Of a stretch of DNA of 64,000 nt, positions 1-64,000 are shown piece after piece. This stretch comes from Candidatus Gastranaerophilales bacterium (GTDB taxonomy: Bacteria; Cyanobacteriota; Vampirovibrionia; Gastranaerophilales; Gastranaerophilaceae). Under the pieces are notes generated by a model, which saw nothing but the letters and a program-made list of their open reading frames with translations, was not told the DNA's origin and searched no databases. The DNA lies in contig CALUTJ010000002.1 of NCBI GenBank assembly GCA_944323685.1, positions 62,001 to 126,000 on the forward strand, written 5' to 3'. A program made the translations under genes and the position numbers. Position 1 is the first letter of the stretch. The number at the start of each line of letters is the position of its first letter.

Positions 1-180
1 GTACTGCTCATAAAGAAAGGCAAAACAAACGCACAAATCGGCGATGAGCTGGGATACAGCGCTGACTGCATAAAAAAGCGGTTAAGTTCACTGTATAAAA
101 AACTGGGCGTTAAACGCCGTGCGGAACTTGTCGGACTTCTTTTCAGCGCTCCGCACAAACCGCCGGCGAGCAGTGTATAG
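1..180 (+). CDS. LuxR-type HTH regulator, C-terminal fragment
   Basis: This is the C-terminal 59 residues of a protein whose start lies left of the window. The reading frame is open from base 1 to the TAG at 178-180. It reads as a LuxR/GerE-type helix-turn-helix: GKTNAQIGDELGYSADCIKK matches the 'T-N-x-I-A-x-x-L-x-x-S-x-x-T-V-K' pattern, followed by RLSSLYKKLGVKRRAELV, like the family's final recognition helix. The last dozen residues (SAPHKPPASSV) look like a disordered tail. It would bind DNA as the output domain of a response regulator or one-component regulator, but the input domain is not visible. Confidence 0.6.
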   Translation, partial: VLLIKKGKTNAQIGDELGYSADCIKKRLSSLYKKLGVKRRAELVGLLFSAPHKPPASSV

Positions 181-299
181 ATGTGTTTTGAAGCTTTTTG
201 TCGGGCCTGAAGCCCAACCTACGGTGCTAAGAATTTTTCTCGGGCAAACTATCTTCAACAAAAATGTTAATAGTTTGTATTAATTTTATACGTAAGTTT
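181..299. other. Intergenic spacer with repeat-like remnants
   Basis: No gene is seen. The spacer contains a short hairpin, GGGCctgaaGCCC, at about 203-215, in a GTCGGGCCTGAAGCCC context that resembles REP-like repeats of many bacteria. The string AAGAATTTTTCTCGGGCA at about 228-245 resembles the last 18 nt of the 177-nt element found later in the window. It may be a decayed end of that element or chance. Confidence 0.3.
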
Positions 300-328
300 T
301 TGTATAAACCTTTTGTTTAATATATACT
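300..328 (+). promoter_or_regulatory. Predicted sigma-70 promoter of pnp
   Basis: A -35 hexamer TTGTAT (300-305) and a -10 hexamer TATACT (323-328) are separated by exactly 17 nt. They sit 49 nt before the pnp start codon, which leaves a short AT-rich leader. Sequence inspection only. Confidence 0.55.
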
Positions 329-376
329 AAATTTGAACACATAAAGTGAAAGTAGAAAAAGAAAAAGGAAAAAAAC

Positions 377-2506
377 ATGGTAGATGTTAAAAGAATTGAA
401 ATTCCTGTAGGTAACAAGATTGTTACCATTGAAACAGGAAAGTATGCCAAATCAGCGAGCGGTTCGGTAGTCGTCCGTTGCGGCGACACAATGTTACTGG
501 TTCATGCTGTTGTAAGCTCTGAACCGAGAGTAGGGATAGACTTTTTCCCGTTACTTATTGATTATGAAGAAAGAATGTCCGCTGTAGGAAGAATCCCAGG
601 CGGTTATAACAGAAGCGAAGGCAAAGCTTCCGATAAAGCAATCTTGATTTCAAGATTAATAGACAGACCAATCAGACCTTTATTCCCTAAAGGATACAGA
701 AATGACGTACAAATCGTAGGCCAGCTTGTCAGCTTAGACCACGAAAACCAGCCTGATACACTGGCTATGTTAGGCGCATCAGCTGCTTTAATGTTGACGG
801 AAGCTCCTTTTGAAGGCCCTATCGGTGCTGTCAGAGTAGGCAGAATAGATGGTCAGTTTATAGCTAACCCGTCATACGCTGATGCTGCTAAATCGGATAT
901 TGACATTGTTGTTGCAGGTACTCATGATTCCGTAATCATGGTCGAAGCAGGTGCAAAATTTGTAACGGAAGACGACATTATGAACGCCGTTGAATTTGCA
1001 CAAAAAGAAATCGCAAGACAGTGCGAACTTCAAATCCAGTTTATGAACGATTGCGGTGTTGTAAAACCGGAATTTGTTAACCCTTATGACACTTCCGCTA
1101 TTGCAAAAATCATCAACGATATTGCTTATGACAAAGTAACAGAAGCTTATCACGACTTTGACAGAGAAGGCAGAAAAGCAAAACTTGAAGAAGCTAAAAA
1201 TATGGTCAAAGCAGAATTCGACTCATACGGCGATGACCACGAAGCTAAAATTATGATGGCTGAAACAGGTATTGACTTTGTTGCGGAAGAATTCAAAGCT
1301 CTTGAAAAGAAAATCATGAGAAAAATGATTAAAGAAGAAAGAGTCAGAGCAGACGGCCGCAAATTCAACGAAGTTCGTCCTATCTGGTGCGAAGTCGGCG
1401 TTATACCGAGAGCACACGGTTCTGCCGTATTCACAAGAGGTCAGACTCAAATCCTTTCTGTTGCAACACTTGCAGGTCCGGGTATGGCACAGGAGCTTGA
1501 CGGAGTTGATCCTGAAACTAAAAAAACATTTATGCACAAATACATCTTCCCCGGCTTCTCCGTAGGCGAAGTTAAACCGTTAAGAGGCCCCGGAAGACGT
1601 GAAGTAGGCCACGGACACCTTGCTGAAAGAGCAAACGTTCCCGCATTGCCTTCTCAAGACGAGTTCGGCTATACAATCAGAGTTACCTCTGATGTACTGG
1701 AATCAAACGGTTCTACCTCAATGGGTTCAACCTGTGCAACTTCAATGGCTTTAATGAACGCAGGCGTTCCCGTAAAATGCATGATAGGCGGTGTTGCAAT
1801 GGGTCTTATTAAAGAACCTGATGAAGACATCGTATTGACGGATATTCAGGGCATCGAAGACTTCTTAGGCGATATGGACTTCAAAGTTACGGGTAACGAT
1901 GACGGCATTACCGCTCTTCAAATGGATATGAAAGCTAAAGGCATTTCTAACGAAACTTTAAGAAGAGCTCTCTTGCAGGCTAAAGAAGGCAGATTACATA
2001 TCTTAGGCAAAATGAGAGAGGTAATCACAGAACCTGCAAAAGAAATGTCACCTTACGCACCTAGAATCCATACAATGAAAATTGCTAACGAAGATATCGG
2101 CGCAGTAATCGGACCCGGCGGCAAAAACATCAGACACATCATCGAATGCTCCGGTGCTGAAATCGATATACAGGATGACGGTACCGTTACTATCACAAGC
2201 AATGACAAAGAAGGCACCGATATAGCTATCAGAATGATTGATGCAATTACCTTTAAACCGGAAGTCGGAATGGTAAGAAAAGGTAAAGTTGTAAGAATCA
2301 TTCCTATCGGAGCTTTTGTTGAACTTGCTCCCGGCAAAGACGGTATGGTTCATATTTCTCAAGTATGTCAGGAAAGAATTGAATCAATTGAACCGCACCT
2401 CAAAGTCGGTGACGAGGTAATTGTCAAAGTTATCAAAATTGATGACAAAGGCAGAGTAAATCTGACAATTAAAGGTGTTTCGGAAGAAGAAAAAGCTTCT
2501 GTATAA
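377..2506 (+). CDS. pnp: Polyribonucleotide nucleotidyltransferase (PNPase)
   Basis: PNPase is a phosphorolytic 3'-5' exoribonuclease that releases nucleoside diphosphates and takes part in mRNA decay. The 709-residue length is normal for the family. Two RNase PH folds are visible (about 10-145 and 320-550) joined by a helical linker. The second contains the FTRGQTQ stretch and the GSTSMGSTCATSMALMNAGV active-site region. A KH domain with the GxxG loop (IGPGGKNIR, near residue 577) and a C-terminal S1 domain (VRIIPIGAFVELAPGKDGMV) bind RNA. The ATG follows an AAAAAGGAAAA ribosome site. The gene looks monocistronic: it has its own promoter upstream and a strong hairpin terminator directly after the stop. 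The pnp-rpsO arrangement common elsewhere is not seen here. Confidence 0.97.
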   Translation: MVDVKRIEIPVGNKIVTIETGKYAKSASGSVVVRCGDTMLLVHAVVSSEPRVGIDFFPLLIDYEERMSAVGRIPGGYNRSEGKASDKAILISRLIDRPIRPLFPKGYRNDVQIVGQLVSLDHENQPDTLAMLGASAALMLTEAPFEGPIGAVRVGRIDGQFIANPSYADAAKSDIDIVVAGTHDSVIMVEAGAKFVTEDDIMNAVEFAQKEIARQCELQIQFMNDCGVVKPEFVNPYDTSAIAKIINDIAYDKVTEAYHDFDREGRKAKLEEAKNMVKAEFDSYGDDHEAKIMMAETGIDFVAEEFKALEKKIMRKMIKEERVRADGRKFNEVRPIWCEVGVIPRAHGSAVFTRGQTQILSVATLAGPGMAQELDGVDPETKKTFMHKYIFPGFSVGEVKPLRGPGRREVGHGHLAERANVPALPSQDEFGYTIRVTSDVLESNGSTSMGSTCATSMALMNAGVPVKCMIGGVAMGLIKEPDEDIVLTDIQGIEDFLGDMDFKVTGNDDGITALQMDMKAKGISNETLRRALLQAKEGRLHILGKMREVITEPAKEMSPYAPRIHTMKIANEDIGAVIGPGGKNIRHIIECSGAEIDIQDDGTVTITSNDKEGTDIAIRMIDAITFKPEVGMVRKGKVVRIIPIGAFVELAPGKDGMVHISQVCQERIESIEPHLKVGDEVIVKVIKIDDKGRVNLTIKGVSEEEKASV

Positions 2507-2526
2507 TGCTTTGATAAAAACAGGAA

Positions 2527-2554
2527 GGGAACTTAATAAAATAAGTTCCCTTTT
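2527..2554 (+). terminator. Rho-independent terminator of pnp
   Basis: A perfect 9-bp stem, GGGAACTTA / TAAGTTCCC, with a 6-nt loop is followed by TTTT. It lies 21 nt after the pnp stop codon. Confidence 0.85.
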
Positions 2555-2586
2555 AACTTATAATTTGTAAATCAGGGGAGTTAAAA

Positions 2587-3435
2587 ATGTATCAAAAAAT
2601 AAAATACATAATCATTGCGACAATGTTTCTTTTGATTTGTGTTGTAGTGCTTACGCTGGATGCAAACAGAAGATATAACGCAATAAAAAAAGAACAAGGC
2701 CAATCTGCACAACAAACCTCCGCGCAATCTTACACTCAACAACAAAATCAATACACCCCGACAAACAGTTCAAACAACTCTTACGGTGATTCAATGCGGT
2801 ATAAAAACAGAAACTTAAATAATCAATCAGCCACAACAGATGAGAACGAAGAGGAAGAAGAGGAAAATAGTTACAACAACAATCCTTATTCAAGGAATGC
2901 TTCTCTAAATAATCAAAATATCCCTCAAGAGTATAAATTTCCAAATAGTTTTCAAGAAAATACAACCGAGGACAAGCCCAAAACACTGGAAATTCTCGAT
3001 GCACCCAACGCCGGCTATCTCGCTGATACAACCGGCAAAAAGTCAGATAACTATAAACTCGAAAAAGTTTTCAAACTTAATCAGGAAGAATACGCAATTA
3101 TATCCGATACAAATAATACAAATTTAAGCAGTTCATCTTACTGTCAGAAGAAATTTTATATATACAAAAAAGTTGATAATGCATACAAAATGTCGAACTA
3201 TCTTTTTGATATTACAGAAAGCACAAACGCAGGCCCTGCACAAATTACAATAGAAGACAGTGACGGAACGTTGATTATAAATTACTCAGGGAGCACTCAT
3301 TTAAAAAGAACAGTTGACAACTACCAGTTAAAAAGCAGTTACAGGCAGTTTGAGTCTACTTATCCCGCTTTAATTTATAAAGAACCGCCGCAGGAAGAAA
3401 TTCAACAGCAAAACAGTTTAGATTTACAGCCTTAA
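2587..3435 (+). CDS. Membrane-anchored Asn/Gln-rich hypothetical protein
   Basis: I do not recognise the family. The 282-residue product begins with a hydrophobic segment (about 7-25, IIIATMFLLICVVVLTLDA) flanked by lysines, which reads as an uncleaved anchor placing the rest outside the cytoplasm. Residues 35-125 are low complexity, rich in Q, N, S and T with an acidic run (DENEEEEEEN), so probably disordered. The part after about residue 135 looks folded (alternating hydrophobic and polar residues, one Cys) and may be a small beta domain. A GGGGAG ribosome site lies 7 nt before the ATG. It lies alone between the pnp terminator and the pyrH promoter. Confidence 0.7.
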   Translation: MYQKIKYIIIATMFLLICVVVLTLDANRRYNAIKKEQGQSAQQTSAQSYTQQQNQYTPTNSSNNSYGDSMRYKNRNLNNQSATTDENEEEEEENSYNNNPYSRNASLNNQNIPQEYKFPNSFQENTTEDKPKTLEILDAPNAGYLADTTGKKSDNYKLEKVFKLNQEEYAIISDTNNTNLSSSSYCQKKFYIYKKVDNAYKMSNYLFDITESTNAGPAQITIEDSDGTLIINYSGSTHLKRTVDNYQLKSSYRQFESTYPALIYKEPPQEEIQQQNSLDLQP

Positions 3436-3451
3436 AGATTTTCTGTATAAT
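3423..3451 (+). promoter_or_regulatory. Predicted promoter of the pyrH operon
   Basis: A -35 TTTACA (3423-3428), a 17-nt spacer and a perfect -10 TATAAT (3446-3451) lie 32 nt before the pyrH ATG. The -35 box overlaps the last codons of the preceding gene. Confidence 0.65.
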
Positions 3452-3483
3452 CTTTTGTATACATAAATACACGGACTAAAAAC

Positions 3484-4209
3484 ATGGACAACAATTTAAA
3501 ATATAAAAGAGTATTATTAAAAGTCAGCGGAGAGGCATTGCTAGGGGATCAGGAATTCGGCATAGACCAGAAACCTGTTGAAATGATTGCCAACGAGATT
3601 AAAGAAGCTCATGATATGGGTGCAGAAATTGCGGTTGTAGTCGGCGGCGGCAATATATTCCGCGGAATGAAAAACAGCGCAAAACTCGGTATGGATCAGG
3701 CATCGGGTGATTATGTCGGAATGCTGGCTACAGTTATGAATGCTATTGCGATTCAAAGCGCCTTAAGAAAATTAAATGTTTCTTGCAGGGTTCAATCGGC
3801 AATAGATATGGACAAAATTGCAGAGCCATACATAAGATTTAAAGCCATAAGACACCTTGAAAAAAACAGAGTCGTAATCTTTGCCGCAGGTACGGGCAAC
3901 CCGTTTTTTACAACTGATACAGCAGCGGCTCTCAGAGCATCAGAAATCGGGGCACAGGTTATGCTTATGGCCAAAAACGGAGTGGACGGTGTTTATTCCG
4001 ATGACCCGAAAACTAACCCGAATGCAAAAAAATATGACAAAATATCTTATGATGATATAATTGTTAAAGGTCTTAAAGTTATGGATACTGCATCTTGTGC
4101 ATTGTGCAAACAAAATCATATTCCGATTATAGTTTTTGATTTTGCGGCAAAAGGCAGTATATCAAAACTTTTAAAAGGTGAAAAACTAGGTACTATTGTA
4201 GGAGAATAA
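3484..4209 (+). CDS. pyrH: Uridylate kinase (UMP kinase)
   Basis: The enzyme phosphorylates UMP to UDP with ATP, a step of cytosolic pyrimidine nucleotide synthesis, and acts as a hexamer of the amino-acid-kinase fold. At 241 residues it has the usual length. Visible motifs are the N-terminal [11 protein letters not shown], the glycine-rich [11 protein letters not shown], and [17 protein letters not shown], which is typical of bacterial UMP kinases, followed by [13 protein letters not shown]. It is the first gene of pyrH-frr-cdsA-rnc-rpe, the standard bacterial pyrH-frr-cds core. No good Shine-Dalgarno is visible; ACGGACTAAAAAC precedes the ATG. Confidence 0.97.
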
Positions 4210-4211
4210 AT

Positions 4212-4772
4212 ATGACAGTTGAAGAAATGCTATCTAACGGCACAGAAAAAATGGAAAAAGCTATTAACGCTTTAAAAAAAGAATTCGGAGCCATTCGCAC
4301 CGGTCGTGCCAATCCGCTTATACTTGATAAAGTTGTTGTAGACTACTACGGAGTACCCACACCATTAAGACAAATGTCACAGGTAAGCGTTCAAGACGGT
4401 CAAACTCTTGTTATTACTCCATACGACAAATCAATTATCAAAGAAATCGAAAAAGCAATGATTAAAGCGGAATTAGGCATTACACCAAACTCCGACGGTA
4501 TTGTTATAAGATTGACCTTCCCGCCTCTTACAGAAGACAGAAGAAAAGAAATCTCCAAAGATGTTAAAAAGATTGCGGAAGAAGCAAAAGTAGCAATAAG
4601 AAACATCAGACGAGATATGACAGACGACCTCAAAAAAATAGAAAAAGCAGACAATCTGCCTGAAGATGCGGTAAAAGATAATCAGGATAAAATCCAGAAA
4701 ATTACCGACAAATACGTAAAAATTATTGATGAACACGCTGCGGAAAAAGAAAAAGAGGTTATGACTGTATAG
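4212..4772 (+). CDS. frr: Ribosome recycling factor
   Basis: RRF works with EF-G to split post-termination ribosomes. The 186-residue length is standard. The helical domain I is recognisable from FGAIRTGRANPLILDKVVVDYYG at the start and RRDMTDDLKKIEKADNLPEDAVKDNQDKIQKITDKYVK at the end (given here only as landmarks of the two long-helix arms). The start codon follows the pyrH stop by 2 nt, with GGAGAA as ribosome site inside the end of pyrH. Its stop codon shares one base with the GTG start of cdsA, which suggests translational coupling. Confidence 0.96.
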   Translation: MTVEEMLSNGTEKMEKAINALKKEFGAIRTGRANPLILDKVVVDYYGVPTPLRQMSQVSVQDGQTLVITPYDKSIIKEIEKAMIKAELGITPNSDGIVIRLTFPPLTEDRRKEISKDVKKIAEEAKVAIRNIRRDMTDDLKKIEKADNLPEDAVKDNQDKIQKITDKYVKIIDEHAAEKEKEVMTV

Positions 4773-5683
4773 TGGATGTCACAAAACTTTTTACCAATAA
4801 TACACTAAGGCTCATAACAGGCATATTAATAGGTATTCTGGTTTTAAGCTGCGTCATTGCCGGCGGAATACCGTTAATGCTGCTTGTTATGTATGTTGCC
4901 TACATCGGGTCAAAAGAATATGTTCATATTCTTGAAAAAAAAGGCTTCCGTCCTTTTTTACACCTGATAATTGTTGCTGATATCTGTTTTGTAATACTTA
5001 CGGCATTAAAAAGATTTGATTTGGTGCCTGTTGTTCTTACCTTCGGTACAATAGCCGCCTTCACACTGGTGTTATGCAAAGGACGCCAGCCTTATATTGC
5101 AAACGTAGCAACTACAATACTGGGCTTTATTTACGGCGGGTGGCTGCCCTGCTTTGTCATTTTGTTAAGACAACTCAATATGGATGCATCTTTAGGCTTT
5201 TTCAGCATAAAAATGAACTCGGGCTTAGGGTTCCTTGTTTTGTTGTTCTTTACAATACTTATGACAGACGTAGGCGGATATGTTTTCGGTTCAAAATTCG
5301 GCAAAACCCCGCTTGCTCCTGTAGTCAGCCCTAAAAAAACTGTTGAAGGAGCTGTCGGAGGCTCGCTGCTTGCAATCATAACCGCTTTGATAATCGGTTT
5401 TATAATTCATATAGAATGGTATCAAGCCCTGATTGCAGGCATATTGATTACAGCCTTTGCCCAGATAGGCGATTTATCGGAATCCTTAATCAAAAGAGAT
5501 GCCGGCGTAAAAGACTCGGGCAACTCTCTTCCCGGACACGGCGGATTTTTAGACAGAGCAGACAGCTATCTTTTCAGCACGCCTGTTGCATACTTTTATT
5601 TTAATTATTTTGTAGCAAGCAACCAGCTTACGCTGGATTTTATAAGTTTTGCCAGAAAGGCTATCCATGCCATCGGACTGTAG
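4772..5683 (+). CDS. cdsA: Phosphatidate cytidylyltransferase
   Basis: CdsA makes CDP-diacylglycerol from CTP and phosphatidic acid in the inner membrane, the branch point of phospholipid synthesis. The 303-residue protein has about eight hydrophobic segments. It ends with the family signature around residues 225-265: GDLSESLIKRDAGVKDSGN, followed by PGHGGFLDRADS. The start is a GTG at 4772 that overlaps the frr stop (TAG/GTG sharing G), with an AGAGG site 14 nt upstream. No closer ATG exists in frame. It is co-transcribed with pyrH and frr. Confidence 0.95.
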   Translation: MDVTKLFTNNTLRLITGILIGILVLSCVIAGGIPLMLLVMYVAYIGSKEYVHILEKKGFRPFLHLIIVADICFVILTALKRFDLVPVVLTFGTIAAFTLVLCKGRQPYIANVATTILGFIYGGWLPCFVILLRQLNMDASLGFFSIKMNSGLGFLVLLFFTILMTDVGGYVFGSKFGKTPLAPVVSPKKTVEGAVGGSLLAIITALIIGFIIHIEWYQALIAGILITAFAQIGDLSESLIKRDAGVKDSGNSLPGHGGFLDRADSYLFSTPVAYFYFNYFVASNQLTLDFISFARKAIHAIGL

Positions 5684-6401
5684 TGACAAAAGTTTAAATA
5701 ATTTTATAAAAAAATTAGGGTTCGATAAGTTTTCAAAAGAACTTATACAGACGGCTTTTACTCACAGCTCCTTTACCAAAGAGCAGGATTTGCCTTATAC
5801 AAAATGTTATGAAAGACTGGAGTTTCTCGGCGATGCGGTTTTAAAAATGGCTGTGACCGATTATTTATACCAAAAATTCCCTGACTCTCATGAAGGTGAT
5901 TTGACTAAAATCCGCGCCGTAATTGTGAGCGATGAGATTCTGCACAAATTTGCACAAAAAATAGATATAGAACCCTACATAAAAGTCAGCGGCGCAGAAG
6001 AAAAATGCGGCGGTAAAAAACTGGAATCTATTCAGGCATGCGTTATGGAAGCGATGTTCGGGGCTTTGTACCTTTCAGCCGACAAAGAAGCGTTAAAAGA
6101 TTTTATTATAAAAAATCTGGCTCCGCTAATTGACGACATTGCAGAAAACAAGACAGTATACAATGCTAAAGCAATTTTGCAGGAATACACCCAGAGCAAA
6201 AGCAAAGACCTGCCAGTATATGAACTTGTTAAAGAAACAGGAGCCGCACATAACAAAACTTTTACAATAAAAGTTTTATACCACAACAAGGAACTTGCAA
6301 CTGCAAGCGGTAAAACCAAAAAACATGCCCAGCAGCAGGCGGCATATATGGCATGCCAAAAATTGGGATTAATAAACAAAGAAGGGACAATAAATGAGTA
6401 A
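5667..6401 (+). CDS. rnc: Ribonuclease III
   Basis: RNase III cleaves double-stranded RNA in rRNA and mRNA processing. The catalytic domain shows the signature YERLEFLGDAVL and a second acidic patch (EAMFGALYLS). A C-terminal double-stranded-RNA-binding domain runs from about residue 150 (AILQEYTQ...) to KKHAQQQAAYMAC. The frame is open from a TTG at 5649. I prefer the ATG at 5667 because AAAGG lies 6 nt before it. That gives 244 residues and a 17-nt overlap with the end of cdsA. The following rpe start overlaps its last codons. Position in the cds operon suggests coupled expression. Confidence 0.95.
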   Translation: MPSDCSDKSLNNFIKKLGFDKFSKELIQTAFTHSSFTKEQDLPYTKCYERLEFLGDAVLKMAVTDYLYQKFPDSHEGDLTKIRAVIVSDEILHKFAQKIDIEPYIKVSGAEEKCGGKKLESIQACVMEAMFGALYLSADKEALKDFIIKNLAPLIDDIAENKTVYNAKAILQEYTQSKSKDLPVYELVKETGAAHNKTFTIKVLYHNKELATASGKTKKHAQQQAAYMACQKLGLINKEGTINE

Positions 6402-7038
6402 AATTATAGTATCGCCCTCGATACTGTCTGCGGATTTTGCCAATCTTGAATCAGAAGTTAAAGAGCTTCAAGACTGCGGCGCTGATTGGATTCACGTTGA
6501 TGTGATGGACGGACATTTTGTTCCTAATCTTACAATAGGCGCCCCCGTTGTAAAATCCATCAAGCCTCACTGCTCTATCCCGCTAGATGTGCATTTGATG
6601 ATAGAAAACCCTCAAAATTATGTCGAAGACTTTGTCAAAGCCGGTGCGGATATTATAACCTTCCACTACGAAGCAGCTAAAGACCTCAGCGAGGATATTA
6701 TCTCTCATATAAAATCCCACGATGTACTTGCCGGAATATCAATAAAACCCAAAACCCCGCCGCAGGAGATTTTAAAATACCTGTTAATGGTTGATATGGT
6801 ACTTATTATGACTGTTGAACCCGGTTTTGGCGGGCAGTCTTTTATGCTTGATTGTGCTCAAAAAATACCGGTTATCAAACAAAATGCGCCCGAAAATTTA
6901 ATTATTCAGGTAGACGGCGGAATAAACAAAGAAACAGGCAGAATCTGCAAACAACTCGGAGCAAACTCGCTTGTTGCCGGCTCTTATATTTTTAAATCCA
7001 CTGATATGGAAGAAGCCATTGAATCGCTGAAAGACTAA
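6394..7038 (+). CDS. rpe: Ribulose-phosphate 3-epimerase
   Basis: Rpe interconverts ribulose-5-phosphate and xylulose-5-phosphate in the pentose phosphate pathway. The TIM-barrel protein is 214 residues, the normal size. Metal and active-site landmarks are SPSILSADFANLE, HVDVMDGHFVPN, DVHLMIENP, VEPGFGGQ and the phosphate loop VDGGIN. The ATG overlaps the end of rnc by 8 nt, with GAAGGGA as ribosome site. It is the last gene of the operon, and no clear terminator hairpin follows directly. Confidence 0.97.
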   Translation: MSKIIVSPSILSADFANLESEVKELQDCGADWIHVDVMDGHFVPNLTIGAPVVKSIKPHCSIPLDVHLMIENPQNYVEDFVKAGADIITFHYEAAKDLSEDIISHIKSHDVLAGISIKPKTPPQEILKYLLMVDMVLIMTVEPGFGGQSFMLDCAQKIPVIKQNAPENLIIQVDGGINKETGRICKQLGANSLVAGSYIFKSTDMEEAIESLKD

Positions 7039-7559
7039 TTTTTGTCTGAGTGGGACCTCGCTTGTACCCGAAGGGCATCCTGATATGTATGGCTCGTAAA
7101 CTGATCTTACCCCCAAAAACGTAATCAACAAGTAGGACAATTTCAAAAACAGTTAGTTATTAAAACTTGATTATAGCTTTATATTCCACCCATTCTTTGG
7201 AGCAAAGAACGGGTGGAGCCCAAGAAACTCCCGACCTGCTGTTACGTTCATACAGAAAGTAACACAAACCAGTGCTCGGCAACTCGGGCTATATAAATTG
7301 CACTCCTTCATTAAACAAAAGTGTTTGTTATAATTACATAGCCCTCAAACAAACCTCGCTTGTTGTTGTTTGTGAAACTTTCTGTAACTCACTCCACAAA
7401 GGTCGGAGGTGTTGAGATATTCTCTGTTTCTTATTATATCGGAATCAGTTGACTATATGAAATATTCCGTAAAAGTAACAGCAAAAATTCAGCCTCAAAC
7501 CTTTACAATAAATTTTGTTTTATTTAGGATTTTAATAAATTACGGTTGGGGATTTTACA
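7039..7559. other. 521-nt gene-free region with repeats and hairpins
   Basis: No convincing gene is present. Three structures stand out. The first is a 22-nt string at about 7045-7066 (TCTGAGTGGGACCTCGCTTG) that recurs inverted near 50738-50760. The second is a strong hairpin at 7186-7216. The third is a string near 7437-7465 (CAGTTGACTATATGAAAT) that recurs inverted near 50586-50605. A 10-nt inverted pair, TACAGAAAGT (about 7251) and ACTTTCTGTA (about 7376), encloses about 115 nt. The region looks like repeat debris between two operons. Confidence 0.5.
7186..7216. repeat. Imperfect 14-bp inverted repeat (hairpin)
   Basis: CCACCCATTCTTTG is followed by a short loop and CAAAGAACGGGTGG. The arms pair over about 13 of 14 positions. 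It has no T-tract, so it is not a clean intrinsic terminator. It lies 150 nt after rpe. Confidence 0.5.
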
Positions 7560-9353
7560 GTGAAAAAGAGAACACTAATAAGTATCGTTATTACTATTGT
7601 TTGTATTGCATTAACAAACAAATTCTGGTTCTGCATAAAACCTTTGCAGATTTCTTTTAAGGCAGAAGGTTCAGGTGACACTAAATTTGAATTCTTTTTA
7701 AACAAAGAAGACAACAACGACTTTAAAAAAGTAAAATACGGAGTTATTGAAACAAACCTTGACGAAAACGATTCTGTTGAACTTTTCATAAACAGGGTTC
7801 ACAAAGCAAAACGTGCGAAAATTACCGTCAGTGCTGTTTCTACCCCCCCCCCGCAGCTTAAAAACATTATCCTGAGCGAGTTTGAGCTAAGATATGGCAA
7901 ATATAAACTCGATGATTTAAAAGCTTTTTCTGTTGAAGGCGCAAAGCTAAAAATTGACGGCGACAGGCTAATTATTTACCCTGAGTCGGAAACTGTTTCT
8001 CTTATTTACAACAAACCTGTTGATTTAAAATCCTCAACAAAGTTTGATATTAAGTTTTTGATTGTTATAGCAGTTTTGAGCTTTTTATTATCTTACAAGC
8101 TCACCTCTTATCTTGCGGACTTTAAGACTTTAAACAATGCCTCAAGAATGGATATTGTCTTTCTTTTTATATTTTTTATTCTGCTGTTTATCCCGATTAG
8201 TCATATTGATACCCAAAGTACTAAATCAGAGAAAGAAAACAGAACACTGGCAAAATACGAGCCTTTTATAAAAGATAAAACGATAAACTTTGACTACGGC
8301 AATGATTTTGAAAAATGGTTCAATGACAGGTTTGCAGGGAGATTTTTTGTTATTCAAAATTACGTAAATTTAAAGTACAGATTAGCTCTAAATTATTTTG
8401 AGTATACAAGATATTTTATAAACAAAAAAAATAACTGGATAATGGACAATATAAAACTTGTAGAACAAATAAATACTCCCCTAAACGCAAATGATTTAGA
8501 CACAATGCTGAAAAGTATAATAACTTTTAATAATTATTGCAAAAAGCACAATATCAAATTATATATTCTGGTTTCACCGGTAAAAGAATATGTATACAAA
8601 GAAAAAAATCCATATTTATTAATTAAAGAAAATAATGCCCTGATACAGTCAAAAGAATATTTTGAAAAAGAATTAAAAAAACAAAATATAACATTTATAC
8701 TGCCTGTTGAAGAATTCAGAAACCGGAGAAACAGCGAAATATTATTTTACAAAACAGACCACCACTGGACAGAAGCCGGAGCATTTTTAGGCTATCAAAT
8801 ATTGATGAAAGAAATACAAAAAGATTTTAAAGATATAAATGTATTAGATAAAAATTTCTTTAATTACGAATATAAAAAGGAAGTAAAATACGCACTACTT
8901 AAATATTTTTATACTCCAGGAATATCATTAGAGGAAATGTTAATTAATGACAAAAAAATAACAGATACACAGTACAAGTATTTTAAAATTCCAAACAGCA
9001 TACAATCCGAAGCAAGAGTAACCCCAACAAGAAAATATTATGAAACAAAATATAATGACAAAGATATACAGGCAAATAATTTAAACGATTACTGGGCAAA
9101 CTCGCATTATAAAAAAGGAAAATATAAAGCTTTTTTGCTTGGCACTTCATATACAGCAGCAATGACACCTTATTTTCAATATACATTTAAAGACTTAATT
9201 CAAAGAAGAGTTAATGTATTGGAAGGAAAAGGCGAATTATCCATCAGGCTTTATAAAAAAGAAATCGAAAAACTAAAACCGGATATAATAATCATTTGTA
9301 TTGATTTTACCTACATAGATAGATTAAAAGACCTTAATAAAGGAGTAAACTAA
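7560..9353 (+). CDS. DHHW/AlgJ-like SGNH protein, probable glycan O-acylation partner
   Basis: The 597-residue product has an N-terminal hydrophobic segment (about 7-25), an extracytoplasmic domain to about 155, and two further membrane segments (about 160-205). The large C-terminal domain contains the D400-H401-H402-W403 motif (TDHHWTEAGA) and a later LGTSYTAA that fits the SGNH nucleophile block. These features belong to AlgX/AlgJ/DHHW-type esterase or acetyltransferase proteins that work with MBOAT membrane acyltransferases, and an MBOAT gene follows directly (stop at 9353, ATG at 9354). The start is GTG at 7560 after TTGGGGA. A run of ten C at 7843-7852 falls in the frame (Thr95-Pro-Pro-Pro) and could make the gene phase variable. 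The 3' half is clearly AT-richer than its partner. Confidence 0.75.
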   Translation: MKKRTLISIVITIVCIALTNKFWFCIKPLQISFKAEGSGDTKFEFFLNKEDNNDFKKVKYGVIETNLDENDSVELFINRVHKAKRAKITVSAVSTPPPQLKNIILSEFELRYGKYKLDDLKAFSVEGAKLKIDGDRLIIYPESETVSLIYNKPVDLKSSTKFDIKFLIVIAVLSFLLSYKLTSYLADFKTLNNASRMDIVFLFIFFILLFIPISHIDTQSTKSEKENRTLAKYEPFIKDKTINFDYGNDFEKWFNDRFAGRFFVIQNYVNLKYRLALNYFEYTRYFINKKNNWIMDNIKLVEQINTPLNANDLDTMLKSIITFNNYCKKHNIKLYILVSPVKEYVYKEKNPYLLIKENNALIQSKEYFEKELKKQNITFILPVEEFRNRRNSEILFYKTDHHWTEAGAFLGYQILMKEIQKDFKDINVLDKNFFNYEYKKEVKYALLKYFYTPGISLEEMLINDKKITDTQYKYFKIPNSIQSEARVTPTRKYYETKYNDKDIQANNLNDYWANSHYKKGKYKAFLLGTSYTAAMTPYFQYTFKDLIQRRVNVLEGKGELSIRLYKKEIEKLKPDIIIICIDFTYIDRLKDLNKGVN

Positions 9354-10754
9354 ATGCTGTTTTCATCAATGACATTTGTGTATATGTTTTTGCCGGTTGT
9401 GTGCTTGATTTATCTTTGCTCTAAAAAAGAGCTGCATAACGGCATTCTCTTAGCCGCAAGCATTTTGTTCTACGCCTGGGGCGAGCCGAGATACTTAGCC
9501 ATTATGTTTTTGACTATCATTGTCAACTACCTTGGCGCTATCGCTGTTGAAAAGTGGGAAAAGCACAAAAAACTTTCTTTAATTTTAACTGTTATTGTTA
9601 ATTTAGGCTTTCTTGCTTACTTCAAATACTTTAACTTTGTTATTGATAACATTAATCACATATTCTCTTTAGACATTAAGCTTGTTGAAGTTATATTGCC
9701 GCTCGGGATTTCTTTTTACACGTTTCAGGCAATGTCTTATCTCATAGATGTTTACAGAGGCGAGTGCAAAGCTCAGAAAGATTTTTACAAACTAGCTTTA
9801 TACATTTGTTTATTTCCGCAGTTAATTGCAGGGCCTATTGTCAAATACCACGATATTGAAGAACAGATTGACTCAAGAGAAGTTAACTTTGACAAGGTGC
9901 AATACGGGGTTAAAAGATTTATTATCGGGCTGTCAAAGAAAATGCTTATCGCAAACACAATGGGCGCTATTGCTGATAAAATCTTTATACAGAGTCCTGA
10001 TACTTTTACGCCTGTTGTTGCGTGGCTGGGTGCTGTTGCGTATTCATTCCAGTTATTCTTTGATTTTTCCGGATATTCTGATATGGCAATAGGACTCGGC
10101 GCAATATTCGGCTTCAAGTTTATGGAAAACTTTAATTACCCCTACATTTCAAAATCCATCACTGAATTTTGGAGAAGGTGGCATATTTCTTTATCCACAT
10201 GGTTTAAGCAGTACTTATACATTCCTTTAGGCGGAAGCAAGTGCGGGCTTAGAAGAACCTGTATAAATCTCGGTATAGTATTTTTCTTAACAGGTTTGTG
10301 GCATGGTGCAAGCTGGACATTTATTGTCTGGGGTGTATGGAACGGATTTTTTATCATATTAGAAAAAATTACCGGCTGGCACAAAGAGGCGCAGGGCTTC
10401 TGGATTAATTTTACAAAGCACCTTTACGCAATATTTGTATTTGTCACAGGCTGGGTTCTGTTCCGCTCTGAGGATTTTGGATATGCTTTTAAATACCTCA
10501 AGAACATGTTCGGATTAGTTAATGTTCACGATATTTCTTATGCAATGCCTTATTATGTTGACACGTACGAAGTTATCATGTTTGTTGCGGCGATAGTTTG
10601 TTCTATTCCGATTTTTCAAAACATTCTTAATGTTAACAAAGAAAACAAACTGCTCTACGGTGCGGTTAACTTATGGCTTTTATTCTTATTCCTGTTATCT
10701 TCTGCCACTATCGCTGCTTCCACTTACAACCCGTTTATCTATTTCAGGTTCTGA
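9354..10754 (+). CDS. MBOAT-family O-acyltransferase (AlgI/DltB/PatA-like)
   Basis: This is a polytopic inner-membrane protein of 466 residues that would move acyl groups, probably acetyl, from the cytoplasm to an extracytoplasmic polysaccharide. Family landmarks are FWRRWHISLSTWFKQYLYIP and GLWHGASWTFIVWG, which includes the catalytic histidine at residue 317. The length and motifs match the AlgI branch. Together with the upstream DHHW protein it forms the AlgI/AlgJ-type two-gene unit. The acceptor glycan cannot be told from the window; no alginate genes are present. The start codon follows the upstream stop without a gap, and GGAG lies about 10 nt before the ATG. Confidence 0.9.
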   Translation: MLFSSMTFVYMFLPVVCLIYLCSKKELHNGILLAASILFYAWGEPRYLAIMFLTIIVNYLGAIAVEKWEKHKKLSLILTVIVNLGFLAYFKYFNFVIDNINHIFSLDIKLVEVILPLGISFYTFQAMSYLIDVYRGECKAQKDFYKLALYICLFPQLIAGPIVKYHDIEEQIDSREVNFDKVQYGVKRFIIGLSKKMLIANTMGAIADKIFIQSPDTFTPVVAWLGAVAYSFQLFFDFSGYSDMAIGLGAIFGFKFMENFNYPYISKSITEFWRRWHISLSTWFKQYLYIPLGGSKCGLRRTCINLGIVFFLTGLWHGASWTFIVWGVWNGFFIILEKITGWHKEAQGFWINFTKHLYAIFVFVTGWVLFRSEDFGYAFKYLKNMFGLVNVHDISYAMPYYVDTYEVIMFVAAIVCSIPIFQNILNVNKENKLLYGAVNLWLLFLFLLSSATIAASTYNPFIYFRF

Positions 10755-10933
10755 TATAACAAACAGACATATTTTATAAAAATTTTAGTATTAACTTTTG
10801 TATAGTTATTTGTGCAGGGTAGCAAAAAATATTTTTAGACGTTTTAAAGCAAATGGACACATCAGTCAAAAAATCCTTTAAATATTTTTTTTATCGGGTT
10901 AAGATAATATTCCAAAGGTATTAAGCTGTAAAA

Positions 10934-13462
10934 ATGAAAAGCGTGAAAATCGGACAAATTGAACCAAAAAATCAATACGGTCTGAAGCGAAAAGAAATCC
11001 GCTATCACTATGCGGAACAGGGTTCGCTCCATTCGGGCAAACAAGATACCTTACAGAATAAAAGTATATTATCAAAACCCTTGCAAGAAGGCGCAAATGC
11101 GCAAATATCTTTCAAGGGTTTTGATTATAAATTTGCAAAAATTTCTCTTAAGCCGATTATAAAAAAAGTGCCCAAAAACCTTCAAGACAAGGTTTTTGAT
11201 TCATTAAAAAAAATAAATTCCCAACAGCATGAATACTACACAGAGATAAAAAACAAATACATAAAATATATTCTCGAACACAAGGATTTTCAACAAACAA
11301 ACGGCTTAACCCCTGAAATATTAGAAGGTCTTAAACAGGGACAGCTTATTTATGTCCCTAAAAAACCTGTTTTAACAAAATTCTTAACCCAGCTTATATC
11401 ACCTGTTACGGCAGTTTACAGATGGGGCGAAAAACTAATCCTGCCCAAAGATTCTCAAATCCTCAAAAAAAGAGCCGAAAGAGAAAAAGTGCTAAAAGAC
11501 TTCCGCTCATTAGAAGGGCTTTTAAAATCACACGAAATCTGGGAAAACGGTTATCGAAAAAAAAGCGGTCACAAAAAATTTAATGAAACCTCTAAATTCC
11601 TAATCCCTGACGATGTGCTGCTTGGAAAAATCAACAGACGAAGAAACAAAGTTGTTGACCCCAATAAAGGCAAGTATTCTTCTAACTCATTAATGATAGG
11701 CAACAGACTTATCTCGGGTATTGTTTATTCTTATTTCCTCGGGACGGACGCATATAACACAACAATGCGCTACAGCAACGACAAAAACGAAGCTGCCAAT
11801 CAAAGAAAATCCCGTGTGGCACAAGAATTTTCAAGAATAGCGATGAATATGTACATACAAAACCTGTTGTTCGGAACCTTTGAAACCGCAGTTAACAGAA
11901 GCCTTTCAACAGCAATGTTTGTGTCCGGTTCAACAGTTGCTTTTTCTGAAATATTAGGCAGAAAACTTGTAGGCAAACCGATTATGCCTTCTGACAAAGA
12001 TACTCTCGACAGGCTTGAAAAAGAAATGTATGAAAAGAAAGGCATACTGCCTTCTATCGGACGTTTGTTAACAACTGTCAAGAAAAAACCCGCAACCGCA
12101 CAGGTGCAGTCAGTATCCGCACCGCACATTGCTTTTGATAAAACAAAAGCAAATGCAAAACTCTTTAAGGCCTTTGCAAAAAACAGCGAAAAAAACACGA
12201 AAGCACTATCCGGCCAACCGCTAAAAAACAATACGGAACCTTCTTTTAAAGGTTATTACCGTGTTGAAAAACTCTTTGATAAAAACAGGCTCAACAACAT
12301 AATAAAAATACTTGAACAGGCTGACGCCCAAACAGCCGCAACACTTAAAAATGCAATCTTAAAATCAAGTGAAAAATCGGCTTTCTTTAAAGAATACAAC
12401 CTCTCGGCTCCGCAAAAATTCAGTGATTTGATAAATAAAATTGACTACACTCAAATCCCCGTAGGTACACAGGAAACCGTCTGGGGCAAATGGACCAAAA
12501 GTATACTGGTTCCGGTTAATTTTGCAAAAAATGTTGTAAGAAGAACGTACTATTTCTTCAAAAACTGCTACAACATCGTATCCGGCAAAAAAAATAACAA
12601 TCTTGAAGAAGAACTTGCAAGAGTTATGACAGAAAATACCGCATACAGCACAGGTTTTAAAAAATACCTTAACGACAGAATGGAACTTGAGGTATGGAAA
12701 ACCTCGCCGCTTTCAAAAGAAGATAAAACAATAAAAATTTATAAAGAGTACAAGTCTTCACGCAAAAAAGAAAAAGAAGACATAGAAGGTGCAAAAAACA
12801 TACTGCTCTGGCTTGATAAACAAATACACAGAGAAAATATAAAAATTCAGCCTGACGGAACTTTAGACCAAAAAGATGTAAATAAATTGCAGAATATTCT
12901 TAAAGAATCAGTAATGCGCGCCGACGGAGAAAAACAGCTTGAATACGACGGAAACACACTTGCGCAGACAAATATAAACCTCTCCCGTGCAATAACTACA
13001 CTGTTTCTTGTAACTGACGCATATAACCTTACAATGCAATACAGCAATGACAACAAAAAAGACGCAAATAAGAGCGCCAAAAACAGAGCCGCTCAAGAAA
13101 TTTCCCGTATAAGCGTGTCTGCCTACATCATGGCATTTGTTCACAACCTGTTATCAAAACTCTGCAACTCAAGCCTTGCCGGTGCATTTACCTTGACTGC
13201 GTTGACTTCATCAATTAATGATTCTATCTCAAGAGAGGTTGTAGGTGTTCCGCTGAGTGCAAAAACACAGTCCGAACTTGAAGAAATCGACAGAAAAAAT
13301 TCCCGTTCCAAAAGCCCGATAAAAAAAGCACTTGCTTATTCTATAGGCAAAAAATCCGCATTGCCGCCGCAAAATTTAACGGCAAACCTGAATAATACGG
13401 CAAAAACAACTGATGTAGATTATTTTTCAAACGACTTTTTTATAACTCCCGAAATTAATTAA
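10934..13462 (+). CDS. Large internally duplicated protein with two S-F-K-G motifs
   Basis: I do not recognise a named family. The 842-residue protein is basic and mostly helical, and consists of two diverged halves. Each half begins with an S-F-K-G motif (SFKGFDYKF at residue 59, SFKGYYRVEK at residue 437). Each later carries a block of the form TDAYNxTMxYSND (residues 271 and 694), followed by an A-rich helix with R-x-AQE-x-SRI and two moderately hydrophobic stretches. The blocks end in a conserved V-G-x-P and a charged helix (LEKEMYEKKG; LEEIDRKNSR). No classical signal peptide is seen. The hydrophobic stretches suggest membrane association. The start is the first ATG of the frame; its ribosome site is weak. 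It lies upstream of rsmH with a 30-nt gap. Confidence 0.7.
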   Translation: MKSVKIGQIEPKNQYGLKRKEIRYHYAEQGSLHSGKQDTLQNKSILSKPLQEGANAQISFKGFDYKFAKISLKPIIKKVPKNLQDKVFDSLKKINSQQHEYYTEIKNKYIKYILEHKDFQQTNGLTPEILEGLKQGQLIYVPKKPVLTKFLTQLISPVTAVYRWGEKLILPKDSQILKKRAEREKVLKDFRSLEGLLKSHEIWENGYRKKSGHKKFNETSKFLIPDDVLLGKINRRRNKVVDPNKGKYSSNSLMIGNRLISGIVYSYFLGTDAYNTTMRYSNDKNEAANQRKSRVAQEFSRIAMNMYIQNLLFGTFETAVNRSLSTAMFVSGSTVAFSEILGRKLVGKPIMPSDKDTLDRLEKEMYEKKGILPSIGRLLTTVKKKPATAQVQSVSAPHIAFDKTKANAKLFKAFAKNSEKNTKALSGQPLKNNTEPSFKGYYRVEKLFDKNRLNNIIKILEQADAQTAATLKNAILKSSEKSAFFKEYNLSAPQKFSDLINKIDYTQIPVGTQETVWGKWTKSILVPVNFAKNVVRRTYYFFKNCYNIVSGKKNNNLEEELARVMTENTAYSTGFKKYLNDRMELEVWKTSPLSKEDKTIKIYKEYKSSRKKEKEDIEGAKNILLWLDKQIHRENIKIQPDGTLDQKDVNKLQNILKESVMRADGEKQLEYDGNTLAQTNINLSRAITTLFLVTDAYNLTMQYSNDNKKDANKSAKNRAAQEISRISVSAYIMAFVHNLLSKLCNSSLAGAFTLTALTSSINDSISREVVGVPLSAKTQSELEEIDRKNSRSKSPIKKALAYSIGKKSALPPQNLTANLNNTAKTTDVDYFSNDFFITPEIN

Positions 13463-13492
13463 AACATTTCTTGTTTAATATAAAATAATGTA

Positions 13493-14455
13493 ATGGATAA
13501 GAAAAACTTAAACCCTGAATTCCAACACTATACGGTAATGGCTCACGAAGCGGTTGACGCACTAAATTGCGCCTCCGGCAAAATATATGTCGATGCAACC
13601 TTAGGCGGTGGCGGACACAGTGAACTTATACTGCAAAAAATTCAGCCGGACGGGCGTTTAATAGCTTTTGACATTGATAACGATGCGATAAATTACGCCT
13701 CGAAAAGATTAAAAGATTACAAAAATTTAACAATTGTACATGACTCATATACAAATATTAAGCAAGTTTTACAAAATCTCGGAATAAAAGAAATTACCGG
13801 CGGAATCGTCTTTGACCTCGGTGCCTCGTATCACCAGCTGACAAAGCAGGAAAGAGGTTTCAGCTTCATGAAAGATGCTCCGTTAGACATGCGGTTTAAC
13901 ACGGACAATGACTTTAGCGCCTATGACGTGGTTAACGGTTACAGCGAAGAGGATTTGATAAGAATAATAAGCGAATACGGCGAAGAACGCTTCACCAGAA
14001 GGATTGTAAAAAGCATTGTTAATTACAGAAAGACTAAAAACATAGAAACCACGCTGGAGTTAGCGGAAATTATAAAAAACTCCGTACCTAAAACAAAGGA
14101 AAAAATTCACCCCGCAACCCGCACGTTTCAGGCAATTCGCATAGAAGTTAACAATGAATTACAAAATATTAAAAATACTTTAAATGATGTGCTTACTTTA
14201 TTATCTGTTGATGCTATAATTAGTGTAATAAGTTTTCACTCTCTTGAGGATAGACTTGTTAAACAGTGTTTCAAGTATTATTCGGCCAGGTGCAGATGCA
14301 AACCCAATGAACCTGTTTGTCACTGTAAACCGCCCATGCTTGAACTTGTTAACAAGAAACCGATATTAGCTTCAGAATCTGAAATCAAAGAAAATCCTCC
14401 GTCACGATCTGCAAAACTGAGGATAGCAAAAAAAATTACGTCATGGGAGAACTAA
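13493..14455 (+). CDS. rsmH: 16S rRNA (cytosine-1402 N4) methyltransferase
   Basis: RsmH (MraW) methylates N4 of C1402 in 16S rRNA. The SAM-binding loop VDATLGGGGHSELIL, GGIVFDLGASYHQL and DAPLDMRFN are clear. The C-terminal part has SFHSLEDRLVKQCFK and PSRSAKLRIA, both typical. Unusually, a cysteine-rich stretch (CRCKPNEPVCHC) follows, consistent with the family's variable insert. At 320 residues the length is normal. The next gene begins one base after the stop and looks like ftsL, the usual neighbour in division and cell-wall clusters. Confidence 0.96.
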   Translation: MDKKNLNPEFQHYTVMAHEAVDALNCASGKIYVDATLGGGGHSELILQKIQPDGRLIAFDIDNDAINYASKRLKDYKNLTIVHDSYTNIKQVLQNLGIKEITGGIVFDLGASYHQLTKQERGFSFMKDAPLDMRFNTDNDFSAYDVVNGYSEEDLIRIISEYGEERFTRRIVKSIVNYRKTKNIETTLELAEIIKNSVPKTKEKIHPATRTFQAIRIEVNNELQNIKNTLNDVLTLLSVDAIISVISFHSLEDRLVKQCFKYYSARCRCKPNEPVCHCKPPMLELVNKKPILASESEIKENPPSRSAKLRIAKKITSWEN

Positions 14456-14456
14456 A

Positions 14457-14924
14457 TTGACAAGACCTGTTAGCAATCAAAAAGGTAATTACAACAAGTA
14501 CCGCTCAAGTGCAAACGGAAATGTTTATGCTTCAACACCGGTAATTGACGGCTATTTCCCCCAGACTCACAAAACTTACAAAGAAATCGTTATATCAAGA
14601 GTTAACAAAACTCTTTGCGCAATACTTATACTGTTCATTATGTTATCTGCGGTAAGCTATTATTTTGTGACTTCAAGTGAAATCACATTGAATAAGTATC
14701 GCAAACAGGTGCTTGCTCTTAATTACGAAAATGTTGAGCTGCAAAACAAACTGGATTATCTAAAATCTTATTACAATGTTGATAAAGCCATGCAAAAACA
14801 GCATCTGCTTCAAAAAGCCAAAAACGTTATCGAGGTTAAAGGCTCAACCTCAGCACCCCTTGACAGAACAGCTATGTCCTCAGAAAAACAACAAAAACAA
14901 CTCCAGTGGTCATTAGGTTTTTAA
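14457..14924 (+). CDS. FtsL-like division protein (single-pass, coiled coil)
   Basis: The 155-residue protein has a basic 50-residue cytoplasmic N-terminus, one membrane span (about 52-71, TLCAILILFIMLSAVSYYFV) and a periplasmic leucine-zipper-like coiled coil (about 75-108) with ELQNKLDYLKS. This architecture and the position directly after rsmH match FtsL, which links FtsB and FtsQ to septal peptidoglycan synthesis. FtsL sequences are too divergent to be sure by eye. The start is a TTG at 14457 with GGGAGA 6 nt upstream; there is no earlier in-frame ATG. The usual next gene, ftsI, is absent. Confidence 0.6.
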   Translation: MTRPVSNQKGNYNKYRSSANGNVYASTPVIDGYFPQTHKTYKEIVISRVNKTLCAILILFIMLSAVSYYFVTSSEITLNKYRKQVLALNYENVELQNKLDYLKSYYNVDKAMQKQHLLQKAKNVIEVKGSTSAPLDRTAMSSEKQQKQLQWSLGF

Positions 14925-14938
14925 TAAGGTTTTAAATC

Positions 14939-15286
14939 ATGCCTGAAAAATATATTGAAGAAATCAACGCAATAACTGCCGAGATAGAAAAATCCTGCGG
15001 CAGGGAAGGCTCTGTTGACAACCTGTGGGAGTTATACTATCAAAGAGGTTATCTGTACTTTTTGAACAATGATGACGATAAAGCAAAAGCAGATTACAAA
15101 CAGGCGCAAACCTTCGGGCTTGATGTGACAGAACTGCCTTATTACTCTTTTTCAAATTCAAACAGCAAACGCAGAGAATTTCTGTTGCAGGAAAAAATCC
15201 TTGTCTTTTTGATTTTGATAATGGTGTTTGTTGCTATCGCTTTTCAGATAATCAGTTTTGTATACAACATAAAAGCGGCAATGTAG
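14939..15286 (+). CDS. Small tail-anchored protein with one TPR-like repeat
   Basis: The 115-residue product has a soluble N-terminal part with one helix pair resembling a tetratricopeptide repeat (about 27-60, YQRGYLYFLNNDDDKAKADY) and a single membrane span near the C-terminus (about 87-108). It would therefore face the cytoplasm as a tail-anchored protein. It follows the FtsL-like gene by 14 nt and is probably co-transcribed. Its role is unknown. It converges on the GGDEF/HD-GYP gene with a 23-nt gap and no clear terminator. Confidence 0.65.
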   Translation: MPEKYIEEINAITAEIEKSCGREGSVDNLWELYYQRGYLYFLNNDDDKAKADYKQAQTFGLDVTELPYYSFSNSNSKRREFLLQEKILVFLILIMVFVAIAFQIISFVYNIKAAM

Positions 15287-15309
15287 ATTTCAACACTTTT
15301 AAAACATAG

Positions 15310-17190
15310 CTAAATCATTGTGTATAAAGACTCTGATATGTTTATAAATTCTCTTACAAGGTCTTTATCCCACTGTATACCGGCACCGACCCTTAAAATT
15401 TCGCAGGCTTTTTCGTTTGACATACCTTTACGGTAAGGTCTGTCAGAGATAAGTGCGTGATATGCATCCGCAACCGAAACAATTCTTGCGGCAAGAGGAA
15501 TTTCTTCTCCCTTCAGCTTTTCAGGATACCCCGAACCGTCCCAGTGTTCATGGTGGTATTTTACAATCGGGATAAGGTCGTGCAAAGATTCGTTCGGCAT
15601 AAGTACTTTTTCCGCACCTATAACAGGATGCTGCTTCATAATCTCCCATTCGTCGTCAGTAAGTTTGGACGGCTTTTTAAGAACGGTTTCAGGTATACCG
15701 ATTTTGCCGATGTCATGCAAAAGCGCGCCGAGCTTGATTCTTTCTACATCTTTTTCCGGAAGATTTAATGCTCTTGCAAGAGCTTCCGAATATCTTGAAA
15801 CAGCCGAGGAGTGACCTTTTGTGTATTCGTCTTTTGCATCTATGGCACCGGCAAGAGAGGTAACAACCTCTATTAAATGCCCCTGGTTTATGATTTCTTC
15901 GCTGTGGAATTTGTTAACAAGTTCTTCATCAAAGTTTATGCCGATAGACGCGTGCCTTTTTGCAATAACCGATGCAAAAGAACTCAGGGCTGTGTCATCC
16001 CAAAAATCAAAGTCATCGGAGCAAACAATTGTTGACATACCGTTTTTGTAGCCTTTGCTTTTGGAAATATACATGGCCTGTTCGGCAAGAATCAATAATT
16101 TTTCCAAATCCTGCGTTGAATTAGGATAAGTAGCTATACCTACAGAAGCTTTAACAGGGCCGACATCATCAACAAGACAGCACGAGAGCGAATACGTTAA
16201 GTATTCCGCAAGGTATTTTGCTTCGGACGAGGTTGTTTCAGGCAATATAATTGCAATCTCATCGCCTCCGTATCTTGCTGCCGAGTCATTGTTTCTTATC
16301 CCCTGTTTAATTTTGTCCGCAACAAGTTTTATAATTTCATCACCCTTGGCAGCACCAAAATCCTTGTTTATTTGAGATATGTTGTTGATATCAAATATAA
16401 CAATTGAAGTCCGCGCCTGGGTTCTTTTGGCTTTGTCAATCTCTGTTGCGAGAATTTCCTGGAATTTTCTGTGATTATACAAACCGGTAAGCGCATCCGT
16501 GTCTGTATTCATCAAAACTTTTGCAGAAAGATTTTTGTTTTGAATAAACAAAGCAAGATAGTTCGCCATCAGTTTGTAAACATCGGCAGTTGATTCATAG
16601 TTGTTGTCACCTACAAGCATAACCCCGATGCATTCATTAATAGCGCATAACGGAAGGATAGCAACGGCAGATTCGGTAAGATAATGGACGTTTAAAAATC
16701 TGCTGCTCGGTTCATAGACAGGTGTCTGAGCCTTAAAAGCTTTTTCCACGGGATTGTCGGAATCGTTTAAAAGCACCCTGCTTGTAAACGTAGAGCCGAT
16801 TTTGTCTATAATTTTAAAGTTGATACAGTTTGATTGTTCGTGATAAAGTCCGAAAGCTGAAAACGAAGCGTTCAATTTGTTTATAAATATGTTGTGCAAA
16901 GAATAAAACATTTCGTTCTGGTTATCTTTGCCCCTCGTGATTTCATTAATAAACTTTATAACTTCCTGATAATCAATATTTTCATAAGTACGCCAGCTCT
17001 TGTTGTTGTAGCCCGCATAGAGCCTGTTTGAGGTGGTTCTGTTGTTGATAGAATTAATTTTAGAAATAAGCCCGCTCGGAATAATGGGATTTGAGTGCTT
17101 TTCTTCAAACCCGATATTTTCCGCATTTTGTCCCTGCGCAGAATTATCAACATTTTTCTTTTTGAAAGTATTGAAATTATCGAAATTCAA
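15310..17190 (-). CDS. Hybrid diguanylate cyclase / HD-GYP phosphodiesterase
   Basis: This 626-residue protein probably controls cyclic-di-GMP. The N-terminal 80 residues look disordered. About 85-215 resembles a GAF sensor domain. A GGDEF domain follows (about 230-395) with an intact active loop, RYGGDEIAIILP, near residue 308. The C-terminal HD-GYP domain (about 430-620) has HDIGKIGIP near 491 and HHEHWDGSGYP near 553. Both catalytic motifs are intact, so either synthesis or hydrolysis is possible. There is no membrane segment. The gene lies next to, and in the same direction as, an orphan response regulator 169 nt upstream. Confidence 0.9.
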   Translation of the reverse strand: MNFDNFNTFKKKNVDNSAQGQNAENIGFEEKHSNPIIPSGLISKINSINNRTTSNRLYAGYNNKSWRTYENIDYQEVIKFINEITRGKDNQNEMFYSLHNIFINKLNASFSAFGLYHEQSNCINFKIIDKIGSTFTSRVLLNDSDNPVEKAFKAQTPVYEPSSRFLNVHYLTESAVAILPLCAINECIGVMLVGDNNYESTADVYKLMANYLALFIQNKNLSAKVLMNTDTDALTGLYNHRKFQEILATEIDKAKRTQARTSIVIFDINNISQINKDFGAAKGDEIIKLVADKIKQGIRNNDSAARYGGDEIAIILPETTSSEAKYLAEYLTYSLSCCLVDDVGPVKASVGIATYPNSTQDLEKLLILAEQAMYISKSKGYKNGMSTIVCSDDFDFWDDTALSSFASVIAKRHASIGINFDEELVNKFHSEEIINQGHLIEVVTSLAGAIDAKDEYTKGHSSAVSRYSEALARALNLPEKDVERIKLGALLHDIGKIGIPETVLKKPSKLTDDEWEIMKQHPVIGAEKVLMPNESLHDLIPIVKYHHEHWDGSGYPEKLKGEEIPLAARIVSVADAYHALISDRPYRKGMSNEKACEILRVGAGIQWDKDLVREFINISESLYTMI

Positions 17191-17359
17191 CTTTAAGACC
17201 TTCCTGCTATGCTTAAATGCTTAAAAAGCCCTCATAATCAAAATTTGCCATGCCCGAGCAGTTTTTGTTTACAAATTTTACAATTAGGGGAATATTAAGT
17301 ATTTTAGCAGGTAATTCAGACATTTGTAAAGGTACAAAATAATTAGGTTTGTCCGATTG

Positions 17360-18073
17360 TTATTTAGCAGGCTTGCCCTCGGGCAAAAGTCTGTAGCCGC
17401 CGCCGTAAATTGTTTCTATGTAATCTTTTCCGTCGGAAACTTTTTTGATTTTTGTTCTTAAATGTCTTATGTGCACGCGTATAGTTTCCACATCGTCATC
17501 GGGTGCATAGCCCCAGATGTCTTGCAAAAGCTTGCCGGAAGAAACCATGCAGTCGTGATTTTGAACAAGCAGATTTAATATATCGTATTCTATGGGGGTA
17601 AGTTTTGTGACTTTATCTTTAATTTTTACGCTGTAAGTTTCCGGCAGAAGGGTAATATCGCCTATTGTTAAAATTTCTTTTGTTGCAAGGGATTCAGGAA
17701 TTGCGTTGACTCTTTTTAAAAGTGCACGAACACGGACTTTTAGCTCTTCCATTTCAAAAGGTTTTACAAGATAATCGTCAACTCCGATATCAAAACCTTT
17801 AACTTTGTCCTCGAGCATATTGAGCGCCGTAAGCATAAGGATTGGAATGTCTCTGGTTGAAGGGTTTTCTCTGACACGTTTGGCTACAGTGTAACCGTCC
17901 ACGTCCGGCATCATAACATCAAGAATGATTAAATCCGGCAGCTCCTGTTTGGCAAGAGCAAATCCCTGTACACCGTCAAAAGCGGTTATTACATCATATC
18001 CGAAAAGTTCAAGATTAACTTTTATAAGTTCGTTGATTGCAGTATCATCATCGACTACTAAAATTTTACTCAT
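17360..18073 (-). CDS. OmpR-family response regulator (RpaB-like)
   Basis: A receiver domain (1-120) is followed by a winged-helix DNA-binding domain (about 135-232). The receiver has the acidic pocket D8-D10, phospho-acceptor D52 (LIILDVMMPDVDG), T82 and K104 (DDYLVKPF). The effector domain ends in VHIRHLRTKIKK and IYGGGYRL, typical of OmpR/PhoB proteins. The receiver sequence is reminiscent of cyanobacterial RpaA/RpaB, but that subgroup is inference. No histidine kinase gene is adjacent, so it is an orphan. It is divergent from speD with a 211-nt AT-rich region between the two start codons. Confidence 0.93.
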   Translation of the reverse strand: MSKILVVDDDTAINELIKVNLELFGYDVITAFDGVQGFALAKQELPDLIILDVMMPDVDGYTVAKRVRENPSTRDIPILMLTALNMLEDKVKGFDIGVDDYLVKPFEMEELKVRVRALLKRVNAIPESLATKEILTIGDITLLPETYSVKIKDKVTKLTPIEYDILNLLVQNHDCMVSSGKLLQDIWGYAPDDDVETIRVHIRHLRTKIKKVSDGKDYIETIYGGGYRLLPEGKPAK

Positions 18074-18284
18074 TATTTTCCTCTGGAATTATGTGAAATA
18101 ATCAATTATATATAGGTTGCACCTGTCTGTATAATAAACAAAAATATATTTATAATCTATTATGTATAGAAAGATTAAGAAATTTTACCAAAATTGGCAA
18201 AAATAAAAATTTTAGTATTTTTGTAGTATTATGATATTTATTGTAAAAAGTACACTGTAAGTGTTAGAAAAGGAGATAAATGAA

Positions 18285-18731
18285 TTGACTAAATCTATGA
18301 CAGCTTCTAACGTTTATCACGTTGATACAAAAGCGAAGTATCTTGGACAGCACGTTTTGGCTGAATTTTTTGAATGTGACCCTAACATTTTGAATAATGC
18401 ACAGAAGGTCGAAAGTCTTATGATTGATGCAGCACTGGAGTGCGGAGCAACAATCGTTCAAAAATGTTTTCATATGTTTAGTCCGCACGGAGTGAGCGGT
18501 GTTGTAATTATTTCTGAAAGCCATCTGGCAATTCATACGTGGCCTGAACTCGGGTATGCTGCAGTTGACTTATTCACATGCGGCGACAAATGCGACCCGA
18601 AAGTTGCTTATGAATTTCTTAAAAATGCTTTCCACTCAACAAAGGCTTCTTTCTCTGAATTAAAAAGAGGCAAAATTGACGCTGCTTCACATGTTTCAGA
18701 AACTCCTTTTGAAATTGCGAATCAGTTTTAA
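18285..18731 (+). CDS. speD: S-adenosylmethionine decarboxylase proenzyme
   Basis: SpeD makes decarboxylated SAM, the aminopropyl donor for spermidine. The proenzyme cleaves itself before the serine in VIISESHLAIHTWPE to form the pyruvoyl cofactor; that motif is intact, followed by GYAAVDLFTCGD. The frame is open from GTG 18261. The AAGGAG at 18270-18275 lies inside that stretch, so it cannot serve that start. It sits 9 nt before the in-frame TTG at 18285, which I take as the start (148 residues). No speE is nearby. A terminator follows. Confidence 0.93.
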   Translation: MTKSMTASNVYHVDTKAKYLGQHVLAEFFECDPNILNNAQKVESLMIDAALECGATIVQKCFHMFSPHGVSGVVIISESHLAIHTWPELGYAAVDLFTCGDKCDPKVAYEFLKNAFHSTKASFSELKRGKIDAASHVSETPFEIANQF

Positions 18732-18761
18732 CAAAATGATAATTTCATAAAGCTTAATAAA

Positions 18762-18793
18762 AACCCGATGTTAGCGTTGACATCGGGTTTTGT
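18762..18793 (+). terminator. Rho-independent terminator of speD
   Basis: A perfect 9-bp stem, AACCCGATG / CATCGGGTT, with a 10-nt loop is followed by TTTG, 30 nt after the speD stop. Confidence 0.8.
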
Positions 18794-18801
18794 TTGGGTT
18801 T

Positions 18802-18810
18802 TGATATACT
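18802..18810 (+). promoter_or_regulatory. Possible extended -10 promoter of rpsL-rpsG
   Basis: TGATATACT contains TG-n-TATACT, an extended -10 box, just after the speD terminator and about 155 nt before rpsL. No convincing -35 hexamer is visible at the expected distance. Confidence 0.4.
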
Positions 18811-18854
18811 TGTATCCCTGTCGGGAGTACAGATTTGTGCTGAATTCTGATTTC

Positions 18855-18905
18855 CGGTAAGGGTATGACGCACGGAGCGTCGTTGCAAACTCCGTAAAAC
18901 TAGGG
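18855..18905 (+). promoter_or_regulatory. Possible structured leader of rpsL with alternative hairpins
   Basis: In the long rpsL leader, GACGC-acgga-GCGTC (18867-18881) can form a compact hairpin. ACGGAG (18872-18877) can instead pair with CTCCGT (18890-18895). The two pairings use the same bases and exclude each other, as in autoregulatory ribosomal-protein leaders. This is seen by eye only. Confidence 0.3.
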
Positions 18906-18965
18906 CTAAGGTGTGTTGCCTGACCTGAATTAACAATAATAAAAATTTATATACAAGGAGAAATC

Positions 18966-19349
18966 ATGCCAACAATTGCACAATTGGTAAGAAAAGAACG
19001 TAAAAAATTAGTTGATAAAACTAAATCACCGGCTCTTACAAACTGCCCTCAAAGACGCGGCGTTTGCACAAGAGTTTATACAACTACACCGAAAAAACCT
19101 AACTCAGCTTTGAGAAAAGTTGCAAGGGTTAGATTAACTAACGGTTTTGAAGTTACATCTTATATTCCGGGTATCGGACACAACCTTCAGGAACACAGCG
19201 TTGTTCTTATCAGAGGCGGCAGGGTTAAAGACCTTCCGGGTGTTCGTTATCACATCGTAAGAGGCACATTAGATACTGCCGGCGTTGCTAACAGAGCTCA
19301 AAGCAGATCTAAATACGGTGCTAAAAAAGCTAAAGCAGCTAAAAAATAG
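18966..19349 (+). CDS. rpsL: 30S ribosomal protein S12
   Basis: S12 sits at the decoding centre. The 127-residue sequence has the invariant blocks [37 protein letters not shown] and [20 protein letters not shown], followed by [20 protein letters not shown] lies 7 nt before the ATG. It starts the str operon, here only rpsL-rpsG. The streptomycin-region lysines (TPKKPNS, and K in GRVKDLPG) are the wild-type form. Confidence 0.98.
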
Positions 19350-19435
19350 TAATTTTTCGTTCTCAGAACAGAATATAATTTTTGTCTGACGGTCGAAATC
19401 TGAAACAGTAACTACAAGAAAAAGGAATTATAAAG

Positions 19436-19906
19436 ATGTCAAGAAGAAATAAACCACCAAAACGTATACCGGCACCTGATGCTATATACAACAGTGTCGA
19501 TATTGCAAAATTCATCAACAGATTGATGAGAAGAGGCAAAAAATCTATTGCAGAAAAAATCTTCTACGAAACAATGGAAGCTATTAAAGAAAGAACAAAA
19601 GAAGATCCTATCGAAATCTTCAACAAAGCTTTTACTAACACAACTCCGCTTTTGGAAGTTAAAGCAAGAAGAATCGGCGGTTCTACATATCAGGTTCCTG
19701 TAGAAGTTAAAGCTGACAGAGGCAAAGGCCTTGCTGCTATCTGGATGATTGATGCGGCTAAGAAAAGACACGGCAAATCAATGAAAGAAAAATTAACTGC
19801 CGAGTTAATCGATGCTTCAAACGGTCAGGGTGCTGCTTGCAAAAAACGTGAAGACACCCACAAAATGGCAGAAGCTAACAAAGCATTTGCTCACTACAGA
19901 TATTAA
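19436..19906 (+). CDS. rpsG: 30S ribosomal protein S7
   Basis: S7 is a primary binder of the 16S rRNA 3' domain. The 156-residue product has the usual length and motifs: FINRLMRRGKKSIAEKIFYE, ARRIGGSTYQVPVEV and the C-terminal KKREDTHKMAEANKAFAHYR. It follows rpsL by 86 nt with AAAGGAA as ribosome site. In most bacteria fusA and tuf come next. Here a strong terminator follows and then nifJ, so the str operon is split. Confidence 0.98.
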   Translation: MSRRNKPPKRIPAPDAIYNSVDIAKFINRLMRRGKKSIAEKIFYETMEAIKERTKEDPIEIFNKAFTNTTPLLEVKARRIGGSTYQVPVEVKADRGKGLAAIWMIDAAKKRHGKSMKEKLTAELIDASNGQGAACKKREDTHKMAEANKAFAHYRY

Positions 19907-19929
19907 TATCTCAAAAAAAAATAACAAAA

Positions 19930-19960
19930 AGAGCTCTGAAAGCAATTTCAGGGCTCTTTT
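19930..19960 (+). terminator. Rho-independent terminator of rpsL-rpsG
   Basis: An 11-bp stem, GAGCTCTGAAA / TTTCAGGGCTC, with one G-U pair and a GCAA tetraloop is followed by TTTT, 24 nt after the rpsG stop. Confidence 0.9.
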
Positions 19961-20165
19961 ATTCTGGCTCCCTGTATTAATTTTGAAACAATTTTACAGC
20001 CGGCAAGTAAGCGATTGTTCATTTAACAAAAATACTACAATTTTGTTGCAAAAAAATTGCCCCGAAACCGTTATTTTATTTGTATTAAAAAATGGTTTGT
20101 ATTACCATATACTTATGTAGTTAGAATTAGGCAATAGTATACACTAACAAGGAGGGTACTTTATT

Positions 20166-23100
20166 ATGCCAGGTAAAACAATAACTGTTGATGGTAACTA
20201 CGCAGCAGCGCATATTGCCTATGCTCTGAGCGAAGTATCAGCAATTTATCCTATCACTCCTTCTTCTACAATGGGTGAATGGGTTGATGAATGGGCGTCC
20301 CAGCACAAAAAGAACATCTGGGGCAAAGAAGTAAAAGTAGCGGAAATGCAGTCAGAAGCAGGTGCAGCAGGTGCTGTTCACGGTTCACTTGCAGCAGGTG
20401 CTTTGACTTCTACATACACAGCATCTCAGGGTTTATTATTAATGATTCCTGTAATGCATAAAGCAGCAGGCGAAATGCTCCCGCACGTTATCCACGTTTC
20501 AGCACGTGCGCTGGCTGCTCAATCACTCGCAATCTTTGGCGACCACACAGACGTTATGGGTTGCAGAAACACAGGTTATGCAATGCTGGCTGCTAACTCT
20601 GTTCAGGAAGAAATGGATATGGCTCTTGTTGCTCACCTTGCAACTTACAAAGCTAAAGTTCCTTTCTTGCAGTTCTTTGACGGTTTCAGAACTTCTCACG
20701 AAGTACACAAAATCGAAGAAATCTCTTACGAAGATATTGCTAAATTAGTTGAACCCAAATATATTGAAGAATTCAAAAAAAGAGCAATGCGTCCTGAAGC
20801 TCCTATCTGCAAAGTCGGCGCTCAAAACACAGACGTATACTTCCAAGGCAGAGAAACTGTTAACAAATACTATGAAGCAGTACCTGATATTGTTCAGGAA
20901 TATATGGATAAAGTTGCCGCTGTAACAGGCAGACAGTATCATCCGTTCGATTACGTAGGTGCTCCTGATGCAACCGATGTTATCGTTGCTATAGGTTCTT
21001 CCTGCGAAACTATTGAAGAAACTATCGAATACCTCAACTCTACAAGAGGCACAAAATACGGTCTTGTTAAAGTCAGATTGTACAGACCGTTCGATACAAA
21101 ACGCTTTAACGAAGCATTGCCGAAAACCGTTAAACGTATCAACGTTCTCGACAGAACAAAAGAACCCGGTTCAATCGGTGAACCTTTATACATGGACGTT
21201 GTTGCAGCTCTTGAAAACAAAGACATCAGAGTTATCGGCGGCCGTTACGGTTTGTCTTCAAAAGAATTTACTCCGTCAATGGTTCTCGCTATTTACAAAC
21301 ACGGCGAAAGCAACGGTTTCCACGGCTTTACAGTAGGTATCGAAGACGATGTAACTCACAAATCACTGAAAGTTGAAGAACACATCGTTACAGAACCTGC
21401 CGGAACAACAAACTGTATGTTCTGGGGCTTAGGTTCTGACGGTACTGTTGGTGCTAACAAAAACTCAATCAAGATTATCGGTCAATATACAAACAAAGAT
21501 GCGCAAGCTTACTTTGCTTATGACTCTAAAAAATCTTTCGGTGTAACCGTTTCTCACTTGAGATTCGGCGACAAACCGATTAAATCAACATACTTAATCA
21601 CAGCACCTGACTTTGTTTCTTGCTCTGCTCACTCTTACATCGGCAGATATGACCTGTTAAAAGGCATTAAAGAAGGCGGTGTATTCCTTCTTAACAGCCC
21701 GTGGTCAAAAGAAGAAGCCTTCTCTCACCTGACAAGAGATATGCAAGAAACCATCATCAATAAGAAAATCAAATTCTACAACATAGATGCAGAAGCTCTT
21801 ATTGAAAAACAACCCGGTTTGCGCGGTAAAGGTGCAAACACAGTAATGATGGTTGCTTACTTCAAAGTATCAGGTATCATTCCTTTTGAACAAGCTTTAG
21901 AAGGTATGAGAGAAATGACTAAGAAAACCTTCAAGAAAAAAGGCGACGATGTTGTTAATATGAACCTTGCTTTGATTGATGCAGCAGTTGACGCTTGCGA
22001 AGAAGTTGTTGTACCTGCTTCATTAAACGGAGTAGAAGCAGCAGCTCCTGTTAAATTCATCTCTGATGACGCAAGCGATTTCGCTAAGAAAATCATTGAA
22101 CCTTCAATGAGACAAAAAGGCGACGACATCCCTGTATCAGCTATGTCAGTTGACGGTGTAATCCCGACAGGTACTTCCTGCCTTGAAAAACGTGCAATCG
22201 CACCGCGTGTTCCTCACTGGAATTCAGAAGCTTGTATCCAGTGCGGTATCTGTGCTTCTGCTTGTCCGCACGCGGCTATCAGAACTAAACTTGTTGAAAA
22301 AGAAAACCTCGGCAATGCTCCGGAATCTTTCAACACAGTTGAAGCTAAACCTAACCTCAACGGCGAACACTTCAAAGTTCAGGTTTACTGCAAAGATTGT
22401 ACAGGCTGCGGCGTTTGCGTTGACCAGTGCCCTGCTAACAAAAACCCTGAAAAACAGGCTCTTACATGGTCTTCTGTAGAAGCTGAAGAAGCAGCAGGCG
22501 AATGCGTAAACGAAAAATTCTTTGACGAATTACCTGACAACGTAATGGGCAAAAACACTACAAAAACTATCAAAGGTGCAATGCTCAGAAAACCGTTGTT
22601 TGAATTCTCAGGCGCTTGCGCAGGCTGCGGAGAAACACCTTATGTTAAACTCGTTTCTCAATTGTTCGGTGAAAACGCTATCGTTGCTAACGCAACAGGT
22701 TGTTCTTCAATCTACTCAGGTACTTTCCCGACAATTCCTTACACAACAACTAAAGAAGGCAGAGGGCCGGCATGGGCTAACTCACTGTTTGAAGACAACG
22801 CTGAATTCGGCTTTGGTATGAGATTGGCAGTTGATCAAAACAGAGATACTTTAAAAACTTATGTTGAAAAAGTTCTCGAAAACGAAAAAACTCCTGCTGA
22901 CCTTAAAGAAGCTTTAACAGAAGCAATGTCTCACTGGGATAACTCAAAAACAGAAGAAGCAGTTGCTGCACAAAACAAAGTAAAAGCAGTTCTTGCTAAA
23001 TATGCTGACGTTCAATGCCCTGATCTGGCTAAAGTAAGAGAATTACAAGATTACTTTACAGACAAATCCGTATGGATTATAGGCGGTGACGGCTGGGCTA

Positions 23101-23699
23101 ACGATATCGGTTACGGCGGTATTGACCACGTTCTTGCTCAAAACAAAAACGTTAATATCCTCGTTCTCGATACAGAGGTTTACTCTAACACAGGCGGTCA
23201 GGCTTCTAAGTCTACACCTACAGGTGCTGTTGCAAAATTTGCTACAGGCGGTAAACCAACCTACAAGAAAAACATGGGCTTGATGAGCATGTCATACGGT
23301 TACGTATATGTTGCATCAGTTGCATTGGGCGCTGACAGAGCACAAACTCTTAAAGCATTCCAGGAAGCTGAAGCATACAACGGACCTTCTATCATCTTTG
23401 CTTATGCACCTTGTATCGCTCACGGTATCGATATGAGCAAAACCCAGACAGAACAAAAACGTGCTGTTGAAGCAGGCTACTATCCGTTATACAGATACAA
23501 CCCTGAAAACGAACAGCCGTTCAGCTGGGATGCTAAAGATCCTAAAGGCAACTATCAAGAGTTCATCAGAAGTGAAGGACGTTACAAACAGTTGTTGAAA
23601 ACCAACCCTGAACACGCTGAAGCTCTTTATACTCAGGCTGAATCCGATGCAGCTAAGAGAATGGCTGTATTCAAATCAGTCGGCGAGTTGTTGAAGTAA
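20166..23699 (+). CDS. nifJ: Pyruvate:ferredoxin (flavodoxin) oxidoreductase
   Basis: This single-chain PFOR of 1177 residues oxidises pyruvate and CoA to acetyl-CoA and CO2 and reduces ferredoxin or flavodoxin. It is central to anaerobic fermentation. It has the N-terminal pyrimidine-binding domain (YAAAHIAYALSEVSAIYPIT), the gamma region, and two 4Fe-4S clusters in CIQCGICASACP and CKDCTGCGVCVDQCP. The proximal cluster and TPP domain follow, with GACAGCGE and GGDGWANDIGYGGIDHVL. A very strong ribosome site, AAGGAGGGT, precedes the ATG. A terminator follows the stop. It is monocistronic, and the frequent use of a few codons (for example GAA, AAA, GCT) fits high expression. Confidence 0.97.
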   Translation: MPGKTITVDGNYAAAHIAYALSEVSAIYPITPSSTMGEWVDEWASQHKKNIWGKEVKVAEMQSEAGAAGAVHGSLAAGALTSTYTASQGLLLMIPVMHKAAGEMLPHVIHVSARALAAQSLAIFGDHTDVMGCRNTGYAMLAANSVQEEMDMALVAHLATYKAKVPFLQFFDGFRTSHEVHKIEEISYEDIAKLVEPKYIEEFKKRAMRPEAPICKVGAQNTDVYFQGRETVNKYYEAVPDIVQEYMDKVAAVTGRQYHPFDYVGAPDATDVIVAIGSSCETIEETIEYLNSTRGTKYGLVKVRLYRPFDTKRFNEALPKTVKRINVLDRTKEPGSIGEPLYMDVVAALENKDIRVIGGRYGLSSKEFTPSMVLAIYKHGESNGFHGFTVGIEDDVTHKSLKVEEHIVTEPAGTTNCMFWGLGSDGTVGANKNSIKIIGQYTNKDAQAYFAYDSKKSFGVTVSHLRFGDKPIKSTYLITAPDFVSCSAHSYIGRYDLLKGIKEGGVFLLNSPWSKEEAFSHLTRDMQETIINKKIKFYNIDAEALIEKQPGLRGKGANTVMMVAYFKVSGIIPFEQALEGMREMTKKTFKKKGDDVVNMNLALIDAAVDACEEVVVPASLNGVEAAAPVKFISDDASDFAKKIIEPSMRQKGDDIPVSAMSVDGVIPTGTSCLEKRAIAPRVPHWNSEACIQCGICASACPHAAIRTKLVEKENLGNAPESFNTVEAKPNLNGEHFKVQVYCKDCTGCGVCVDQCPANKNPEKQALTWSSVEAEEAAGECVNEKFFDELPDNVMGKNTTKTIKGAMLRKPLFEFSGACAGCGETPYVKLVSQLFGENAIVANATGCSSIYSGTFPTIPYTTTKEGRGPAWANSLFEDNAEFGFGMRLAVDQNRDTLKTYVEKVLENEKTPADLKEALTEAMSHWDNSKTEEAVAAQNKVKAVLAKYADVQCPDLAKVRELQDYFTDKSVWIIGGDGWANDIGYGGIDHVLAQNKNVNILVLDTEVYSNTGGQASKSTPTGAVAKFATGGKPTYKKNMGLMSMSYGYVYVASVALGADRAQTLKAFQEAEAYNGPSIIFAYAPCIAHGIDMSKTQTEQKRAVEAGYYPLYRYNPENEQPFSWDAKDPKGNYQEFIRSEGRYKQLLKTNPEHAEALYTQAESDAAKRMAVFKSVGELLK

Positions 23700-23723
23700 A
23701 TAACTAAAACTTCATAAAACCTA

Positions 23724-23763
23724 AACAGGTACCTGACATTGCGCGGGTGCCTGTTTTTTTTAT
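23724..23763 (+). terminator. Rho-independent terminator of nifJ
   Basis: A 10-bp stem, AACAGGTACC / GGTGCCTGTT (one G-U pair), is followed by a long T tract, 24 nt after the stop. Confidence 0.9.
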
Positions 23764-23882
23764 TATATAAAACAAGCAATTATCCTGAAGCTTTCAAAAA
23801 AAATATCGATGGCTTGAAGCTAAACTTACTACACAGGTCTTGTTGTTACTCACCTTTAATTTGCTGAGAATTTATTTGTAAA

Positions 23883-23911
23883 TTTACATAACTTAATAAA
23901 AATGTTAGAAT
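23883..23911 (+). promoter_or_regulatory. Predicted promoter of the matrixin pair
   Basis: TTTACA (23883-23888), a 17-nt spacer and TAGAAT (23906-23911) lie 41 nt before the first protease gene. Confidence 0.45.
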
Positions 23912-23952
23912 ATAAATAATTAATTAACATAAGCAATAAAAAGAAAAGTCTT

Positions 23953-24477
23953 ATGAAATCAATACTTAAATTATTAATTATAATGTTATTTACTGCTGCA
24001 CCTGCATTTGCTGCTAAAGACTATTTAGAAGACATACGTGTGGTCAAGTACTGGGACGAGCCTCAAAATATTACGGTTTGGGTACAGCCCAGCAAATATT
24101 CAAAATTGGCATATGATTCCTTTCGCGCCTGGATGAAGGCAGCAGACGGATGTATCAGGTTTGTGGATGCAAAATCAGAACAAAGCGCAAATATACAAGT
24201 ATACTTTTCAGATTCTTCCAGAGTCAAAGGCAGTCTAAATGCTGTAGGCGTTACCAGTTATGGTAAAAAATCTCAAAGAATAATAATAGCAACCAGACTG
24301 ACAACGAGAATGCAAATAGAATCTGTTTTGCTGCATGAAATAGGACACGCACTCGGAATAAACGGGCATTCACGTGACATAACAAGTATAATGTACCCTA
24401 ATACCGGAACTGCTGCCGGAAGAAGACTTACAAACAAAGACGCAGCCACTATACAAAAAATGTACTGTAGAAGATAA
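23953..24477 (+). CDS. Secreted matrixin-like zinc metalloprotease, copy 1
   Basis: A signal peptide (about 1-20, ending in APAFA-A) directs the 174-residue protein out of the cytoplasm. The zinc site H-E-I-G-H-A-L-G-I-N-G-H and a Met-turn (IMYPN) about 10 residues later are those of metzincins of the matrixin (M10) type. The catalytic domain is minimal, with no propeptide cysteine switch and no added domains. Its tandem neighbour is a clear paralogue (both have a V-W-V-Q start and a D-A-x-S-E-x-x-A-x-I-x-V-Y-F segment). It could cleave host or envelope proteins; the substrate is unknown. Confidence 0.85.
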   Translation: MKSILKLLIIMLFTAAPAFAAKDYLEDIRVVKYWDEPQNITVWVQPSKYSKLAYDSFRAWMKAADGCIRFVDAKSEQSANIQVYFSDSSRVKGSLNAVGVTSYGKKSQRIIIATRLTTRMQIESVLLHEIGHALGINGHSRDITSIMYPNTGTAAGRRLTNKDAATIQKMYCRR

Positions 24478-24491
24478 CAAAGGAATAATAT

Positions 24492-25055
24492 ATGAGAAAA
24501 TTTTTTACTATAATTGCTATGATTTTAACAGCTATGACACTTACGCCTTTAACCTGTCTGGCCGGCGACAATTACATAAATGAGCTATCCAAGTATGCAG
24601 TATGGAAGCAAAATAAACGTATCAAAGTATGGGTGCAGGAATCCCCTTACTCTCAAGGTGTGTACAATGCATTTAGAGAATGGATGATAGCGGGCGGCGG
24701 ATGCATAAAATTTCTGGATGCAACCAGCGAAAAAAATGCAGATATAAGAGTTTACTTTGTTGAACGACTTTCCGGCAATAAAGCAGGTGTGACACATCAC
24801 AGAAGTATCGGTAAATATATGGTTTCAGCAGATGTAACCATAGGTTATAAAGATTTGTATCAGGATAGAACACTGTCACAGGATGAGGTTTATGCAGTCG
24901 CCGTACACGAAATAGGCCACGCACTCGGTATTATGGGACATTCTTCAAACAGAAACGACATAATGTATCCTAATACCAACGTTGTAGGGATTCACGCCTC
25001 TGCCAGAGATTTCAACACAATTAGAGAATTCTACTGTTCCGGTAAGTACAACTAA
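24492..25055 (+). CDS. Secreted matrixin-like zinc metalloprotease, copy 2
   Basis: This 187-residue paralogue of the preceding gene starts 14 nt after it, with AAAGGAA as ribosome site. A signal peptide runs to about residue 25 (LTCLAG). The zinc site HEIGHALGIMGHSS and the IMYPN Met-turn are intact. It differs from copy 1 in the middle of the domain, where 'SIGKYMVSADVTIGYKDLYQ' replaces 'SYGKKSQRIIIATRL', so the two may cut different targets. The stop codon overlaps that of the convergent phosphorylase gene by 4 nt. Confidence 0.85.
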   Translation: MRKFFTIIAMILTAMTLTPLTCLAGDNYINELSKYAVWKQNKRIKVWVQESPYSQGVYNAFREWMIAGGGCIKFLDATSEKNADIRVYFVERLSGNKAGVTHHRSIGKYMVSADVTIGYKDLYQDRTLSQDEVYAVAVHEIGHALGIMGHSSNRNDIMYPNTNVVGIHASARDFNTIREFYCSGKYN

Positions 25056-26362
25056 ATAATTCTATAAATCAAAGAGCCTCTGTTTCTCTGTTCGTATGAG
25101 TATGAAAATGCTTCTTTCAGGTACTCTCTTGCAGTTTCAATCTTATCAGCATCGTTTGCATACAGCGTTGCAACAACATCGCCTTCCGCAATTGGCTCGC
25201 CGCAGATTTTATTAAGATATATTCCTGCGGAATAGTCTATAATATCGTGTTTCTTTTCTCTGCCGGCGCCTAGGAGCTTGCAAGCATAGGCTGTTTTGTA
25301 GGCATCAACATTCCAGATAAAACCGTTTTGAGGAGCTTTAATCTGATAAGCATAATTAGGCTGGGAAAGGAATCTGTAGTTTTCTATAACATTAGGATTT
25401 CCGCCCTGAGAGCTGATAAGTTTTTTGAAATATTCAAGCCCTTTGCCGGAGGTAACTGCCTCATCAATTTTTTGATAAGCCTCATCTTTGTTTTGAACTT
25501 TGCCTAACTCAGTTAACGCAAGAGCAGCCATTTCATAAGTAAGCTCCTTCAGGTCAGGGGTCATATTACCTTTTAAAAACTCTATTGATTCTATAACCTC
25601 AATGGCATTGCCGACTGCCCTGCCTAATGGCTGCTCCATAGAGGTAATAACGGCGTGGAACTTTTTGCCCAGCATATCGGCAATATTAACCATCCATTGA
25701 GCTAGCTCCGTGGCTTCTTCAGGAGTTTTTAAAAACGCACCCGAGCCGTATTTTACATCTAATATTACATAATCAGCCCCCGAGGCAATTTTTTTAGAAA
25801 CAACAGAAGACGCAATCAAAGGTATAGAATCAACTGTTGCCGTAACATCACGCAGGGCATAAAGCCTTCCGTCAGCAGGCGTAAGGCGTTTTGTCTGCGC
25901 ACCTATCGCAAGCCCCACCTCTTTAACTTTTTGTATAAGCTCGTCAATTTCCAGATTTGTTTTAAATCCGGGGATAGATTCTAATTTGTCGATTGTGCCG
26001 CCTGTGTGCCCCAGCCCTCTGCCTGAAAGTTTTGCTATCGGGATTCCGCAGGCAGCAAGAAGGGGGATTAAAATAAGGGTAATTTTATCGCCTACTCCGC
26101 CTGTTGAGTGTTTATCAAGCACCTTTTCTCCGTTCTGACAGATAGGGGACAGGTCTATTATTTCGCCGGAGCTTATAATTTCTTGCGTAAGGTAGGCTGT
26201 TTCCTGAAGTGTCATACCTTTAAAATAAACAGCCATAAGCCACGCGGAAATCTGATAGTCCTCAGCCATTCCGCTCATCAATGAATTTATTATAAAATTC
26301 ATTTCTTCTTTTGTATGCTCGCCGCCACGTTTTTTCTTTTCAATTAAATCAACAAATCTCAA
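25052..26362 (-). CDS. Pyrimidine-nucleoside / thymidine phosphorylase
   Basis: The enzyme splits thymidine, deoxyuridine or uridine with phosphate in nucleoside salvage. The 436-residue protein has the family signature SGRGLGHTGGTIDKLESIPG, the phosphate loop KHSTGGVGDK and SVVSKKIASGADYVILDVK. The C-terminal alpha/beta domain is complete. The fold and length fit either pdp or deoA; substrate range cannot be read by eye, so no symbol is given. It is a single gene that converges on the matrixin pair. Confidence 0.93.
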   Translation of the reverse strand: MRFVDLIEKKKRGGEHTKEEMNFIINSLMSGMAEDYQISAWLMAVYFKGMTLQETAYLTQEIISSGEIIDLSPICQNGEKVLDKHSTGGVGDKITLILIPLLAACGIPIAKLSGRGLGHTGGTIDKLESIPGFKTNLEIDELIQKVKEVGLAIGAQTKRLTPADGRLYALRDVTATVDSIPLIASSVVSKKIASGADYVILDVKYGSGAFLKTPEEATELAQWMVNIADMLGKKFHAVITSMEQPLGRAVGNAIEVIESIEFLKGNMTPDLKELTYEMAALALTELGKVQNKDEAYQKIDEAVTSGKGLEYFKKLISSQGGNPNVIENYRFLSQPNYAYQIKAPQNGFIWNVDAYKTAYACKLLGAGREKKHDIIDYSAGIYLNKICGEPIAEGDVVATLYANDADKIETAREYLKEAFSYSYEQRNRGSLIYRII

Positions 26363-26474
26363 TGCTTATTACCCCTTTTTGATGACACATATTCAGGATA
26401 GCATAAGTTTTTATTTAAGGCATATTGTAACCATATATTACCTGATACACGTATCGAATGCTGCGGCTTTTTGT

Positions 26475-26813
26475 TTAAACAATTTCAATGAGCTTATGTA
26501 CAGGAACGGGTTCTGCATCATCAGGACGCTGCTTTGCTTCTTTAATCAATCCTTTTACGTCCTTAAGAGATTGTTTTATTATATATTTTGTATTGTTGTC
26601 AGCTGTTATAGTTGTTTCTCTTTCTTTGTTAGTATAATATCCATACGGATCATAACAATCCTCTTGCAGAGAAATTATTTTTCTTGGATCAAGTTCTATC
26701 TGTATTTTTACAGTTTTTTTTCTTCCTTTATAATTTTGGGCATCATTCCAATGTTGTTCAAACAGTAAATTAGCTTTGAAGGACGGTGACTGTGCAACAG
26801 GTCTTATATTCAT
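26475..26813 (-). CDS. Small hypothetical protein with N-terminal S-F-K-A motif
   Basis: A good ribosome site (AAGGAGAG) precedes the ATG of this 112-residue protein. The N-terminus MNIRPVAQSPSFKANLLF contains an S-F-K-A motif like those of the 842-residue protein at 10934. The rest is polar and charged, with alternating patterns (KKTVKIQIELD; ETTITADNNTKYIIKQSL) that suggest a small alpha/beta domain. There is no signal peptide or membrane span. I do not recognise a function. Confidence 0.65.
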   Translation of the reverse strand: MNIRPVAQSPSFKANLLFEQHWNDAQNYKGRKKTVKIQIELDPRKIISLQEDCYDPYGYYTNKERETTITADNNTKYIIKQSLKDVKGLIKEAKQRPDDAEPVPVHKLIEIV

Positions 26814-26930
26814 TATCTCTCTCCTTTTACAATTTATAGATATATTAATCTCATAAATATATTTTTTTGCTACCGCTTTTTTATTTTTGTTACAATAGTA
26901 TAAAAATCACTAAACAGAGGATAAATATAA

Positions 26931-28157
26931 ATGGAAGCACAATTTCAATTAAAAGAAGAGTTTATAAAACAGGCGCAGGAAATCTCAAGAGGTGCGGAAC
27001 TTTTGCCGGGCGGTGTAAAAGAACTTGCCATAAAACTGCAAAAATCTAAAGAATCCGGCAAACCAATAAGAGTAAAACTCGGTATGGACCCAACCCGTCC
27101 AGACCTTCACCTCGGTCATACGGTTGTTATGAAAAAGCTTAAAAAATTTCAGGAGCTGGGACACCAGATTGTGCTTCTTGTAGGCGGTGCTACCGCAATG
27201 GTAGGCGATCCGTCAGGTAAATCGGAAACCCGCCCTGCATTGACAAAAGAACAGGTTGAAGAAAACGCAAAAACCTACTTTGAACAGATGTCAAAGGTTC
27301 TCGATACCTCAAAAGCAGAAGTTGTAAACAACGCTGACTGGCTGCATAAGATGAACCTTATCGACCTTTTGAAATTGGCTTCTAATGTCACGGTTGCTCA
27401 GATGATGACACGTGATGACTTTGCAAAAAGGTATGCGGAAGGCAAACCCATTGCAATACACGAATTTTTCTACCCGCTAATGCAGGCTTATGACTCTGTT
27501 GCGATTGATGCTGATATAGAACTCGGCGGCACAGACCAGAGATTTAACGTGCTTTTGGGCAGAGAAATCCAAACAGCCTACGGAAAGCCGAATCCTCAAA
27601 TGGTTATGCTGCTTCCGTTGATTGAAGGTACTGACGGGCTTGTTAAGATGTCAAAAACATATCCCGAACACTGTATTTCCTTAACTGACAGTGCTAAAGA
27701 TATGTACGGAAAACTGATGTCAATCCCTGACACCTTGATTATCAAATACTTTACGCTTTTAACTGATATATCTGACGAAGAATTGAAACAGATAGAAGAA
27801 AGATTGAAGACAGAAAACCCGCGCGACATCAAAATGCAGCTTGCATACACTATCACTAACGAATATCACAGCGATGAAGAAACTAAAAAAGCTCAGGATG
27901 AATTTATCAATGTTGTGCAAAACAAAGGTATTCCCGAGGACATTCCCTCATTTAAAATGACGGAAGAAAAAAATATCCTTGATTTGCTTTTGGAACTCGG
28001 TTTTGTTGCAAGCAAGGGCGAAGCTAAAAGGCTCATCGCAGGCGGCGGCGTAAAGCTTGATAACGAAAAAGTCAGCGATATAGCCCTTATGGTGTCTGTA
28101 CCGAAAGAGCCTGTAGTGCTACAATCAGGTAAAAGAAAATTCATGAGGCTTGTTTAA
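26931..28157 (+). CDS. tyrS: Tyrosyl-tRNA synthetase
   Basis: This class I synthetase charges tRNA-Tyr. The 408-residue product has the HIGH-type motif PDLHLGHTVVMKKL, a KMSKS-type motif VKMSKT, and a C-terminal S4 RNA-binding domain (SKGEAKRLIAGGGVKLDN). It belongs to the longer 'TyrRS-2' type by length and by the LHLGH form. Its TAA stop overlaps the ATG of cysK (TAATG), so the two are translationally coupled and cysE follows: a mixed tyrS-cysK-cysE operon. Confidence 0.96.
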   Translation: MEAQFQLKEEFIKQAQEISRGAELLPGGVKELAIKLQKSKESGKPIRVKLGMDPTRPDLHLGHTVVMKKLKKFQELGHQIVLLVGGATAMVGDPSGKSETRPALTKEQVEENAKTYFEQMSKVLDTSKAEVVNNADWLHKMNLIDLLKLASNVTVAQMMTRDDFAKRYAEGKPIAIHEFFYPLMQAYDSVAIDADIELGGTDQRFNVLLGREIQTAYGKPNPQMVMLLPLIEGTDGLVKMSKTYPEHCISLTDSAKDMYGKLMSIPDTLIIKYFTLLTDISDEELKQIEERLKTENPRDIKMQLAYTITNEYHSDEETKKAQDEFINVVQNKGIPEDIPSFKMTEEKNILDLLLELGFVASKGEAKRLIAGGGVKLDNEKVSDIALMVSVPKEPVVLQSGKRKFMRLV

Positions 28158-29077
28158 TGTCAAAAATCTATAATAATGTTCTTGAGCTTATCGGCAATAC
28201 CCCTCTGGTAAAGCTGAATAAAATCAATGACGGATGCGCCGGTATTGCGGTAAAACTCGAGTTTTACAATCCTGCAAATTCCGTAAAAGACAGACCCGCG
28301 CTGTATATGATAGAACAGGCAGAAAAACAGGGGCTTATAAATAATGAAACGGTTATTGTCGAGCCGACAAGCGGCAACACAGGCATAGGGCTTGCTCTGG
28401 TCTGCGCAATAAGAGGCTACAAACTTATTTTAACAATGCCCGAGAATATGAGCGCAGAGCGCCGCAAAATGCTGGCTGCCTACGGCGCTGATATAGTCTT
28501 AACACCGGCAGAAGCAGGCATGAAAGGTGCTGTTAATGCTGCAATGAAAATTGCGGATGATATAGGCAACTGTTTTATCCCCTCGCAGTTTTCAAACCCC
28601 GCAAACCCTGAAATCCATGCAAAAACTACCGCGCAGGAAATCTGGAACGACACAGACGGCAAAGTTGATATTTTTGTCACCTCGTTTGGTACGGGCGGAA
28701 CTTTAACAGGGGTAGGCAGAGGATTAAAAGAGCACAACAAAAATATTAAAATAATAGGCGTAGAGCCGGCTGAAAGCCCTCTGGTTTCACAAAATATTGC
28801 AGGGGCACACGGTATTCAGGGCATAGGTGCAAATTTTGTTCCCAAAAACCTTGACAAAAACCTTCTTGATGAGGTAATGACTGTAACAACAAAAGATTCC
28901 ATAGAAACGGCAAAGCTTCTTGCAAAAACAGAAGGCATCTGCTGCGGTATTTCTTCCGGAGCCAATGTCAAAGCCGCGTTAGAGCTTTCAAAAAAAGAAG
29001 AAAACAAAGGTAAATTAATAGTAACGGTCATTTGCGACTACGGCGAAAGATACATCTCAACACCGTTATTCAACTAA
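28157..29077 (+). CDS. cysK: Cysteine synthase (O-acetylserine sulfhydrylase)
   Basis: CysK joins O-acetylserine with sulfide to make cysteine, using PLP. The catalytic lysine lies in NPANSVKDRPALYM. The substrate loop PTSGNTGIGLAL, the PLP phosphate-binding GTGGTLTGVGRGLKE and the C-terminal CCGISSGANVKAAL are all present. The 306-residue length is normal. It overlaps tyrS by one base and is followed after 15 nt by cysE, which supplies its substrate. Confidence 0.96.
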   Translation: MSKIYNNVLELIGNTPLVKLNKINDGCAGIAVKLEFYNPANSVKDRPALYMIEQAEKQGLINNETVIVEPTSGNTGIGLALVCAIRGYKLILTMPENMSAERRKMLAAYGADIVLTPAEAGMKGAVNAAMKIADDIGNCFIPSQFSNPANPEIHAKTTAQEIWNDTDGKVDIFVTSFGTGGTLTGVGRGLKEHNKNIKIIGVEPAESPLVSQNIAGAHGIQGIGANFVPKNLDKNLLDEVMTVTTKDSIETAKLLAKTEGICCGISSGANVKAALELSKKEENKGKLIVTVICDYGERYISTPLFN

Positions 29078-29092
29078 AAAGAAAGAAGATAT

Positions 29093-29767
29093 ATGCTCTT
29101 AAAACGTGCTTTAAGCCAGATTAAAGAAGATATTAAAACAATTTACGACAAAGACCCTGCCGCAAACAACATTGTAGAAGTGTTTTTGTGCTATCCGGGG
29201 CTGCATGCTCTTATCTTGCACAGAATCGCACACAAGCTCAGATACTGGGGCATACCTGTTATTCCAAGGCTCATTTCTTACTGGAGCAGGATATTTACGG
29301 GTATAGAAATCCACCCCGGCGCAAGAATCGGCAGAAGGTTCTTTATTGACCACGGTATGGGCGTTGTGATAGGTGAAACCACTTATATTGGCGATGATGT
29401 TCTTTTATATCAGGGCGTTACCTTGGGCGGTACAGGCAAAGAACACGGCAAACGCCACCCTACTCTGGAAGATAATGTCATTGTCGGCGCAGGGGCAAAA
29501 GTACTGGGCAACCTTACAATAGGAAAAAATTCAAGAATCGGGGCCGGCTCAGTTGTAATAGATGAGGTTCCGCCTGATTCCACTGTTGTAGGTATTCCGG
29601 GCAGAGTCGTCCATCAACGGGTTATGGTAGACGGGCAATTGCAGCATAACAGGCTGCCCGACCCCGTAAAATGCCAGCTTAACAGGCTTACTTACGAGAT
29701 TGCGGAGATAAAAGAGCAGCTGAACATAAAAAATTCAGAAGCAAAATCGAATGACACAAATTGCTGA
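29093..29767 (+). CDS. cysE: Serine O-acetyltransferase
   Basis: CysE acetylates serine with acetyl-CoA, the first step of cysteine synthesis. The N-terminal helical domain is followed by a left-handed hexapeptide beta-helix with HPGARIGRRFFIDHGMG, VVIGETTYIGDDV and LGGTGKEHGKRHPTL, the active-site histidines included. The 224-residue form is short and resembles the cyanobacterial/Gram-positive type. Its C-terminal tail (after about 190) is helical and could dock into CysK, as known for the family. Confidence 0.95.
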   Translation: MLLKRALSQIKEDIKTIYDKDPAANNIVEVFLCYPGLHALILHRIAHKLRYWGIPVIPRLISYWSRIFTGIEIHPGARIGRRFFIDHGMGVVIGETTYIGDDVLLYQGVTLGGTGKEHGKRHPTLEDNVIVGAGAKVLGNLTIGKNSRIGAGSVVIDEVPPDSTVVGIPGRVVHQRVMVDGQLQHNRLPDPVKCQLNRLTYEIAEIKEQLNIKNSEAKSNDTNC

Positions 29768-29853
29768 CAGAAGAATAACCTCAAAAAATCAAACCTGCAC
29801 CCACTGTGTTTTATTTTAAATACTTTTTCTTCTCAGACACATATTTACAGGGG

Positions 29854-29882
29854 TTGAAACAAATAAAAAAATCCTGTATAAT
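29854..29882 (+). promoter_or_regulatory. Promoter of the Fur/PerR-rubredoxin cluster
   Basis: TTGAAA (29854-29859), a 17-nt spacer and a consensus -10 TATAAT (29877-29882) lie 33 nt before the regulator's ATG. Confidence 0.75.
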
Positions 29883-29888
29883 TTAAAT

Positions 29889-29904
29889 AGTAATTGTTAT
29901 TACT
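29889..29904 (+). promoter_or_regulatory. Probable Fur/PerR operator at the transcription start
   Basis: AGTAAT-tgtt-ATTACT is a perfect 6-bp inverted repeat with a 4-nt centre, placed 7 nt after the -10 box, where a bound repressor would block initiation. It resembles AT-rich Fur/PerR boxes. Autoregulation by the next gene is inferred. Confidence 0.55.
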
Positions 29905-29915
29905 TAGGAAACTCT

Positions 29916-30365
29916 ATGAACAAAGAATCATACCTGAATGAGCGAATAGAAAAACTAAAAGAAGCCTGTCATAACAAAGGTATGAGGGTTACGCCGCAAA
30001 GAATCGAAATATTTAAAGAAGTAGCAAAATCCTGTGAACATCCCGATGTGGAAACCGTCTACGAAGCGGTAAAAGACAAAATGCCTAATGTTTCAATGGA
30101 TACGGTTTACAGAACACTTGCTTCTTTAGAAGAACTGGATATGATTTTCCGCGTTGATAACCAGCTTCCGAAAGTCAGATTCGATGCAGACAAAACCCCG
30201 CACCACCACTTTATCTGCACACAATGTAACGAGGTATATGACATATTTCTTGAACCTGACGAAGAAATACCCGTACCCAAAAATGCAAATAAATATGGTA
30301 AAATAAAAGACATCAATGTTCAAATCAGAGGGATTTGCAACAAATGCCTCGAAAAAAACAGCTAA
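29916..30365 (+). CDS. Fur-family metalloregulator (PerR-like)
   Basis: The 149-residue protein has an N-terminal winged helix ([14 protein letters not shown], then [15 protein letters not shown]) and a C-terminal dimer domain with [16 protein letters not shown] and a second C-x-x-C (ICNKC), the structural zinc site. Linkage to rubredoxin and rubrerythrin suggests PerR-type peroxide sensing rather than iron uptake control, but the sensing ligands cannot be assigned by eye. A palindrome at its own transcription start suggests autoregulation. Rubredoxin starts 16 nt after its stop. Confidence 0.9.
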
Positions 30366-30381
30366 TAGTAAGGAGATTAAA

Positions 30382-30522
30382 ATGAAAAAGTATGTATGCA
30401 ATGTATGCGGTTTTGTATACGACCCGTCAGAAAACGACAACACAGCTTTCGAAGATTTGCCGCAAGATTATGTTTGCCCGCTTTGCGGAGTCGGTAAAGA
30501 AGATTTTTCACCGGAAGAATAA
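30382..30522 (+). CDS. Rubredoxin
   Basis: This 46-residue protein holds one Fe in a Cys4 site: [10 protein letters not shown] at the start and CPLCGVG near the end, spaced as in classical rubredoxins. The frame is open further upstream, but AAGGAG lies 7 nt before the ATG at 30382, which gives the normal rubredoxin N-terminus ([10 protein letters not shown]). It would pass electrons to rubrerythrin or related peroxide and superoxide reductases. It is co-transcribed with the Fur-family regulator and followed by a probable terminator. Confidence 0.95.
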
Positions 30523-30556
30523 ATATTACAAACAGAAAATTTTAAATTGTGGAGAG

Positions 30557-30600
30557 AGGGACAGCTAAATAAAATCAAAAGGCCGTCCCTTTGTATTTTA
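30557..30600 (+). terminator. Probable terminator after rubredoxin
   Basis: AGGGAC (30557-30562) pairs with GTCCCT (30585-30590), extended by a GC/GC pair after a mismatch, and is followed by TTTG and more T. The loop is long, so efficiency is uncertain and some transcripts may continue into rubrerythrin. Confidence 0.5.
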
Positions 30601-30651
30601 AATTAAGCGGAGAGGCCTACAGCCCCTCAAAATACTTAAAAAGGAGCGAAT

Positions 30652-31191
30652 ATGGAATTAAAGGGAAGTAAAACGGAAAAAAACTTAATGGAAGCGTTTG
30701 CAGGAGAATCTCAGGCTCGTAACAAGTACACTTACTACGCCTCACAGGCAAAGAAAGAAGGATACGTGCAAATATCAAAGATTTTTGAAGCAACAGCTGA
30801 TAACGAAAAAGAACACGCAAAATTATGGTTCAAACTTCTGCATAACGGTCAAATATCTGACACAATGACTAACCTTGAAGATGCTGCAAACGGCGAAAAC
30901 TACGAATGGACTCAGATGTACGCACAGTTTGCCAGAGAAGCCGAAGAAGAAGGTTTCAAAGACATTGCTTTTCTTTTCAAAAAAGTAGCGGAAATTGAAA
31001 AACATCATGAGGACCGTTATAAAAAACTTCTCGAAAACATAAAAAACGGAAAAGTTTTTGAAAAAGAAGAAGAAGTTGAATGGGAATGCGCAAACTGCGG
31101 CTTCCGCCACAAAGGTTCAAAATCGGTTGAAGTTTGCCCTGTTTGCAAACACCCGAGAGCATATTTCTTTATGTCGCAATCAAACTATTAA
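30652..31191 (+). CDS. rbr: Rubrerythrin
   Basis: Rubrerythrin reduces hydrogen peroxide in anaerobes. The four-helix ferritin-like domain supplies the di-iron site ([15 protein letters not shown], the E-x-x-H in EKEHAKLWF, and [10 protein letters not shown]). A C-terminal rubredoxin-like domain follows with [10 protein letters not shown] and CPVCKHPRA. The 179-residue length is standard. A strong AAGGAG site precedes the ATG. With the upstream regulator and rubredoxin it forms an oxidative-stress cluster. Confidence 0.96.
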
Positions 31192-31219
31192 ATAAACACA
31201 ACAAACCTAAAAAGTTTAC

Positions 31220-31253
31220 GCCGCTGAAAAAATTATGACAGCGGCATTTTTTT
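31220..31253 (+). terminator. Rho-independent terminator of rubrerythrin
   Basis: A perfect 7-bp GC-rich stem, GCCGCTG / CAGCGGC, with a 12-nt loop is followed by a run of seven T. It ends 2 nt before copy A of the 177-nt element. Confidence 0.85.
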
Positions 31254-31254
31254 A

Positions 31255-31431
31255 TCTAATCCAGTGTCGCAGTTGCCGCCTCGAGCCTTCGAGCCGTCAC
31301 TGCTCACCTTTGCCTTCTTTTTCGGCTGAACTGTGGTGAAGCCTGAAAAATGGCTTCACTATGTGAACAAGGTGAAACTCCAAAAATTCGTTCACATCGC
31401 TTTGCTCCTTATCACGAATTTTTCTCGGACA
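31255..31431 (+). repeat. 177-nt structured dispersed repeat, copy A
   Basis: First full copy, running from TCTAATCC to CTCGGACA. It carries three inverted repeats: CTCGA-gcct-TCGAG with a GCAGT/ACTGC frame, GTGAAGCC-N8-GGCTTCAC, and AAAAATTCGT-N-ACGAATTTTT. Its right end directly abuts the stop codon of the leftward-transcribed efflux gene (31432-31434). See the findings for the family. Confidence 0.9.
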
Positions 31432-33015
31432 TTATTTATTACTTACAGATTCTTTTTTGGGAACTTTTAGCAGAAATCCGAAAGGAATCAATATAAATGC
31501 AACAAGAGCAAACATTTCAAACACATCAACATAAGACATCAGTTTTGCCTGAGCCAGCATCTGTTTGTATAAAAGCCCGCCTACTTTGTGTGTTGCGTAG
31601 TTTGAGGCAAAATACATAAAATTCCCTGCCATTGAGTGTAACCTGTTCTGAAATGCAAGGTTAAAATTGGATAAATTATGCACAAGATAGGTCTGATGTA
31701 CCTGCGAAAGCCGCGCCACTAATGTAGATGACATAGATACAACAAACGCAGTCATAACACACTTACAAAGGCTGTGCAAACCTGCACCGTTAGAAAGCTC
31801 CGACTTAGGCAGTGTGCCTAATACAAGTCCCGATACCGGAATAAATACAAGAATTACCCCTACCCCCATAAGTATATTTGGTATAATAACGTAATTGAAG
31901 GATATTCCAAGATTCAAATTAGCATACATAATAGTCGATAGCCCGAGAAAGAAGAACCCCGAGGCTATAAGTATTCTGTTATCCAGATACTCAACCATCG
32001 GCCCTATTATCAAAAGCATAATAATACAAGAAACAACCCTCGGAGCCAGAGACATACCGCTTAGCATAGCAGTGTAGCCCATCAGACTTTGCAAAAAACT
32101 CGGCAAAAGCACGATTGTAACATAAATAATCATATTAACTGACGACCCGAGTATCGTCCCTATAAAAAAGTTTTTATCTTTAAAAATTCTCAAATTGACA
32201 ATCGGACTGCGGTATTCAAGCTCCCATACAATAAAAAATATAAATGAAAACAAAGAAATACCTGCCAGCCAGCAAATCCATGTACAATCAAACCAGTTAT
32301 ACTGCTGGCCTTTATCAAGCACAATCTGCATTGACATAAGCCACAAAACAAGTGCAACAAAGCCTATGTAATCAACTTTATCAGGTTTAACTCTGTTTTT
32401 GAGTTCAACAATATTGCAATGAACAAGTACAATAGAAAAAATTCCGACCGGTATATTAGCAAGATAAATCCACTGCCACGCGGAATTATCCACAATAAAC
32501 CCGCCGAAAGTCGGCCCCATGATAGAAAACACCATAACGGCAAGCGCAAACAAAGCCATTGCCTGACCGCGCTTGTTATAAGGAAAACTTGCAATCAAAA
32601 TAGCCTGTGATATAGGCATCATCGGCCCTCCGCCTATGCCCTGAATAAGTCGTCCCACGACAAGCATATTCAAACTCGGCGCCAGTGCACAAATTACAGA
32701 GCCAACGGTAAATATTGCAATAAATACCTTTAAAAACATCACCCTGCCCATATAATTTTCGAGCCATCCGGTTAGAGGAATCAAAATAGCGTTAGCTATC
32801 ATATAAATCGTTATAACCCAGTTTGCCTCGTCAACAGTTGAGCCGAAATACCCTGCGATATAAGGTATCGCAACGTTTGTCGCCGAGGTCGCAAGCATTG
32901 CAAACGAAGTAGGCAACAGTATCGATATTGCAACAAGCCATATCGGCACGTCTTTTTGTTGTTTGATATTCGGAAGCGGATTTCCTGTCTGTGTTACAAC
33001 TTCTGTCGTGGTCAT
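31432..33015 (-). CDS. EmrB/QacA-type drug efflux transporter (MFS, DHA2)
   Basis: The 527-residue polytopic protein has about 14 membrane spans, the hallmark of the DHA2 group. Landmarks are FAMLATSATNVAIPYIAGYF in the first span, GWLENYMGRVMFLK (motif A) and GRLIQGIGGGPMMPISQAI (the DHA2 span-4 motif). It would export toxic amphiphiles with proton antiport through the EmrA-like adaptor encoded 15 nt upstream and an outer-membrane channel encoded divergently. AAGGGAG precedes the ATG. Copy A of the 177-nt repeat touches its stop codon. Confidence 0.93.
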   Translation of the reverse strand: MTTTEVVTQTGNPLPNIKQQKDVPIWLVAISILLPTSFAMLATSATNVAIPYIAGYFGSTVDEANWVITIYMIANAILIPLTGWLENYMGRVMFLKVFIAIFTVGSVICALAPSLNMLVVGRLIQGIGGGPMMPISQAILIASFPYNKRGQAMALFALAVMVFSIMGPTFGGFIVDNSAWQWIYLANIPVGIFSIVLVHCNIVELKNRVKPDKVDYIGFVALVLWLMSMQIVLDKGQQYNWFDCTWICWLAGISLFSFIFFIVWELEYRSPIVNLRIFKDKNFFIGTILGSSVNMIIYVTIVLLPSFLQSLMGYTAMLSGMSLAPRVVSCIIMLLIIGPMVEYLDNRILIASGFFFLGLSTIMYANLNLGISFNYVIIPNILMGVGVILVFIPVSGLVLGTLPKSELSNGAGLHSLCKCVMTAFVVSMSSTLVARLSQVHQTYLVHNLSNFNLAFQNRLHSMAGNFMYFASNYATHKVGGLLYKQMLAQAKLMSYVDVFEMFALVAFILIPFGFLLKVPKKESVSNK

Positions 33016-33030
33016 TGAGGTTTATCTCCC

Positions 33031-34164
33031 TTATCTGACCTTGACTTCCGGTACTACAGACATGCCGGGTACAATGTTGTAGCCTGAAATATCCTCTTCA
33101 AACACAATTTTAACAGGTACCCTCTGCACGATTTTTACATAACTGCCAACAGCGTTTTCCGGCGGAAACAAACTTGCTTTAGCACCGGTTGCGCGTTGAA
33201 TGCTGTCCACTTTGCCTTTAAACTTTTTGCCGGGGTAAGTGTCTATTTTTATTGACACCGGCTGACCGGCTTTCATATAGGTAAGCTGAGTTTCTTTAAA
33301 ATTAGCTACAACCCAGACTTTTTCCGGCACAATGGCAAACATCGGCTGTGCGGTTTGCAGGTAATTGCCTAACTCCACTGTCCTGTTTGTTATCAAGCCG
33401 TCTTGAGGTGCATAAATTTTTGTGTATGAGAGATTTAACTCATCGGTTTTCACTTCGGCTTCGAGTTTTTGTATTTCGGCTAAAGTTGCTTCTTTTTTGG
33501 ATTTTGCACTCTCTAACATGGCTTTTGCCGCTTTTTGCCTTTCTATTGCCGAGTTGTGGTTTGATTTTGCAACGGTCAGGGCAGTTTTGCTGGAATCATA
33601 ATCCTGCTTTGATGCTATGCCTTCTTTATACATAGAAAAATATCTTTTATAGTCTTTTTTTGCAAAATCGAGTTTTGATGTTGTTGAAGCAATATCGTGT
33701 GTTGATTCCTCAACCCCTGATTTTGACCTTGTTATGTCTTTTTCTGAAATGTTTAAAGTTGCTTTGGCTTCGGCAAGTTTTGCTTTTGACTGCGCAAGTT
33801 TTGCCTCGTAGTCGCTCGGGTCAATAACAATAAGCAAATCACCTTTTTTAACGGGTTTGTTATCGTCAATCAGCATTTCAATAACCGGCCCCGATACCCT
33901 CGGCGCAACGGAAACTATATGCCCTTCGACAAAAGCGTCATCTGTAGATTGAAAGTGCAAGGCGTGCACCATAAAATAAATACCTGTAAAGAAAAACAAA
34001 ACGGCCGTTATTGCGGGAACAATAACCCTTTTCTTTTTGTAGCTCGGTCTGTTATCTTCGCCATCGCCTTCTTCGTTTGTTTCTTCAGACTCAGTTTGTT
34101 CTTTTTGCTGTTTTATGTTTTCGTCTTCAGGTTTAAGATTGTTCTTGTTTTCTTCGTTACTCAT
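33031..34164 (-). CDS. EmrA/HlyD-type membrane fusion protein
   Basis: This adaptor of 377 residues bridges the inner-membrane pump and the outer-membrane channel. The acidic, low-complexity cytoplasmic N-terminus (1-45) is followed by one span (about 50-68), a lipoyl half-motif (APRVSGPVIEMLIDDNKPVKKGD), a long coiled coil of about 120 residues, the second lipoyl half (IYAPQDGLITNRTVELGNYL) and a beta barrel. It lies between the MarR-type regulator and the EmrB-type pump in one leftward operon. Confidence 0.92.
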   Translation of the reverse strand: MSNEENKNNLKPEDENIKQQKEQTESEETNEEGDGEDNRPSYKKKRVIVPAITAVLFFFTGIYFMVHALHFQSTDDAFVEGHIVSVAPRVSGPVIEMLIDDNKPVKKGDLLIVIDPSDYEAKLAQSKAKLAEAKATLNISEKDITRSKSGVEESTHDIASTTSKLDFAKKDYKRYFSMYKEGIASKQDYDSSKTALTVAKSNHNSAIERQKAAKAMLESAKSKKEATLAEIQKLEAEVKTDELNLSYTKIYAPQDGLITNRTVELGNYLQTAQPMFAIVPEKVWVVANFKETQLTYMKAGQPVSIKIDTYPGKKFKGKVDSIQRATGAKASLFPPENAVGSYVKIVQRVPVKIVFEEDISGYNIVPGMSVVPEVKVR

Positions 34165-34191
34165 ATATTTTCCTCTGGTAATCTTTCTTTT

Positions 34192-34671
34192 TTATATCTG
34201 TAATGTTACTTTGTTTTTCATGTTTTTTAGCATTTGTTCAAGAATTTTTAATGCGTTTTGCAAATCAGCCTCATCAATCCCCTGAGTAGCATTTGCCCTG
34301 AGTTCACGCATTGTCGGTTGGATTTTCTTTCTCAGTTCAATACCTTCTTTAGTAACGGCTATTTTGTACACCTTGCGTTTGTTAACGTCTTCGATTCTTT
34401 TAACGAATCCTTTTTCTTCAAGAATATTTATAATCCTTGTTACGTTAGGGCGGTCTTTGTACGTAATTTCGCAAATCTGGCGCTGATAAAGTTCTCCGCC
34501 TGAATCCATGATTATAGAAAGTATAAGGTACTGTTCAGGGGTTATTTCAAACCCTTCCGTTGAATACTTTTGCAAAGCCATGACTCTCCAGAGCACGCCT
34601 GTTGCAACAAGCATTGCGCCTACCCTTTTGTTAAGAAGGTTGTTGTGTATTGTTGTTTCGGTATCTTGCAT
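34192..34671 (-). CDS. MarR-family transcriptional regulator
   Basis: The 159-residue winged-helix protein has the MarR core: YLILSIIMDSGGELYQRQI, DRPNVTRIINILEEKGFVKR and the wing (EDVNKRKVYKIAVTKEG). MarR proteins dimerise on palindromes and release DNA when they bind a ligand. It is the first gene of the emrAB-like operon. A perfect palindrome lies between its start and the divergent outer-membrane channel gene, so it probably represses both sides. Confidence 0.92.
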   Translation of the reverse strand: MQDTETTIHNNLLNKRVGAMLVATGVLWRVMALQKYSTEGFEITPEQYLILSIIMDSGGELYQRQICEITYKDRPNVTRIINILEEKGFVKRIEDVNKRKVYKIAVTKEGIELRKKIQPTMRELRANATQGIDEADLQNALKILEQMLKNMKNKVTLQI

Positions 34672-34686
34672 AGTGTTTACAAAAAA

Positions 34687-34727
34687 GTTGTACTTAAAAA
34701 TTTTCTTGTGTTATCATCATAACACAA
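34687..34727. promoter_or_regulatory. Divergent promoter region with perfect palindrome (MarR operator)
   Basis: CTTGTGTTAT (34704-34713), four bases CATC, then ATAACACAAG (34718-34727): 10-bp arms without mismatch. A possible rightward promoter has TTGTAC at 34687-34692 and TATCAT at 34711-34716 (18-nt spacer), so its -10 box lies within the palindrome. Operator function is inferred from the neighbouring MarR gene. Confidence 0.7.
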
Positions 34728-34753
34728 GAATAAAAAATGGAAGATAAATTTTT

Positions 34754-36175
34754 ATGAAGAAATTACTAACCGCATTAATAACACTTTCATTTGCCGTGCA
34801 AATTTTTGCTCCGCTTGCCTCTACAAGCGCTTATGCAAAGAAAAACAAAAAAGAAGAACAGCAAAAAGAACAACGTATAAAATATCTTAATTTATCATGG
34901 TGGGAAAAATACAACGACCCGATTTTGACAGGTTATCTGCAAGAACTGTTTGACAAAAACCATGACCTCAAAATTGCAGCCCTGAAAGTGCAGGAAGGCG
35001 AACAGATGGTCAAAGTTTCTCTTGCAAACGAGCTGCCACAGGTTTATTTTGACGGCAACCTCGGCAGGGTAATGCGCTCAAGCAACCAGCAGTTCGGAAA
35101 CATGATTATCCCGAGTTACGCTCAATACGGCTACCAGTTTCCGTTTACTGCAACGTACGAAATAGATATCTGGGGACAAAACAGAATAAAAACCAAAAGT
35201 GCCGAAAAACAGCTTGAAATGATAAAGCAGGCAGAACGTGCAAGCTATATCTCACTAACGTCAGCTTTTGCTTCAAACTATTTTAACCTTGTTAAAACAG
35301 ACAAATTACTTGAAATTCAGCAGCAAATAGTTGATTTACAGACAGACATTACACAAAAAACAAAAAAGAAATTTGAAAACGGACTCTGTACGGTAAACGA
35401 GGTTATTGCCGAAGAAAAAATGCTCACAACTCAAAAAGAGCTGTTAAACAACCTTGAGCACACAAAAACCGTTTTAGAAAACCAGCTGAAGGTTTATCTT
35501 GCCGACGGAGCAAAAGAAATTGCAAGAACCGACTGCGACCGGCTTGCGATAATGCAGGGACTGCCCTTAAAGATGGACGGCAGTGTGATAGAGCAGCGTC
35601 CTGATTATATTCAATCAGAGGACAACATTAAAAAAATCGGCTACGATGTACGCGTTGCAAGAAAAGATTTTTTGCCCAAATTTGTTATATACGGTCAGTT
35701 AGGGCTTAATGCTTATCACTGGGATCAGCTTTTTAACAGCTATTCTCAGTTAGCTAATGCAGGTATAATGCCTTCATTTGATTTATTCTCAGGCGGAAGA
35801 AAAAAAGCCGTTTTAAAACTTCAAAAATTCCGCTATGAAGAAGCAAGGCACGAATACGAAAAGGCGATTTTAAACGGATTTAAAGAAGTCAATGACTCAA
35901 CTGCACAGCTTAAAACCGACCTTAAAAACTATGAAGAAAGCGTTGAAAGATATAATCTTGAGCACAAAAGATATGTTTTGATGGAACACAAAAACAAAAT
36001 CGGTGCAGCTTCGGATTTAGATTTGTTGTATAACAAACAAACCGAGCTAATGACCAAAAGGGAAGAAGTTTCTAACAAAATCAATTGCCTTATATCTACC
36101 ATAAGCCTGTATAAAGCGACAGGCGGTCAGGATTTGTATTCCATTAAAGCCCCCGAACAAAACGAAAATATTTAA
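34754..36175 (+). CDS. TolC/OprM-type outer-membrane efflux protein
   Basis: A signal peptide (about 1-28, ending in SAYA-K) precedes a 473-residue outer-membrane factor. The NLSWWEKYNDPILTGYLQEL start, the TYEIDIWGQNR segment and QRPDYIQSEDNIKKIGYDVR followed by PSFDLFSGGRK are typical of NodT-type channels. Two internally repeated helical hairpin regions form the trimeric tunnel. There is no lipobox cysteine at the cleavage site. Divergent from the MarR-EmrA-EmrB operon, it completes a tripartite pump. Confidence 0.9.
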   Translation: MKKLLTALITLSFAVQIFAPLASTSAYAKKNKKEEQQKEQRIKYLNLSWWEKYNDPILTGYLQELFDKNHDLKIAALKVQEGEQMVKVSLANELPQVYFDGNLGRVMRSSNQQFGNMIIPSYAQYGYQFPFTATYEIDIWGQNRIKTKSAEKQLEMIKQAERASYISLTSAFASNYFNLVKTDKLLEIQQQIVDLQTDITQKTKKKFENGLCTVNEVIAEEKMLTTQKELLNNLEHTKTVLENQLKVYLADGAKEIARTDCDRLAIMQGLPLKMDGSVIEQRPDYIQSEDNIKKIGYDVRVARKDFLPKFVIYGQLGLNAYHWDQLFNSYSQLANAGIMPSFDLFSGGRKKAVLKLQKFRYEEARHEYEKAILNGFKEVNDSTAQLKTDLKNYEESVERYNLEHKRYVLMEHKNKIGAASDLDLLYNKQTELMTKREEVSNKINCLISTISLYKATGGQDLYSIKAPEQNENI

Positions 36176-36660
36176 TACGGCTCGTATCTCGCCTACGACT
36201 CAAGCAAGAATCTCATTCTTCTTAATAGATCCTTCGGGTTTCACCCTCAGGATGACGAATAATTCATTGATTTCTCGTCATTCTGAAGCACCAGTCTTTG
36301 AATGTTTGCGATGATTGGGTGTGTTCAGAATCTTACCGGCCGTGTGTAATTCAAAGGCTGGTAAAGGCCTGAGCTCGCTTCGCTGTCTTGGATTATTGAC
36401 AGTTCAAAGTTCTTGCACCTCGTTTTGATTTTTTTATGCAAATCGCCCTCGGTCTAACTTTTACACAGAACGTGTTCGCTCGTACACTCCGTGTACTAGA
36501 CTTCACACTTGTCAAAATCCGCTTCCTCAGGATGACGCGAAAGTTTATTGTTCTTTTCTTAAAGTAAAAGACCAACCTACTTTACTCACCCCGTAAAAAG
36601 GGAAACATCCCCGACTCCGCCCCGCGTAAAAATTATAAACAGCAAGCGGAACACATTAAA
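36176..36660. other. 485-nt gene-free region rich in short repeats
   Basis: No gene is seen. CTCAGGATGACG occurs twice (about 36248 and 36527), and GTCATTCTGA (about 36278) is related to its complement. A long-range inverted pair, CCAGTCTTTGAAT (about 36290-36302) and ATTCAAAGGCTGG (about 36348-36360), pairs over 13 positions with one wobble. GTCATTCTGA-type sequences of this kind are common dispersed repeats in bacteria. The region separates the convergent channel gene and a hypothetical gene. Confidence 0.5.
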
Positions 36661-37383
36661 TTATGAACAAATCATAGAGTTAATTGTATCTCTTTCCAGA
36701 ATATTCGTCTCTTCGACAACAAAATGCGGAGTATAGTCTTTTAAAACCAGCATTTTATTGATTTCCGTACTCAAACCGGCAAAAGACAAAGCTATTTGCG
36801 ATGGTTTTTTGGTATTTCTTTCATTGATGAATCCGAGCACGGTATCCAAAATTTCCAGAAGCATTGCCCTGTTAATATGCGCAAACTCATAATCTTCAAA
36901 AATTTCCATCAAAAACGGATACGAGTCTGTAGCATTAAGAGCATTAATTGTTTTGATTTTTTTTCTGATATCCTCATCCTGCAAGTCAGCAAAAGTAATC
37001 CTCAGATAATACATGGAATATCTGAAAATATTTTTGATGATGATATCTCGCTGCTGAAATTTTGTAATCTCCTGATAAAAGTCAACAAACTCCTTGAGTA
37101 AATTTTCTTTTTTAGGGATAACAGCACTTTTTTGAATTGTCAGATAATCAATCAAAAACATTTCAAAAAGGTTTTTGGATAATTTTTCGGAGGCGTCAAT
37201 GAAAAGGTTTTCCATCTCGAGCCAATAGGTGTTGTAAAGAGCTGATAAACCGTTATTTTTAAGGTCGGAAAAGATAAATCTTCTAATTTTAGAGACCTCA
37301 GTTAACTCATTAAATTTATCACTTAATGCAACCATGCCTGCATTATAGAGCATGCTCTTTAAATAATGCAAATTTTTTAACAT
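36661..37383 (-). CDS. Helical hypothetical protein
   Basis: I do not recognise the 240-residue product. It is predicted by eye to be almost all helical and cytosolic, with aromatic-rich amphipathic segments (YNTYWLEMENLFIDA; IFRYSMYYLRITFADLQ) and no signal peptide, membrane span or conserved catalytic motif. It lies 45 nt downstream of a large TPR gene in the same direction and may share its transcript. Confidence 0.65.
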   Translation of the reverse strand: MLKNLHYLKSMLYNAGMVALSDKFNELTEVSKIRRFIFSDLKNNGLSALYNTYWLEMENLFIDASEKLSKNLFEMFLIDYLTIQKSAVIPKKENLLKEFVDFYQEITKFQQRDIIIKNIFRYSMYYLRITFADLQDEDIRKKIKTINALNATDSYPFLMEIFEDYEFAHINRAMLLEILDTVLGFINERNTKKPSQIALSFAGLSTEINKMLVLKDYTPHFVVEETNILERDTINSMICS

Positions 37384-37428
37384 GTATTATTAAAATTGTA
37401 AAATAGCCGGCAAAACTCTGACTGTTTG

Positions 37429-39108
37429 TTACACTTCAAAAAGCTTGTGCAGTCTGTAGCGGATGTCTTCCTCATCCAGCTCATCGGTCAAAACATTGTA
37501 ATCCATTGCTTTTTGGAAATATTTTGCAGCGGTAGTATTTTCGTGAAGCATAGCATAACTGCGTCCGAGGTTAAAATAAGCCAGTGCATAGGCTTTATTG
37601 CCTTCTACAGCCTTGTCAAAAAGTCTTATTGCCTCATTTACATTGCCAATATCATCAAGATAAATTACACCGAGATTGTTGTAAGCTATCGAATACTCGG
37701 GATTAAGCGCAATTGCTTTGTTATAAGCGACTATTGCCTCTTCTATATAATCTCTTTCCCACAGCGCCATGCCGCATTTGCAATACGATTTTGCATTATC
37801 CGGATTAATTTTTATTGCATCACAATAAGCTTTTATGGCATTGTCGTATTCTTCAGTCGAAAAATACACATCGCCTATTGCAAGGTGGCTTTCTTCCGAT
37901 TCGGGATTCAAAACAGCAGCAGTTTGATATAGCACTATAGCTGCCTCAGGATTGTTTTTAATCTCAAGATAAACAGAGCCTAATGCCTGACAAACAATTG
38001 ATGTCCAGTAGGGATCAGGGTTGATATTTATTGCGGTTTGATAGTGCTCGATAGCGTCATCATACTGCTCAAGCTGAACAAGAGCAAACGCCATGCTGTT
38101 GTGGTAAAAAGGATTGTCGTCATCTCTTTCCAGTGCCATGGAAAATGCGTTAACAGCCGGCAGGCTTTCGTTTTTTTGCAGATACAAATGCCCGAGTTCG
38201 TAATAAATTTTATCGTTTTCGGGTTCAATTTCCAAAAGTTTTGTGTAGCAATCAATTGCCTCATCATACTCTTGAGGGAAATGGGTTTGAACAAGTGTAG
38301 CCATTTTAACAAGTGCATCTCTGTCATACGGATTTGACTCGAGCACTTTTTTGTATGCGTCAAGCGCAATCTCGGGCGCATGCTCTTTTATGCAAATATC
38401 ACCGATACGGTTATAAAAATATTCGTCACGTCCGGTATTTATGGCTGCGGAATCATAGGTTGCCACAGCGAGTGTAGAGTTCTTAATTTTTTCCAAAAAT
38501 CCGCCGTAAGTCTTGTAAATAAAAACAAGCGCATCATCGGTAACATTTTTATACAGCATTCTCAAGGACGGCAAATCCCACAAAACAGTCAGACACCCCG
38601 AGCATGCATAATAAACCATTCTTATAAAATCAATAAAAGAGGGTTTTACATTATTGATTTTTTCATACAACATTGCTGCAAGAATCAATCTCGGGCGGGC
38701 AGAATTAATCGGGTTAATTTTTATTGCGTCTTTAAACTCTTTTTCCGCTTCTTCAAAATCGTTTGCAAGTTTCAAAAAATATCCTGTATAAAGGTGGGCA
38801 TTAGGGTTATCAGGAGCAATATCAACAGCCATTTTGCACTGTTCAATAGCAGAATCAAGTGATATCTGGCCGTTTTCAAACATAAGACTTGCCAGACGAT
38901 AATATGTTTCAGGTATTTGAGGATTCAACTTAATTGCCTGAATATAATAATGCACAGCGTTCTCTAAATCGGCACTGTTGCTTCTTAATAAATATTTCTC
39001 ATGGTATAGTCTTGCTTTTTCAAGCGTGTTTAAAACTATTTGTTTTTTCTCTTTATCCTTCGTGATATCGGTATCTTCCGTAATACCGGATTTTTTTTGC
39101 TCTAGCAT
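37429..39108 (-). CDS. Tetratricopeptide repeat protein (559 aa)
   Basis: Nearly the whole protein from about residue 45 to 540 is TPR helices. The repeat consensus A-x-x-x-Y-x-x-A-I-x-x-x-P is clear many times (for example YDNAIKAYCDAIKINPDNAKSYC and YIEEAIVAYNKAIALNPEYS). The N-terminal 30 residues are charged. There is no signal peptide, so it is probably a cytosolic scaffold. One hydrophobic Cys-containing stretch (IRMVYYACSGCLTVLW) interrupts the array. Partner proteins are unknown. Confidence 0.85.
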   Translation of the reverse strand: MLEQKKSGITEDTDITKDKEKKQIVLNTLEKARLYHEKYLLRSNSADLENAVHYYIQAIKLNPQIPETYYRLASLMFENGQISLDSAIEQCKMAVDIAPDNPNAHLYTGYFLKLANDFEEAEKEFKDAIKINPINSARPRLILAAMLYEKINNVKPSFIDFIRMVYYACSGCLTVLWDLPSLRMLYKNVTDDALVFIYKTYGGFLEKIKNSTLAVATYDSAAINTGRDEYFYNRIGDICIKEHAPEIALDAYKKVLESNPYDRDALVKMATLVQTHFPQEYDEAIDCYTKLLEIEPENDKIYYELGHLYLQKNESLPAVNAFSMALERDDDNPFYHNSMAFALVQLEQYDDAIEHYQTAININPDPYWTSIVCQALGSVYLEIKNNPEAAIVLYQTAAVLNPESEESHLAIGDVYFSTEEYDNAIKAYCDAIKINPDNAKSYCKCGMALWERDYIEEAIVAYNKAIALNPEYSIAYNNLGVIYLDDIGNVNEAIRLFDKAVEGNKAYALAYFNLGRSYAMLHENTTAAKYFQKAMDYNVLTDELDEEDIRYRLHKLFEV

Positions 39109-39201
39109 GCCTACCTCAGTCTTATGTCAATATAAACATCGAAATAAAATTCAAAAAATTTAATTATTTGCAAAGAAATCCTCCACATATACCAAATTTT
39201 T

Positions 39202-39378
39202 TCTAATCTAATGTCGCAGTTGCCGCCTCGAGCCTTTGAGCCGTCACTGCTTGCCTTTGCCTTCTTTTTCGGCTGAACTGTGGTGAAGCCTGAAAAATGG
39301 CTTCACTATGTGAACAATGCGACACTCCAAAAATTCGTTCATGTTGCTTTGCTCATTATCGCTAATTTTTCTCGGATA
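39202..39378 (+). repeat. 177-nt structured dispersed repeat, copy B
   Basis: Full-length copy, from TCTAATCT to CTCGGATA. It is more diverged than the others: its third inverted repeat is weakened (ATTCG versus GCTAAT). It lies in a 332-nt gap, 93 nt upstream of the TPR gene that starts at 39108. Its right end faces the 3' end of the gene ending at 39441. The rest of the gap holds a terminator. Confidence 0.85.
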
Positions 39379-39390
39379 AATTAGCAACAA

Positions 39391-39418
39391 AAAAGGTACG
39401 TTTTTTAACGTACCTTTT
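39391..39418 (-). terminator. Terminator of the pilT-TPR operon
   Basis: A perfect 12-bp stem, AAAAGGTACGTT / AACGTACCTTTT, with a T-rich loop lies 22 nt beyond the stop of the leftward TPR gene. The T run on the leftward transcript comes from the AAAA arm. Confidence 0.8.
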
Positions 39419-39440
39419 GATTATTCTTTTTTACGGATTA

Positions 39441-40250
39441 TTAATCCGCAAGACTTATTATTTTCTTAACCTCGTTATCAAGGAAATTTACCTCATCAAG
39501 GCTCGTTGCATAGCGGGTTGCCTCGTTAAACTTCTGGATTGCATAAATAAGGTTAAGCTCTGACAGATTTTTTGAATTATATCTGTATTTTTTGTTCAAT
39601 TCGCTTTCTGTGAGGTTTTCTTTTTGTTTTAACTCTTCTCTGAAATTTTTGTCAAAACACAATCTGTAGCGGAAAATTTCCGCCTGAGCTTTACACAAAT
39701 ACGCATCATAAAGATATTTGGAATCTTTTGGCAAAAGCGTAACATAAAGGTCTAAAAACGCACTTTTCTGATCGAGGTCGTTTTCTGATGCGGCTTCTTT
39801 AAACTTAAGTGCTCTTTGTTCATCAATATAATTGTCTCGAAAGTCCGAAAGCTCGTTCAAATCAACATGCATTCTAAATTCAGGATGTTCCTGTACTATT
39901 CTGTAGATGTTGTAATACGCTTCAGGGCTGATTTCCATAAGCAGCAGCTTTGTATACATCTCAAGACAGCGTTCGAGATTGCCGAGTTTTTCGTTACAGA
40001 TTGCGCGTTCTTTATAGAATTTATCCTCATTACCAGGCAATGATGCAAGATAATCGTAATCCTCAAGCGCAGTTTTATAAACACCGTCTTTCAAGAGTAA
40101 TTCGGCTCTGGCTTGATATGCCTGTGTCAATTTCGGATTTAGAGAAATTGCCTCGTTGTAGCAATACAAAGCCTCATCTATTTTGTTTTGCGCTGCATAC
40201 TCTTTTGCTTTATTTAAGTAGTCCTGCGCGTTCCATTCTTTTGCTATCAT
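39441..40250 (-). CDS. TPR protein (269 aa) in the pilT operon
   Basis: The N-terminal half contains TPR units (YLNKAKEYAAQNKIDEALYC, YNEAISLNPKLTQAYQARAE and one after it). The C-terminal half is helical with no recognised motif. There is no signal peptide. Its ATG overlaps the stop of the preceding gene (ATGA), indicating translational coupling with that gene and pilT. It could be an assembly or regulatory partner of the pilus machinery; this is inferred from position only. Confidence 0.75.
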   Translation of the reverse strand: MIAKEWNAQDYLNKAKEYAAQNKIDEALYCYNEAISLNPKLTQAYQARAELLLKDGVYKTALEDYDYLASLPGNEDKFYKERAICNEKLGNLERCLEMYTKLLLMEISPEAYYNIYRIVQEHPEFRMHVDLNELSDFRDNYIDEQRALKFKEAASENDLDQKSAFLDLYVTLLPKDSKYLYDAYLCKAQAEIFRYRLCFDKNFREELKQKENLTESELNKKYRYNSKNLSELNLIYAIQKFNEATRYATSLDEVNFLDNEVKKIISLAD

Positions 40251-40636
40251 TTACATAACTCCAAAGGTTGTTCAAATTCTTTATCAATTGATTTTTTAAG
40301 GCTGCGATACATTATGTACACAAGCGTGTCACCCTCTAAAGATTCCTTCATGGATTGCAAAGCTGAGGATGTAGCCTGTTTTAAAATCGCGTCAACATTT
40401 TTTCCTGACGGAGTAGCAGTGGAATCTGCAAGCTTTTTCAAAACAAACTCGCAGAATTTTTTAGTCAACCCGAGCTGCAAGCCATAAGTAACATTGCTGC
40501 TTAAATCCTTCAGCCTGCTAAAAAATGTTTGCGCGTGTTTTTGCAGGACGCTTTCGTACTCTGACGGAGCAGCCTTTAGTATAGAGAGGTTATCTCTTAA
40601 TACCTGAGATATTATTTCATCAATAATTTTATCCAT
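40247..40636 (-). CDS. Hypothetical protein between pilT and TPR gene
   Basis: The 129-residue product is helical and without membrane spans. It has an amphipathic N-terminus (MDKIIDEIISQVLRDNLSI) and no motif that I recognise. It starts 26 nt after the pilT stop and overlaps the next gene by 4 nt. The tight spacing on both sides argues that it is real and works with its neighbours. Confidence 0.65.
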   Translation of the reverse strand: MDKIIDEIISQVLRDNLSILKAAPSEYESVLQKHAQTFFSRLKDLSSNVTYGLQLGLTKKFCEFVLKKLADSTATPSGKNVDAILKQATSSALQSMKESLEGDTLVYIMYRSLKKSIDKEFEQPLELCK

Positions 40637-40662
40637 TATATTTCTCCGGTCTTATTGCAGGG

Positions 40663-41739
40663 TTATACGTAAACGCCTCTGAGCATTTTGCTCATTTCAT
40701 TCTTTTCATTTGAAGCAACCATTGCCTCATCAGAAGAAATCAAGCCGGCTTTAACAAGTTCCGACAAGGACTGATTTAAAGAAGTCATACCTTCAGACGC
40801 ATTGCTTGAAATTAGTCTGTAGATTTCCTCTGTCTCCTGTTTAAGTATGTAATCTTTGATAGTCGGTGTAACAATCATGATTTCGCAAGCAGGATAGCGT
40901 TTGTCTTTTTCTTTTGAATAAACAAGTTTTTGAGAAACTACCGCGCGCAAGGTTTCTGCAACCCTTCTTCTTGCCAGCTCTCTGTTGCTTTCATCAAACA
41001 GGTTAACAATTCTGTTTACTGTCTGGATTGCATCGTTAGTGTGGAGTGTTGCAAGAACGAGGTGACCGGTTTCTGCGGCTTTTAATGCTGCATCCATGGT
41101 TTCAACGTCTCTGATTTCGCCTATAAGTATTACATCGGGATCCTGTCTTAACGCGTATTTAACCCCGTCTGCAAATGACAGAACATCGGGACCTATCTGG
41201 CGTTGGGACACCATACTGCGTTTGCAGTCAAAAATGTATTCGATAGGGTCTTCGATAGTGATAATATTTTTGTATTCATTAGTGTTAATTTCATTGATAA
41301 TTGAAGCAAGTGTTGTACTTTTACCGCTGCCTGTCGGGCCTGTTACAATAACAAGTCCGCTCGGGAATTTTGCAAATGAATTGATGACTTCCGGAAGACC
41401 TAAATCTGTGACCGAAGGAATATTATAGGGAATATTTCTTATGACAACAGCAGGATTGCTCAATCTGCGGCTGTAGTTGACTCTGAATCTTGAAGTACCC
41501 GGAATTTCATAAATAAAGTCAAGGTCTTTTTCCGTATTAAATTGCTGAACAATATTCTGCGGTGCAATTTCAAGAAGCATATTGCTGATATCTGTTCTTT
41601 TTACCGCAGGCATAACGACTTTTTTCATAAAACCGTTAACCCTGACAAACGGAGCCTGTCCCACAATCATATGTTCATCCGATGCACCGAGTGCAATTGC
41701 TTTTTTCAAAAAGTCATTAATAGAAAATTCTTCACTCAT
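40663..41739 (-). CDS. pilT: Type IV pilus retraction ATPase
   Basis: PilT is a hexameric secretion-type ATPase that drives pilus retraction and twitching. The 358-residue length is normal. Walker A is GPTGSGKSTTLASI, the Asp box is ITIEDPIEYIF, Walker B is LIGEIRDVETMDAAL and the His box is TGHLVLATLHTNDA. The C-terminal TSLNQSLSELVKAGLIS fits PilT better than PilB. Other pilus assembly genes are not in the window, but two pilin-like genes lie at 58-59.6 kb. Confidence 0.93.
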   Translation of the reverse strand: MSEEFSINDFLKKAIALGASDEHMIVGQAPFVRVNGFMKKVVMPAVKRTDISNMLLEIAPQNIVQQFNTEKDLDFIYEIPGTSRFRVNYSRRLSNPAVVIRNIPYNIPSVTDLGLPEVINSFAKFPSGLVIVTGPTGSGKSTTLASIINEINTNEYKNIITIEDPIEYIFDCKRSMVSQRQIGPDVLSFADGVKYALRQDPDVILIGEIRDVETMDAALKAAETGHLVLATLHTNDAIQTVNRIVNLFDESNRELARRRVAETLRAVVSQKLVYSKEKDKRYPACEIMIVTPTIKDYILKQETEEIYRLISSNASEGMTSLNQSLSELVKAGLISSDEAMVASNEKNEMSKMLRGVYV

Positions 41740-41910
41740 TTTTACCTGTCCTTATCTTGGATTCTTATTACATGAAATCAAAATTATTGCATTTTGATAT
41801 ATCATATTAGATTTTTATTTACTTGAAATCATCTAATATATTGACTTGGTTTCAGACTCATATTTCATATGCAAAACAACCACTGATAATAAAACTATAT
41901 AAAAAATAAT

Positions 41911-41938
41911 AAAAAGAGCAGACGTTCCTGCTCTTTTT
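41911..41938 (-). terminator. Terminator of metG
   Basis: A perfect 11-bp stem, AAAAAGAGCAG / CTGCTCTTTTT, with a 6-nt loop lies 29 nt beyond the stop of leftward metG. Symmetric A/T tracts could make it work in both directions. Confidence 0.85.
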
Positions 41939-41966
41939 TATACCCTGTTATATTAATATTGAATTG

Positions 41967-43541
41967 TTACGCTTTTTTGGAAGCGCCTGCAATTTCAGAA
42001 TCAAGCCTTAAAAATACCGGTTTGATTTTTGATTTTTCTGTTATTACACCTGCGGGAATTTCGCCCCACTTGAGGTCATCAAGCATAACAGCGCACGGGT
42101 CTGTATCAAGGTTAAGCTGACTGTATACGTCTTTTGCTATGTTAGGGCAATAAGGCGCAAGCAGCGTTGCAATAAATCTCATTGACTCGAGCACAGTGTA
42201 TAGAACCTGCGCGCACTCAAACATTTTGCCTTCTTTTGCCATACCCCACGGGGCTGTGTCATTAACGTATTTGTTTACTGTGTTAGAGAAGTTAACAATC
42301 TCCTGCGCTGCTTCTGCTACTTCGTATTTGTCGAATCTTTCTTTAACTGCTGCGACTGTTTTTAAAGCTTCTTTAGCAATTTCCGTATCAGCAGAGGTAA
42401 TAAATTCGTTTTTGATTTCTCCGTCAAAGTATTTAACCTGCATATTCAAGGTTCTGTTTAAAAGGTTGCCGATGTTGTTTGCAAGGTCAGCGTTTACTCT
42501 CTCTTTAAAATCAAGGTCAGAGTAGTTTCCGTCGCGGCCTGTTGGCGCAGTAACCATCATAAAGTATCTGAAAGCGTCAGGGTGTGCAAGTTCAAAATTT
42601 TCCATAACATCTTTAGGCGCAATCACGTTGCCTAAAGATTTACTCATTTTAGTCTGGTCTATAGTAATCCAGCCGTGAGCAAGAATTGTCTTAGGCAGAG
42701 GAATATCAAGCGCAAGCAAAAATGCAGGCCAGTATATTGCATGGAATTTAAGAATATCTTTACCTATAACCTGAACATCAGCCGGCCAGTATTTTTTAAA
42801 CATATCGGAAGGGGTTTCCGTATCATAGCCCAAAGCCGTGATATAGTTAGATAATGCGTCAATCCATACGTAGATAACCTGAGATTCGTCCCCTAAAACA
42901 GGAACACCCCAGCTTACGGAATCTTTTGAACGTGATACAGAAATATCTTCAATGTGTTCAAGCTGGTTTATTACTTCGTTGGCTCTGAATTCAGGCTGAA
43001 TAAAATCAGGATTGTTTTTTATGTGTTCAATGATTTTATCTTTGTATTTTGAAAGTTTAAAGAAGTAGTTTTCTTCTTTAACCTCCTCGGGTTTTTTAAG
43101 GTGGTCGGGGCAAAGACCGTCTTCCGTCAAATCACGCGGATTCAGGAAAGATTCGCACCCTGAACAGTAAAGCCCTGTGTAAGAGTGTTTGTAGATATCA
43201 CCTTTATCCTGTAATTTTTTAAATATTTTTTGAACAATTTTTTCGTGTTCTTCATCTGTTGTTCTTATAAACTTGTTATAAGAAATATCAAGCCCTGCCC
43301 AGCACTCTTTGAACTTGTTTGCGTTTGTATCGCAGAGTTCTTTCGGAGTAATACCCATTGAAGCAGAGGTCTTTTGGATTTTTATACCGTGTTCGTCAGT
43401 ACCGGTTAAAAAGAACACATCATCATATCTTTGACGGAAATGGCGTGCAAGCACGTCTGTTTGTATTTTTTCGTAAGCGTGCCCGATATGCGGTGCTCCG
43501 TTTACGTAATCTATTGCCGTTGTTAAGTAAAATTTTGTCAT
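41967..43541 (-). CDS. metG: Methionyl-tRNA synthetase
   Basis: MetRS charges initiator and elongator tRNA-Met. The 524-residue protein has the HIGH-type motif NGAPHIGHAYEKIQ, one visible zinc pair (YCSGCESFL) and KMSKS in TKMSKSLGNVI. The anticodon domain follows. It ends near residue 524, without the C-terminal EMAP-like tRNA-binding domain that many MetRS carry. It is monocistronic, divergent from rph. Confidence 0.96.
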   Translation of the reverse strand: MTKFYLTTAIDYVNGAPHIGHAYEKIQTDVLARHFRQRYDDVFFLTGTDEHGIKIQKTSASMGITPKELCDTNANKFKECWAGLDISYNKFIRTTDEEHEKIVQKIFKKLQDKGDIYKHSYTGLYCSGCESFLNPRDLTEDGLCPDHLKKPEEVKEENYFFKLSKYKDKIIEHIKNNPDFIQPEFRANEVINQLEHIEDISVSRSKDSVSWGVPVLGDESQVIYVWIDALSNYITALGYDTETPSDMFKKYWPADVQVIGKDILKFHAIYWPAFLLALDIPLPKTILAHGWITIDQTKMSKSLGNVIAPKDVMENFELAHPDAFRYFMMVTAPTGRDGNYSDLDFKERVNADLANNIGNLLNRTLNMQVKYFDGEIKNEFITSADTEIAKEALKTVAAVKERFDKYEVAEAAQEIVNFSNTVNKYVNDTAPWGMAKEGKMFECAQVLYTVLESMRFIATLLAPYCPNIAKDVYSQLNLDTDPCAVMLDDLKWGEIPAGVITEKSKIKPVFLRLDSEIAGASKKA

Positions 43542-43614
43542 AATCTATCCCGCTTTAAACTAATTTGCTAAAATTAAATTATCACAAAAAGAGAATATAA
43601 AAAAGGAGATAAAA

Positions 43615-44316
43615 ATGACAGAGCGTTTTAACAACCGTGGCAACAAAGATTTAAGACCGATAAAATTCACAAAAGATTATACAAAACACGCTCTGAGTTC
43701 CGTGCTTGTCGAGTTTGGCGATACAAAAGTTATCGTAACAGCGACTGCCGAAGAAAAAGCTCCGAAATGGATGGAAAAAGACGACCCCAGAGGCTGGGTC
43801 ACGGCAGAATATTCTCTTTTACCCACCTCAACACACACAAGATGCCAGAGAGAAAGAACAAAAATCTCGGGACGTACACAGGAAATTCAAAGACTGATAG
43901 GCAGAAGCCTGCGCTCCTGCGTTGAGCTGGAAAAGATGACCGGCATCACAATAACAATAGATGCCGATGTTATACAGGCCGATGGCGGTACACGCTGCGC
44001 AAGCATCTGCGGAGGATATATTGTTCTTGAAGAAGCCATAAACAAACTGCTCGCACAGGGTATTATCAAAAAAAATCCCGTGCTGGAACCGATTGCCGCT
44101 GTATCAGTCGGGCTTATTGACGGAGAGATTAAACTCGATTTGGATTATTCCGAAGACTCCCACGCTCAGGTGGACTCTAACGTTGTTATGACAAAAAGCG
44201 GCAAAATTATAGAATTTCAAACAACGGCAGAAGGCAATCCGTTTACAAAACCACAGTTATATGAAATTTTAGATACGGCAGAAACGGCAATACAAAATAT
44301 AATTTCTTTGTATTAA
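43615..44316 (+). CDS. rph: Ribonuclease PH
   Basis: RNase PH trims tRNA 3' ends by phosphorolysis. The 233-residue protein has the standard motifs: RPIKFTKDYTKHALSSVLVE near the start, GWVTAEYSLLP, the basic RTQEIQRLIGRSLR and IDADVIQADGGTRCASI. AAGGAG lies 6 nt before the ATG. A bidirectional terminator follows. Confidence 0.96.
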   Translation: MTERFNNRGNKDLRPIKFTKDYTKHALSSVLVEFGDTKVIVTATAEEKAPKWMEKDDPRGWVTAEYSLLPTSTHTRCQRERTKISGRTQEIQRLIGRSLRSCVELEKMTGITITIDADVIQADGGTRCASICGGYIVLEEAINKLLAQGIIKKNPVLEPIAAVSVGLIDGEIKLDLDYSEDSHAQVDSNVVMTKSGKIIEFQTTAEGNPFTKPQLYEILDTAETAIQNIISLY

Positions 44317-44338
44317 TTTTTTCCAAAACAATGTAGAA

Positions 44339-44369
44339 AAAAAGAGCAGATATAACATCTGCTCTTTTT
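44339..44369. terminator. Bidirectional terminator between rph and winged-helix gene
   Basis: A perfect 13-bp stem, AAAAAGAGCAGAT / ATCTGCTCTTTTT, with a 5-nt loop and A/T tracts on both sides serves the convergent genes. Confidence 0.9.
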
Positions 44370-44390
44370 TATCAATATTTAATCGAACGA

Positions 44391-44600
44391 TTACATATCG
44401 GTTAATCTGACTTTTGTTCTGGCGCCTTTGCCGTCGAGGTCAACTTTGCCTTCGTGAGCAAGCCAGCCGATACCCATTGAAACAAAATTTTGTTCCAGAT
44501 CAAGGTTTTTTTCTAATTTAGAAATTGTTGTTTCGTTGTTTTTTTGATCGGCTAAAAATTCATAAACTTTGCCGGCAGCTTCTCCGATAAAATAGTTCAT
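44391..44600 (-). CDS. Small winged-helix protein (DUF2582-like), copy 1
   Basis: The 69-residue protein reads as a single winged helix: GEAAGKVYEFLADQKNNETT, then an SMGIGWLAHEGKVDL recognition region and a short wing. It resembles the DUF2582 winged-helix family, known for small single-domain proteins. A near-identical paralogue is at 51034. AAGGAG precedes the ATG. DNA binding is plausible but not shown. Copy C of the 177-nt repeat lies upstream of it. Confidence 0.8.
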   Translation of the reverse strand: MNYFIGEAAGKVYEFLADQKNNETTISKLEKNLDLEQNFVSMGIGWLAHEGKVDLDGKGARTKVRLTDM

Positions 44601-44747
44601 CTTTAAAATCTCCTTCTCTTAAACTTTAAAACAGATAATTTTATAACAAAAATATTGTACCAAATTTTTCAAATCATGTCATATAAAATATATTATTTTT
44701 TTATAAATTTTTTACTTAAGCAAAAAGCACGGCTTCAGGATTAAAAA

Positions 44748-44924
44748 TCTAATCCAGTGTTGCAGTTGCCGCCTCGAGCCTTCGAGCAGTCACTGCTCAC
44801 CTTTGCCTTCTTTTTCGGCTGAACTGTGGTGAAGCCTGAAAAATGGCTTCACTATGTGAACAATGTGTCACTCCAAAAATTCGTTCACGTCGCTTTGCTC
44901 CTTATCACGAATTTTTCTCGGACA
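44748..44924 (+). repeat. 177-nt structured dispersed repeat, copy C
   Basis: Full copy from TCTAATCC to CTCGGACA in the 327-nt gap between two leftward genes. All three inverted repeats are intact. Its right end is 3 nt from the stop codon of the SPOR-domain gene (44928). The rest of the gap (44601-44747) is AT-rich and holds no gene. Confidence 0.9.
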
Positions 44925-44927
44925 ACA

Positions 44928-45614
44928 TTATTCTTTTACAACTCTGGCGGGAAAACCTGCTGCGGATATTTCATTTGCAACAGCTTCGGCTTTGTGTGCA
45001 TTTGCATAAGAACCGGCCTGCAATACATAGCTGCCGTTAACTTCTTTAACAAACGGACTTACGGATATATTTGTATTCATAAGCTTGTTTTGTGCCTGAA
45101 TCGCCTGTTCTATCGTAGGATAAGAACCTACAAAAACTTTTGACATTTTAAATTCCTCTCCTTTAGGCGATGCCGGAGTAGGCGGAGTCGGCGGTTTTAT
45201 AGGCGCAGCCTGTTCTGTTTTTACCGGCTGCGGCTGTTCGTATTCTATAGGCGCAAGCATATTTTGTCCGGTTGTTGTTTCGTCTTGCAATTGCTCGGAT
45301 TCTTTAACTTTTTCGTCTTTGTTTTCTTTTTTCGAATCCGATGTTGTATACTCTATTTCTTCTGTTTGCCCGTCTTCTCTTTTAGAAACACCGGGCATAT
45401 TATCTTCCATTTGTATCCATCTCAAACGATCGTCTATCGGCTGTTTTACATCACTTTCAGTGCCTTCCTGTTCAACACTTTGTTCTTCTCCCCCGCCGAT
45501 TTCCACATCTACGTCAGGCGACATGCTTTTTATAAAATATGTTATGACGATTAAAGAGACAAGAAATGTCACAACGAATAATGCTATGGTTTGCTTAATT
45601 TTTGAGTTTGCCAT
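44928..45614 (-). CDS. SPOR-domain membrane protein
   Basis: The 228-residue protein has a short cytoplasmic start, one membrane span (about 9-28, ALFVVTFLVSLIVITYFI), a disordered acidic and proline-rich linker, and a C-terminal SPOR domain (about 155-228; VFVGSYPTIEQAIQAQNKL and YVLQAGSYANAHKAEAVANE). SPOR domains bind denuded peptidoglycan at septa, so a division or envelope role is likely. It is the last gene of a HEAT-queC-DUF366-SPOR operon, 5 nt after DUF366. Confidence 0.85.
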   Translation of the reverse strand: MANSKIKQTIALFVVTFLVSLIVITYFIKSMSPDVDVEIGGGEEQSVEQEGTESDVKQPIDDRLRWIQMEDNMPGVSKREDGQTEEIEYTTSDSKKENKDEKVKESEQLQDETTTGQNMLAPIEYEQPQPVKTEQAAPIKPPTPPTPASPKGEEFKMSKVFVGSYPTIEQAIQAQNKLMNTNISVSPFVKEVNGSYVLQAGSYANAHKAEAVANEISAAGFPARVVKE

Positions 45615-45619
45615 ATATT

Positions 45620-46195
45620 TTATACTCCCCTGACTTTACAAACTGCGTCTATGATTTCCGAGTTTTCTTCAATATAACGTTTCATGACATTTTGGGCAAA
45701 TTCTTCAATTTCCGTAATACCTAAATCGGTAGTGAGTCCGCAAGCGTCTACCGGAGCACCGGCAGGGTCAATATTTAAACCTGTATGAATTAACCCCGAA
45801 GTAGTTGACTTTGTAGCAATAGAAACCGAAAGTTTTTTGTTTACACCGTTAATTTTTACAAAAATATCATCACCTCTGCGGCTGATTTCAAATCTGTTAC
45901 CTAAAATTTTCCTGAGTTCTTCAATAATAATACATATCAAAAATCGCTGCCTTAAAACGCATTCGCTCAGGCTTATGCCGAACTGTTCGATAATAAAACT
46001 TACCATTTTTTTACTGTATATTGGCGAATTTGAGATAACATCTTCTATATCAACCATTTCCGTTATCTTTACATCCATCTCGCCTGTAAAAGCAACAATT
46101 GCGTCACCTAAAATATGGAAATTTTTATAAATCCAATGCGGAGCAAGCTGGCTGCCGATATATTTTATTTCTTTGTCTATAAATAACGATTGCAT
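45620..46195 (-). CDS. DUF366 family protein
   Basis: The 191-residue sequence fits my knowledge of DUF366: SQLAPHWIYKNFHILGDAIV, MVDIEDVISNSPIYSKKMV, a basic RRGDDIFVK-type segment and VSIATKSTTSGLIHTGLNI. No biochemical function is established as far as I know. It starts 13 nt after queC, so a link with deazaguanine metabolism is conceivable but only positional. Confidence 0.75.
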   Translation of the reverse strand: MQSLFIDKEIKYIGSQLAPHWIYKNFHILGDAIVAFTGEMDVKITEMVDIEDVISNSPIYSKKMVSFIIEQFGISLSECVLRQRFLICIIIEELRKILGNRFEISRRGDDIFVKINGVNKKLSVSIATKSTTSGLIHTGLNIDPAGAPVDACGLTTDLGITEIEEFAQNVMKRYIEENSEIIDAVCKVRGV

Positions 46196-46208
46196 ATTTT
46201 TATCCCCG

Positions 46209-46907
46209 TTAGTCTGAAAAAAGTTCTTTTAAAATTTTATCACAACCGTTATTTTTCAGCGCCCTTTTCAATCTGCTGCAAGATTCACAGTGTCCGCAGT
46301 GGCCTTTTTGACTGTTATAGCAGCTGTTTATGTATTTTAAAGGGACCTTGAGTTCTACAGCTTTTTTTACTATTTCATTTTTATCAAACTCGATTAACGG
46401 TGCCGTAACTTTTATATCATAGTTTGTCGAAGTTTTTAAAACCTCATTCATATCATCAATAAATTTTTGCGAATTGTCGCTGAAGGTTGCAGCCTCTTCT
46501 TTGTTTGCGCCTATAACGATATAATCATATTCAAAAGAATCCGAAAAAGCTGCCGCAATATTGATAAACAGGCCGTTTCTGTTAGGAATCCACACATTTT
46601 TCATGCTGTTTATCGTGTCATTTAAATTCTCCAGATTTTTTATGTCCATATCAGGAACATCTTTATCAGACACGAGCGAGGTATTTGTTATATCTTTAAG
46701 CCAGTCAAGTTTTATAAGCTTGTGAGGTATTTTATAATAATCCGCAAGCTGTTTAGAAGCTTGCGCTTCTTTAGCAAAAGCTTTTTGTCCGTAATCAAAA
46801 GTCAAGGCCAGCTTAAAATCAATTCCGCATTGTTTAGCAACAGCAACAGAAACAGCAGAATCCAAACCGCCGGATAACAAAATAACCGCATCTTTTTTAT
46901 TCGTCAT
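46209..46907 (-). CDS. queC: 7-cyano-7-deazaguanine (preQ0) synthase
   Basis: QueC converts 7-carboxy-7-deazaguanine to preQ0 on the way to queuosine in tRNA. The PP-loop ATPase motif LLSGGLDSAV is near the N-terminus. The C-terminal zinc cluster CYNSQKGHCGHCESCSRLKRA supplies four cysteines (given here with its spacing only as landmark). The frame is open further upstream inside the HEAT gene. AGGA lies 8 nt before the ATG at 46907, giving 232 residues and an 11-nt overlap with the HEAT gene. The other que genes are not in the window. Confidence 0.94.
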   Translation of the reverse strand: MTNKKDAVILLSGGLDSAVSVAVAKQCGIDFKLALTFDYGQKAFAKEAQASKQLADYYKIPHKLIKLDWLKDITNTSLVSDKDVPDMDIKNLENLNDTINSMKNVWIPNRNGLFINIAAAFSDSFEYDYIVIGANKEEAATFSDNSQKFIDDMNEVLKTSTNYDIKVTAPLIEFDKNEIVKKAVELKVPLKYINSCYNSQKGHCGHCESCSRLKRALKNNGCDKILKELFSD

Positions 46908-47853
46908 CGTCTTCATCCTGTTCGTCACGCAATATGTTTTGCGCCTCTGCACGGCAGACATCACTGTATTTTGTGTCGTTTATTATTTTATTTAACTCAT
47001 CTTCGCCGTTTATATTGTAAAGAGCGATAACCGCATTTTTTTTGACTTCATCATCGCGGTCAGTGAGCATTTCTCTTATCAAATTCAGCGCATCGTCGGT
47101 TCCGGAATCCATAAGAGCTTCTATTGCATTTATTCTGACCTGCGGGTTGTCATCTTTTAAAGATTTTTTCAGAGCTTTAAAAGTTCTGTCATCATTAGGG
47201 CTGAGCCGGCAAAGCGCTTCTACCGCTTTTTCTTTAAGGTAAGTAAATTTATCCATTATTCCTGTTTTGGTTTCAAGAATTTTCACAAGAGAATCAACAG
47301 CCCTCATATCCCCGATAAGCCCGAGAGCGGTAGCAGCAGATTCTCTGACATATACGGATTTTTCGGATTCGTCGGAAGCAACACTCATAAGAGATGTCAC
47401 AGCATACCTGTCCCCCAGCCTTCCTAAAGCATCCGCACAGCTCAACCTTACTTTATAATGCTCGTCCTTATCATTTAAACAATACATAAGAGCGTGCACA
47501 CTGGAGTGATCCTTCAGGTTTGAAATAGCTTTAGCACAAAGTACACGCACATTTGTGTAGTAATCTTTATTATAATCCGCATGCGGGGTGTGATCTTTCA
47601 TAAGCAAAAGGTCTGTTAACGGTGCAAGAGATGACGAATCTCTGTATTTATCAACCTGTCTGATAAGCCAGCAAAGAACCTCACTGCGGTATTCTATTTT
47701 TAAGAAATAGTTAAAAATTGCAATTAATTCTATTTCGGAAAAACTTGTTTTTAATTTTTCGAGGCAATCAATCGTCTGAGAGTCGTCAATATCCTGTGCT
47801 ATCAAACACTCAGAAGCAAGTATGTTAAAATCTATGCTTTTATTCTCAGACAT
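46897..47853 (-). CDS. HEAT-repeat protein
   Basis: The 318-residue protein has repeated helical pairs of the PBS-lyase/HEAT type (VRLSCADALGRLGDRYAVTS, VRESAATALGLIGDMRAVDS, VRINAIEALMDSGTDDALN). There is no signal peptide. The C-terminus is very acidic (DEQDEDDDE). These proteins are usually interaction scaffolds. It is first in the operon with queC, DUF366 and the SPOR gene. Confidence 0.85.
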   Translation of the reverse strand: MSENKSIDFNILASECLIAQDIDDSQTIDCLEKLKTSFSEIELIAIFNYFLKIEYRSEVLCWLIRQVDKYRDSSSLAPLTDLLLMKDHTPHADYNKDYYTNVRVLCAKAISNLKDHSSVHALMYCLNDKDEHYKVRLSCADALGRLGDRYAVTSLMSVASDESEKSVYVRESAATALGLIGDMRAVDSLVKILETKTGIMDKFTYLKEKAVEALCRLSPNDDRTFKALKKSLKDDNPQVRINAIEALMDSGTDDALNLIREMLTDRDDEVKKNAVIALYNINGEDELNKIINDTKYSDVCRAEAQNILRDEQDEDDDE

Positions 47854-47933
47854 TTCCCCGAATTAACCTTTTGTTAATGTTATTTATAAACAAAAAACAA
47901 AAAGATATCAACTGTTTCGGGCATGGAAAAGCA

Positions 47934-47994
47934 TATAATCAAGTGTCGCGGTTACCGCCTCGAGCCTTCTAGCCGTCACTGCTCACCTTTGCCT
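47934..47994 (+). repeat. 177-nt repeat, truncated copy D
   Basis: Only the first ~61 nt of the element remain, covering the first inverted repeat (CCTCGAGCCTTCTAGCC). The sequence breaks off six nt before the stop codon of the leftward exported-protein gene (48000). Confidence 0.75.
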
Positions 47995-47999
47995 ATTTT

Positions 48000-48596
48000 T
48001 TAATTAACCGGTTTGTAAAGACTCATTTCACTGTTAATAATAAAGGTTATTTCATCCCCCGCTCTCAACACAGTAGGCTTTCCCTGTTCTCTTATTGATG
48101 TCGGAACAAGCTGTAGCGCACCTTTTTTCCAATCACCGGGATAATGAGGCATCTTTTTATAATAAGCAACAGGAGCAAGATCGCCGCCTATAGTTGTAGA
48201 ACCTTTCCAGTAAACGTAAGCATCGAGCAGATATTCTTCTTTGGAAGGAGTTATGACTTTATAAATTTTTATCTTCATTGCGGCATTTATACCTTCCACC
48301 GCCTCAAGAACTTCTTCCACCCTGCCTAAATATACCGAATCCTTAGGTATAACGTTAGACGTGCCGATAAAAATATCAGCAGGATTAATAAAATATTCTA
48401 TATCCCCGACTTTTACGGTTGAAGTGGAAATATCTCTAAGATTTATGGCCTTAAGAAAAGAACCTTTGGCTATATTAATGGGCTTGTAATTGCGAAGATG
48501 TGTATCACTAACCGCAACGGGAGCAATAGAGTTTACACACAAAACAGCTATAAACAGGGTGATTGTAATAATAAAAAATCTTTTCATATATTCCAT
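48000..48596 (-). CDS. Exported hypothetical protein
   Basis: I do not recognise the 198-residue product. A signal peptide is clear (KRFFIITITLFIAVLCVNSI, about 5-24). The mature part is predicted mostly beta (SVYLGRVEEVLEAVEGINAA, MKIKIYKVITPSKEEYLLDA) and ends in a segment like those of secretion or surface accessory proteins (RAGDEITFIINSEM). ATG 48596 and ATG 48587 are both possible starts; GGA lies 5 nt before the second. Confidence 0.7.
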   Translation of the reverse strand: MEYMKRFFIITITLFIAVLCVNSIAPVAVSDTHLRNYKPINIAKGSFLKAINLRDISTSTVKVGDIEYFINPADIFIGTSNVIPKDSVYLGRVEEVLEAVEGINAAMKIKIYKVITPSKEEYLLDAYVYWKGSTTIGGDLAPVAYYKKMPHYPGDWKKGALQLVPTSIREQGKPTVLRAGDEITFIINSEMSLYKPVN

Positions 48597-48677
48597 TTTA
48601 ATTAAATTTCTGGATTTTTCAATTATTTTTTTATAGAATTAAGGCACGAGTACGATAAAAGAGGAAGTGTATTTTTT

Positions 48678-49943
48678 ATGTTAGATATCAAAATTATCAG
48701 AGAAAATCCTGACAAAGTTAACGAACTTTTAAAAAGAAGAAACCCCGAACTCAGTATTGATGAGGTGCTTCAAATTGACGTGGAAAGAAGAAAAGTTCAA
48801 ACTCAGGCTGATGAGCTTAGAGCAAAAAGAAAAAGCGAATCTCAAAAAATAGGTTTGATGAAGAAAAACGGAGAAAATACAGACGCTGTTCAAGAAGATG
48901 TACGTAAACTCGGCGATGACATAAAAGCACTTGAAGAAAAAGAACTTGAATTAAATGAAAAACAAAAAAATCTTCTTTTAAGTATTCCGAATATGCCTGA
49001 CGAAACAATACCGGTTGGCGCGGATGACAGCGCAAACGCCGTAAAAAAAGTAGTCGGCGAGGTAGTAAAACCTGCCTTTGAACAAAAACCGCACTGGGAT
49101 TTAACTGTAGAAAAAGACCTTGTAGATTTTGAAAGAGGCGTTAAAATTTCCCAATCACGTTTCTATATTTACAAAGGCAAAGGTGCGCGCCTTGAAAGAG
49201 CAATTATCAACTTCTTCCTTGATATACACACAACAAAACACGGATATGAAGAAATTCTCCCGCCGGTTCTTGTTAACGGTGCATCTATGACAGGCACCGG
49301 ACAGCTGCCTAAATTTAAAGAAGACATGTATAAATGTGTTGACGAGGATTTATACCTTATACCAACAGCAGAGGTTCCTGTTACAAACATTTATTGCAAT
49401 GAGATATTGTCAGAAGACGACCTGCCTAAATGTATGACAGCATACACTCCATGCTTTAGAAGAGAAGCCGGTTCAGCCGGTAAAGATACAAGAGGTTTGA
49501 TACGTGTACATCAGTTCAATAAAGTAGAACTCGTAAAACTGACAACACCTGAGCAGGCACCTGAAGAACACGAAAAACTTACCCGTGACGCGGAAGAAAT
49601 TCTGGAAATGCTTGAACTCCCATACAGAAGAATGGAACTCAGCTCCGGCGACATAGGATTTTCAGCAAGAAAATGCTATGACCTAGAAGTCTGGATGCCT
49701 TCCTACAACAATTACAAAGAGATTTCCAGCTGCTCCGTATTCGGTGATTTTCAGGCAAGAAGAGCCGGCCTTAAATACAGAAGCAAAGAAACAGGCAAAG
49801 TTAACTATTGCTATACAATGAACGGGTCGGGTCTGGCTGTCGGCAGAACTTTTGCTGCAATTGTCGAAAACTTCCAGCAGGAAGACGGCACAATCGTTAT
49901 CCCGAAAGTTTTGCGCCAGTACACAGGTTTTGACAGAATATAG
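48678..49943 (+). CDS. serS: Seryl-tRNA synthetase
   Basis: The class II synthetase has a long N-terminal coiled-coil arm (about 28-105) that recognises the tRNA-Ser variable arm. Motif 2 ([20 protein letters not shown]) and motif 3 ([18 protein letters not shown]) follow. The 421-residue length is normal. Tmk starts 11 nt after its stop, so the two are probably co-transcribed. Confidence 0.96.
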
Positions 49944-49954
49944 TTTAATAAAAT

Positions 49955-50584
49955 ATGAAAAAAGGTTTTTTTATTACATTTGAAGGCGCTGACGGTTGCG
50001 GAAAAACCACGCAGTCCAAACTTGTGCAAGAGTATCTTGAAAACTCGGGTTACGAGGTTGTCTGGACAAGAGAACCCGGAGCAAAAGGGCTCGGGCAAAA
50101 GATACGAGAACTTTTATTGCATTATGACGGGGATGTTGCGCCTATGTGCGAGGCATTTTTGTTTCTTGCCGACAGGGCACAGCATATTGAACACCTGATA
50201 AAACCTGCGGTTGATGCCGGCAAAATTGTCATATGTGACCGTCATACAGATTCCACAATTGCGTATCAGGGCTACGGTCGCGGCGAAGATATAAAACAAT
50301 TAAAATACCTTAACGAACTTGCCACAGGCTCCGTAAAACCTGATTTAACATTTGTTTTTGATGTATCTACCGATATTGCACAAAAACGCGTCGGCGAGGA
50401 AAAAGACCGTATGGAATCGGCTGGGATTGAATTTCACAAAAAAGTCCGTCAGGGTTATCTTGAAATTGCAAAGCTTGAACCCGAAAGAGTTAAAGTGATA
50501 GATGCAAACAACAACATAGAAAAAGTTTTTGAAGATACTAAAAAAACATTAGACTGTTTTTTAAATTTAAAACTGCACAAATAA
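49955..50584 (+). CDS. tmk: Thymidylate kinase
   Basis: Tmk phosphorylates dTMP to dTDP. The P-loop FEGADGCGKTTQSK, the DR-Y-type motif CDRHTDSTIAYQGYGRG and the lid region (RVGEEKDRMESAGIEF) are visible. The 209-residue length is standard. The ATG lies 11 nt after serS without a strong ribosome site. A large imperfect hairpin region follows in place of a classical terminator. Confidence 0.95.
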   Translation: MKKGFFITFEGADGCGKTTQSKLVQEYLENSGYEVVWTREPGAKGLGQKIRELLLHYDGDVAPMCEAFLFLADRAQHIEHLIKPAVDAGKIVICDRHTDSTIAYQGYGRGEDIKQLKYLNELATGSVKPDLTFVFDVSTDIAQKRVGEEKDRMESAGIEFHKKVRQGYLEIAKLEPERVKVIDANNNIEKVFEDTKKTLDCFLNLKLHK

Positions 50585-50598
50585 ATTTCATATAGTCA

Positions 50599-50689
50599 AC
50601 TGACCCCGATAACTTATTGAGCGGGTGCATAAAACAAGTTCAACTATCATATTATAACCCGAGCACCCGCAACAAGTACATGGGGTCAC
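50599..50689. repeat. Large imperfect inverted repeat after tmk
   Basis: TGACCCC...GCGGGTGC on the left (about 50600-50628) pairs with GCACCCGC...GGGGTCA on the right (about 50662-50688), with CTTATT/AACAAG pairing between them. The arms are about 27 nt with some mismatches, enclosing a 33-nt AT-rich loop. It may act as a processing or termination structure for serS-tmk, or be the core of a small repeat element. Confidence 0.6.
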
Positions 50690-50767
50690 TTCCGTAAAAT
50701 GCTAGACTCGGCGCCACTCGCACTCCGTGTACCACTTCTACAAGCGAGGTCCCACTCAGACATATAA

Positions 50768-50944
50768 TGTCCGAGAAAAATTCGTGATAAGGCGCAAAGC
50801 GACGTGAACGAATTTTGGGTGTGTCACATTGTTCACATAGTGAAGCCATTTTTCAGGCTTCACCACAGTTCAGCCGAAAAAGAAGGCAAAGGTGAGCAGT
50901 GACAGCTCGAAGGCTCGAGGCGGCAACTGCGACACTAGATTAGA
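50768..50944 (-). repeat. 177-nt structured dispersed repeat, copy E (inverted)
   Basis: This copy is identical in length to the others but reversed: TGTCCGAG is at the left end and TAGATTAGA at the right. Inverted repeats two and three are intact. Here the CTCGGACA end faces the 3' end of the rightward gene tmk, so the relation to the gene end is kept although the strand is reversed. Confidence 0.9.
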
Positions 50945-50977
50945 AACATGTATTATATAGTCGGCGACTTTTTAACA

Positions 50978-51010
50978 TAAAAAGAGCGGATATAAAATCC
51001 GCCCTTTTAA
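50978..51010 (-). terminator. Terminator of the second winged-helix gene
   Basis: On the leftward strand AAAGGGCGGAT / ATCCGCTCTTT forms an 11-bp stem with one G-U pair and a 5-nt loop, followed by TTT. It lies 27 nt beyond the stop. On the other strand the same position is an A-C mismatch, so it is directional. Confidence 0.8.
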
Positions 51011-51033
51011 AGTTAAAATATTTTTAAATCAAA

Positions 51034-51249
51034 CTACTTGATTGATTCTGTTAATCTAACTTTTGTTCTTGCGCCTTTGCCGGAAAGATCTGCTTTACCT
51101 TCTTGAGCTAACCAGCCAATACCCATAGAAACAAAGTTTTGGTTCAAGTCTAATTCTTTTTCCAATTTAGAAATAGTAGCTTCGTTGTTTTTTTGATCAG
51201 CTAAAAATTCGTAAACTTTTCCAGCAGCTTCGCCAATGTAATAATTCAT
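51034..51249 (-). CDS. Small winged-helix protein (DUF2582-like), copy 2
   Basis: This 71-residue paralogue of the 44391 gene differs at only about a dozen positions over the aligned length (NEATISKLEKELDLNQNF against NETTISKLEKNLDLEQNF). AAGGAG precedes the ATG. It has its own terminator. Like copy 1 it lies beside a 177-nt element, here on the 3' side. It is divergent from leuD across a 94-nt AT-rich region. Function is unknown. Confidence 0.8.
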   Translation of the reverse strand: MNYYIGEAAGKVYEFLADQKNNEATISKLEKELDLNQNFVSMGIGWLAQEGKADLSGKGARTKVRLTESIK

Positions 51250-51343
51250 CTTGTAAATCTCCTTCTTTTTTGTATAACAAACAGATAAATTTTATATTAT
51301 TATATATAGTATAAATTTTGAGTTTTGTAAATGGAGATAGACC

Positions 51344-51844
51344 ATGAATACACTATTTGTAGGAAATTGTTGGAAATATGATGACAATGTTGATACTGAT
51401 GTTATAATACCGGCCCGTTATTTAAACACTTCTGATGAAAAAGAGCTGGCAAGCCACTGTCTGGAAGACATTGACACAACTTTTGCAAAAAATGTAGAGC
51501 ATGGCGATATAATTGTAGCCGGCGAAAATTTCGGCTGCGGCAGTTCCAGAGAGCATGCGCCAATAGCTATTAAAGCAAGCGGGATTTCAGTTGTTATTGC
51601 AAAATCTTTTGCCAGAATATTTTTCCGCAACGCAATCAACATCGGACTTCCTATTTTAGAAAATCCCGAAGTCGCAGACGATGCGCAAAAAGGCGACAAA
51701 ATCAGCGTTGATTTACAAAACGGAATCGTAAAAAATATAACAAAAAACAAAGAATATAAATGCGCAAAATTTCCGCAGGAAATTCAGGATTTGATAGCAC
51801 AGGGCGGGTTAATTAATTACACAAAGAAAAAATTGGGAGTTTAA
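51344..51844 (+). CDS. leuD: 3-isopropylmalate dehydratase small subunit
   Basis: LeuD with LeuC isomerises isopropylmalate in leucine synthesis. The 166-residue protein has the swivel-domain motif [17 protein letters not shown] and [18 protein letters not shown]. This is the shorter type that also occurs with homoaconitase-like enzymes. LeuC is not in the window. LeuB starts 3 nt downstream, so it is a two-gene unit. Confidence 0.94.
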
Positions 51845-51847
51845 AAA

Positions 51848-52927
51848 ATGACAACATACAAAATTGCACTTCTGCCGGGAGATGGAGTCGGGCCGGAAAT
51901 TATAGCGGAAGGCGTTAAAGTACTAAAAGCAATTGAGAAAAAATACTCTGGCGAATTTAATTTTGAATTTGAAAAAGCACTGATAGGCGGATGTGCTTAT
52001 GACGAATACAAAACCCCGCTGCCGCAATCGACCATAGACCTTGCAAAAAATGCTGACGCGGTTTATCTCGGTGCTGTCGGTGACTGGAAATATGACACTC
52101 TGCCTTCCGGAGTACGTCCTGAAAAAGCTCTTCTGGGCATAAGAAAAGAACTCAATCTTTTTGCAAACCTGAGACCGGCTATTGTGTTTGACGAATTATT
52201 AGACTCTTCAACCTTAAAGCCGGAAGTTATCAAAGGCGTTGATATAATGGTTGTAAGAGAATTAACAGGTGATGTCTATTTTGGAGAACCTAGAGGCATT
52301 GACACAATCAACGGCAAAAGAGCGGGTTTCAACAACATGATTTATTTTGAACATGAAATTGAAAGAATAGCCCATGTTGCATTTAAAACAGCAATGAAAA
52401 GAAATAAGAAACTTTGCTCTGTAGACAAAGCTAATGTTCTGGATTGCTCGCGTTTGTGGAGAGAAATCGTAACATATGTTTCCAAACAGTATCCGGAGGT
52501 AGAACTTACACACATGTACGTTGACAACGCGGCAATGCAGCTTATAAGAAACCCCAAACAGTTTGACGTAATTGTTACAGGCAACATCTTCGGCGACATT
52601 CTGTCGGATGAAGCTTCAATGCTGCCGGGGTCTTTAGGAATGCTGCCAAGCGCAAGCCTGTCAGACGGCAAAGCTGCAATGTATGAACCTATTCATGGCT
52701 CGGCACCTGATATCAAAGGAAAAAATATTGTTAACCCGATAGCTACCATTTTATCTGCGGCAATGATGCTAAAATATTCTTTTGCACTGGACAAAGCCGC
52801 AGAGGATATCGAAAATGCAGTCAAAGTTGTTTTAAAAGAGGGTTACAGAACAAAAGATATAGCCTCTGAAAACTCAACCGTGACAAGCACTTCCCAAATG
52901 GGTGATTTAATTGTAACAAAATTGTAA
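51848..52927 (+). CDS. leuB: 3-isopropylmalate dehydrogenase
   Basis: LeuB oxidises and decarboxylates 3-isopropylmalate with NAD. The 359-residue protein shows [12 protein letters not shown], the substrate segment LRKE-type [37 protein letters not shown] and [24 protein letters not shown] precedes the ATG within the end of leuD. It is translationally close to leuD. Confidence 0.96.
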
Positions 52928-53065
52928 AGATTTCGGAAAAAATGCCCTAAAAATGTTTAAAATTTTGAAAAATGGGTATTATATACATGCAGGCAGTTAA
53001 CATCCAGGCAGTGTATACGGGTTGCGACAAAAAAATTTTTTAAGGCTTGGTTTAAAAGTTCTCTG

Positions 53066-53092
53066 ACCTGCATTTTTTATGCAGATTTTTAT
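53066..53092 (+). terminator. Possible terminator of leuD-leuB
   Basis: CTGCAT-ttttt-ATGCAG followed by ATTTTTAT lies about 140 nt beyond the leuB stop. The 6-bp stem is weak, so this is uncertain. Confidence 0.4.
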
Positions 53093-53097
53093 ATGAA

Positions 53098-53943
53098 TTA
53101 TGCCCAGTTGTTTACATACATTTGTTGTCCGAACCTTTTGCACAGTGAACATTTTTCTGTTTCAAGATAGCATTTTTTGCTGAAATCATACAGTCCTGCT
53201 CCGCTCCTGCCCCGATAATCATTTGCTAATGCGGGACAGTTGTACACCCCGGATTTTGCAAACAACCGTGAAGTCATACAATCAAAGCTGCAATTTGCAA
53301 AATCAAATGCTGAATTGTCTGCATCGTGCATAGAATCTGTCAATATAAACGAAAAATTTATATCCTCTGTTTCAAACTTAAATTTTTGCCCGAGTTCCTT
53401 AAAACCTGCCTTTAGCTCATTTATTTTGCTTTCTTCCGTTTTGATTGCAAGTATCGGGTTGAACCCGTATTTGTTGAGCGAAGTTATTGCATGGACAGCT
53501 TTTCTGAAAGAGCCGCGACCGGAGATTTCATCGTTTGTTCTTTCGTCAAAATGGTTTATAAAAATTTTAAAGATAATCTCGTTTGCGCCCTCATCCTCAA
53601 CTCTTTTTAAAAATCTGGATTTTTTATCGTTAATACAGCTGCCGTCAGAAAAAACCGTAACGGAACAGTAATTCAAACACAAACGCAATATGTGATTAAA
53701 CTCAGGATGTGACATTGAGTTTTTTCCTATTAAATAAATATATTTAAGCTGCGTCTTATCCGGTTTTTGCAGTGCGTCTTTTATTTCTTCCAGCTGCAAA
53801 TATTTTTTGTTTTTTTGATTAAAACTTCTGCTGCGATAAACATTGAAATTTTTATTTTTTTCTTTTGTATATTCCAAATCAATAAACAAATGATTCAATG
53901 CCTTCATTTCTACACACTGTGCCTGAATAATAGAATTGCTCAT
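53098..53943 (-). CDS. Radical-SAM-like protein lacking the N-terminal cluster motif
   Basis: The 281-residue protein has the rhythm of a partial TIM barrel seen in radical SAM enzymes (KYIYLIGKNSMSHPEFNHIL; SVTVFSDGSCINDKKSRFLK; NEIIFKIFINHFDE) and a C-terminal Cys set (CSFDCMTSRL, YNCPALAND, CYLETEKCSLC) reminiscent of SPASM-type auxiliary clusters. The expected N-terminal C-x3-C-x2-C is missing: the region after LFIDLEYT has no cysteine. It could be an inactive relative, a partner protein or something unrelated. AGGAGGAAA precedes the ATG. Confidence 0.6.
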   Translation of the reverse strand: MSNSIIQAQCVEMKALNHLFIDLEYTKEKNKNFNVYRSRSFNQKNKKYLQLEEIKDALQKPDKTQLKYIYLIGKNSMSHPEFNHILRLCLNYCSVTVFSDGSCINDKKSRFLKRVEDEGANEIIFKIFINHFDERTNDEISGRGSFRKAVHAITSLNKYGFNPILAIKTEESKINELKAGFKELGQKFKFETEDINFSFILTDSMHDADNSAFDFANCSFDCMTSRLFAKSGVYNCPALANDYRGRSGAGLYDFSKKCYLETEKCSLCKRFGQQMYVNNWA

Positions 53944-54128
53944 ATTATATTTCCTCCTAAAAAATCATCTTTGCTAAAATTTTAGTCTTATAAATTCCGA
54001 TAAAAAATTGCACATGTGTATATAATTTGAATTATCCTTACAAAAGGCTTTTCTAAACCTTACTACTGAACTTTCTAAAGAAAATTACACCCTCTGCCGA
54101 CTTTACAGGTATAAAAAAGGAGAAGCAC

Positions 54129-54302
54129 ATGGCAAAGATTTTAGAAAACATAAACGGCAGAAGGCTTATACAGGTATCTACAGACGACATAATTGCACTT
54201 GTCAGAGAATATCAAACCGCAAGATGCAGTTCAAATTCTTACGAAGAGACAAGAAAACTGCTGGATAAAAAATATATTTACATACCTGAAGATTTTGATT
54301 GA
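54129..54302 (+). CDS. Small conserved-looking protein, 57 aa
   Basis: An AAAAGGAGAAGCAC ribosome site stands directly before this ATG. The product MAKILENINGRRLIQVSTDD... is 57 residues, with a charged amphipathic middle (IIALVREYQTARC) and a proline-containing end (YIPEDFD). The good ribosome site and clean composition support a real gene. I do not recognise it. It lies alone between a leftward gene and a secreted-protein gene. Confidence 0.6.
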   Translation: MAKILENINGRRLIQVSTDDIIALVREYQTARCSSNSYEETRKLLDKKYIYIPEDFD

Positions 54303-54371
54303 TAACACAAAAAAATACTGCTATAATTTAATAATCCACGATGCTAAACGGGAAAATTGGAGGGAATTATA

Positions 54372-54719
54372 ATGAAAAAACTTTCAACACTTTTATTAGC
54401 GCTGGCTTTTATGTTCAGCACAGGTGCTTCTATGGCTGCCGGCAATTTCTTGCAGGATTACCAGCAAAAACGTAATGAAGCAATTAAAAAACAAGACGCT
54501 AAAATAAACGAATACCAGAAAAAACAAGAAGAAGCACAGAAAAAACGCGAAGCTGATAAAAAAGCCTGGGAAAAGAAACAAAAAGAAGCTCAGAAAAAAC
54601 GCGAAGCTGACAAAAAAGCATGGGAAAAGAAACAGCAGCAGCAAAAAGCAGCAGCCCAGCAAAGACAACAGCAAAGAAAAGATGCTATTAAAAATTTAAA
54701 AGATTCATTTAAGTTTTAA
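54372..54719 (+). CDS. Secreted Lys/Gln-rich coiled-coil protein with internal repeat
   Basis: A signal peptide (about 1-22, ending in SMAAG) precedes about 90 residues of highly charged helix. A unit of 17 residues, (K)EAQKKREADKKAWEKKQ, occurs twice in tandem at the protein and DNA level. It is followed by a Q/A-rich stretch. A single long coiled coil in the periplasm or outside is likely. The frame continues upstream to a TTG, but GGAGGGAA is 6 nt before the ATG at 54372. A strong terminator follows. Function is unknown. Confidence 0.75.
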   Translation: MKKLSTLLLALAFMFSTGASMAAGNFLQDYQQKRNEAIKKQDAKINEYQKKQEEAQKKREADKKAWEKKQKEAQKKREADKKAWEKKQQQQKAAAQQRQQQRKDAIKNLKDSFKF

Positions 54720-54722
54720 TTA

Positions 54723-54757
54723 TAAAAAGGCGGTGATTAATTCACCGCCTTTTTGCA
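54723..54757 (+). terminator. Rho-independent terminator
   Basis: A perfect 13-bp stem, AAAAAGGCGGTGA / TCACCGCCTTTTT, with a short loop is followed by GC; the T tract is part of the stem arm. It lies directly after the coiled-coil gene. Confidence 0.85.
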
Positions 54758-54857
54758 AGCCAAAACAAATTCCCCTAAAAAAACTTTGCCGGCCAATTTA
54801 TAATGTTATAATATTTTTGTAAACAGCAGTTTATAGTCCTTACAAAAGGCGGTTGAG

Positions 54858-55580
54858 TTGAATAAATTTATACAAAAAATAATAAACTACATACTAAAAC
54901 GCAGACGCGACAGGCTGGCACAGACACTTGAGGTTATGAAGCCGCGCACTTATACAAATTCCACAACCAAAACCCACATGAATTCTTCCGAAACTTTGAC
55001 AATCTCTGCACAAACGGAACAAATTCTCGAAACAATGACAGCCGAACTCGTTAACATAATAAAAGCGTGTGACACTGACGCAGACAAAATTCTTGAATAC
55101 ATTCAAAAACATTCGACCCCTGTTTATAAACTGAAAAATGCAGAAAAAATTCTTTCAACAATAAAAGAAGAGCAGGGATTTATTACCCCCGTCAGCGGAC
55201 TGAAAGCCTGCTGGCTGAATTTTTGGACGGGGATTAGTGCTGCAAAGCTTAACCTGTCATTTAAAACCAAAGCAATGTTTGTTTTAAATGACGAAGCCCC
55301 CAATATATATTTTTTGCTTCACCAGCTGCATTTGTGGTACGGTTTCACAAAGAATTTGCCGGGGTTTGATGAAAAATCACGCAAACTTTTAAAAGCGCAT
55401 ATTGATGTTATGAATGAATCGGACATAACAGGAATGACTATAGAAGAAATAATAGGGCTTAAAGAAGCCATAGCCCGTGACAGAGAAGCAGCGGAGTTTG
55501 TTATTCAACTGGCAAAAGAAAACAGCGGAGCCAAAAAAGCGCTCGAAAAAATGCAGCAGGAAGGCGGAGCAAGTATTTAA
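54858..55580 (+). CDS. Hypothetical cytosolic protein (TTG start)
   Basis: I do not recognise the 240-residue product. It starts with a basic amphipathic helix (MNKFIQKIINYILKRRRDRL) and is otherwise helical, with one aromatic stretch (ACWLNFWTGI; FLLHQLHLWYGF). There is no signal or clear span. The start is a TTG with AAAGGCGG 7 nt upstream; no ATG follows before residue 27. A terminator follows. Confidence 0.65.
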   Translation: MNKFIQKIINYILKRRRDRLAQTLEVMKPRTYTNSTTKTHMNSSETLTISAQTEQILETMTAELVNIIKACDTDADKILEYIQKHSTPVYKLKNAEKILSTIKEEQGFITPVSGLKACWLNFWTGISAAKLNLSFKTKAMFVLNDEAPNIYFLLHQLHLWYGFTKNLPGFDEKSRKLLKAHIDVMNESDITGMTIEEIIGLKEAIARDREAAEFVIQLAKENSGAKKALEKMQQEGGASI

Positions 55581-55591
55581 CTGAAATCATA

Positions 55592-55627
55592 AAAAGAGGG
55601 GCTTTTAATTTAAAAGTCCCTCTTTTC
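55592..55627. terminator. Bidirectional terminator
   Basis: AAAAGAGGG / CCCTCTTTT outer arms with CTTTTAA / TTAAAAG inner arms form a long hairpin between the hypothetical gene and the convergent aspS. Confidence 0.85.
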
Positions 55628-55648
55628 CTATTTTGTTTAACAACTGTT

Positions 55649-57448
55649 TTACACGTGAGCTTCGTGTTTTACGGTTGATTTAAGATGCAATTCCATCAAC
55701 TGTTCTTCGGAAGCATATGTCGGAGCGTTAGTCATAAGACATTTAGCCGCCGAATTTTTCGGGAAGGCAATAACTTCTCTGATAGATGTGTTACCTGTAA
55801 GCAGTGCAACAAGTCTGTCTAAACCTATTGCCAAACCGGCATGCGGCGGGGTGCCGTACTGGAATGCCTGAATCATAAAGCCGAATTTTTGTTGAACTTC
55901 TTCTTCGCTAAAGCCCAGTGCTTCAAAAACTTTTTGCTGAACCTCGCCGGAGTGAATTCTAACAGAACCGCCACCTAATTCAGTACCGTTATACACGATG
56001 TCATAAGCAATAGAACGCACGCTGAGCGGGTCAGTTTTCATTTTGTCAACGTCTTCAATGTTCGGAGAAGTGAACGGGTGGTGCATAGCCATCACACGGT
56101 CAAATTCTTTGCTGTATTCAAACATCGGGAAATCAACAACCCACAACAAAGCGTGTTTGGTTTTGTCAATAAGGTTCAATTTATCACCGAAGAAAAGTCT
56201 GAATCTGCCCATAACATCGTAGGTAGTTTTCTTGTCATCGGCAACAAAGAACACAACATCACCGGGGTTTGCGCCTGCACGGTCTTTAAGCGTTTGAATC
56301 TGCTCTTCCGTCAAGAATTTCAGAATCGGTGATTTAACAGTACCGTCTTCCATATAAGTAATCCACGCAATGCCTTTTGCACCAAATGAAATAGCAGTAG
56401 CGCGCACGTCATCCATTTCTTTTCTTGAGTAGCACGCAATACCGGGGATTTTTACGGCTTTAGCAATACCGCCTTTTTTAAGCGTGTCTTTCACGGGTTC
56501 AAAAGTCGATTCCGCCATAATATCAGAGATATCAAAAAGCTCAAGTCCAAAGCGGGTATCCGGTTTATCAGAGCCGAATCTGTCCATGGCATCTTGCCAG
56601 CTGATTCTTTCAAACGGAGGTTTCACCTCTACGCCTGCGGCCTCAAAAGCTTTTACAATCAGGCCTTCTGTCATTGTAATAACATCGTCCTGAGTTGCAA
56701 ACGACATTTCCATGTCAACCTGAGTAAATTCAGGCTGTCTGTCAGCTCTTAAGTCCTCATCGCGAAAGCATTTTGCTATTTGATAATATTTTTCAATACC
56801 GCCAACCATCAAAAGTTGTTTAAATATCTGCGGTGATTGCGGTAACGCATAGAATTTACCCTCCTGAACGCGGCTCGGTACAAGGTAATCTCTTGCACCC
56901 TCAGGAGTTGTGTTAATCAAAATAGGAGTTTCCACCTCGGTAAATTCGCATCCGTTGAGGTAATTTCTTATTGCCGTAACGATTTTATGTCTTAATTTGA
57001 GGTTGTTAGCCATTTGAGGACGGCGGATATCAAGGTATCTGTATTTTAAGCGGATATCTTCTTTTGTATCGTCCGAAGAAAGTTCAAACGGAAGCAATTT
57101 TGCCTCTGAAAAGATTTTTACCTCTAAAGGATACATTTCTATCTCGCCTGTTGCAAGCTCTGCGTTATATGTTTCCGGCGGTCTTTTAGTGATTTTGCCT
57201 TTAACCTGAATAACATACTCGTCTTTTAATTTAGAAAAAACAGCATGTACGTCAGGGTTAATTTGAGGGTCGGCAACAACCTGAAAAAATCCTGATTTAT
57301 CACGTAATTCTATAAAAATAATACCGCCGAGGTCGCGTACTGCGGAAACCCATCCTGCAAGCGTAACCTCCTTACCGGTATCGTTTATTGTTAAATCCTC
57401 ATTATAGTGTGTTTTCATAGAGGAAAGAGTGTGCACATCTGTAGTCAT
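55649..57448 (-). CDS. aspS: Aspartyl-tRNA synthetase
   Basis: This class II synthetase of 599 residues is of the bacterial type. It has an N-terminal OB fold (VTLAGWVSAVRDLGGIIFIE), motif 2 (AKCFRDEDLRADRQPEFTQ), the GAD insertion domain and motif 3 (GLAIGLDRLVALLTG). The frame is open for 18 codons further upstream. I take the ATG at 57448 because AGGG lies about 9 nt before it and MTTDVHTLSSMKTHYNED fits the family's start. It is monocistronic; copy F of the repeat lies upstream. Confidence 0.95.
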   Translation of the reverse strand: MTTDVHTLSSMKTHYNEDLTINDTGKEVTLAGWVSAVRDLGGIIFIELRDKSGFFQVVADPQINPDVHAVFSKLKDEYVIQVKGKITKRPPETYNAELATGEIEMYPLEVKIFSEAKLLPFELSSDDTKEDIRLKYRYLDIRRPQMANNLKLRHKIVTAIRNYLNGCEFTEVETPILINTTPEGARDYLVPSRVQEGKFYALPQSPQIFKQLLMVGGIEKYYQIAKCFRDEDLRADRQPEFTQVDMEMSFATQDDVITMTEGLIVKAFEAAGVEVKPPFERISWQDAMDRFGSDKPDTRFGLELFDISDIMAESTFEPVKDTLKKGGIAKAVKIPGIACYSRKEMDDVRATAISFGAKGIAWITYMEDGTVKSPILKFLTEEQIQTLKDRAGANPGDVVFFVADDKKTTYDVMGRFRLFFGDKLNLIDKTKHALLWVVDFPMFEYSKEFDRVMAMHHPFTSPNIEDVDKMKTDPLSVRSIAYDIVYNGTELGGGSVRIHSGEVQQKVFEALGFSEEEVQQKFGFMIQAFQYGTPPHAGLAIGLDRLVALLTGNTSIREVIAFPKNSAAKCLMTNAPTYASEEQLMELHLKSTVKHEAHV

Positions 57449-57533
57449 TTTTATTTTCCCTATCCTTAATAATATTGCGTAATACAAATTTATAACAAAC
57501 AAATTACAGAATCAATTTTGCAACTGCATTTTA

Positions 57534-57710
57534 TCTAATCTAGTATCGCAGTTGCCGCCTCGAGCCTTCGAGCCGTCACTGCTCACCTTTGCCTTCTTTT
57601 TCGGCTGAACTGTGGTGAAGCCTGAAAAATGGCTTCACTATGTGAACAATGTGACACTCCAAAAATTCGTTCACGTCTCTTTGCTTCTTATCACGAATTT
57701 TTCTCGGACA
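57534..57710 (+). repeat. 177-nt structured dispersed repeat, copy F (overlaps rnpA end)
   Basis: Full copy from TCTAATCT to CTCGGACA, with all inverted repeats present. Its last 20 nt (57691-57710) are inside rnpA: read leftward they encode L-S-E-K-N-S and the TGA stop. The 5' end is 86 nt upstream of the aspS start. Confidence 0.9.
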
Positions 57711-58080
57711 AATTAACCTGCAAACGCTGAATTAATTTGAAAAAAGATTTTTGAATGTCGCAAAGTTTGCAGCCGAGAGTTTTTTCTTTCGGCAAAATTA
57801 CAAACGACATATACTGCTCGCATACACCGAGTTTATTTTCTTTTATGGCAAGTCTTATGCATTCTCTCAAAAGACGTTTTATACGGTTGCGCCTTACCGC
57901 GCGTTTGTGGTATTTTTTGCTCACAACAAAGCCGAAACGCGTCTGAGAAAGCGGGTCTGTTTTTATTTTCCCCGCATAAATCGTAAGCAAAGAATCAGAC
58001 ACAATATGTCTGTTTCGATACGTTGCATCAAACGCCTGCTTGTTTTTAAGTCTAAACTTTTTTGGAATCATACTAACCAT
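57691..58080 (-). CDS. rnpA: Ribonuclease P protein component
   Basis: RnpA is the protein subunit that helps RNase P RNA mature tRNA 5' ends. The 129-residue protein has the family core: LKNKQAFDATYRNR, FGFVVSKKYHKRAVRRNR and IKRLLREC. ATG 58080 or 58071 may be the start; neither has a strong ribosome site. The last six residues and the stop codon are derived from repeat copy F. The usual upstream rpmH is not present here; the 3' ends of pilin genes lie there instead. Confidence 0.92.
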   Translation of the reverse strand: MVSMIPKKFRLKNKQAFDATYRNRHIVSDSLLTIYAGKIKTDPLSQTRFGFVVSKKYHKRAVRRNRIKRLLRECIRLAIKENKLGVCEQYMSFVILPKEKTLGCKLCDIQKSFFKLIQRLQVNLSEKNS

Positions 58081-58102
58081 TAAAACACAAAATACAAAAC
58101 AA

Positions 58103-58137
58103 AAAACAGACAGCTGTTAAAAAAAGCTGTCTGTTTT
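58103..58137 (-). terminator. Terminator of the bioA-pilin operon
   Basis: A perfect 13-bp stem, AAAACAGACAGCT / AGCTGTCTGTTTT, with a 9-nt loop lies 18 nt beyond the stop of the second pilin-like gene. Confidence 0.85.
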
Positions 58138-58154
58138 AATCTCAATAATTTTTA

Positions 58155-58850
58155 TCAATTAGAATTTTTTATATCAATCTTCTTTTCTTTAATAACTTTT
58201 GCGGCGCAGTCAATACCGGTTCCGCCTTTAACACAACTTGCGGAATTATTGTCTGTACCTGCCGGCACAACACCATCACCTCTTATTACACAGAAAAAGA
58301 ACATATCATAGCCAAAACGGTTAGGGCCTCTATCGCCGTTTACGTCTACAAGGAAACGCCCCAGAGAACCTTTTCCAATTCTTTCAGCGGATACGCCCTT
58401 ATCAACACCGCAATCTCCGGCAGAATAGTTAATAGACATACCGTCAGTTGTTCTGACATTATATTGATAGCCGTCATAACTGTTTGTATGATTTCTTCCG
58501 CCAAGCTGTTTAGGAACACCGCTCCAGTTACAGCCTTTTTCATTTGGCAAACAGGCTTTTACGATATTTAAGTTAGAAACAAAGCCTTCTCTATAATCCT
58601 TCTTTTCACCCATCCAGAAGGTTGCCGCGTCATTCCACTTTGTACCGTAGCCTACAGGCCCGTAGTCAGGTTTCATTCTGTCTATTGCCTGACTTAATGT
58701 AGAATAGGCTTTTAAGCAGCCCGCAACCATTTCATTGTTTCTTGTGTTTTGCTGCAAAGTTGGTATTGTCATTGCCGCAATAACACCGATAATCATTAAA
58801 GTAACAAGTACTTCCGCCAGTGTGAATGCTTGTATTTGCCGCAATCTCAT
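58155..58850 (-). CDS. Type IV pilin-like (prepilin N-terminal) protein, copy 1
   Basis: A short basic leader is followed by the class III signal AFTLAEVLVTLMIIGVIAAM, with the +5 Glu retained, so a prepilin peptidase should cut before the methylated Phe. The hydrophobic helix ends at about residue 30. The remaining 200 residues form a globular domain with cysteines and a conserved DVNGDRGPNRFGYDMF segment. It is 231 residues, the same as its tandem neighbour, which shares about the first 85 residues almost unchanged. It may be a minor pilin or secretion pseudopilin. Confidence 0.9.
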   Translation of the reverse strand: MRLRQIQAFTLAEVLVTLMIIGVIAAMTIPTLQQNTRNNEMVAGCLKAYSTLSQAIDRMKPDYGPVGYGTKWNDAATFWMGEKKDYREGFVSNLNIVKACLPNEKGCNWSGVPKQLGGRNHTNSYDGYQYNVRTTDGMSINYSAGDCGVDKGVSAERIGKGSLGRFLVDVNGDRGPNRFGYDMFFFCVIRGDGVVPAGTDNNSASCVKGGTGIDCAAKVIKEKKIDIKNSN

Positions 58851-58878
58851 AATTATTTCTCCGACTTTATCATCAAGT

Positions 58879-59574
58879 TTATTTTATCTCAATTTTCTTT
58901 TCTCTGATTACTTTTGCAGCACAGTCATAACCCGAACCGTCTCTTGTACAAGAAGTTTGAGATGTACCCGAACCGGCAGGAATAACCCCTGAACCTTTAT
59001 ATAAAGCAAAGTAATATATATCTCTTCCGAATCTGTTAGGCCCTTTCTCTCCGTTAACGTCAACTAAAAAACGCCCTAAACAATTATTCATATTGTCATC
59101 AACCTCGTCAACATTTAAGAAAGGCGCGCAAGCAGACCTGCCTGACTCTCTATACATTATACACATACCGTCAGTTGTATGCATTGTATAACCGTTAACC
59201 ATTGTTTCAGTATCTATATTTCCACCGTTGAGCTGCTTCATTGTTTCAGCGTAACACGTTGCGTTATTAGAATCTTCAACGCTAACATAATTGAATTGAG
59301 AAACAAAACCTTCTTTATAATCCTTCTTTTCACCTTTCCAGAAAGTTTCCGCATCATTCCATTTTGTACCGTAGCCCACAGGGCCGTAGTCAGGTTTCAT
59401 TCTGTCAACAGCCTGACTTAAAGAAGAATACGCTTTAAGTGTAGCAGAAACCAGTTCATTGTTTCTTGTATTTTGCTGCAAAGTTGGTATTGTCATTGCC
59501 GCAATAACACCAATAATCATCAAAGTAACAAGTACTTCCGCTAAAGTGAACGCGCTAATCTTTTTCGATTTCAT
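58879..59574 (-). CDS. Type IV pilin-like (prepilin N-terminal) protein, copy 2
   Basis: This paralogue of the next gene has the same prepilin signal (AFTLAEVLVTLMIIGVIAAM) and KPDYGPVGYGTKWNDAETFW. The central part differs strongly (DSNNATCYAETMKQLNGGNI), including the position of its cysteines. The end again has DVNGEKGPNRFGRDIYYF and KVIREKKIEI. Both are 231 residues. It starts 2 nt after the bioA stop. The conserved helix and variable middle suggest duplication followed by divergence of the exposed surface. Confidence 0.9.
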   Translation of the reverse strand: MKSKKISAFTLAEVLVTLMIIGVIAAMTIPTLQQNTRNNELVSATLKAYSSLSQAVDRMKPDYGPVGYGTKWNDAETFWKGEKKDYKEGFVSQFNYVSVEDSNNATCYAETMKQLNGGNIDTETMVNGYTMHTTDGMCIMYRESGRSACAPFLNVDEVDDNMNNCLGRFLVDVNGEKGPNRFGRDIYYFALYKGSGVIPAGSGTSQTSCTRDGSGYDCAAKVIREKKIEIK

Positions 59575-59576
59575 TT

Positions 59577-60944
59577 TTATCCTCTATAATTTTCCGTAAC
59601 TGTTTTTATTGCATTATACGCTATTTTTGTCAGTTGTTCAATTTCTTCATTTTTTATAATAAGAGGAGGCATAAAATAAATAACATTGCCTATCGGTCTT
59701 AAAATTGCCCCAAGTTTCAAAGCCTGTTTAAAAACTTTGTGCCCGATTCTTTCATTAAAATCATAAGGCTCTTTTGTTGATTTATTTCTTACCATTTCCA
59801 CAGCGCCAATCATGCCTGTTTGTCTGACATCACCGACATGCTCAAGATTTTTAAATTGTTCAAGACACTTTGCAAGTTTTTCTATTTTTGGCGGCAAACT
59901 TTCTATAACATGTTCCTGCTGCATAAGTTTCAAATTTTCAACAGCTACTGCACAAGCAACAGGATTCCCCGTAAAGCTGTGTCCGTGGTAAAAAGTTTTC
60001 AGGGTTGAAAAATCATCATAAAACGCATCATAGATTTTGTCCGTGGTAACGGTTGCGGCAAGAGGGATATAACCGGCTGTTATTCCTTTTGCAACACAAA
60101 ATATATCAGGTTTTATGCCGGCATGTTCAAAAGCAAAATATTTGCCTGTTCTGCCAAAAGCCATCGCAACCTCATCATCAATAAGTAAAATATCATATTT
60201 ATCACAAAGCGCCCTTAATTTTGTCAAATATTGAGCCGGATACATTCGCATGCCGGCAGCCCCCTGAACAAGTGGTTCTACTATAATTGCAGCGATTTCA
60301 GAGTGTTTTTTAGAAAACAGTTGTTCGACATCTTCAATACAATCTATATTACATTCGCACTGCTGTTTATTTTTAGGGCATCTGTAACAAAATGGAGCAC
60401 TGACTTTTAGGGTTTCAAAGACAAGAGGATTGAAGATTTTTTTGTAAATATCGATTCCGCCGACGGAAACAGAGCCCAGAGTATCACCGTGATAGGATTC
60501 TGTCATTGATACAAAATATTTTTTCTCCGGCTTGCCTTTTTGATACCAGTACTGATACGCCATTTTTAAGGCAACTTCAACAGCGGTTGAACCGTCATCG
60601 GAATAAAAGACTTTAGAAAAAGGAGCACCTGCCAGTTTTACAAGCTTTTCAGCAAGTTCAATTGCTGGTATATGCGTAAAATCTGCCAGCAGAACATGTT
60701 CTATCTTCTGCGCCTGAGAGGTTAATACGCCGTTTATTTTTGGGTTGGAATGTCCCAGTGTATTTACCCACCACGAAGAAACCGCATCTATATACTTATT
60801 TCCGTCCGCATCATACAGATATACGCCTTCTCCTCTCTCAATTAAAATCGGCTTAAAATCCGCTCCTTCATATTGTTTCATCTGTGTATCGGGGTGCCAG
60901 ACATATTTTAAATCTTTTTCAATCCATTCTTCTTTTGTTGTCAT
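59577..60944 (-). CDS. bioA: Adenosylmethionine-8-amino-7-oxononanoate aminotransferase
   Basis: BioA transfers the amino group of SAM to KAPA in biotin synthesis. The PLP-dependent class III aminotransferase has 455 residues with VSSWWVNTLGHSNPKI, SDDGSTAVEVALKMAYQYW, IIVEPLVQGAAGM, LLIDDEVAMAFGRTG and the PLP lysine in CVAKGITAGYIPL. HGHSFTGNPVACA follows. The other bio genes are not in the window. It is the first gene in an unusual operon with two pilin-like genes (gap of 2 nt). Confidence 0.94.
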   Translation of the reverse strand: MTTKEEWIEKDLKYVWHPDTQMKQYEGADFKPILIERGEGVYLYDADGNKYIDAVSSWWVNTLGHSNPKINGVLTSQAQKIEHVLLADFTHIPAIELAEKLVKLAGAPFSKVFYSDDGSTAVEVALKMAYQYWYQKGKPEKKYFVSMTESYHGDTLGSVSVGGIDIYKKIFNPLVFETLKVSAPFCYRCPKNKQQCECNIDCIEDVEQLFSKKHSEIAAIIVEPLVQGAAGMRMYPAQYLTKLRALCDKYDILLIDDEVAMAFGRTGKYFAFEHAGIKPDIFCVAKGITAGYIPLAATVTTDKIYDAFYDDFSTLKTFYHGHSFTGNPVACAVAVENLKLMQQEHVIESLPPKIEKLAKCLEQFKNLEHVGDVRQTGMIGAVEMVRNKSTKEPYDFNERIGHKVFKQALKLGAILRPIGNVIYFMPPLIIKNEEIEQLTKIAYNAIKTVTENYRG

Positions 60945-61232
60945 AATATTCCTTTCACAATATTAATTCAATTTTATAACAACATTTTTTTTGACAAAAT
61001 ATTTGTGTTACAGCTCTCATAAAATACAGCTTATATATTATGTCTGCCTGCGCCGAATTTAATATAATAACAATATTTATTAACTTATTTAAAACTTTTT
61101 CCGATACCCTCAAGGACAAAGACAGGCGCGTATTGGTTCTGATTGAATAAATATTAACTTTGAAGAATTATAAAAATATAACAAAACCGTTGTGTACTCA
61201 TATGAAGAACAATAAAATTAAAGGTGGTTTAA
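60945..61232. other. 288-nt divergent gap without clear gene
   Basis: The gap is AT-rich and holds the start regions of bioA and the TPR gene. No convincing promoter is seen. A short open frame of 36 codons (61040-61150) has no ribosome site and is not supported. Confidence 0.4.
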
Positions 61233-63743
61233 ATGTCGGCAAAAAATTTCGACTACGAAGGGTTTACAAAAAACATAGTGGAACAGGTCAAAGACTTGAT
61301 TCCGAAAAATTTTAATGAATCACAAAAACAATATGTAGAAGATACGGTTTACAAATACACATACACAGCCGGAGAATTTTTAAGCGAAAGTGATATAAGC
61401 AATTCCATAACGATATCTCAAGCATCTACAGCAGCCGGAGTTCTTGCTCAAACAATTTTTCACAAAGTATGTGAGCTTATATCTACTGCCACGCCAAAAG
61501 AAAATTGGGATAAAACCCTGCAAAATGTTGCTTTTGTCAGTTTTGAAGTTATTAAAAACGGTATCTTAAAAGATTTGCCGGCGGACGAGCTCTTTGCACA
61601 AATAGAAGAAGCAATAAAAAATCCCGAACAGTATACTAATTTCAGTGATTATGAAATAGAAGACTGTTATATGACTGTTGAAGAAGCCCTGAAAGAGCTG
61701 GAAAATTTAACACAAAAAATCAAAGATGAACCTGATAACACAGGGCTTTATCACAAAAAGACAGAAATTTTACAATATCTGGCAACAGAACAGCCGGAAG
61801 ATTATACAAAATACAGCGAAAATATTTTGCAAATGTATGAAAAATTAATTGAGCTTGAGCCTGCTGAAAAGTTTAATTATTTAATAATAATGGCAAATAT
61901 ACTAGTTTCGCTTCAAAAAAACGACAAGGCAATTGAGATTGCGACAACGCTGCTTGAAGAAACCGAAGATATAAACGAAAAAATATCTCTGCTTTCGTTC
62001 AGAGCAGACTGTTACGAAGATATTCAAAACTACGAAGCAGCGCTGGCTGACTGCGATGAGATACTTAACATTCAGGAAACCGCGCTCTTTTTGGCAACAC
62101 GGGCAAAATACCTGCAATTTTTGAATAAATTTGATAATGCCATAGAAGATTTGCAAAAAGCAATTGAGCTTGATGCAAACAATCCGTATCTTTTCGAGGA
62201 GATGGCAAAGTGCTGTACCGCAAAAGGGGATTACAACAGCGCCTTAATAAATTACGAAAAAATTTTGCAGAACAATCCTTCCGATATTGTTATCGGCTCT
62301 GCCGCCGAATGCTGCGAAAAGCTGGGGAAATTAGATAAAGCTATCGGGCTTTATGATAGAGCAATCAACGACAAACCTTTTGATTTGGATTTACAGGCAG
62401 AAAGAGGAGTATTGTATTTTAAAGACGGGCAATACGAAAAATTTCTGAATGATTTTGAAAATATTTTAGGAAAAGAACCGGCACACTCTTGCGCTCAGAT
62501 ATTTTTTGACACAAAAACACTGTCGATAAAATATGTTTTAACAGACATAATTGAAGCTTTAAAAACTAATACCGCGCATACACAATTGCTGGCCTTCTTT
62601 TTAAAAGAATACTCCGCAATAAATTATCATATAGAAAATTATAAAAAATCGCTGCAATACTGCGATGAGGCGCTGGAGCTGCAAAAAGATTACGAAAGCG
62701 CATACACCCAGAAAGTACTTACGCTGATTGAATTAAAAGAAACTCAAAAAGCAAAAAAACTCTCTGATGAAAGGTATTTGTTTATTTTGAACAATCCCGA
62801 GAAATTAACTTTGAAAGAAAAATTTGAAAGTTTTTGTTCACGGGTTCAATGCCTGTATGCTATCGGGGATAGGGATTCGGCAATACTGCTTTTTTCAAAA
62901 ACGGTTCAAGAGTTCGAGGTTGAAGAATCAATAATATATCTGAGCATATCTAACTTAATCAATAAATTCAAAAAATCCGATAAAGATTTTGCCATGAGAT
63001 TGGAATCAATATTCAAAGACAAATTGAAACCTGAAAGCATATTGACGGACTTGAACCAAAAAATTGAAGAAAATCCGAAGGACGCTGATATTTACGCACG
63101 CAGGGCAGATTTTTATTCCTCATATGATGGAAATTACAACTATAGTGCAGCGATAAAAGATTATACAAGAGCTATTGAAATAAAACCGGATAACGCAGAT
63201 TATTACGCACACAGAAGTTCTTGTTACAAACTTTTGGATAAATATGATGAAGCGCTGGAAGATATAAATAAAGCAATTGAGCTTGGACCAGATAATATTG
63301 ACTATTACGAAAAAAGAGGCGAAATATATTACTGTTATCAGGAGGCAAGCCTCAAACAAAAGGCTATCGCGGATTATAAAAAAGTACTTGAAAGCACAAA
63401 GAAGTGTTCATTAGCAGCTTCGTACCAATATTTGATAGCAGAAATTTATGAATACCTTAAAGACTATAAAAATGCCTTAATTTACTACGAACAAAGTGCA
63501 AACAATGACAACTTTCAAAAACTCTCTGCATATTCTTCTGCGGCACAGTGCTGTCACAAAGCAAAACAATATTCTAAAGCCTGTGATTATTGTGAAAAAG
63601 CCCTTAAAACAGCAACAGACACAAATATGCTGATTCTTGTTGAAGAAGAATTGTTCAAAATATTACAAGAAATTGCGCAACAATCACCAGAGTTAAAAGC
63701 CAGAACATCTGAACTTTTAAACAAATATGAAACAACAGATTAA
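61233..63743 (+). CDS. Large tetratricopeptide repeat protein (836 aa)
   Basis: The first 150 residues are not TPR-like. From about residue 150 to 820 the protein is a chain of TPR units (YEDIQNYEAALADCDEILNI, FDNAIEDLQKAIELDANNPY, YDEALEDINKAIELGPDNID), with breaks around 420-500 and 560-610. There is no signal peptide or span. GGTGG lies 9 nt before the ATG. It is presumably a scaffold; partners are unknown. It shares the repeat style with the TPR genes at 37-40 kb. Confidence 0.85.
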   Translation: MSAKNFDYEGFTKNIVEQVKDLIPKNFNESQKQYVEDTVYKYTYTAGEFLSESDISNSITISQASTAAGVLAQTIFHKVCELISTATPKENWDKTLQNVAFVSFEVIKNGILKDLPADELFAQIEEAIKNPEQYTNFSDYEIEDCYMTVEEALKELENLTQKIKDEPDNTGLYHKKTEILQYLATEQPEDYTKYSENILQMYEKLIELEPAEKFNYLIIMANILVSLQKNDKAIEIATTLLEETEDINEKISLLSFRADCYEDIQNYEAALADCDEILNIQETALFLATRAKYLQFLNKFDNAIEDLQKAIELDANNPYLFEEMAKCCTAKGDYNSALINYEKILQNNPSDIVIGSAAECCEKLGKLDKAIGLYDRAINDKPFDLDLQAERGVLYFKDGQYEKFLNDFENILGKEPAHSCAQIFFDTKTLSIKYVLTDIIEALKTNTAHTQLLAFFLKEYSAINYHIENYKKSLQYCDEALELQKDYESAYTQKVLTLIELKETQKAKKLSDERYLFILNNPEKLTLKEKFESFCSRVQCLYAIGDRDSAILLFSKTVQEFEVEESIIYLSISNLINKFKKSDKDFAMRLESIFKDKLKPESILTDLNQKIEENPKDADIYARRADFYSSYDGNYNYSAAIKDYTRAIEIKPDNADYYAHRSSCYKLLDKYDEALEDINKAIELGPDNIDYYEKRGEIYYCYQEASLKQKAIADYKKVLESTKKCSLAASYQYLIAEIYEYLKDYKNALIYYEQSANNDNFQKLSAYSSAAQCCHKAKQYSKACDYCEKALKTATDTNMLILVEEELFKILQEIAQQSPELKARTSELLNKYETTD

Positions 63744-63797
63744 ACAACAGCGTTGTTATCCGATTTCTAAAATGTCGCTACATTAAATATTTACAAC

Positions 63798-63823
63798 AAA
63801 AAGACCCTTTTAAGGGTCTTTTG
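63798..63823. terminator. Bidirectional terminator between TPR gene and tRNA-Cys
   Basis: AAAGACCCTT / AAGGGTCTTT forms a perfect 10-bp stem with a 2-base centre and A/T tracts on both sides. Confidence 0.85.
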
Positions 63824-63831
63824 TAATTAAT

Positions 63832-63903
63832 AGGCGGCACCCAGATTCGAACTGGGGGATAAAGGCTTTGCAGGCCTCTGCCTTACCACTTGGCCATGCC
63901 GCC
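63832..63903 (-). tRNA. tRNA-Cys (GCA)
   Basis: Read leftward, the 72-nt cloverleaf starts GGCGGCA and ends TGCCGCC-T: a perfect 7-bp acceptor stem and discriminator U73, as expected for tRNA-Cys. The anticodon loop CTGCAAA gives anticodon GCA. The T-loop is TTCGAAT with a 5-bp CCCAG/CTGGG stem. The 3' CCA is not encoded. Confidence 0.97.
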
Positions 63904-64000
63904 ATCTATTCATATTTTAAATTATAACCTAAATATTTTTTTATATCAGATGTTAAATTGTGAGATTGGAGTTTAGAGTCCTGTTTTGTTTTTTTAGTTT
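63904..64000. other. Window end without visible feature
   Basis: These 97 AT-rich bases lie upstream of tRNA-Cys and must hold its promoter. No clear hexamers or gene are seen. Confidence 0.3.

What the first reader, a model, noticed from the sequence alone, without database searches (positions are those of the whole stretch)
10934..13462. 842-residue protein built from two diverged halves with paired SFKG and TDAYN motifs
Seen directly: S-F-K-G at residues 59 and 437, TDAYN-x-TM-x-YSND at 271 and 694, and A/R-rich helix plus a V-G-x-P ending twice. This points to an ancient internal duplication of a domain of about 400 residues that I cannot name. It lies upstream of rsmH.
Basis: partly seen in the sequence, partly recalled or inferred. 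Interest (0 to 1): 0.65.

Follow-up and report, generated by a model that had tools for sequence, protein, structure and literature searches.

The report
Duplicated TDAYN protein with SFKG tags
A gut bacterium related to cyanobacteria carries a large protein made of two anciently duplicated halves with no known relatives, and each half begins with a four-letter 'SFKG' tag that also sits near the start of roughly one in twenty other, unrelated proteins of this bacterium, which suggests an undescribed protein-addressing signal.

Summary
The 842-aa ORF (10934-13462, +) has SFKG at 59 and 437 and TDAYN at 271 and 694. The halves align at E 4e-19 (33% over 137 aa). The duplicated unit is: disordered stretch ending in SFKG, helical domain of about 170-220 aa, and a TDAYN module of about 130 aa (three long helices). 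N and C modules form separate clades (100/99) across the order Gastranaerophilales, so the duplication is ancient. The family occurs in nearly all sampled genomes of that order and in none outside it (0 of 58 in a class sample). No Pfam, NCBIfam, PHROG, PDB-sequence or fold relative was found. One correction: SFKG is not peculiar to this domain. [SN]FK[GAS] is 6.4-fold enriched in the first 80 residues of a sample of this genome's ORFs, on unrelated proteins, and is retained in orthologues whose leaders have diverged. I read it as a short linear docking or sorting motif, and the protein as a self-assembling, membrane-peripheral scaffold addressed by two such tags. The genome also carries type III export genes, but nothing firm ties the tag to them. 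Duplication and tag enrichment are computed results; function is inference.

The parts
10934..13462 (+). 842-aa two-unit TDAYN protein (stop codon included)
   Evidence: Intact ORF; 38 of 40 relatives match
11108..11119 (+). First SFKG motif (residues 59-62), end of a disordered leader (residues 1-71, pLDDT under 50)
   Evidence: Mean column identity 0.96 against 0.64 and 0.57 in the flanks
11174..11653 (+). Helical domain of unit 1 (residues 81-240)
   Evidence: AlphaFold2 pLDDT mostly 66-93; colinear weak profile match to unit 2
11654..12049 (+). TDAYN module 1 (residues 241-372), DAYN at 272-275, VGKP at 346
   Evidence: Profile search and alignment; column identity 0.92
12242..12253 (+). 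Second SFKG motif (residues 437-440), start of unit 2
   Evidence: Column identity 1.00 against 0.42 in the linker before it
12254..12919 (+). Helical domain of unit 2 (residues 441-662)
   Evidence: AlphaFold2 pLDDT mostly 80-95 in the unit model
12920..13321 (+). TDAYN module 2 (residues 663-796), TDAYN at 694, VGVP at 770
   Evidence: 33% identical to module 1; column identity 0.93
13418..13459 (+). Conserved extreme C-terminus DYFSNDFFITPEIN (residues 829-842)
   Evidence: Last ten residues at column identity 0.83 after a stretch at 0.47
13493..14455 (+). rsmH (neighbour, not part of the protein)
   Evidence: PF01795, 380 bits

Best explanation
A lineage-restricted protein that arose by tandem duplication of one ~400-residue unit before the sampled families of the order Gastranaerophilales diverged. 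Each unit is a flexible stretch ending in the short motif SFKG, a helical domain, and a near-invariant TDAYN module of three long, moderately hydrophobic helices. Most likely mechanism (inferred): SFKG is a short linear docking or sorting motif recognised by a partner that serves many proteins in these cells; the two tags bring the protein to that partner, and the two TDAYN modules pack against each other and against neighbouring molecules to form a membrane-peripheral scaffold. Shown here: duplication, its age, taxonomic restriction, conservation pattern, and N-terminal enrichment of the motif. Inferred: docking, assembly and membrane association.
For: Significant half-to-half similarity. N and C modules are each one side of a branch with support 100/99 over five or more families and both paralogues. 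Two modules in 64 of 72 retrieved ORFs, many of the rest cut by locus ends. Modules at 0.92-0.93 column identity while the rest evolves fast, as expected of an interaction surface. SFKG kept at 0.96-1.00 inside variable linkers. [SN]FK[GAS] seen 19 times in the first 80 residues of 306 ORFs, 2.4 expected from shuffled N-termini, ratio 6.4 to the rest of the proteins, p 1.1e-6. Carriers are unrelated: AAA ATPases, a kinase-like and a HAD protein, many orphans. Orthologues keep the motif while leaders diverge.
Against: No partner identified. Peak hydropathy 1.33 says neither clearly membrane nor clearly soluble. TDAYN helices are predicted with low confidence. The exact SFK motif is not significantly enriched in other genera of the family (6 against 2.7 expected) or in other families of the order, where only looser forms are. 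In the unit model SFKG borders a predicted strand, so it may also be structural. ORF starts were called mechanically and the genome was sampled, not read whole.
Confidence: 0.4

Rival explanations
1. The protein is a substrate of the flagellar-type type III export apparatus kept in these largely non-flagellate bacteria; the disordered leader with SFKG is the export or chaperone-binding signal, and the TDAYN helices act on a membrane after export.
For: All 40 relatives and this genome carry FlhA-family genes, usually two full-length plus one lacking the membrane part; a FliF, FliG-like, FliH, FlhA, FliI cluster exists; an SFKG gene lies just upstream of it and keeps the motif in congeners. Tagged leaders are Ser/Asn-rich and Leu/Glu-poor, and serine-rich exposed coil is typical of type III signals (PMC3617162).
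Against: FlhA-positive families outside the order show no motif. Tagged proteins include ordinary enzymes. About 5% of the proteome is many for an export set. In other genera of the family the SFKG gene is not beside the cluster.
Confidence: 0.2
2. SFKG is a structural cap of each unit and its presence on other proteins reflects distant common descent of their N-terminal parts rather than a shared docking function.
For: AlphaFold2 places SFKG of unit 2 directly before a strand that is part of the domain.
Against: Carriers have different domains right after the motif and leaders of different length; the motif stands at 9 to 74 residues from the start.
Confidence: 0.15
3. A membrane channel or transporter with two homologous three-helix repeats, the conserved D, N, Q, E and R residues lining the path.
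For: Two homologous three-helix modules with invariant polar residues.
Against: Best 19-residue hydropathy 1.33; of 27 sequences only one passes 1.6. No transporter-like fold match with significance.
Confidence: 0.1
4. A cell-envelope or division accessory, co-transcribed with rsmH and the ftsL-like gene.
For: rsmH within 100 bases downstream in 16 of 23 loci; no + strand terminator-like site was found between them.
Against: Seven loci lack the immediate linkage; relatives in another family have other neighbours; the paralogue lies elsewhere in the genome.
Confidence: 0.1

Closest known systems
Paralogue in the same genome (G000 contig 6, 966 aa; L060:3321-6218) and its homologues across Gastranaerophilales
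   Same: Two TDAYN-type modules per protein, SFKG near the start, no Pfam match
   Different: About 32-35% identical in the modules only; motif variants NDAYN and TDNHN; tandem SFKGVSFKG; other neighbours (radical SAM/SPASM gene)
N-terminal signals of type III secretion substrates
   Same: Disordered, Ser/Asn-rich, Leu/Glu-poor leaders on unrelated proteins
   Different: Type III signals are described as having no common motif (PMC3617162), whereas here a four-residue motif is shared; export not shown
Transporters and channels with internal repeats (general class, from own knowledge)
   Same: Paired homologous helical modules with a repeated polar motif
   Different: Hydropathy too low, a large helical domain before each module, no fold match

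Membership tests
Any Pfam, NCBIfam or PHROG family | Score over the curated cut-off, or a convincing E-value | tested here: not met
   Best Pfam E 0.02 for one half, below cut-off; NCBIfam 0.076; PHROG 0.068
TDAYN two-module family (defined here) | Two modules per protein with invariant D, N, Q, R and R | tested here: met
Type III secretion substrates | Disordered, serine-rich N-terminus | tested here: met
   Residues 1-71 at pLDDT under 50; leaders of tagged proteins Ser 0.089 against 0.065, Leu 0.049 against 0.099
Type III secretion substrates | Export apparatus present in the genome | tested here: met
   FliF, FliH, FlhA and FliI genes
Type III secretion substrates | Signal follows the apparatus across taxa | tested here: inconclusive
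   No motif in FlhA-positive families outside the order, small samples
Type III secretion substrates | Release that depends on the apparatus | not testable with these tools
   Needs an experiment
Internal-repeat transporter or channel | Internal sequence repeat | tested here: met
   E 4e-19 between the halves
Internal-repeat transporter or channel | Clear transmembrane helices | tested here: not met
   Best 19-residue Kyte-Doolittle mean 1.33, below 1.6; one of 27 sequences reaches 1.7. No dedicated topology predictor was on hand
Internal-repeat transporter or channel | Known transporter fold | tested here: inconclusive
   No significant Foldseek match; the module is modelled with low confidence

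The most novel reading that the evidence does not exclude
SFKG (with variants such as NFKA and SFTG) is an undescribed N-terminal address signal present on roughly 5% of the proteome of this Gastranaerophilales genus, and the TDAYN protein, with two such signals, is a structural hub or exported assembly factor of that sorting route, possibly served by the type III export apparatus retained in non-flagellate members.
Probability: 0.2. Interest if true: 0.8.

Novelty: new variant of a known kind. Interest (0 to 1): 0.5.

Why it matters
Gastranaerophilales are non-photosynthetic relatives of cyanobacteria in animal guts whose biology is known almost only from genomes. An order-wide, duplicated protein with a near-invariant module points to a conserved function that no family database holds. 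A shared short N-terminal motif on many unrelated proteins would, if it is a sorting signal, let one list a whole set of co-localised or exported proteins from sequence alone. I call it a new variant because internally duplicated orphan proteins and N-terminal linear motifs are both known kinds; this family and this motif appear undescribed in what I could search.

Tried and rejected
Pfam, NCBIfam, PHROGs and PDB sequence searches: nothing. Foldseek and VIA-align on two AlphaFold2 models: only weak long-helix matches, none significant. Exact motif in other families of the order and in the rest of the class, with and without FlhA: not enriched; a looser [VI]SF is enriched in other families of the order. 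Unbiased search for 4-residue patterns enriched in the first 60 residues: ISFK ranks second in the own genome (p 1.1e-4), which is modest after the many patterns tried, so the statistical case rests on the motif family chosen from the finding and from reading neighbours. Phage records: no match. A viral-contig scan with the module alignment could not run. Literature: no paper with 'SFKG motif', none joining Gastranaerophilales with an N-terminal motif; subscription papers are not held. The conserved C-terminal FFITPEIN was not found at other C-termini in the sample. Some motif hits look coincidental (a membrane-anchored protein at window 7560; L072:4836, which by eye resembles a GTP cyclohydrolase), so the true tagged share is nearer 5% than 6%.

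Full report
Observation. The ORF at 10934-13462 (+) encodes 842 aa. Residues 1-400 against 401-842: blastp E 4e-19, 33% over 137 aa; Smith-Waterman 194 against at most 72 in 1000 shuffles. With 26 orthologues the TDAYN modules align at E 6e-20, the whole units at E 4.8e-17, and the helical domains alone at E 5.7e-5 with 66% probability over 68 colinear columns. Duplication is therefore well supported in the module and moderately supported outside it.

Anatomy. AlphaFold2 (27-row alignment, mean pLDDT 60; 43-row unit alignment, mean pLDDT 70) gives each unit a disordered start or linker, a confident helical domain and three long helices of low confidence for the TDAYN module. The order of secondary structure elements agrees between the units. 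Across the genus the modules keep 0.92-0.93 mean column identity, the helical domains 0.58-0.65, and the two SFKG motifs 0.96 and 1.00 inside stretches of 0.42-0.67. In 16 divergent module copies one D and one N (of DAYN), one Q and two R are invariant. Peak hydropathy is 1.33, short of typical membrane helices.

Relatives. The own genome has one paralogue (contig 6, 966 aa) with the same two-module plan and SFKG near the start. 38 of 40 relatives match. In a class sample all 19 genomes of the family match and none of 58 others; in a phylum sample all 62 genomes of the family match and none of the 84 others. Of 72 retrieved ORFs 64 hold two modules and 8 hold one, at least some of these being cut by locus ends. 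One genome, G163, has the two modules in separate open frames. In a maximum-likelihood tree all N copies form one side of a branch and all C copies the other, 100/99. So the duplication precedes the split of the sampled families and of the two paralogues. No database family, PDB sequence or fold matches, and no phage record.

Neighbourhood. rsmH follows about 30 bases after the stop here and within 100 bases in 16 of 23 congeneric loci, then an FtsL-like gene (weak Pfam match) and a short TPR protein. In most close relatives the gene upstream is another SFKG protein and then gyrB; in this genome an AlgX-like and MBOAT pair stands there instead. The linkage is common but not fixed.

SFKG as a wider motif. 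Reading the neighbours showed the motif near the start of unrelated proteins. In 306 ORFs from a sample of the own genome, [SN]FK[GAS] occurs 19 times in the first 80 residues and 10 times in the rest: ratio 6.4, p 1.1e-6; shuffled N-termini give 2.4 with sd 1.6, at most 10 in 1000. Without DAYN-bearing proteins 16 remain, with density falling from 0.83 per 1000 residues (first 40) and 0.50 (next 40) to about 0.1 beyond. Tagged proteins include AAA ATPases, a protein-kinase-like protein, a HAD phosphatase and many with no family; some of these carry the looser forms INFGS or VSFSG. Leaders are Asn/Ser/Arg-rich and Leu/Glu-poor, with mean net charge +2.9 against +0.6. Orthologues of the upstream gene, and of a gene before the export cluster, keep the motif while the leader changes. 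In other genera of the family the looser [SN]F[KGSTQNR][GAS] is enriched 2.3-fold (p 1.5e-3); outside the order the two main motif forms are not enriched. The sample is partial and ORF starts are mechanical, so the 5% figure is rough.

Type III export genes. The own genome and every relative tested have FlhA-family genes, usually two full-length and one lacking the membrane part. The contig-17 cluster is FliF, a FliG-like protein (weak), FliH, FlhA and FliI; in other families of the order proteins that by eye resemble flagellar rod proteins precede it. A published study found complete flagellar sets in only three of nine Gastranaerophilales genomes, the others having a subset that would not make a flagellum (PMC4040986). 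It is tempting to link SFKG to this apparatus, but FlhA-positive families outside the order have no motif, so export stays a rival at 0.2.

Conclusion. Shown: a real, ancient, order-restricted duplication, and an N-terminal motif enriched across unrelated proteins of this genome. Inferred: docking by SFKG and assembly through TDAYN. No function has been tested; a scaffold with two address tags is the best guess at 0.4.

Noticed in passing
G000 contigs 34, 17 and 22 (L080:4693-6801, L081:5280-12306, L082:3322-4782): Three FlhA-family genes in one genome: two full-length and one lacking the membrane part, beside a PSP1-domain gene; the pattern recurs through the order, where many members lack flagella.
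   Followed up: partly
L064:209-1849, L065:193-1827, L076:6908-8425: Two AAA ATPases and a protein-kinase-like protein carry SFKG-type motifs (SFKG, NFGS) near their N-termini.
   Followed up: partly
window 13418-13459: The extreme C-terminus DYFSNDFFITPEIN is conserved in orthologues after a variable stretch, like a second short motif.
   Followed up: partly
window 7560-10754: An AlgX-like and MBOAT acyltransferase pair stands upstream here, where close relatives have gyrB and another SFKG gene.
   Followed up: no
G163 contig 3, 105309-106803: The two modules lie in separate open frames of 370 and 434 aa: a split gene or a sequencing error.
   Followed up: no
L055:304-1275 and 2750-3106, L032:2651-3349: Proteins beginning MGMAASQAR, MGLAASQAK or MGMATAQMR near TDAYN genes, vaguely like flagellar rod N-termini.
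   Followed up: no
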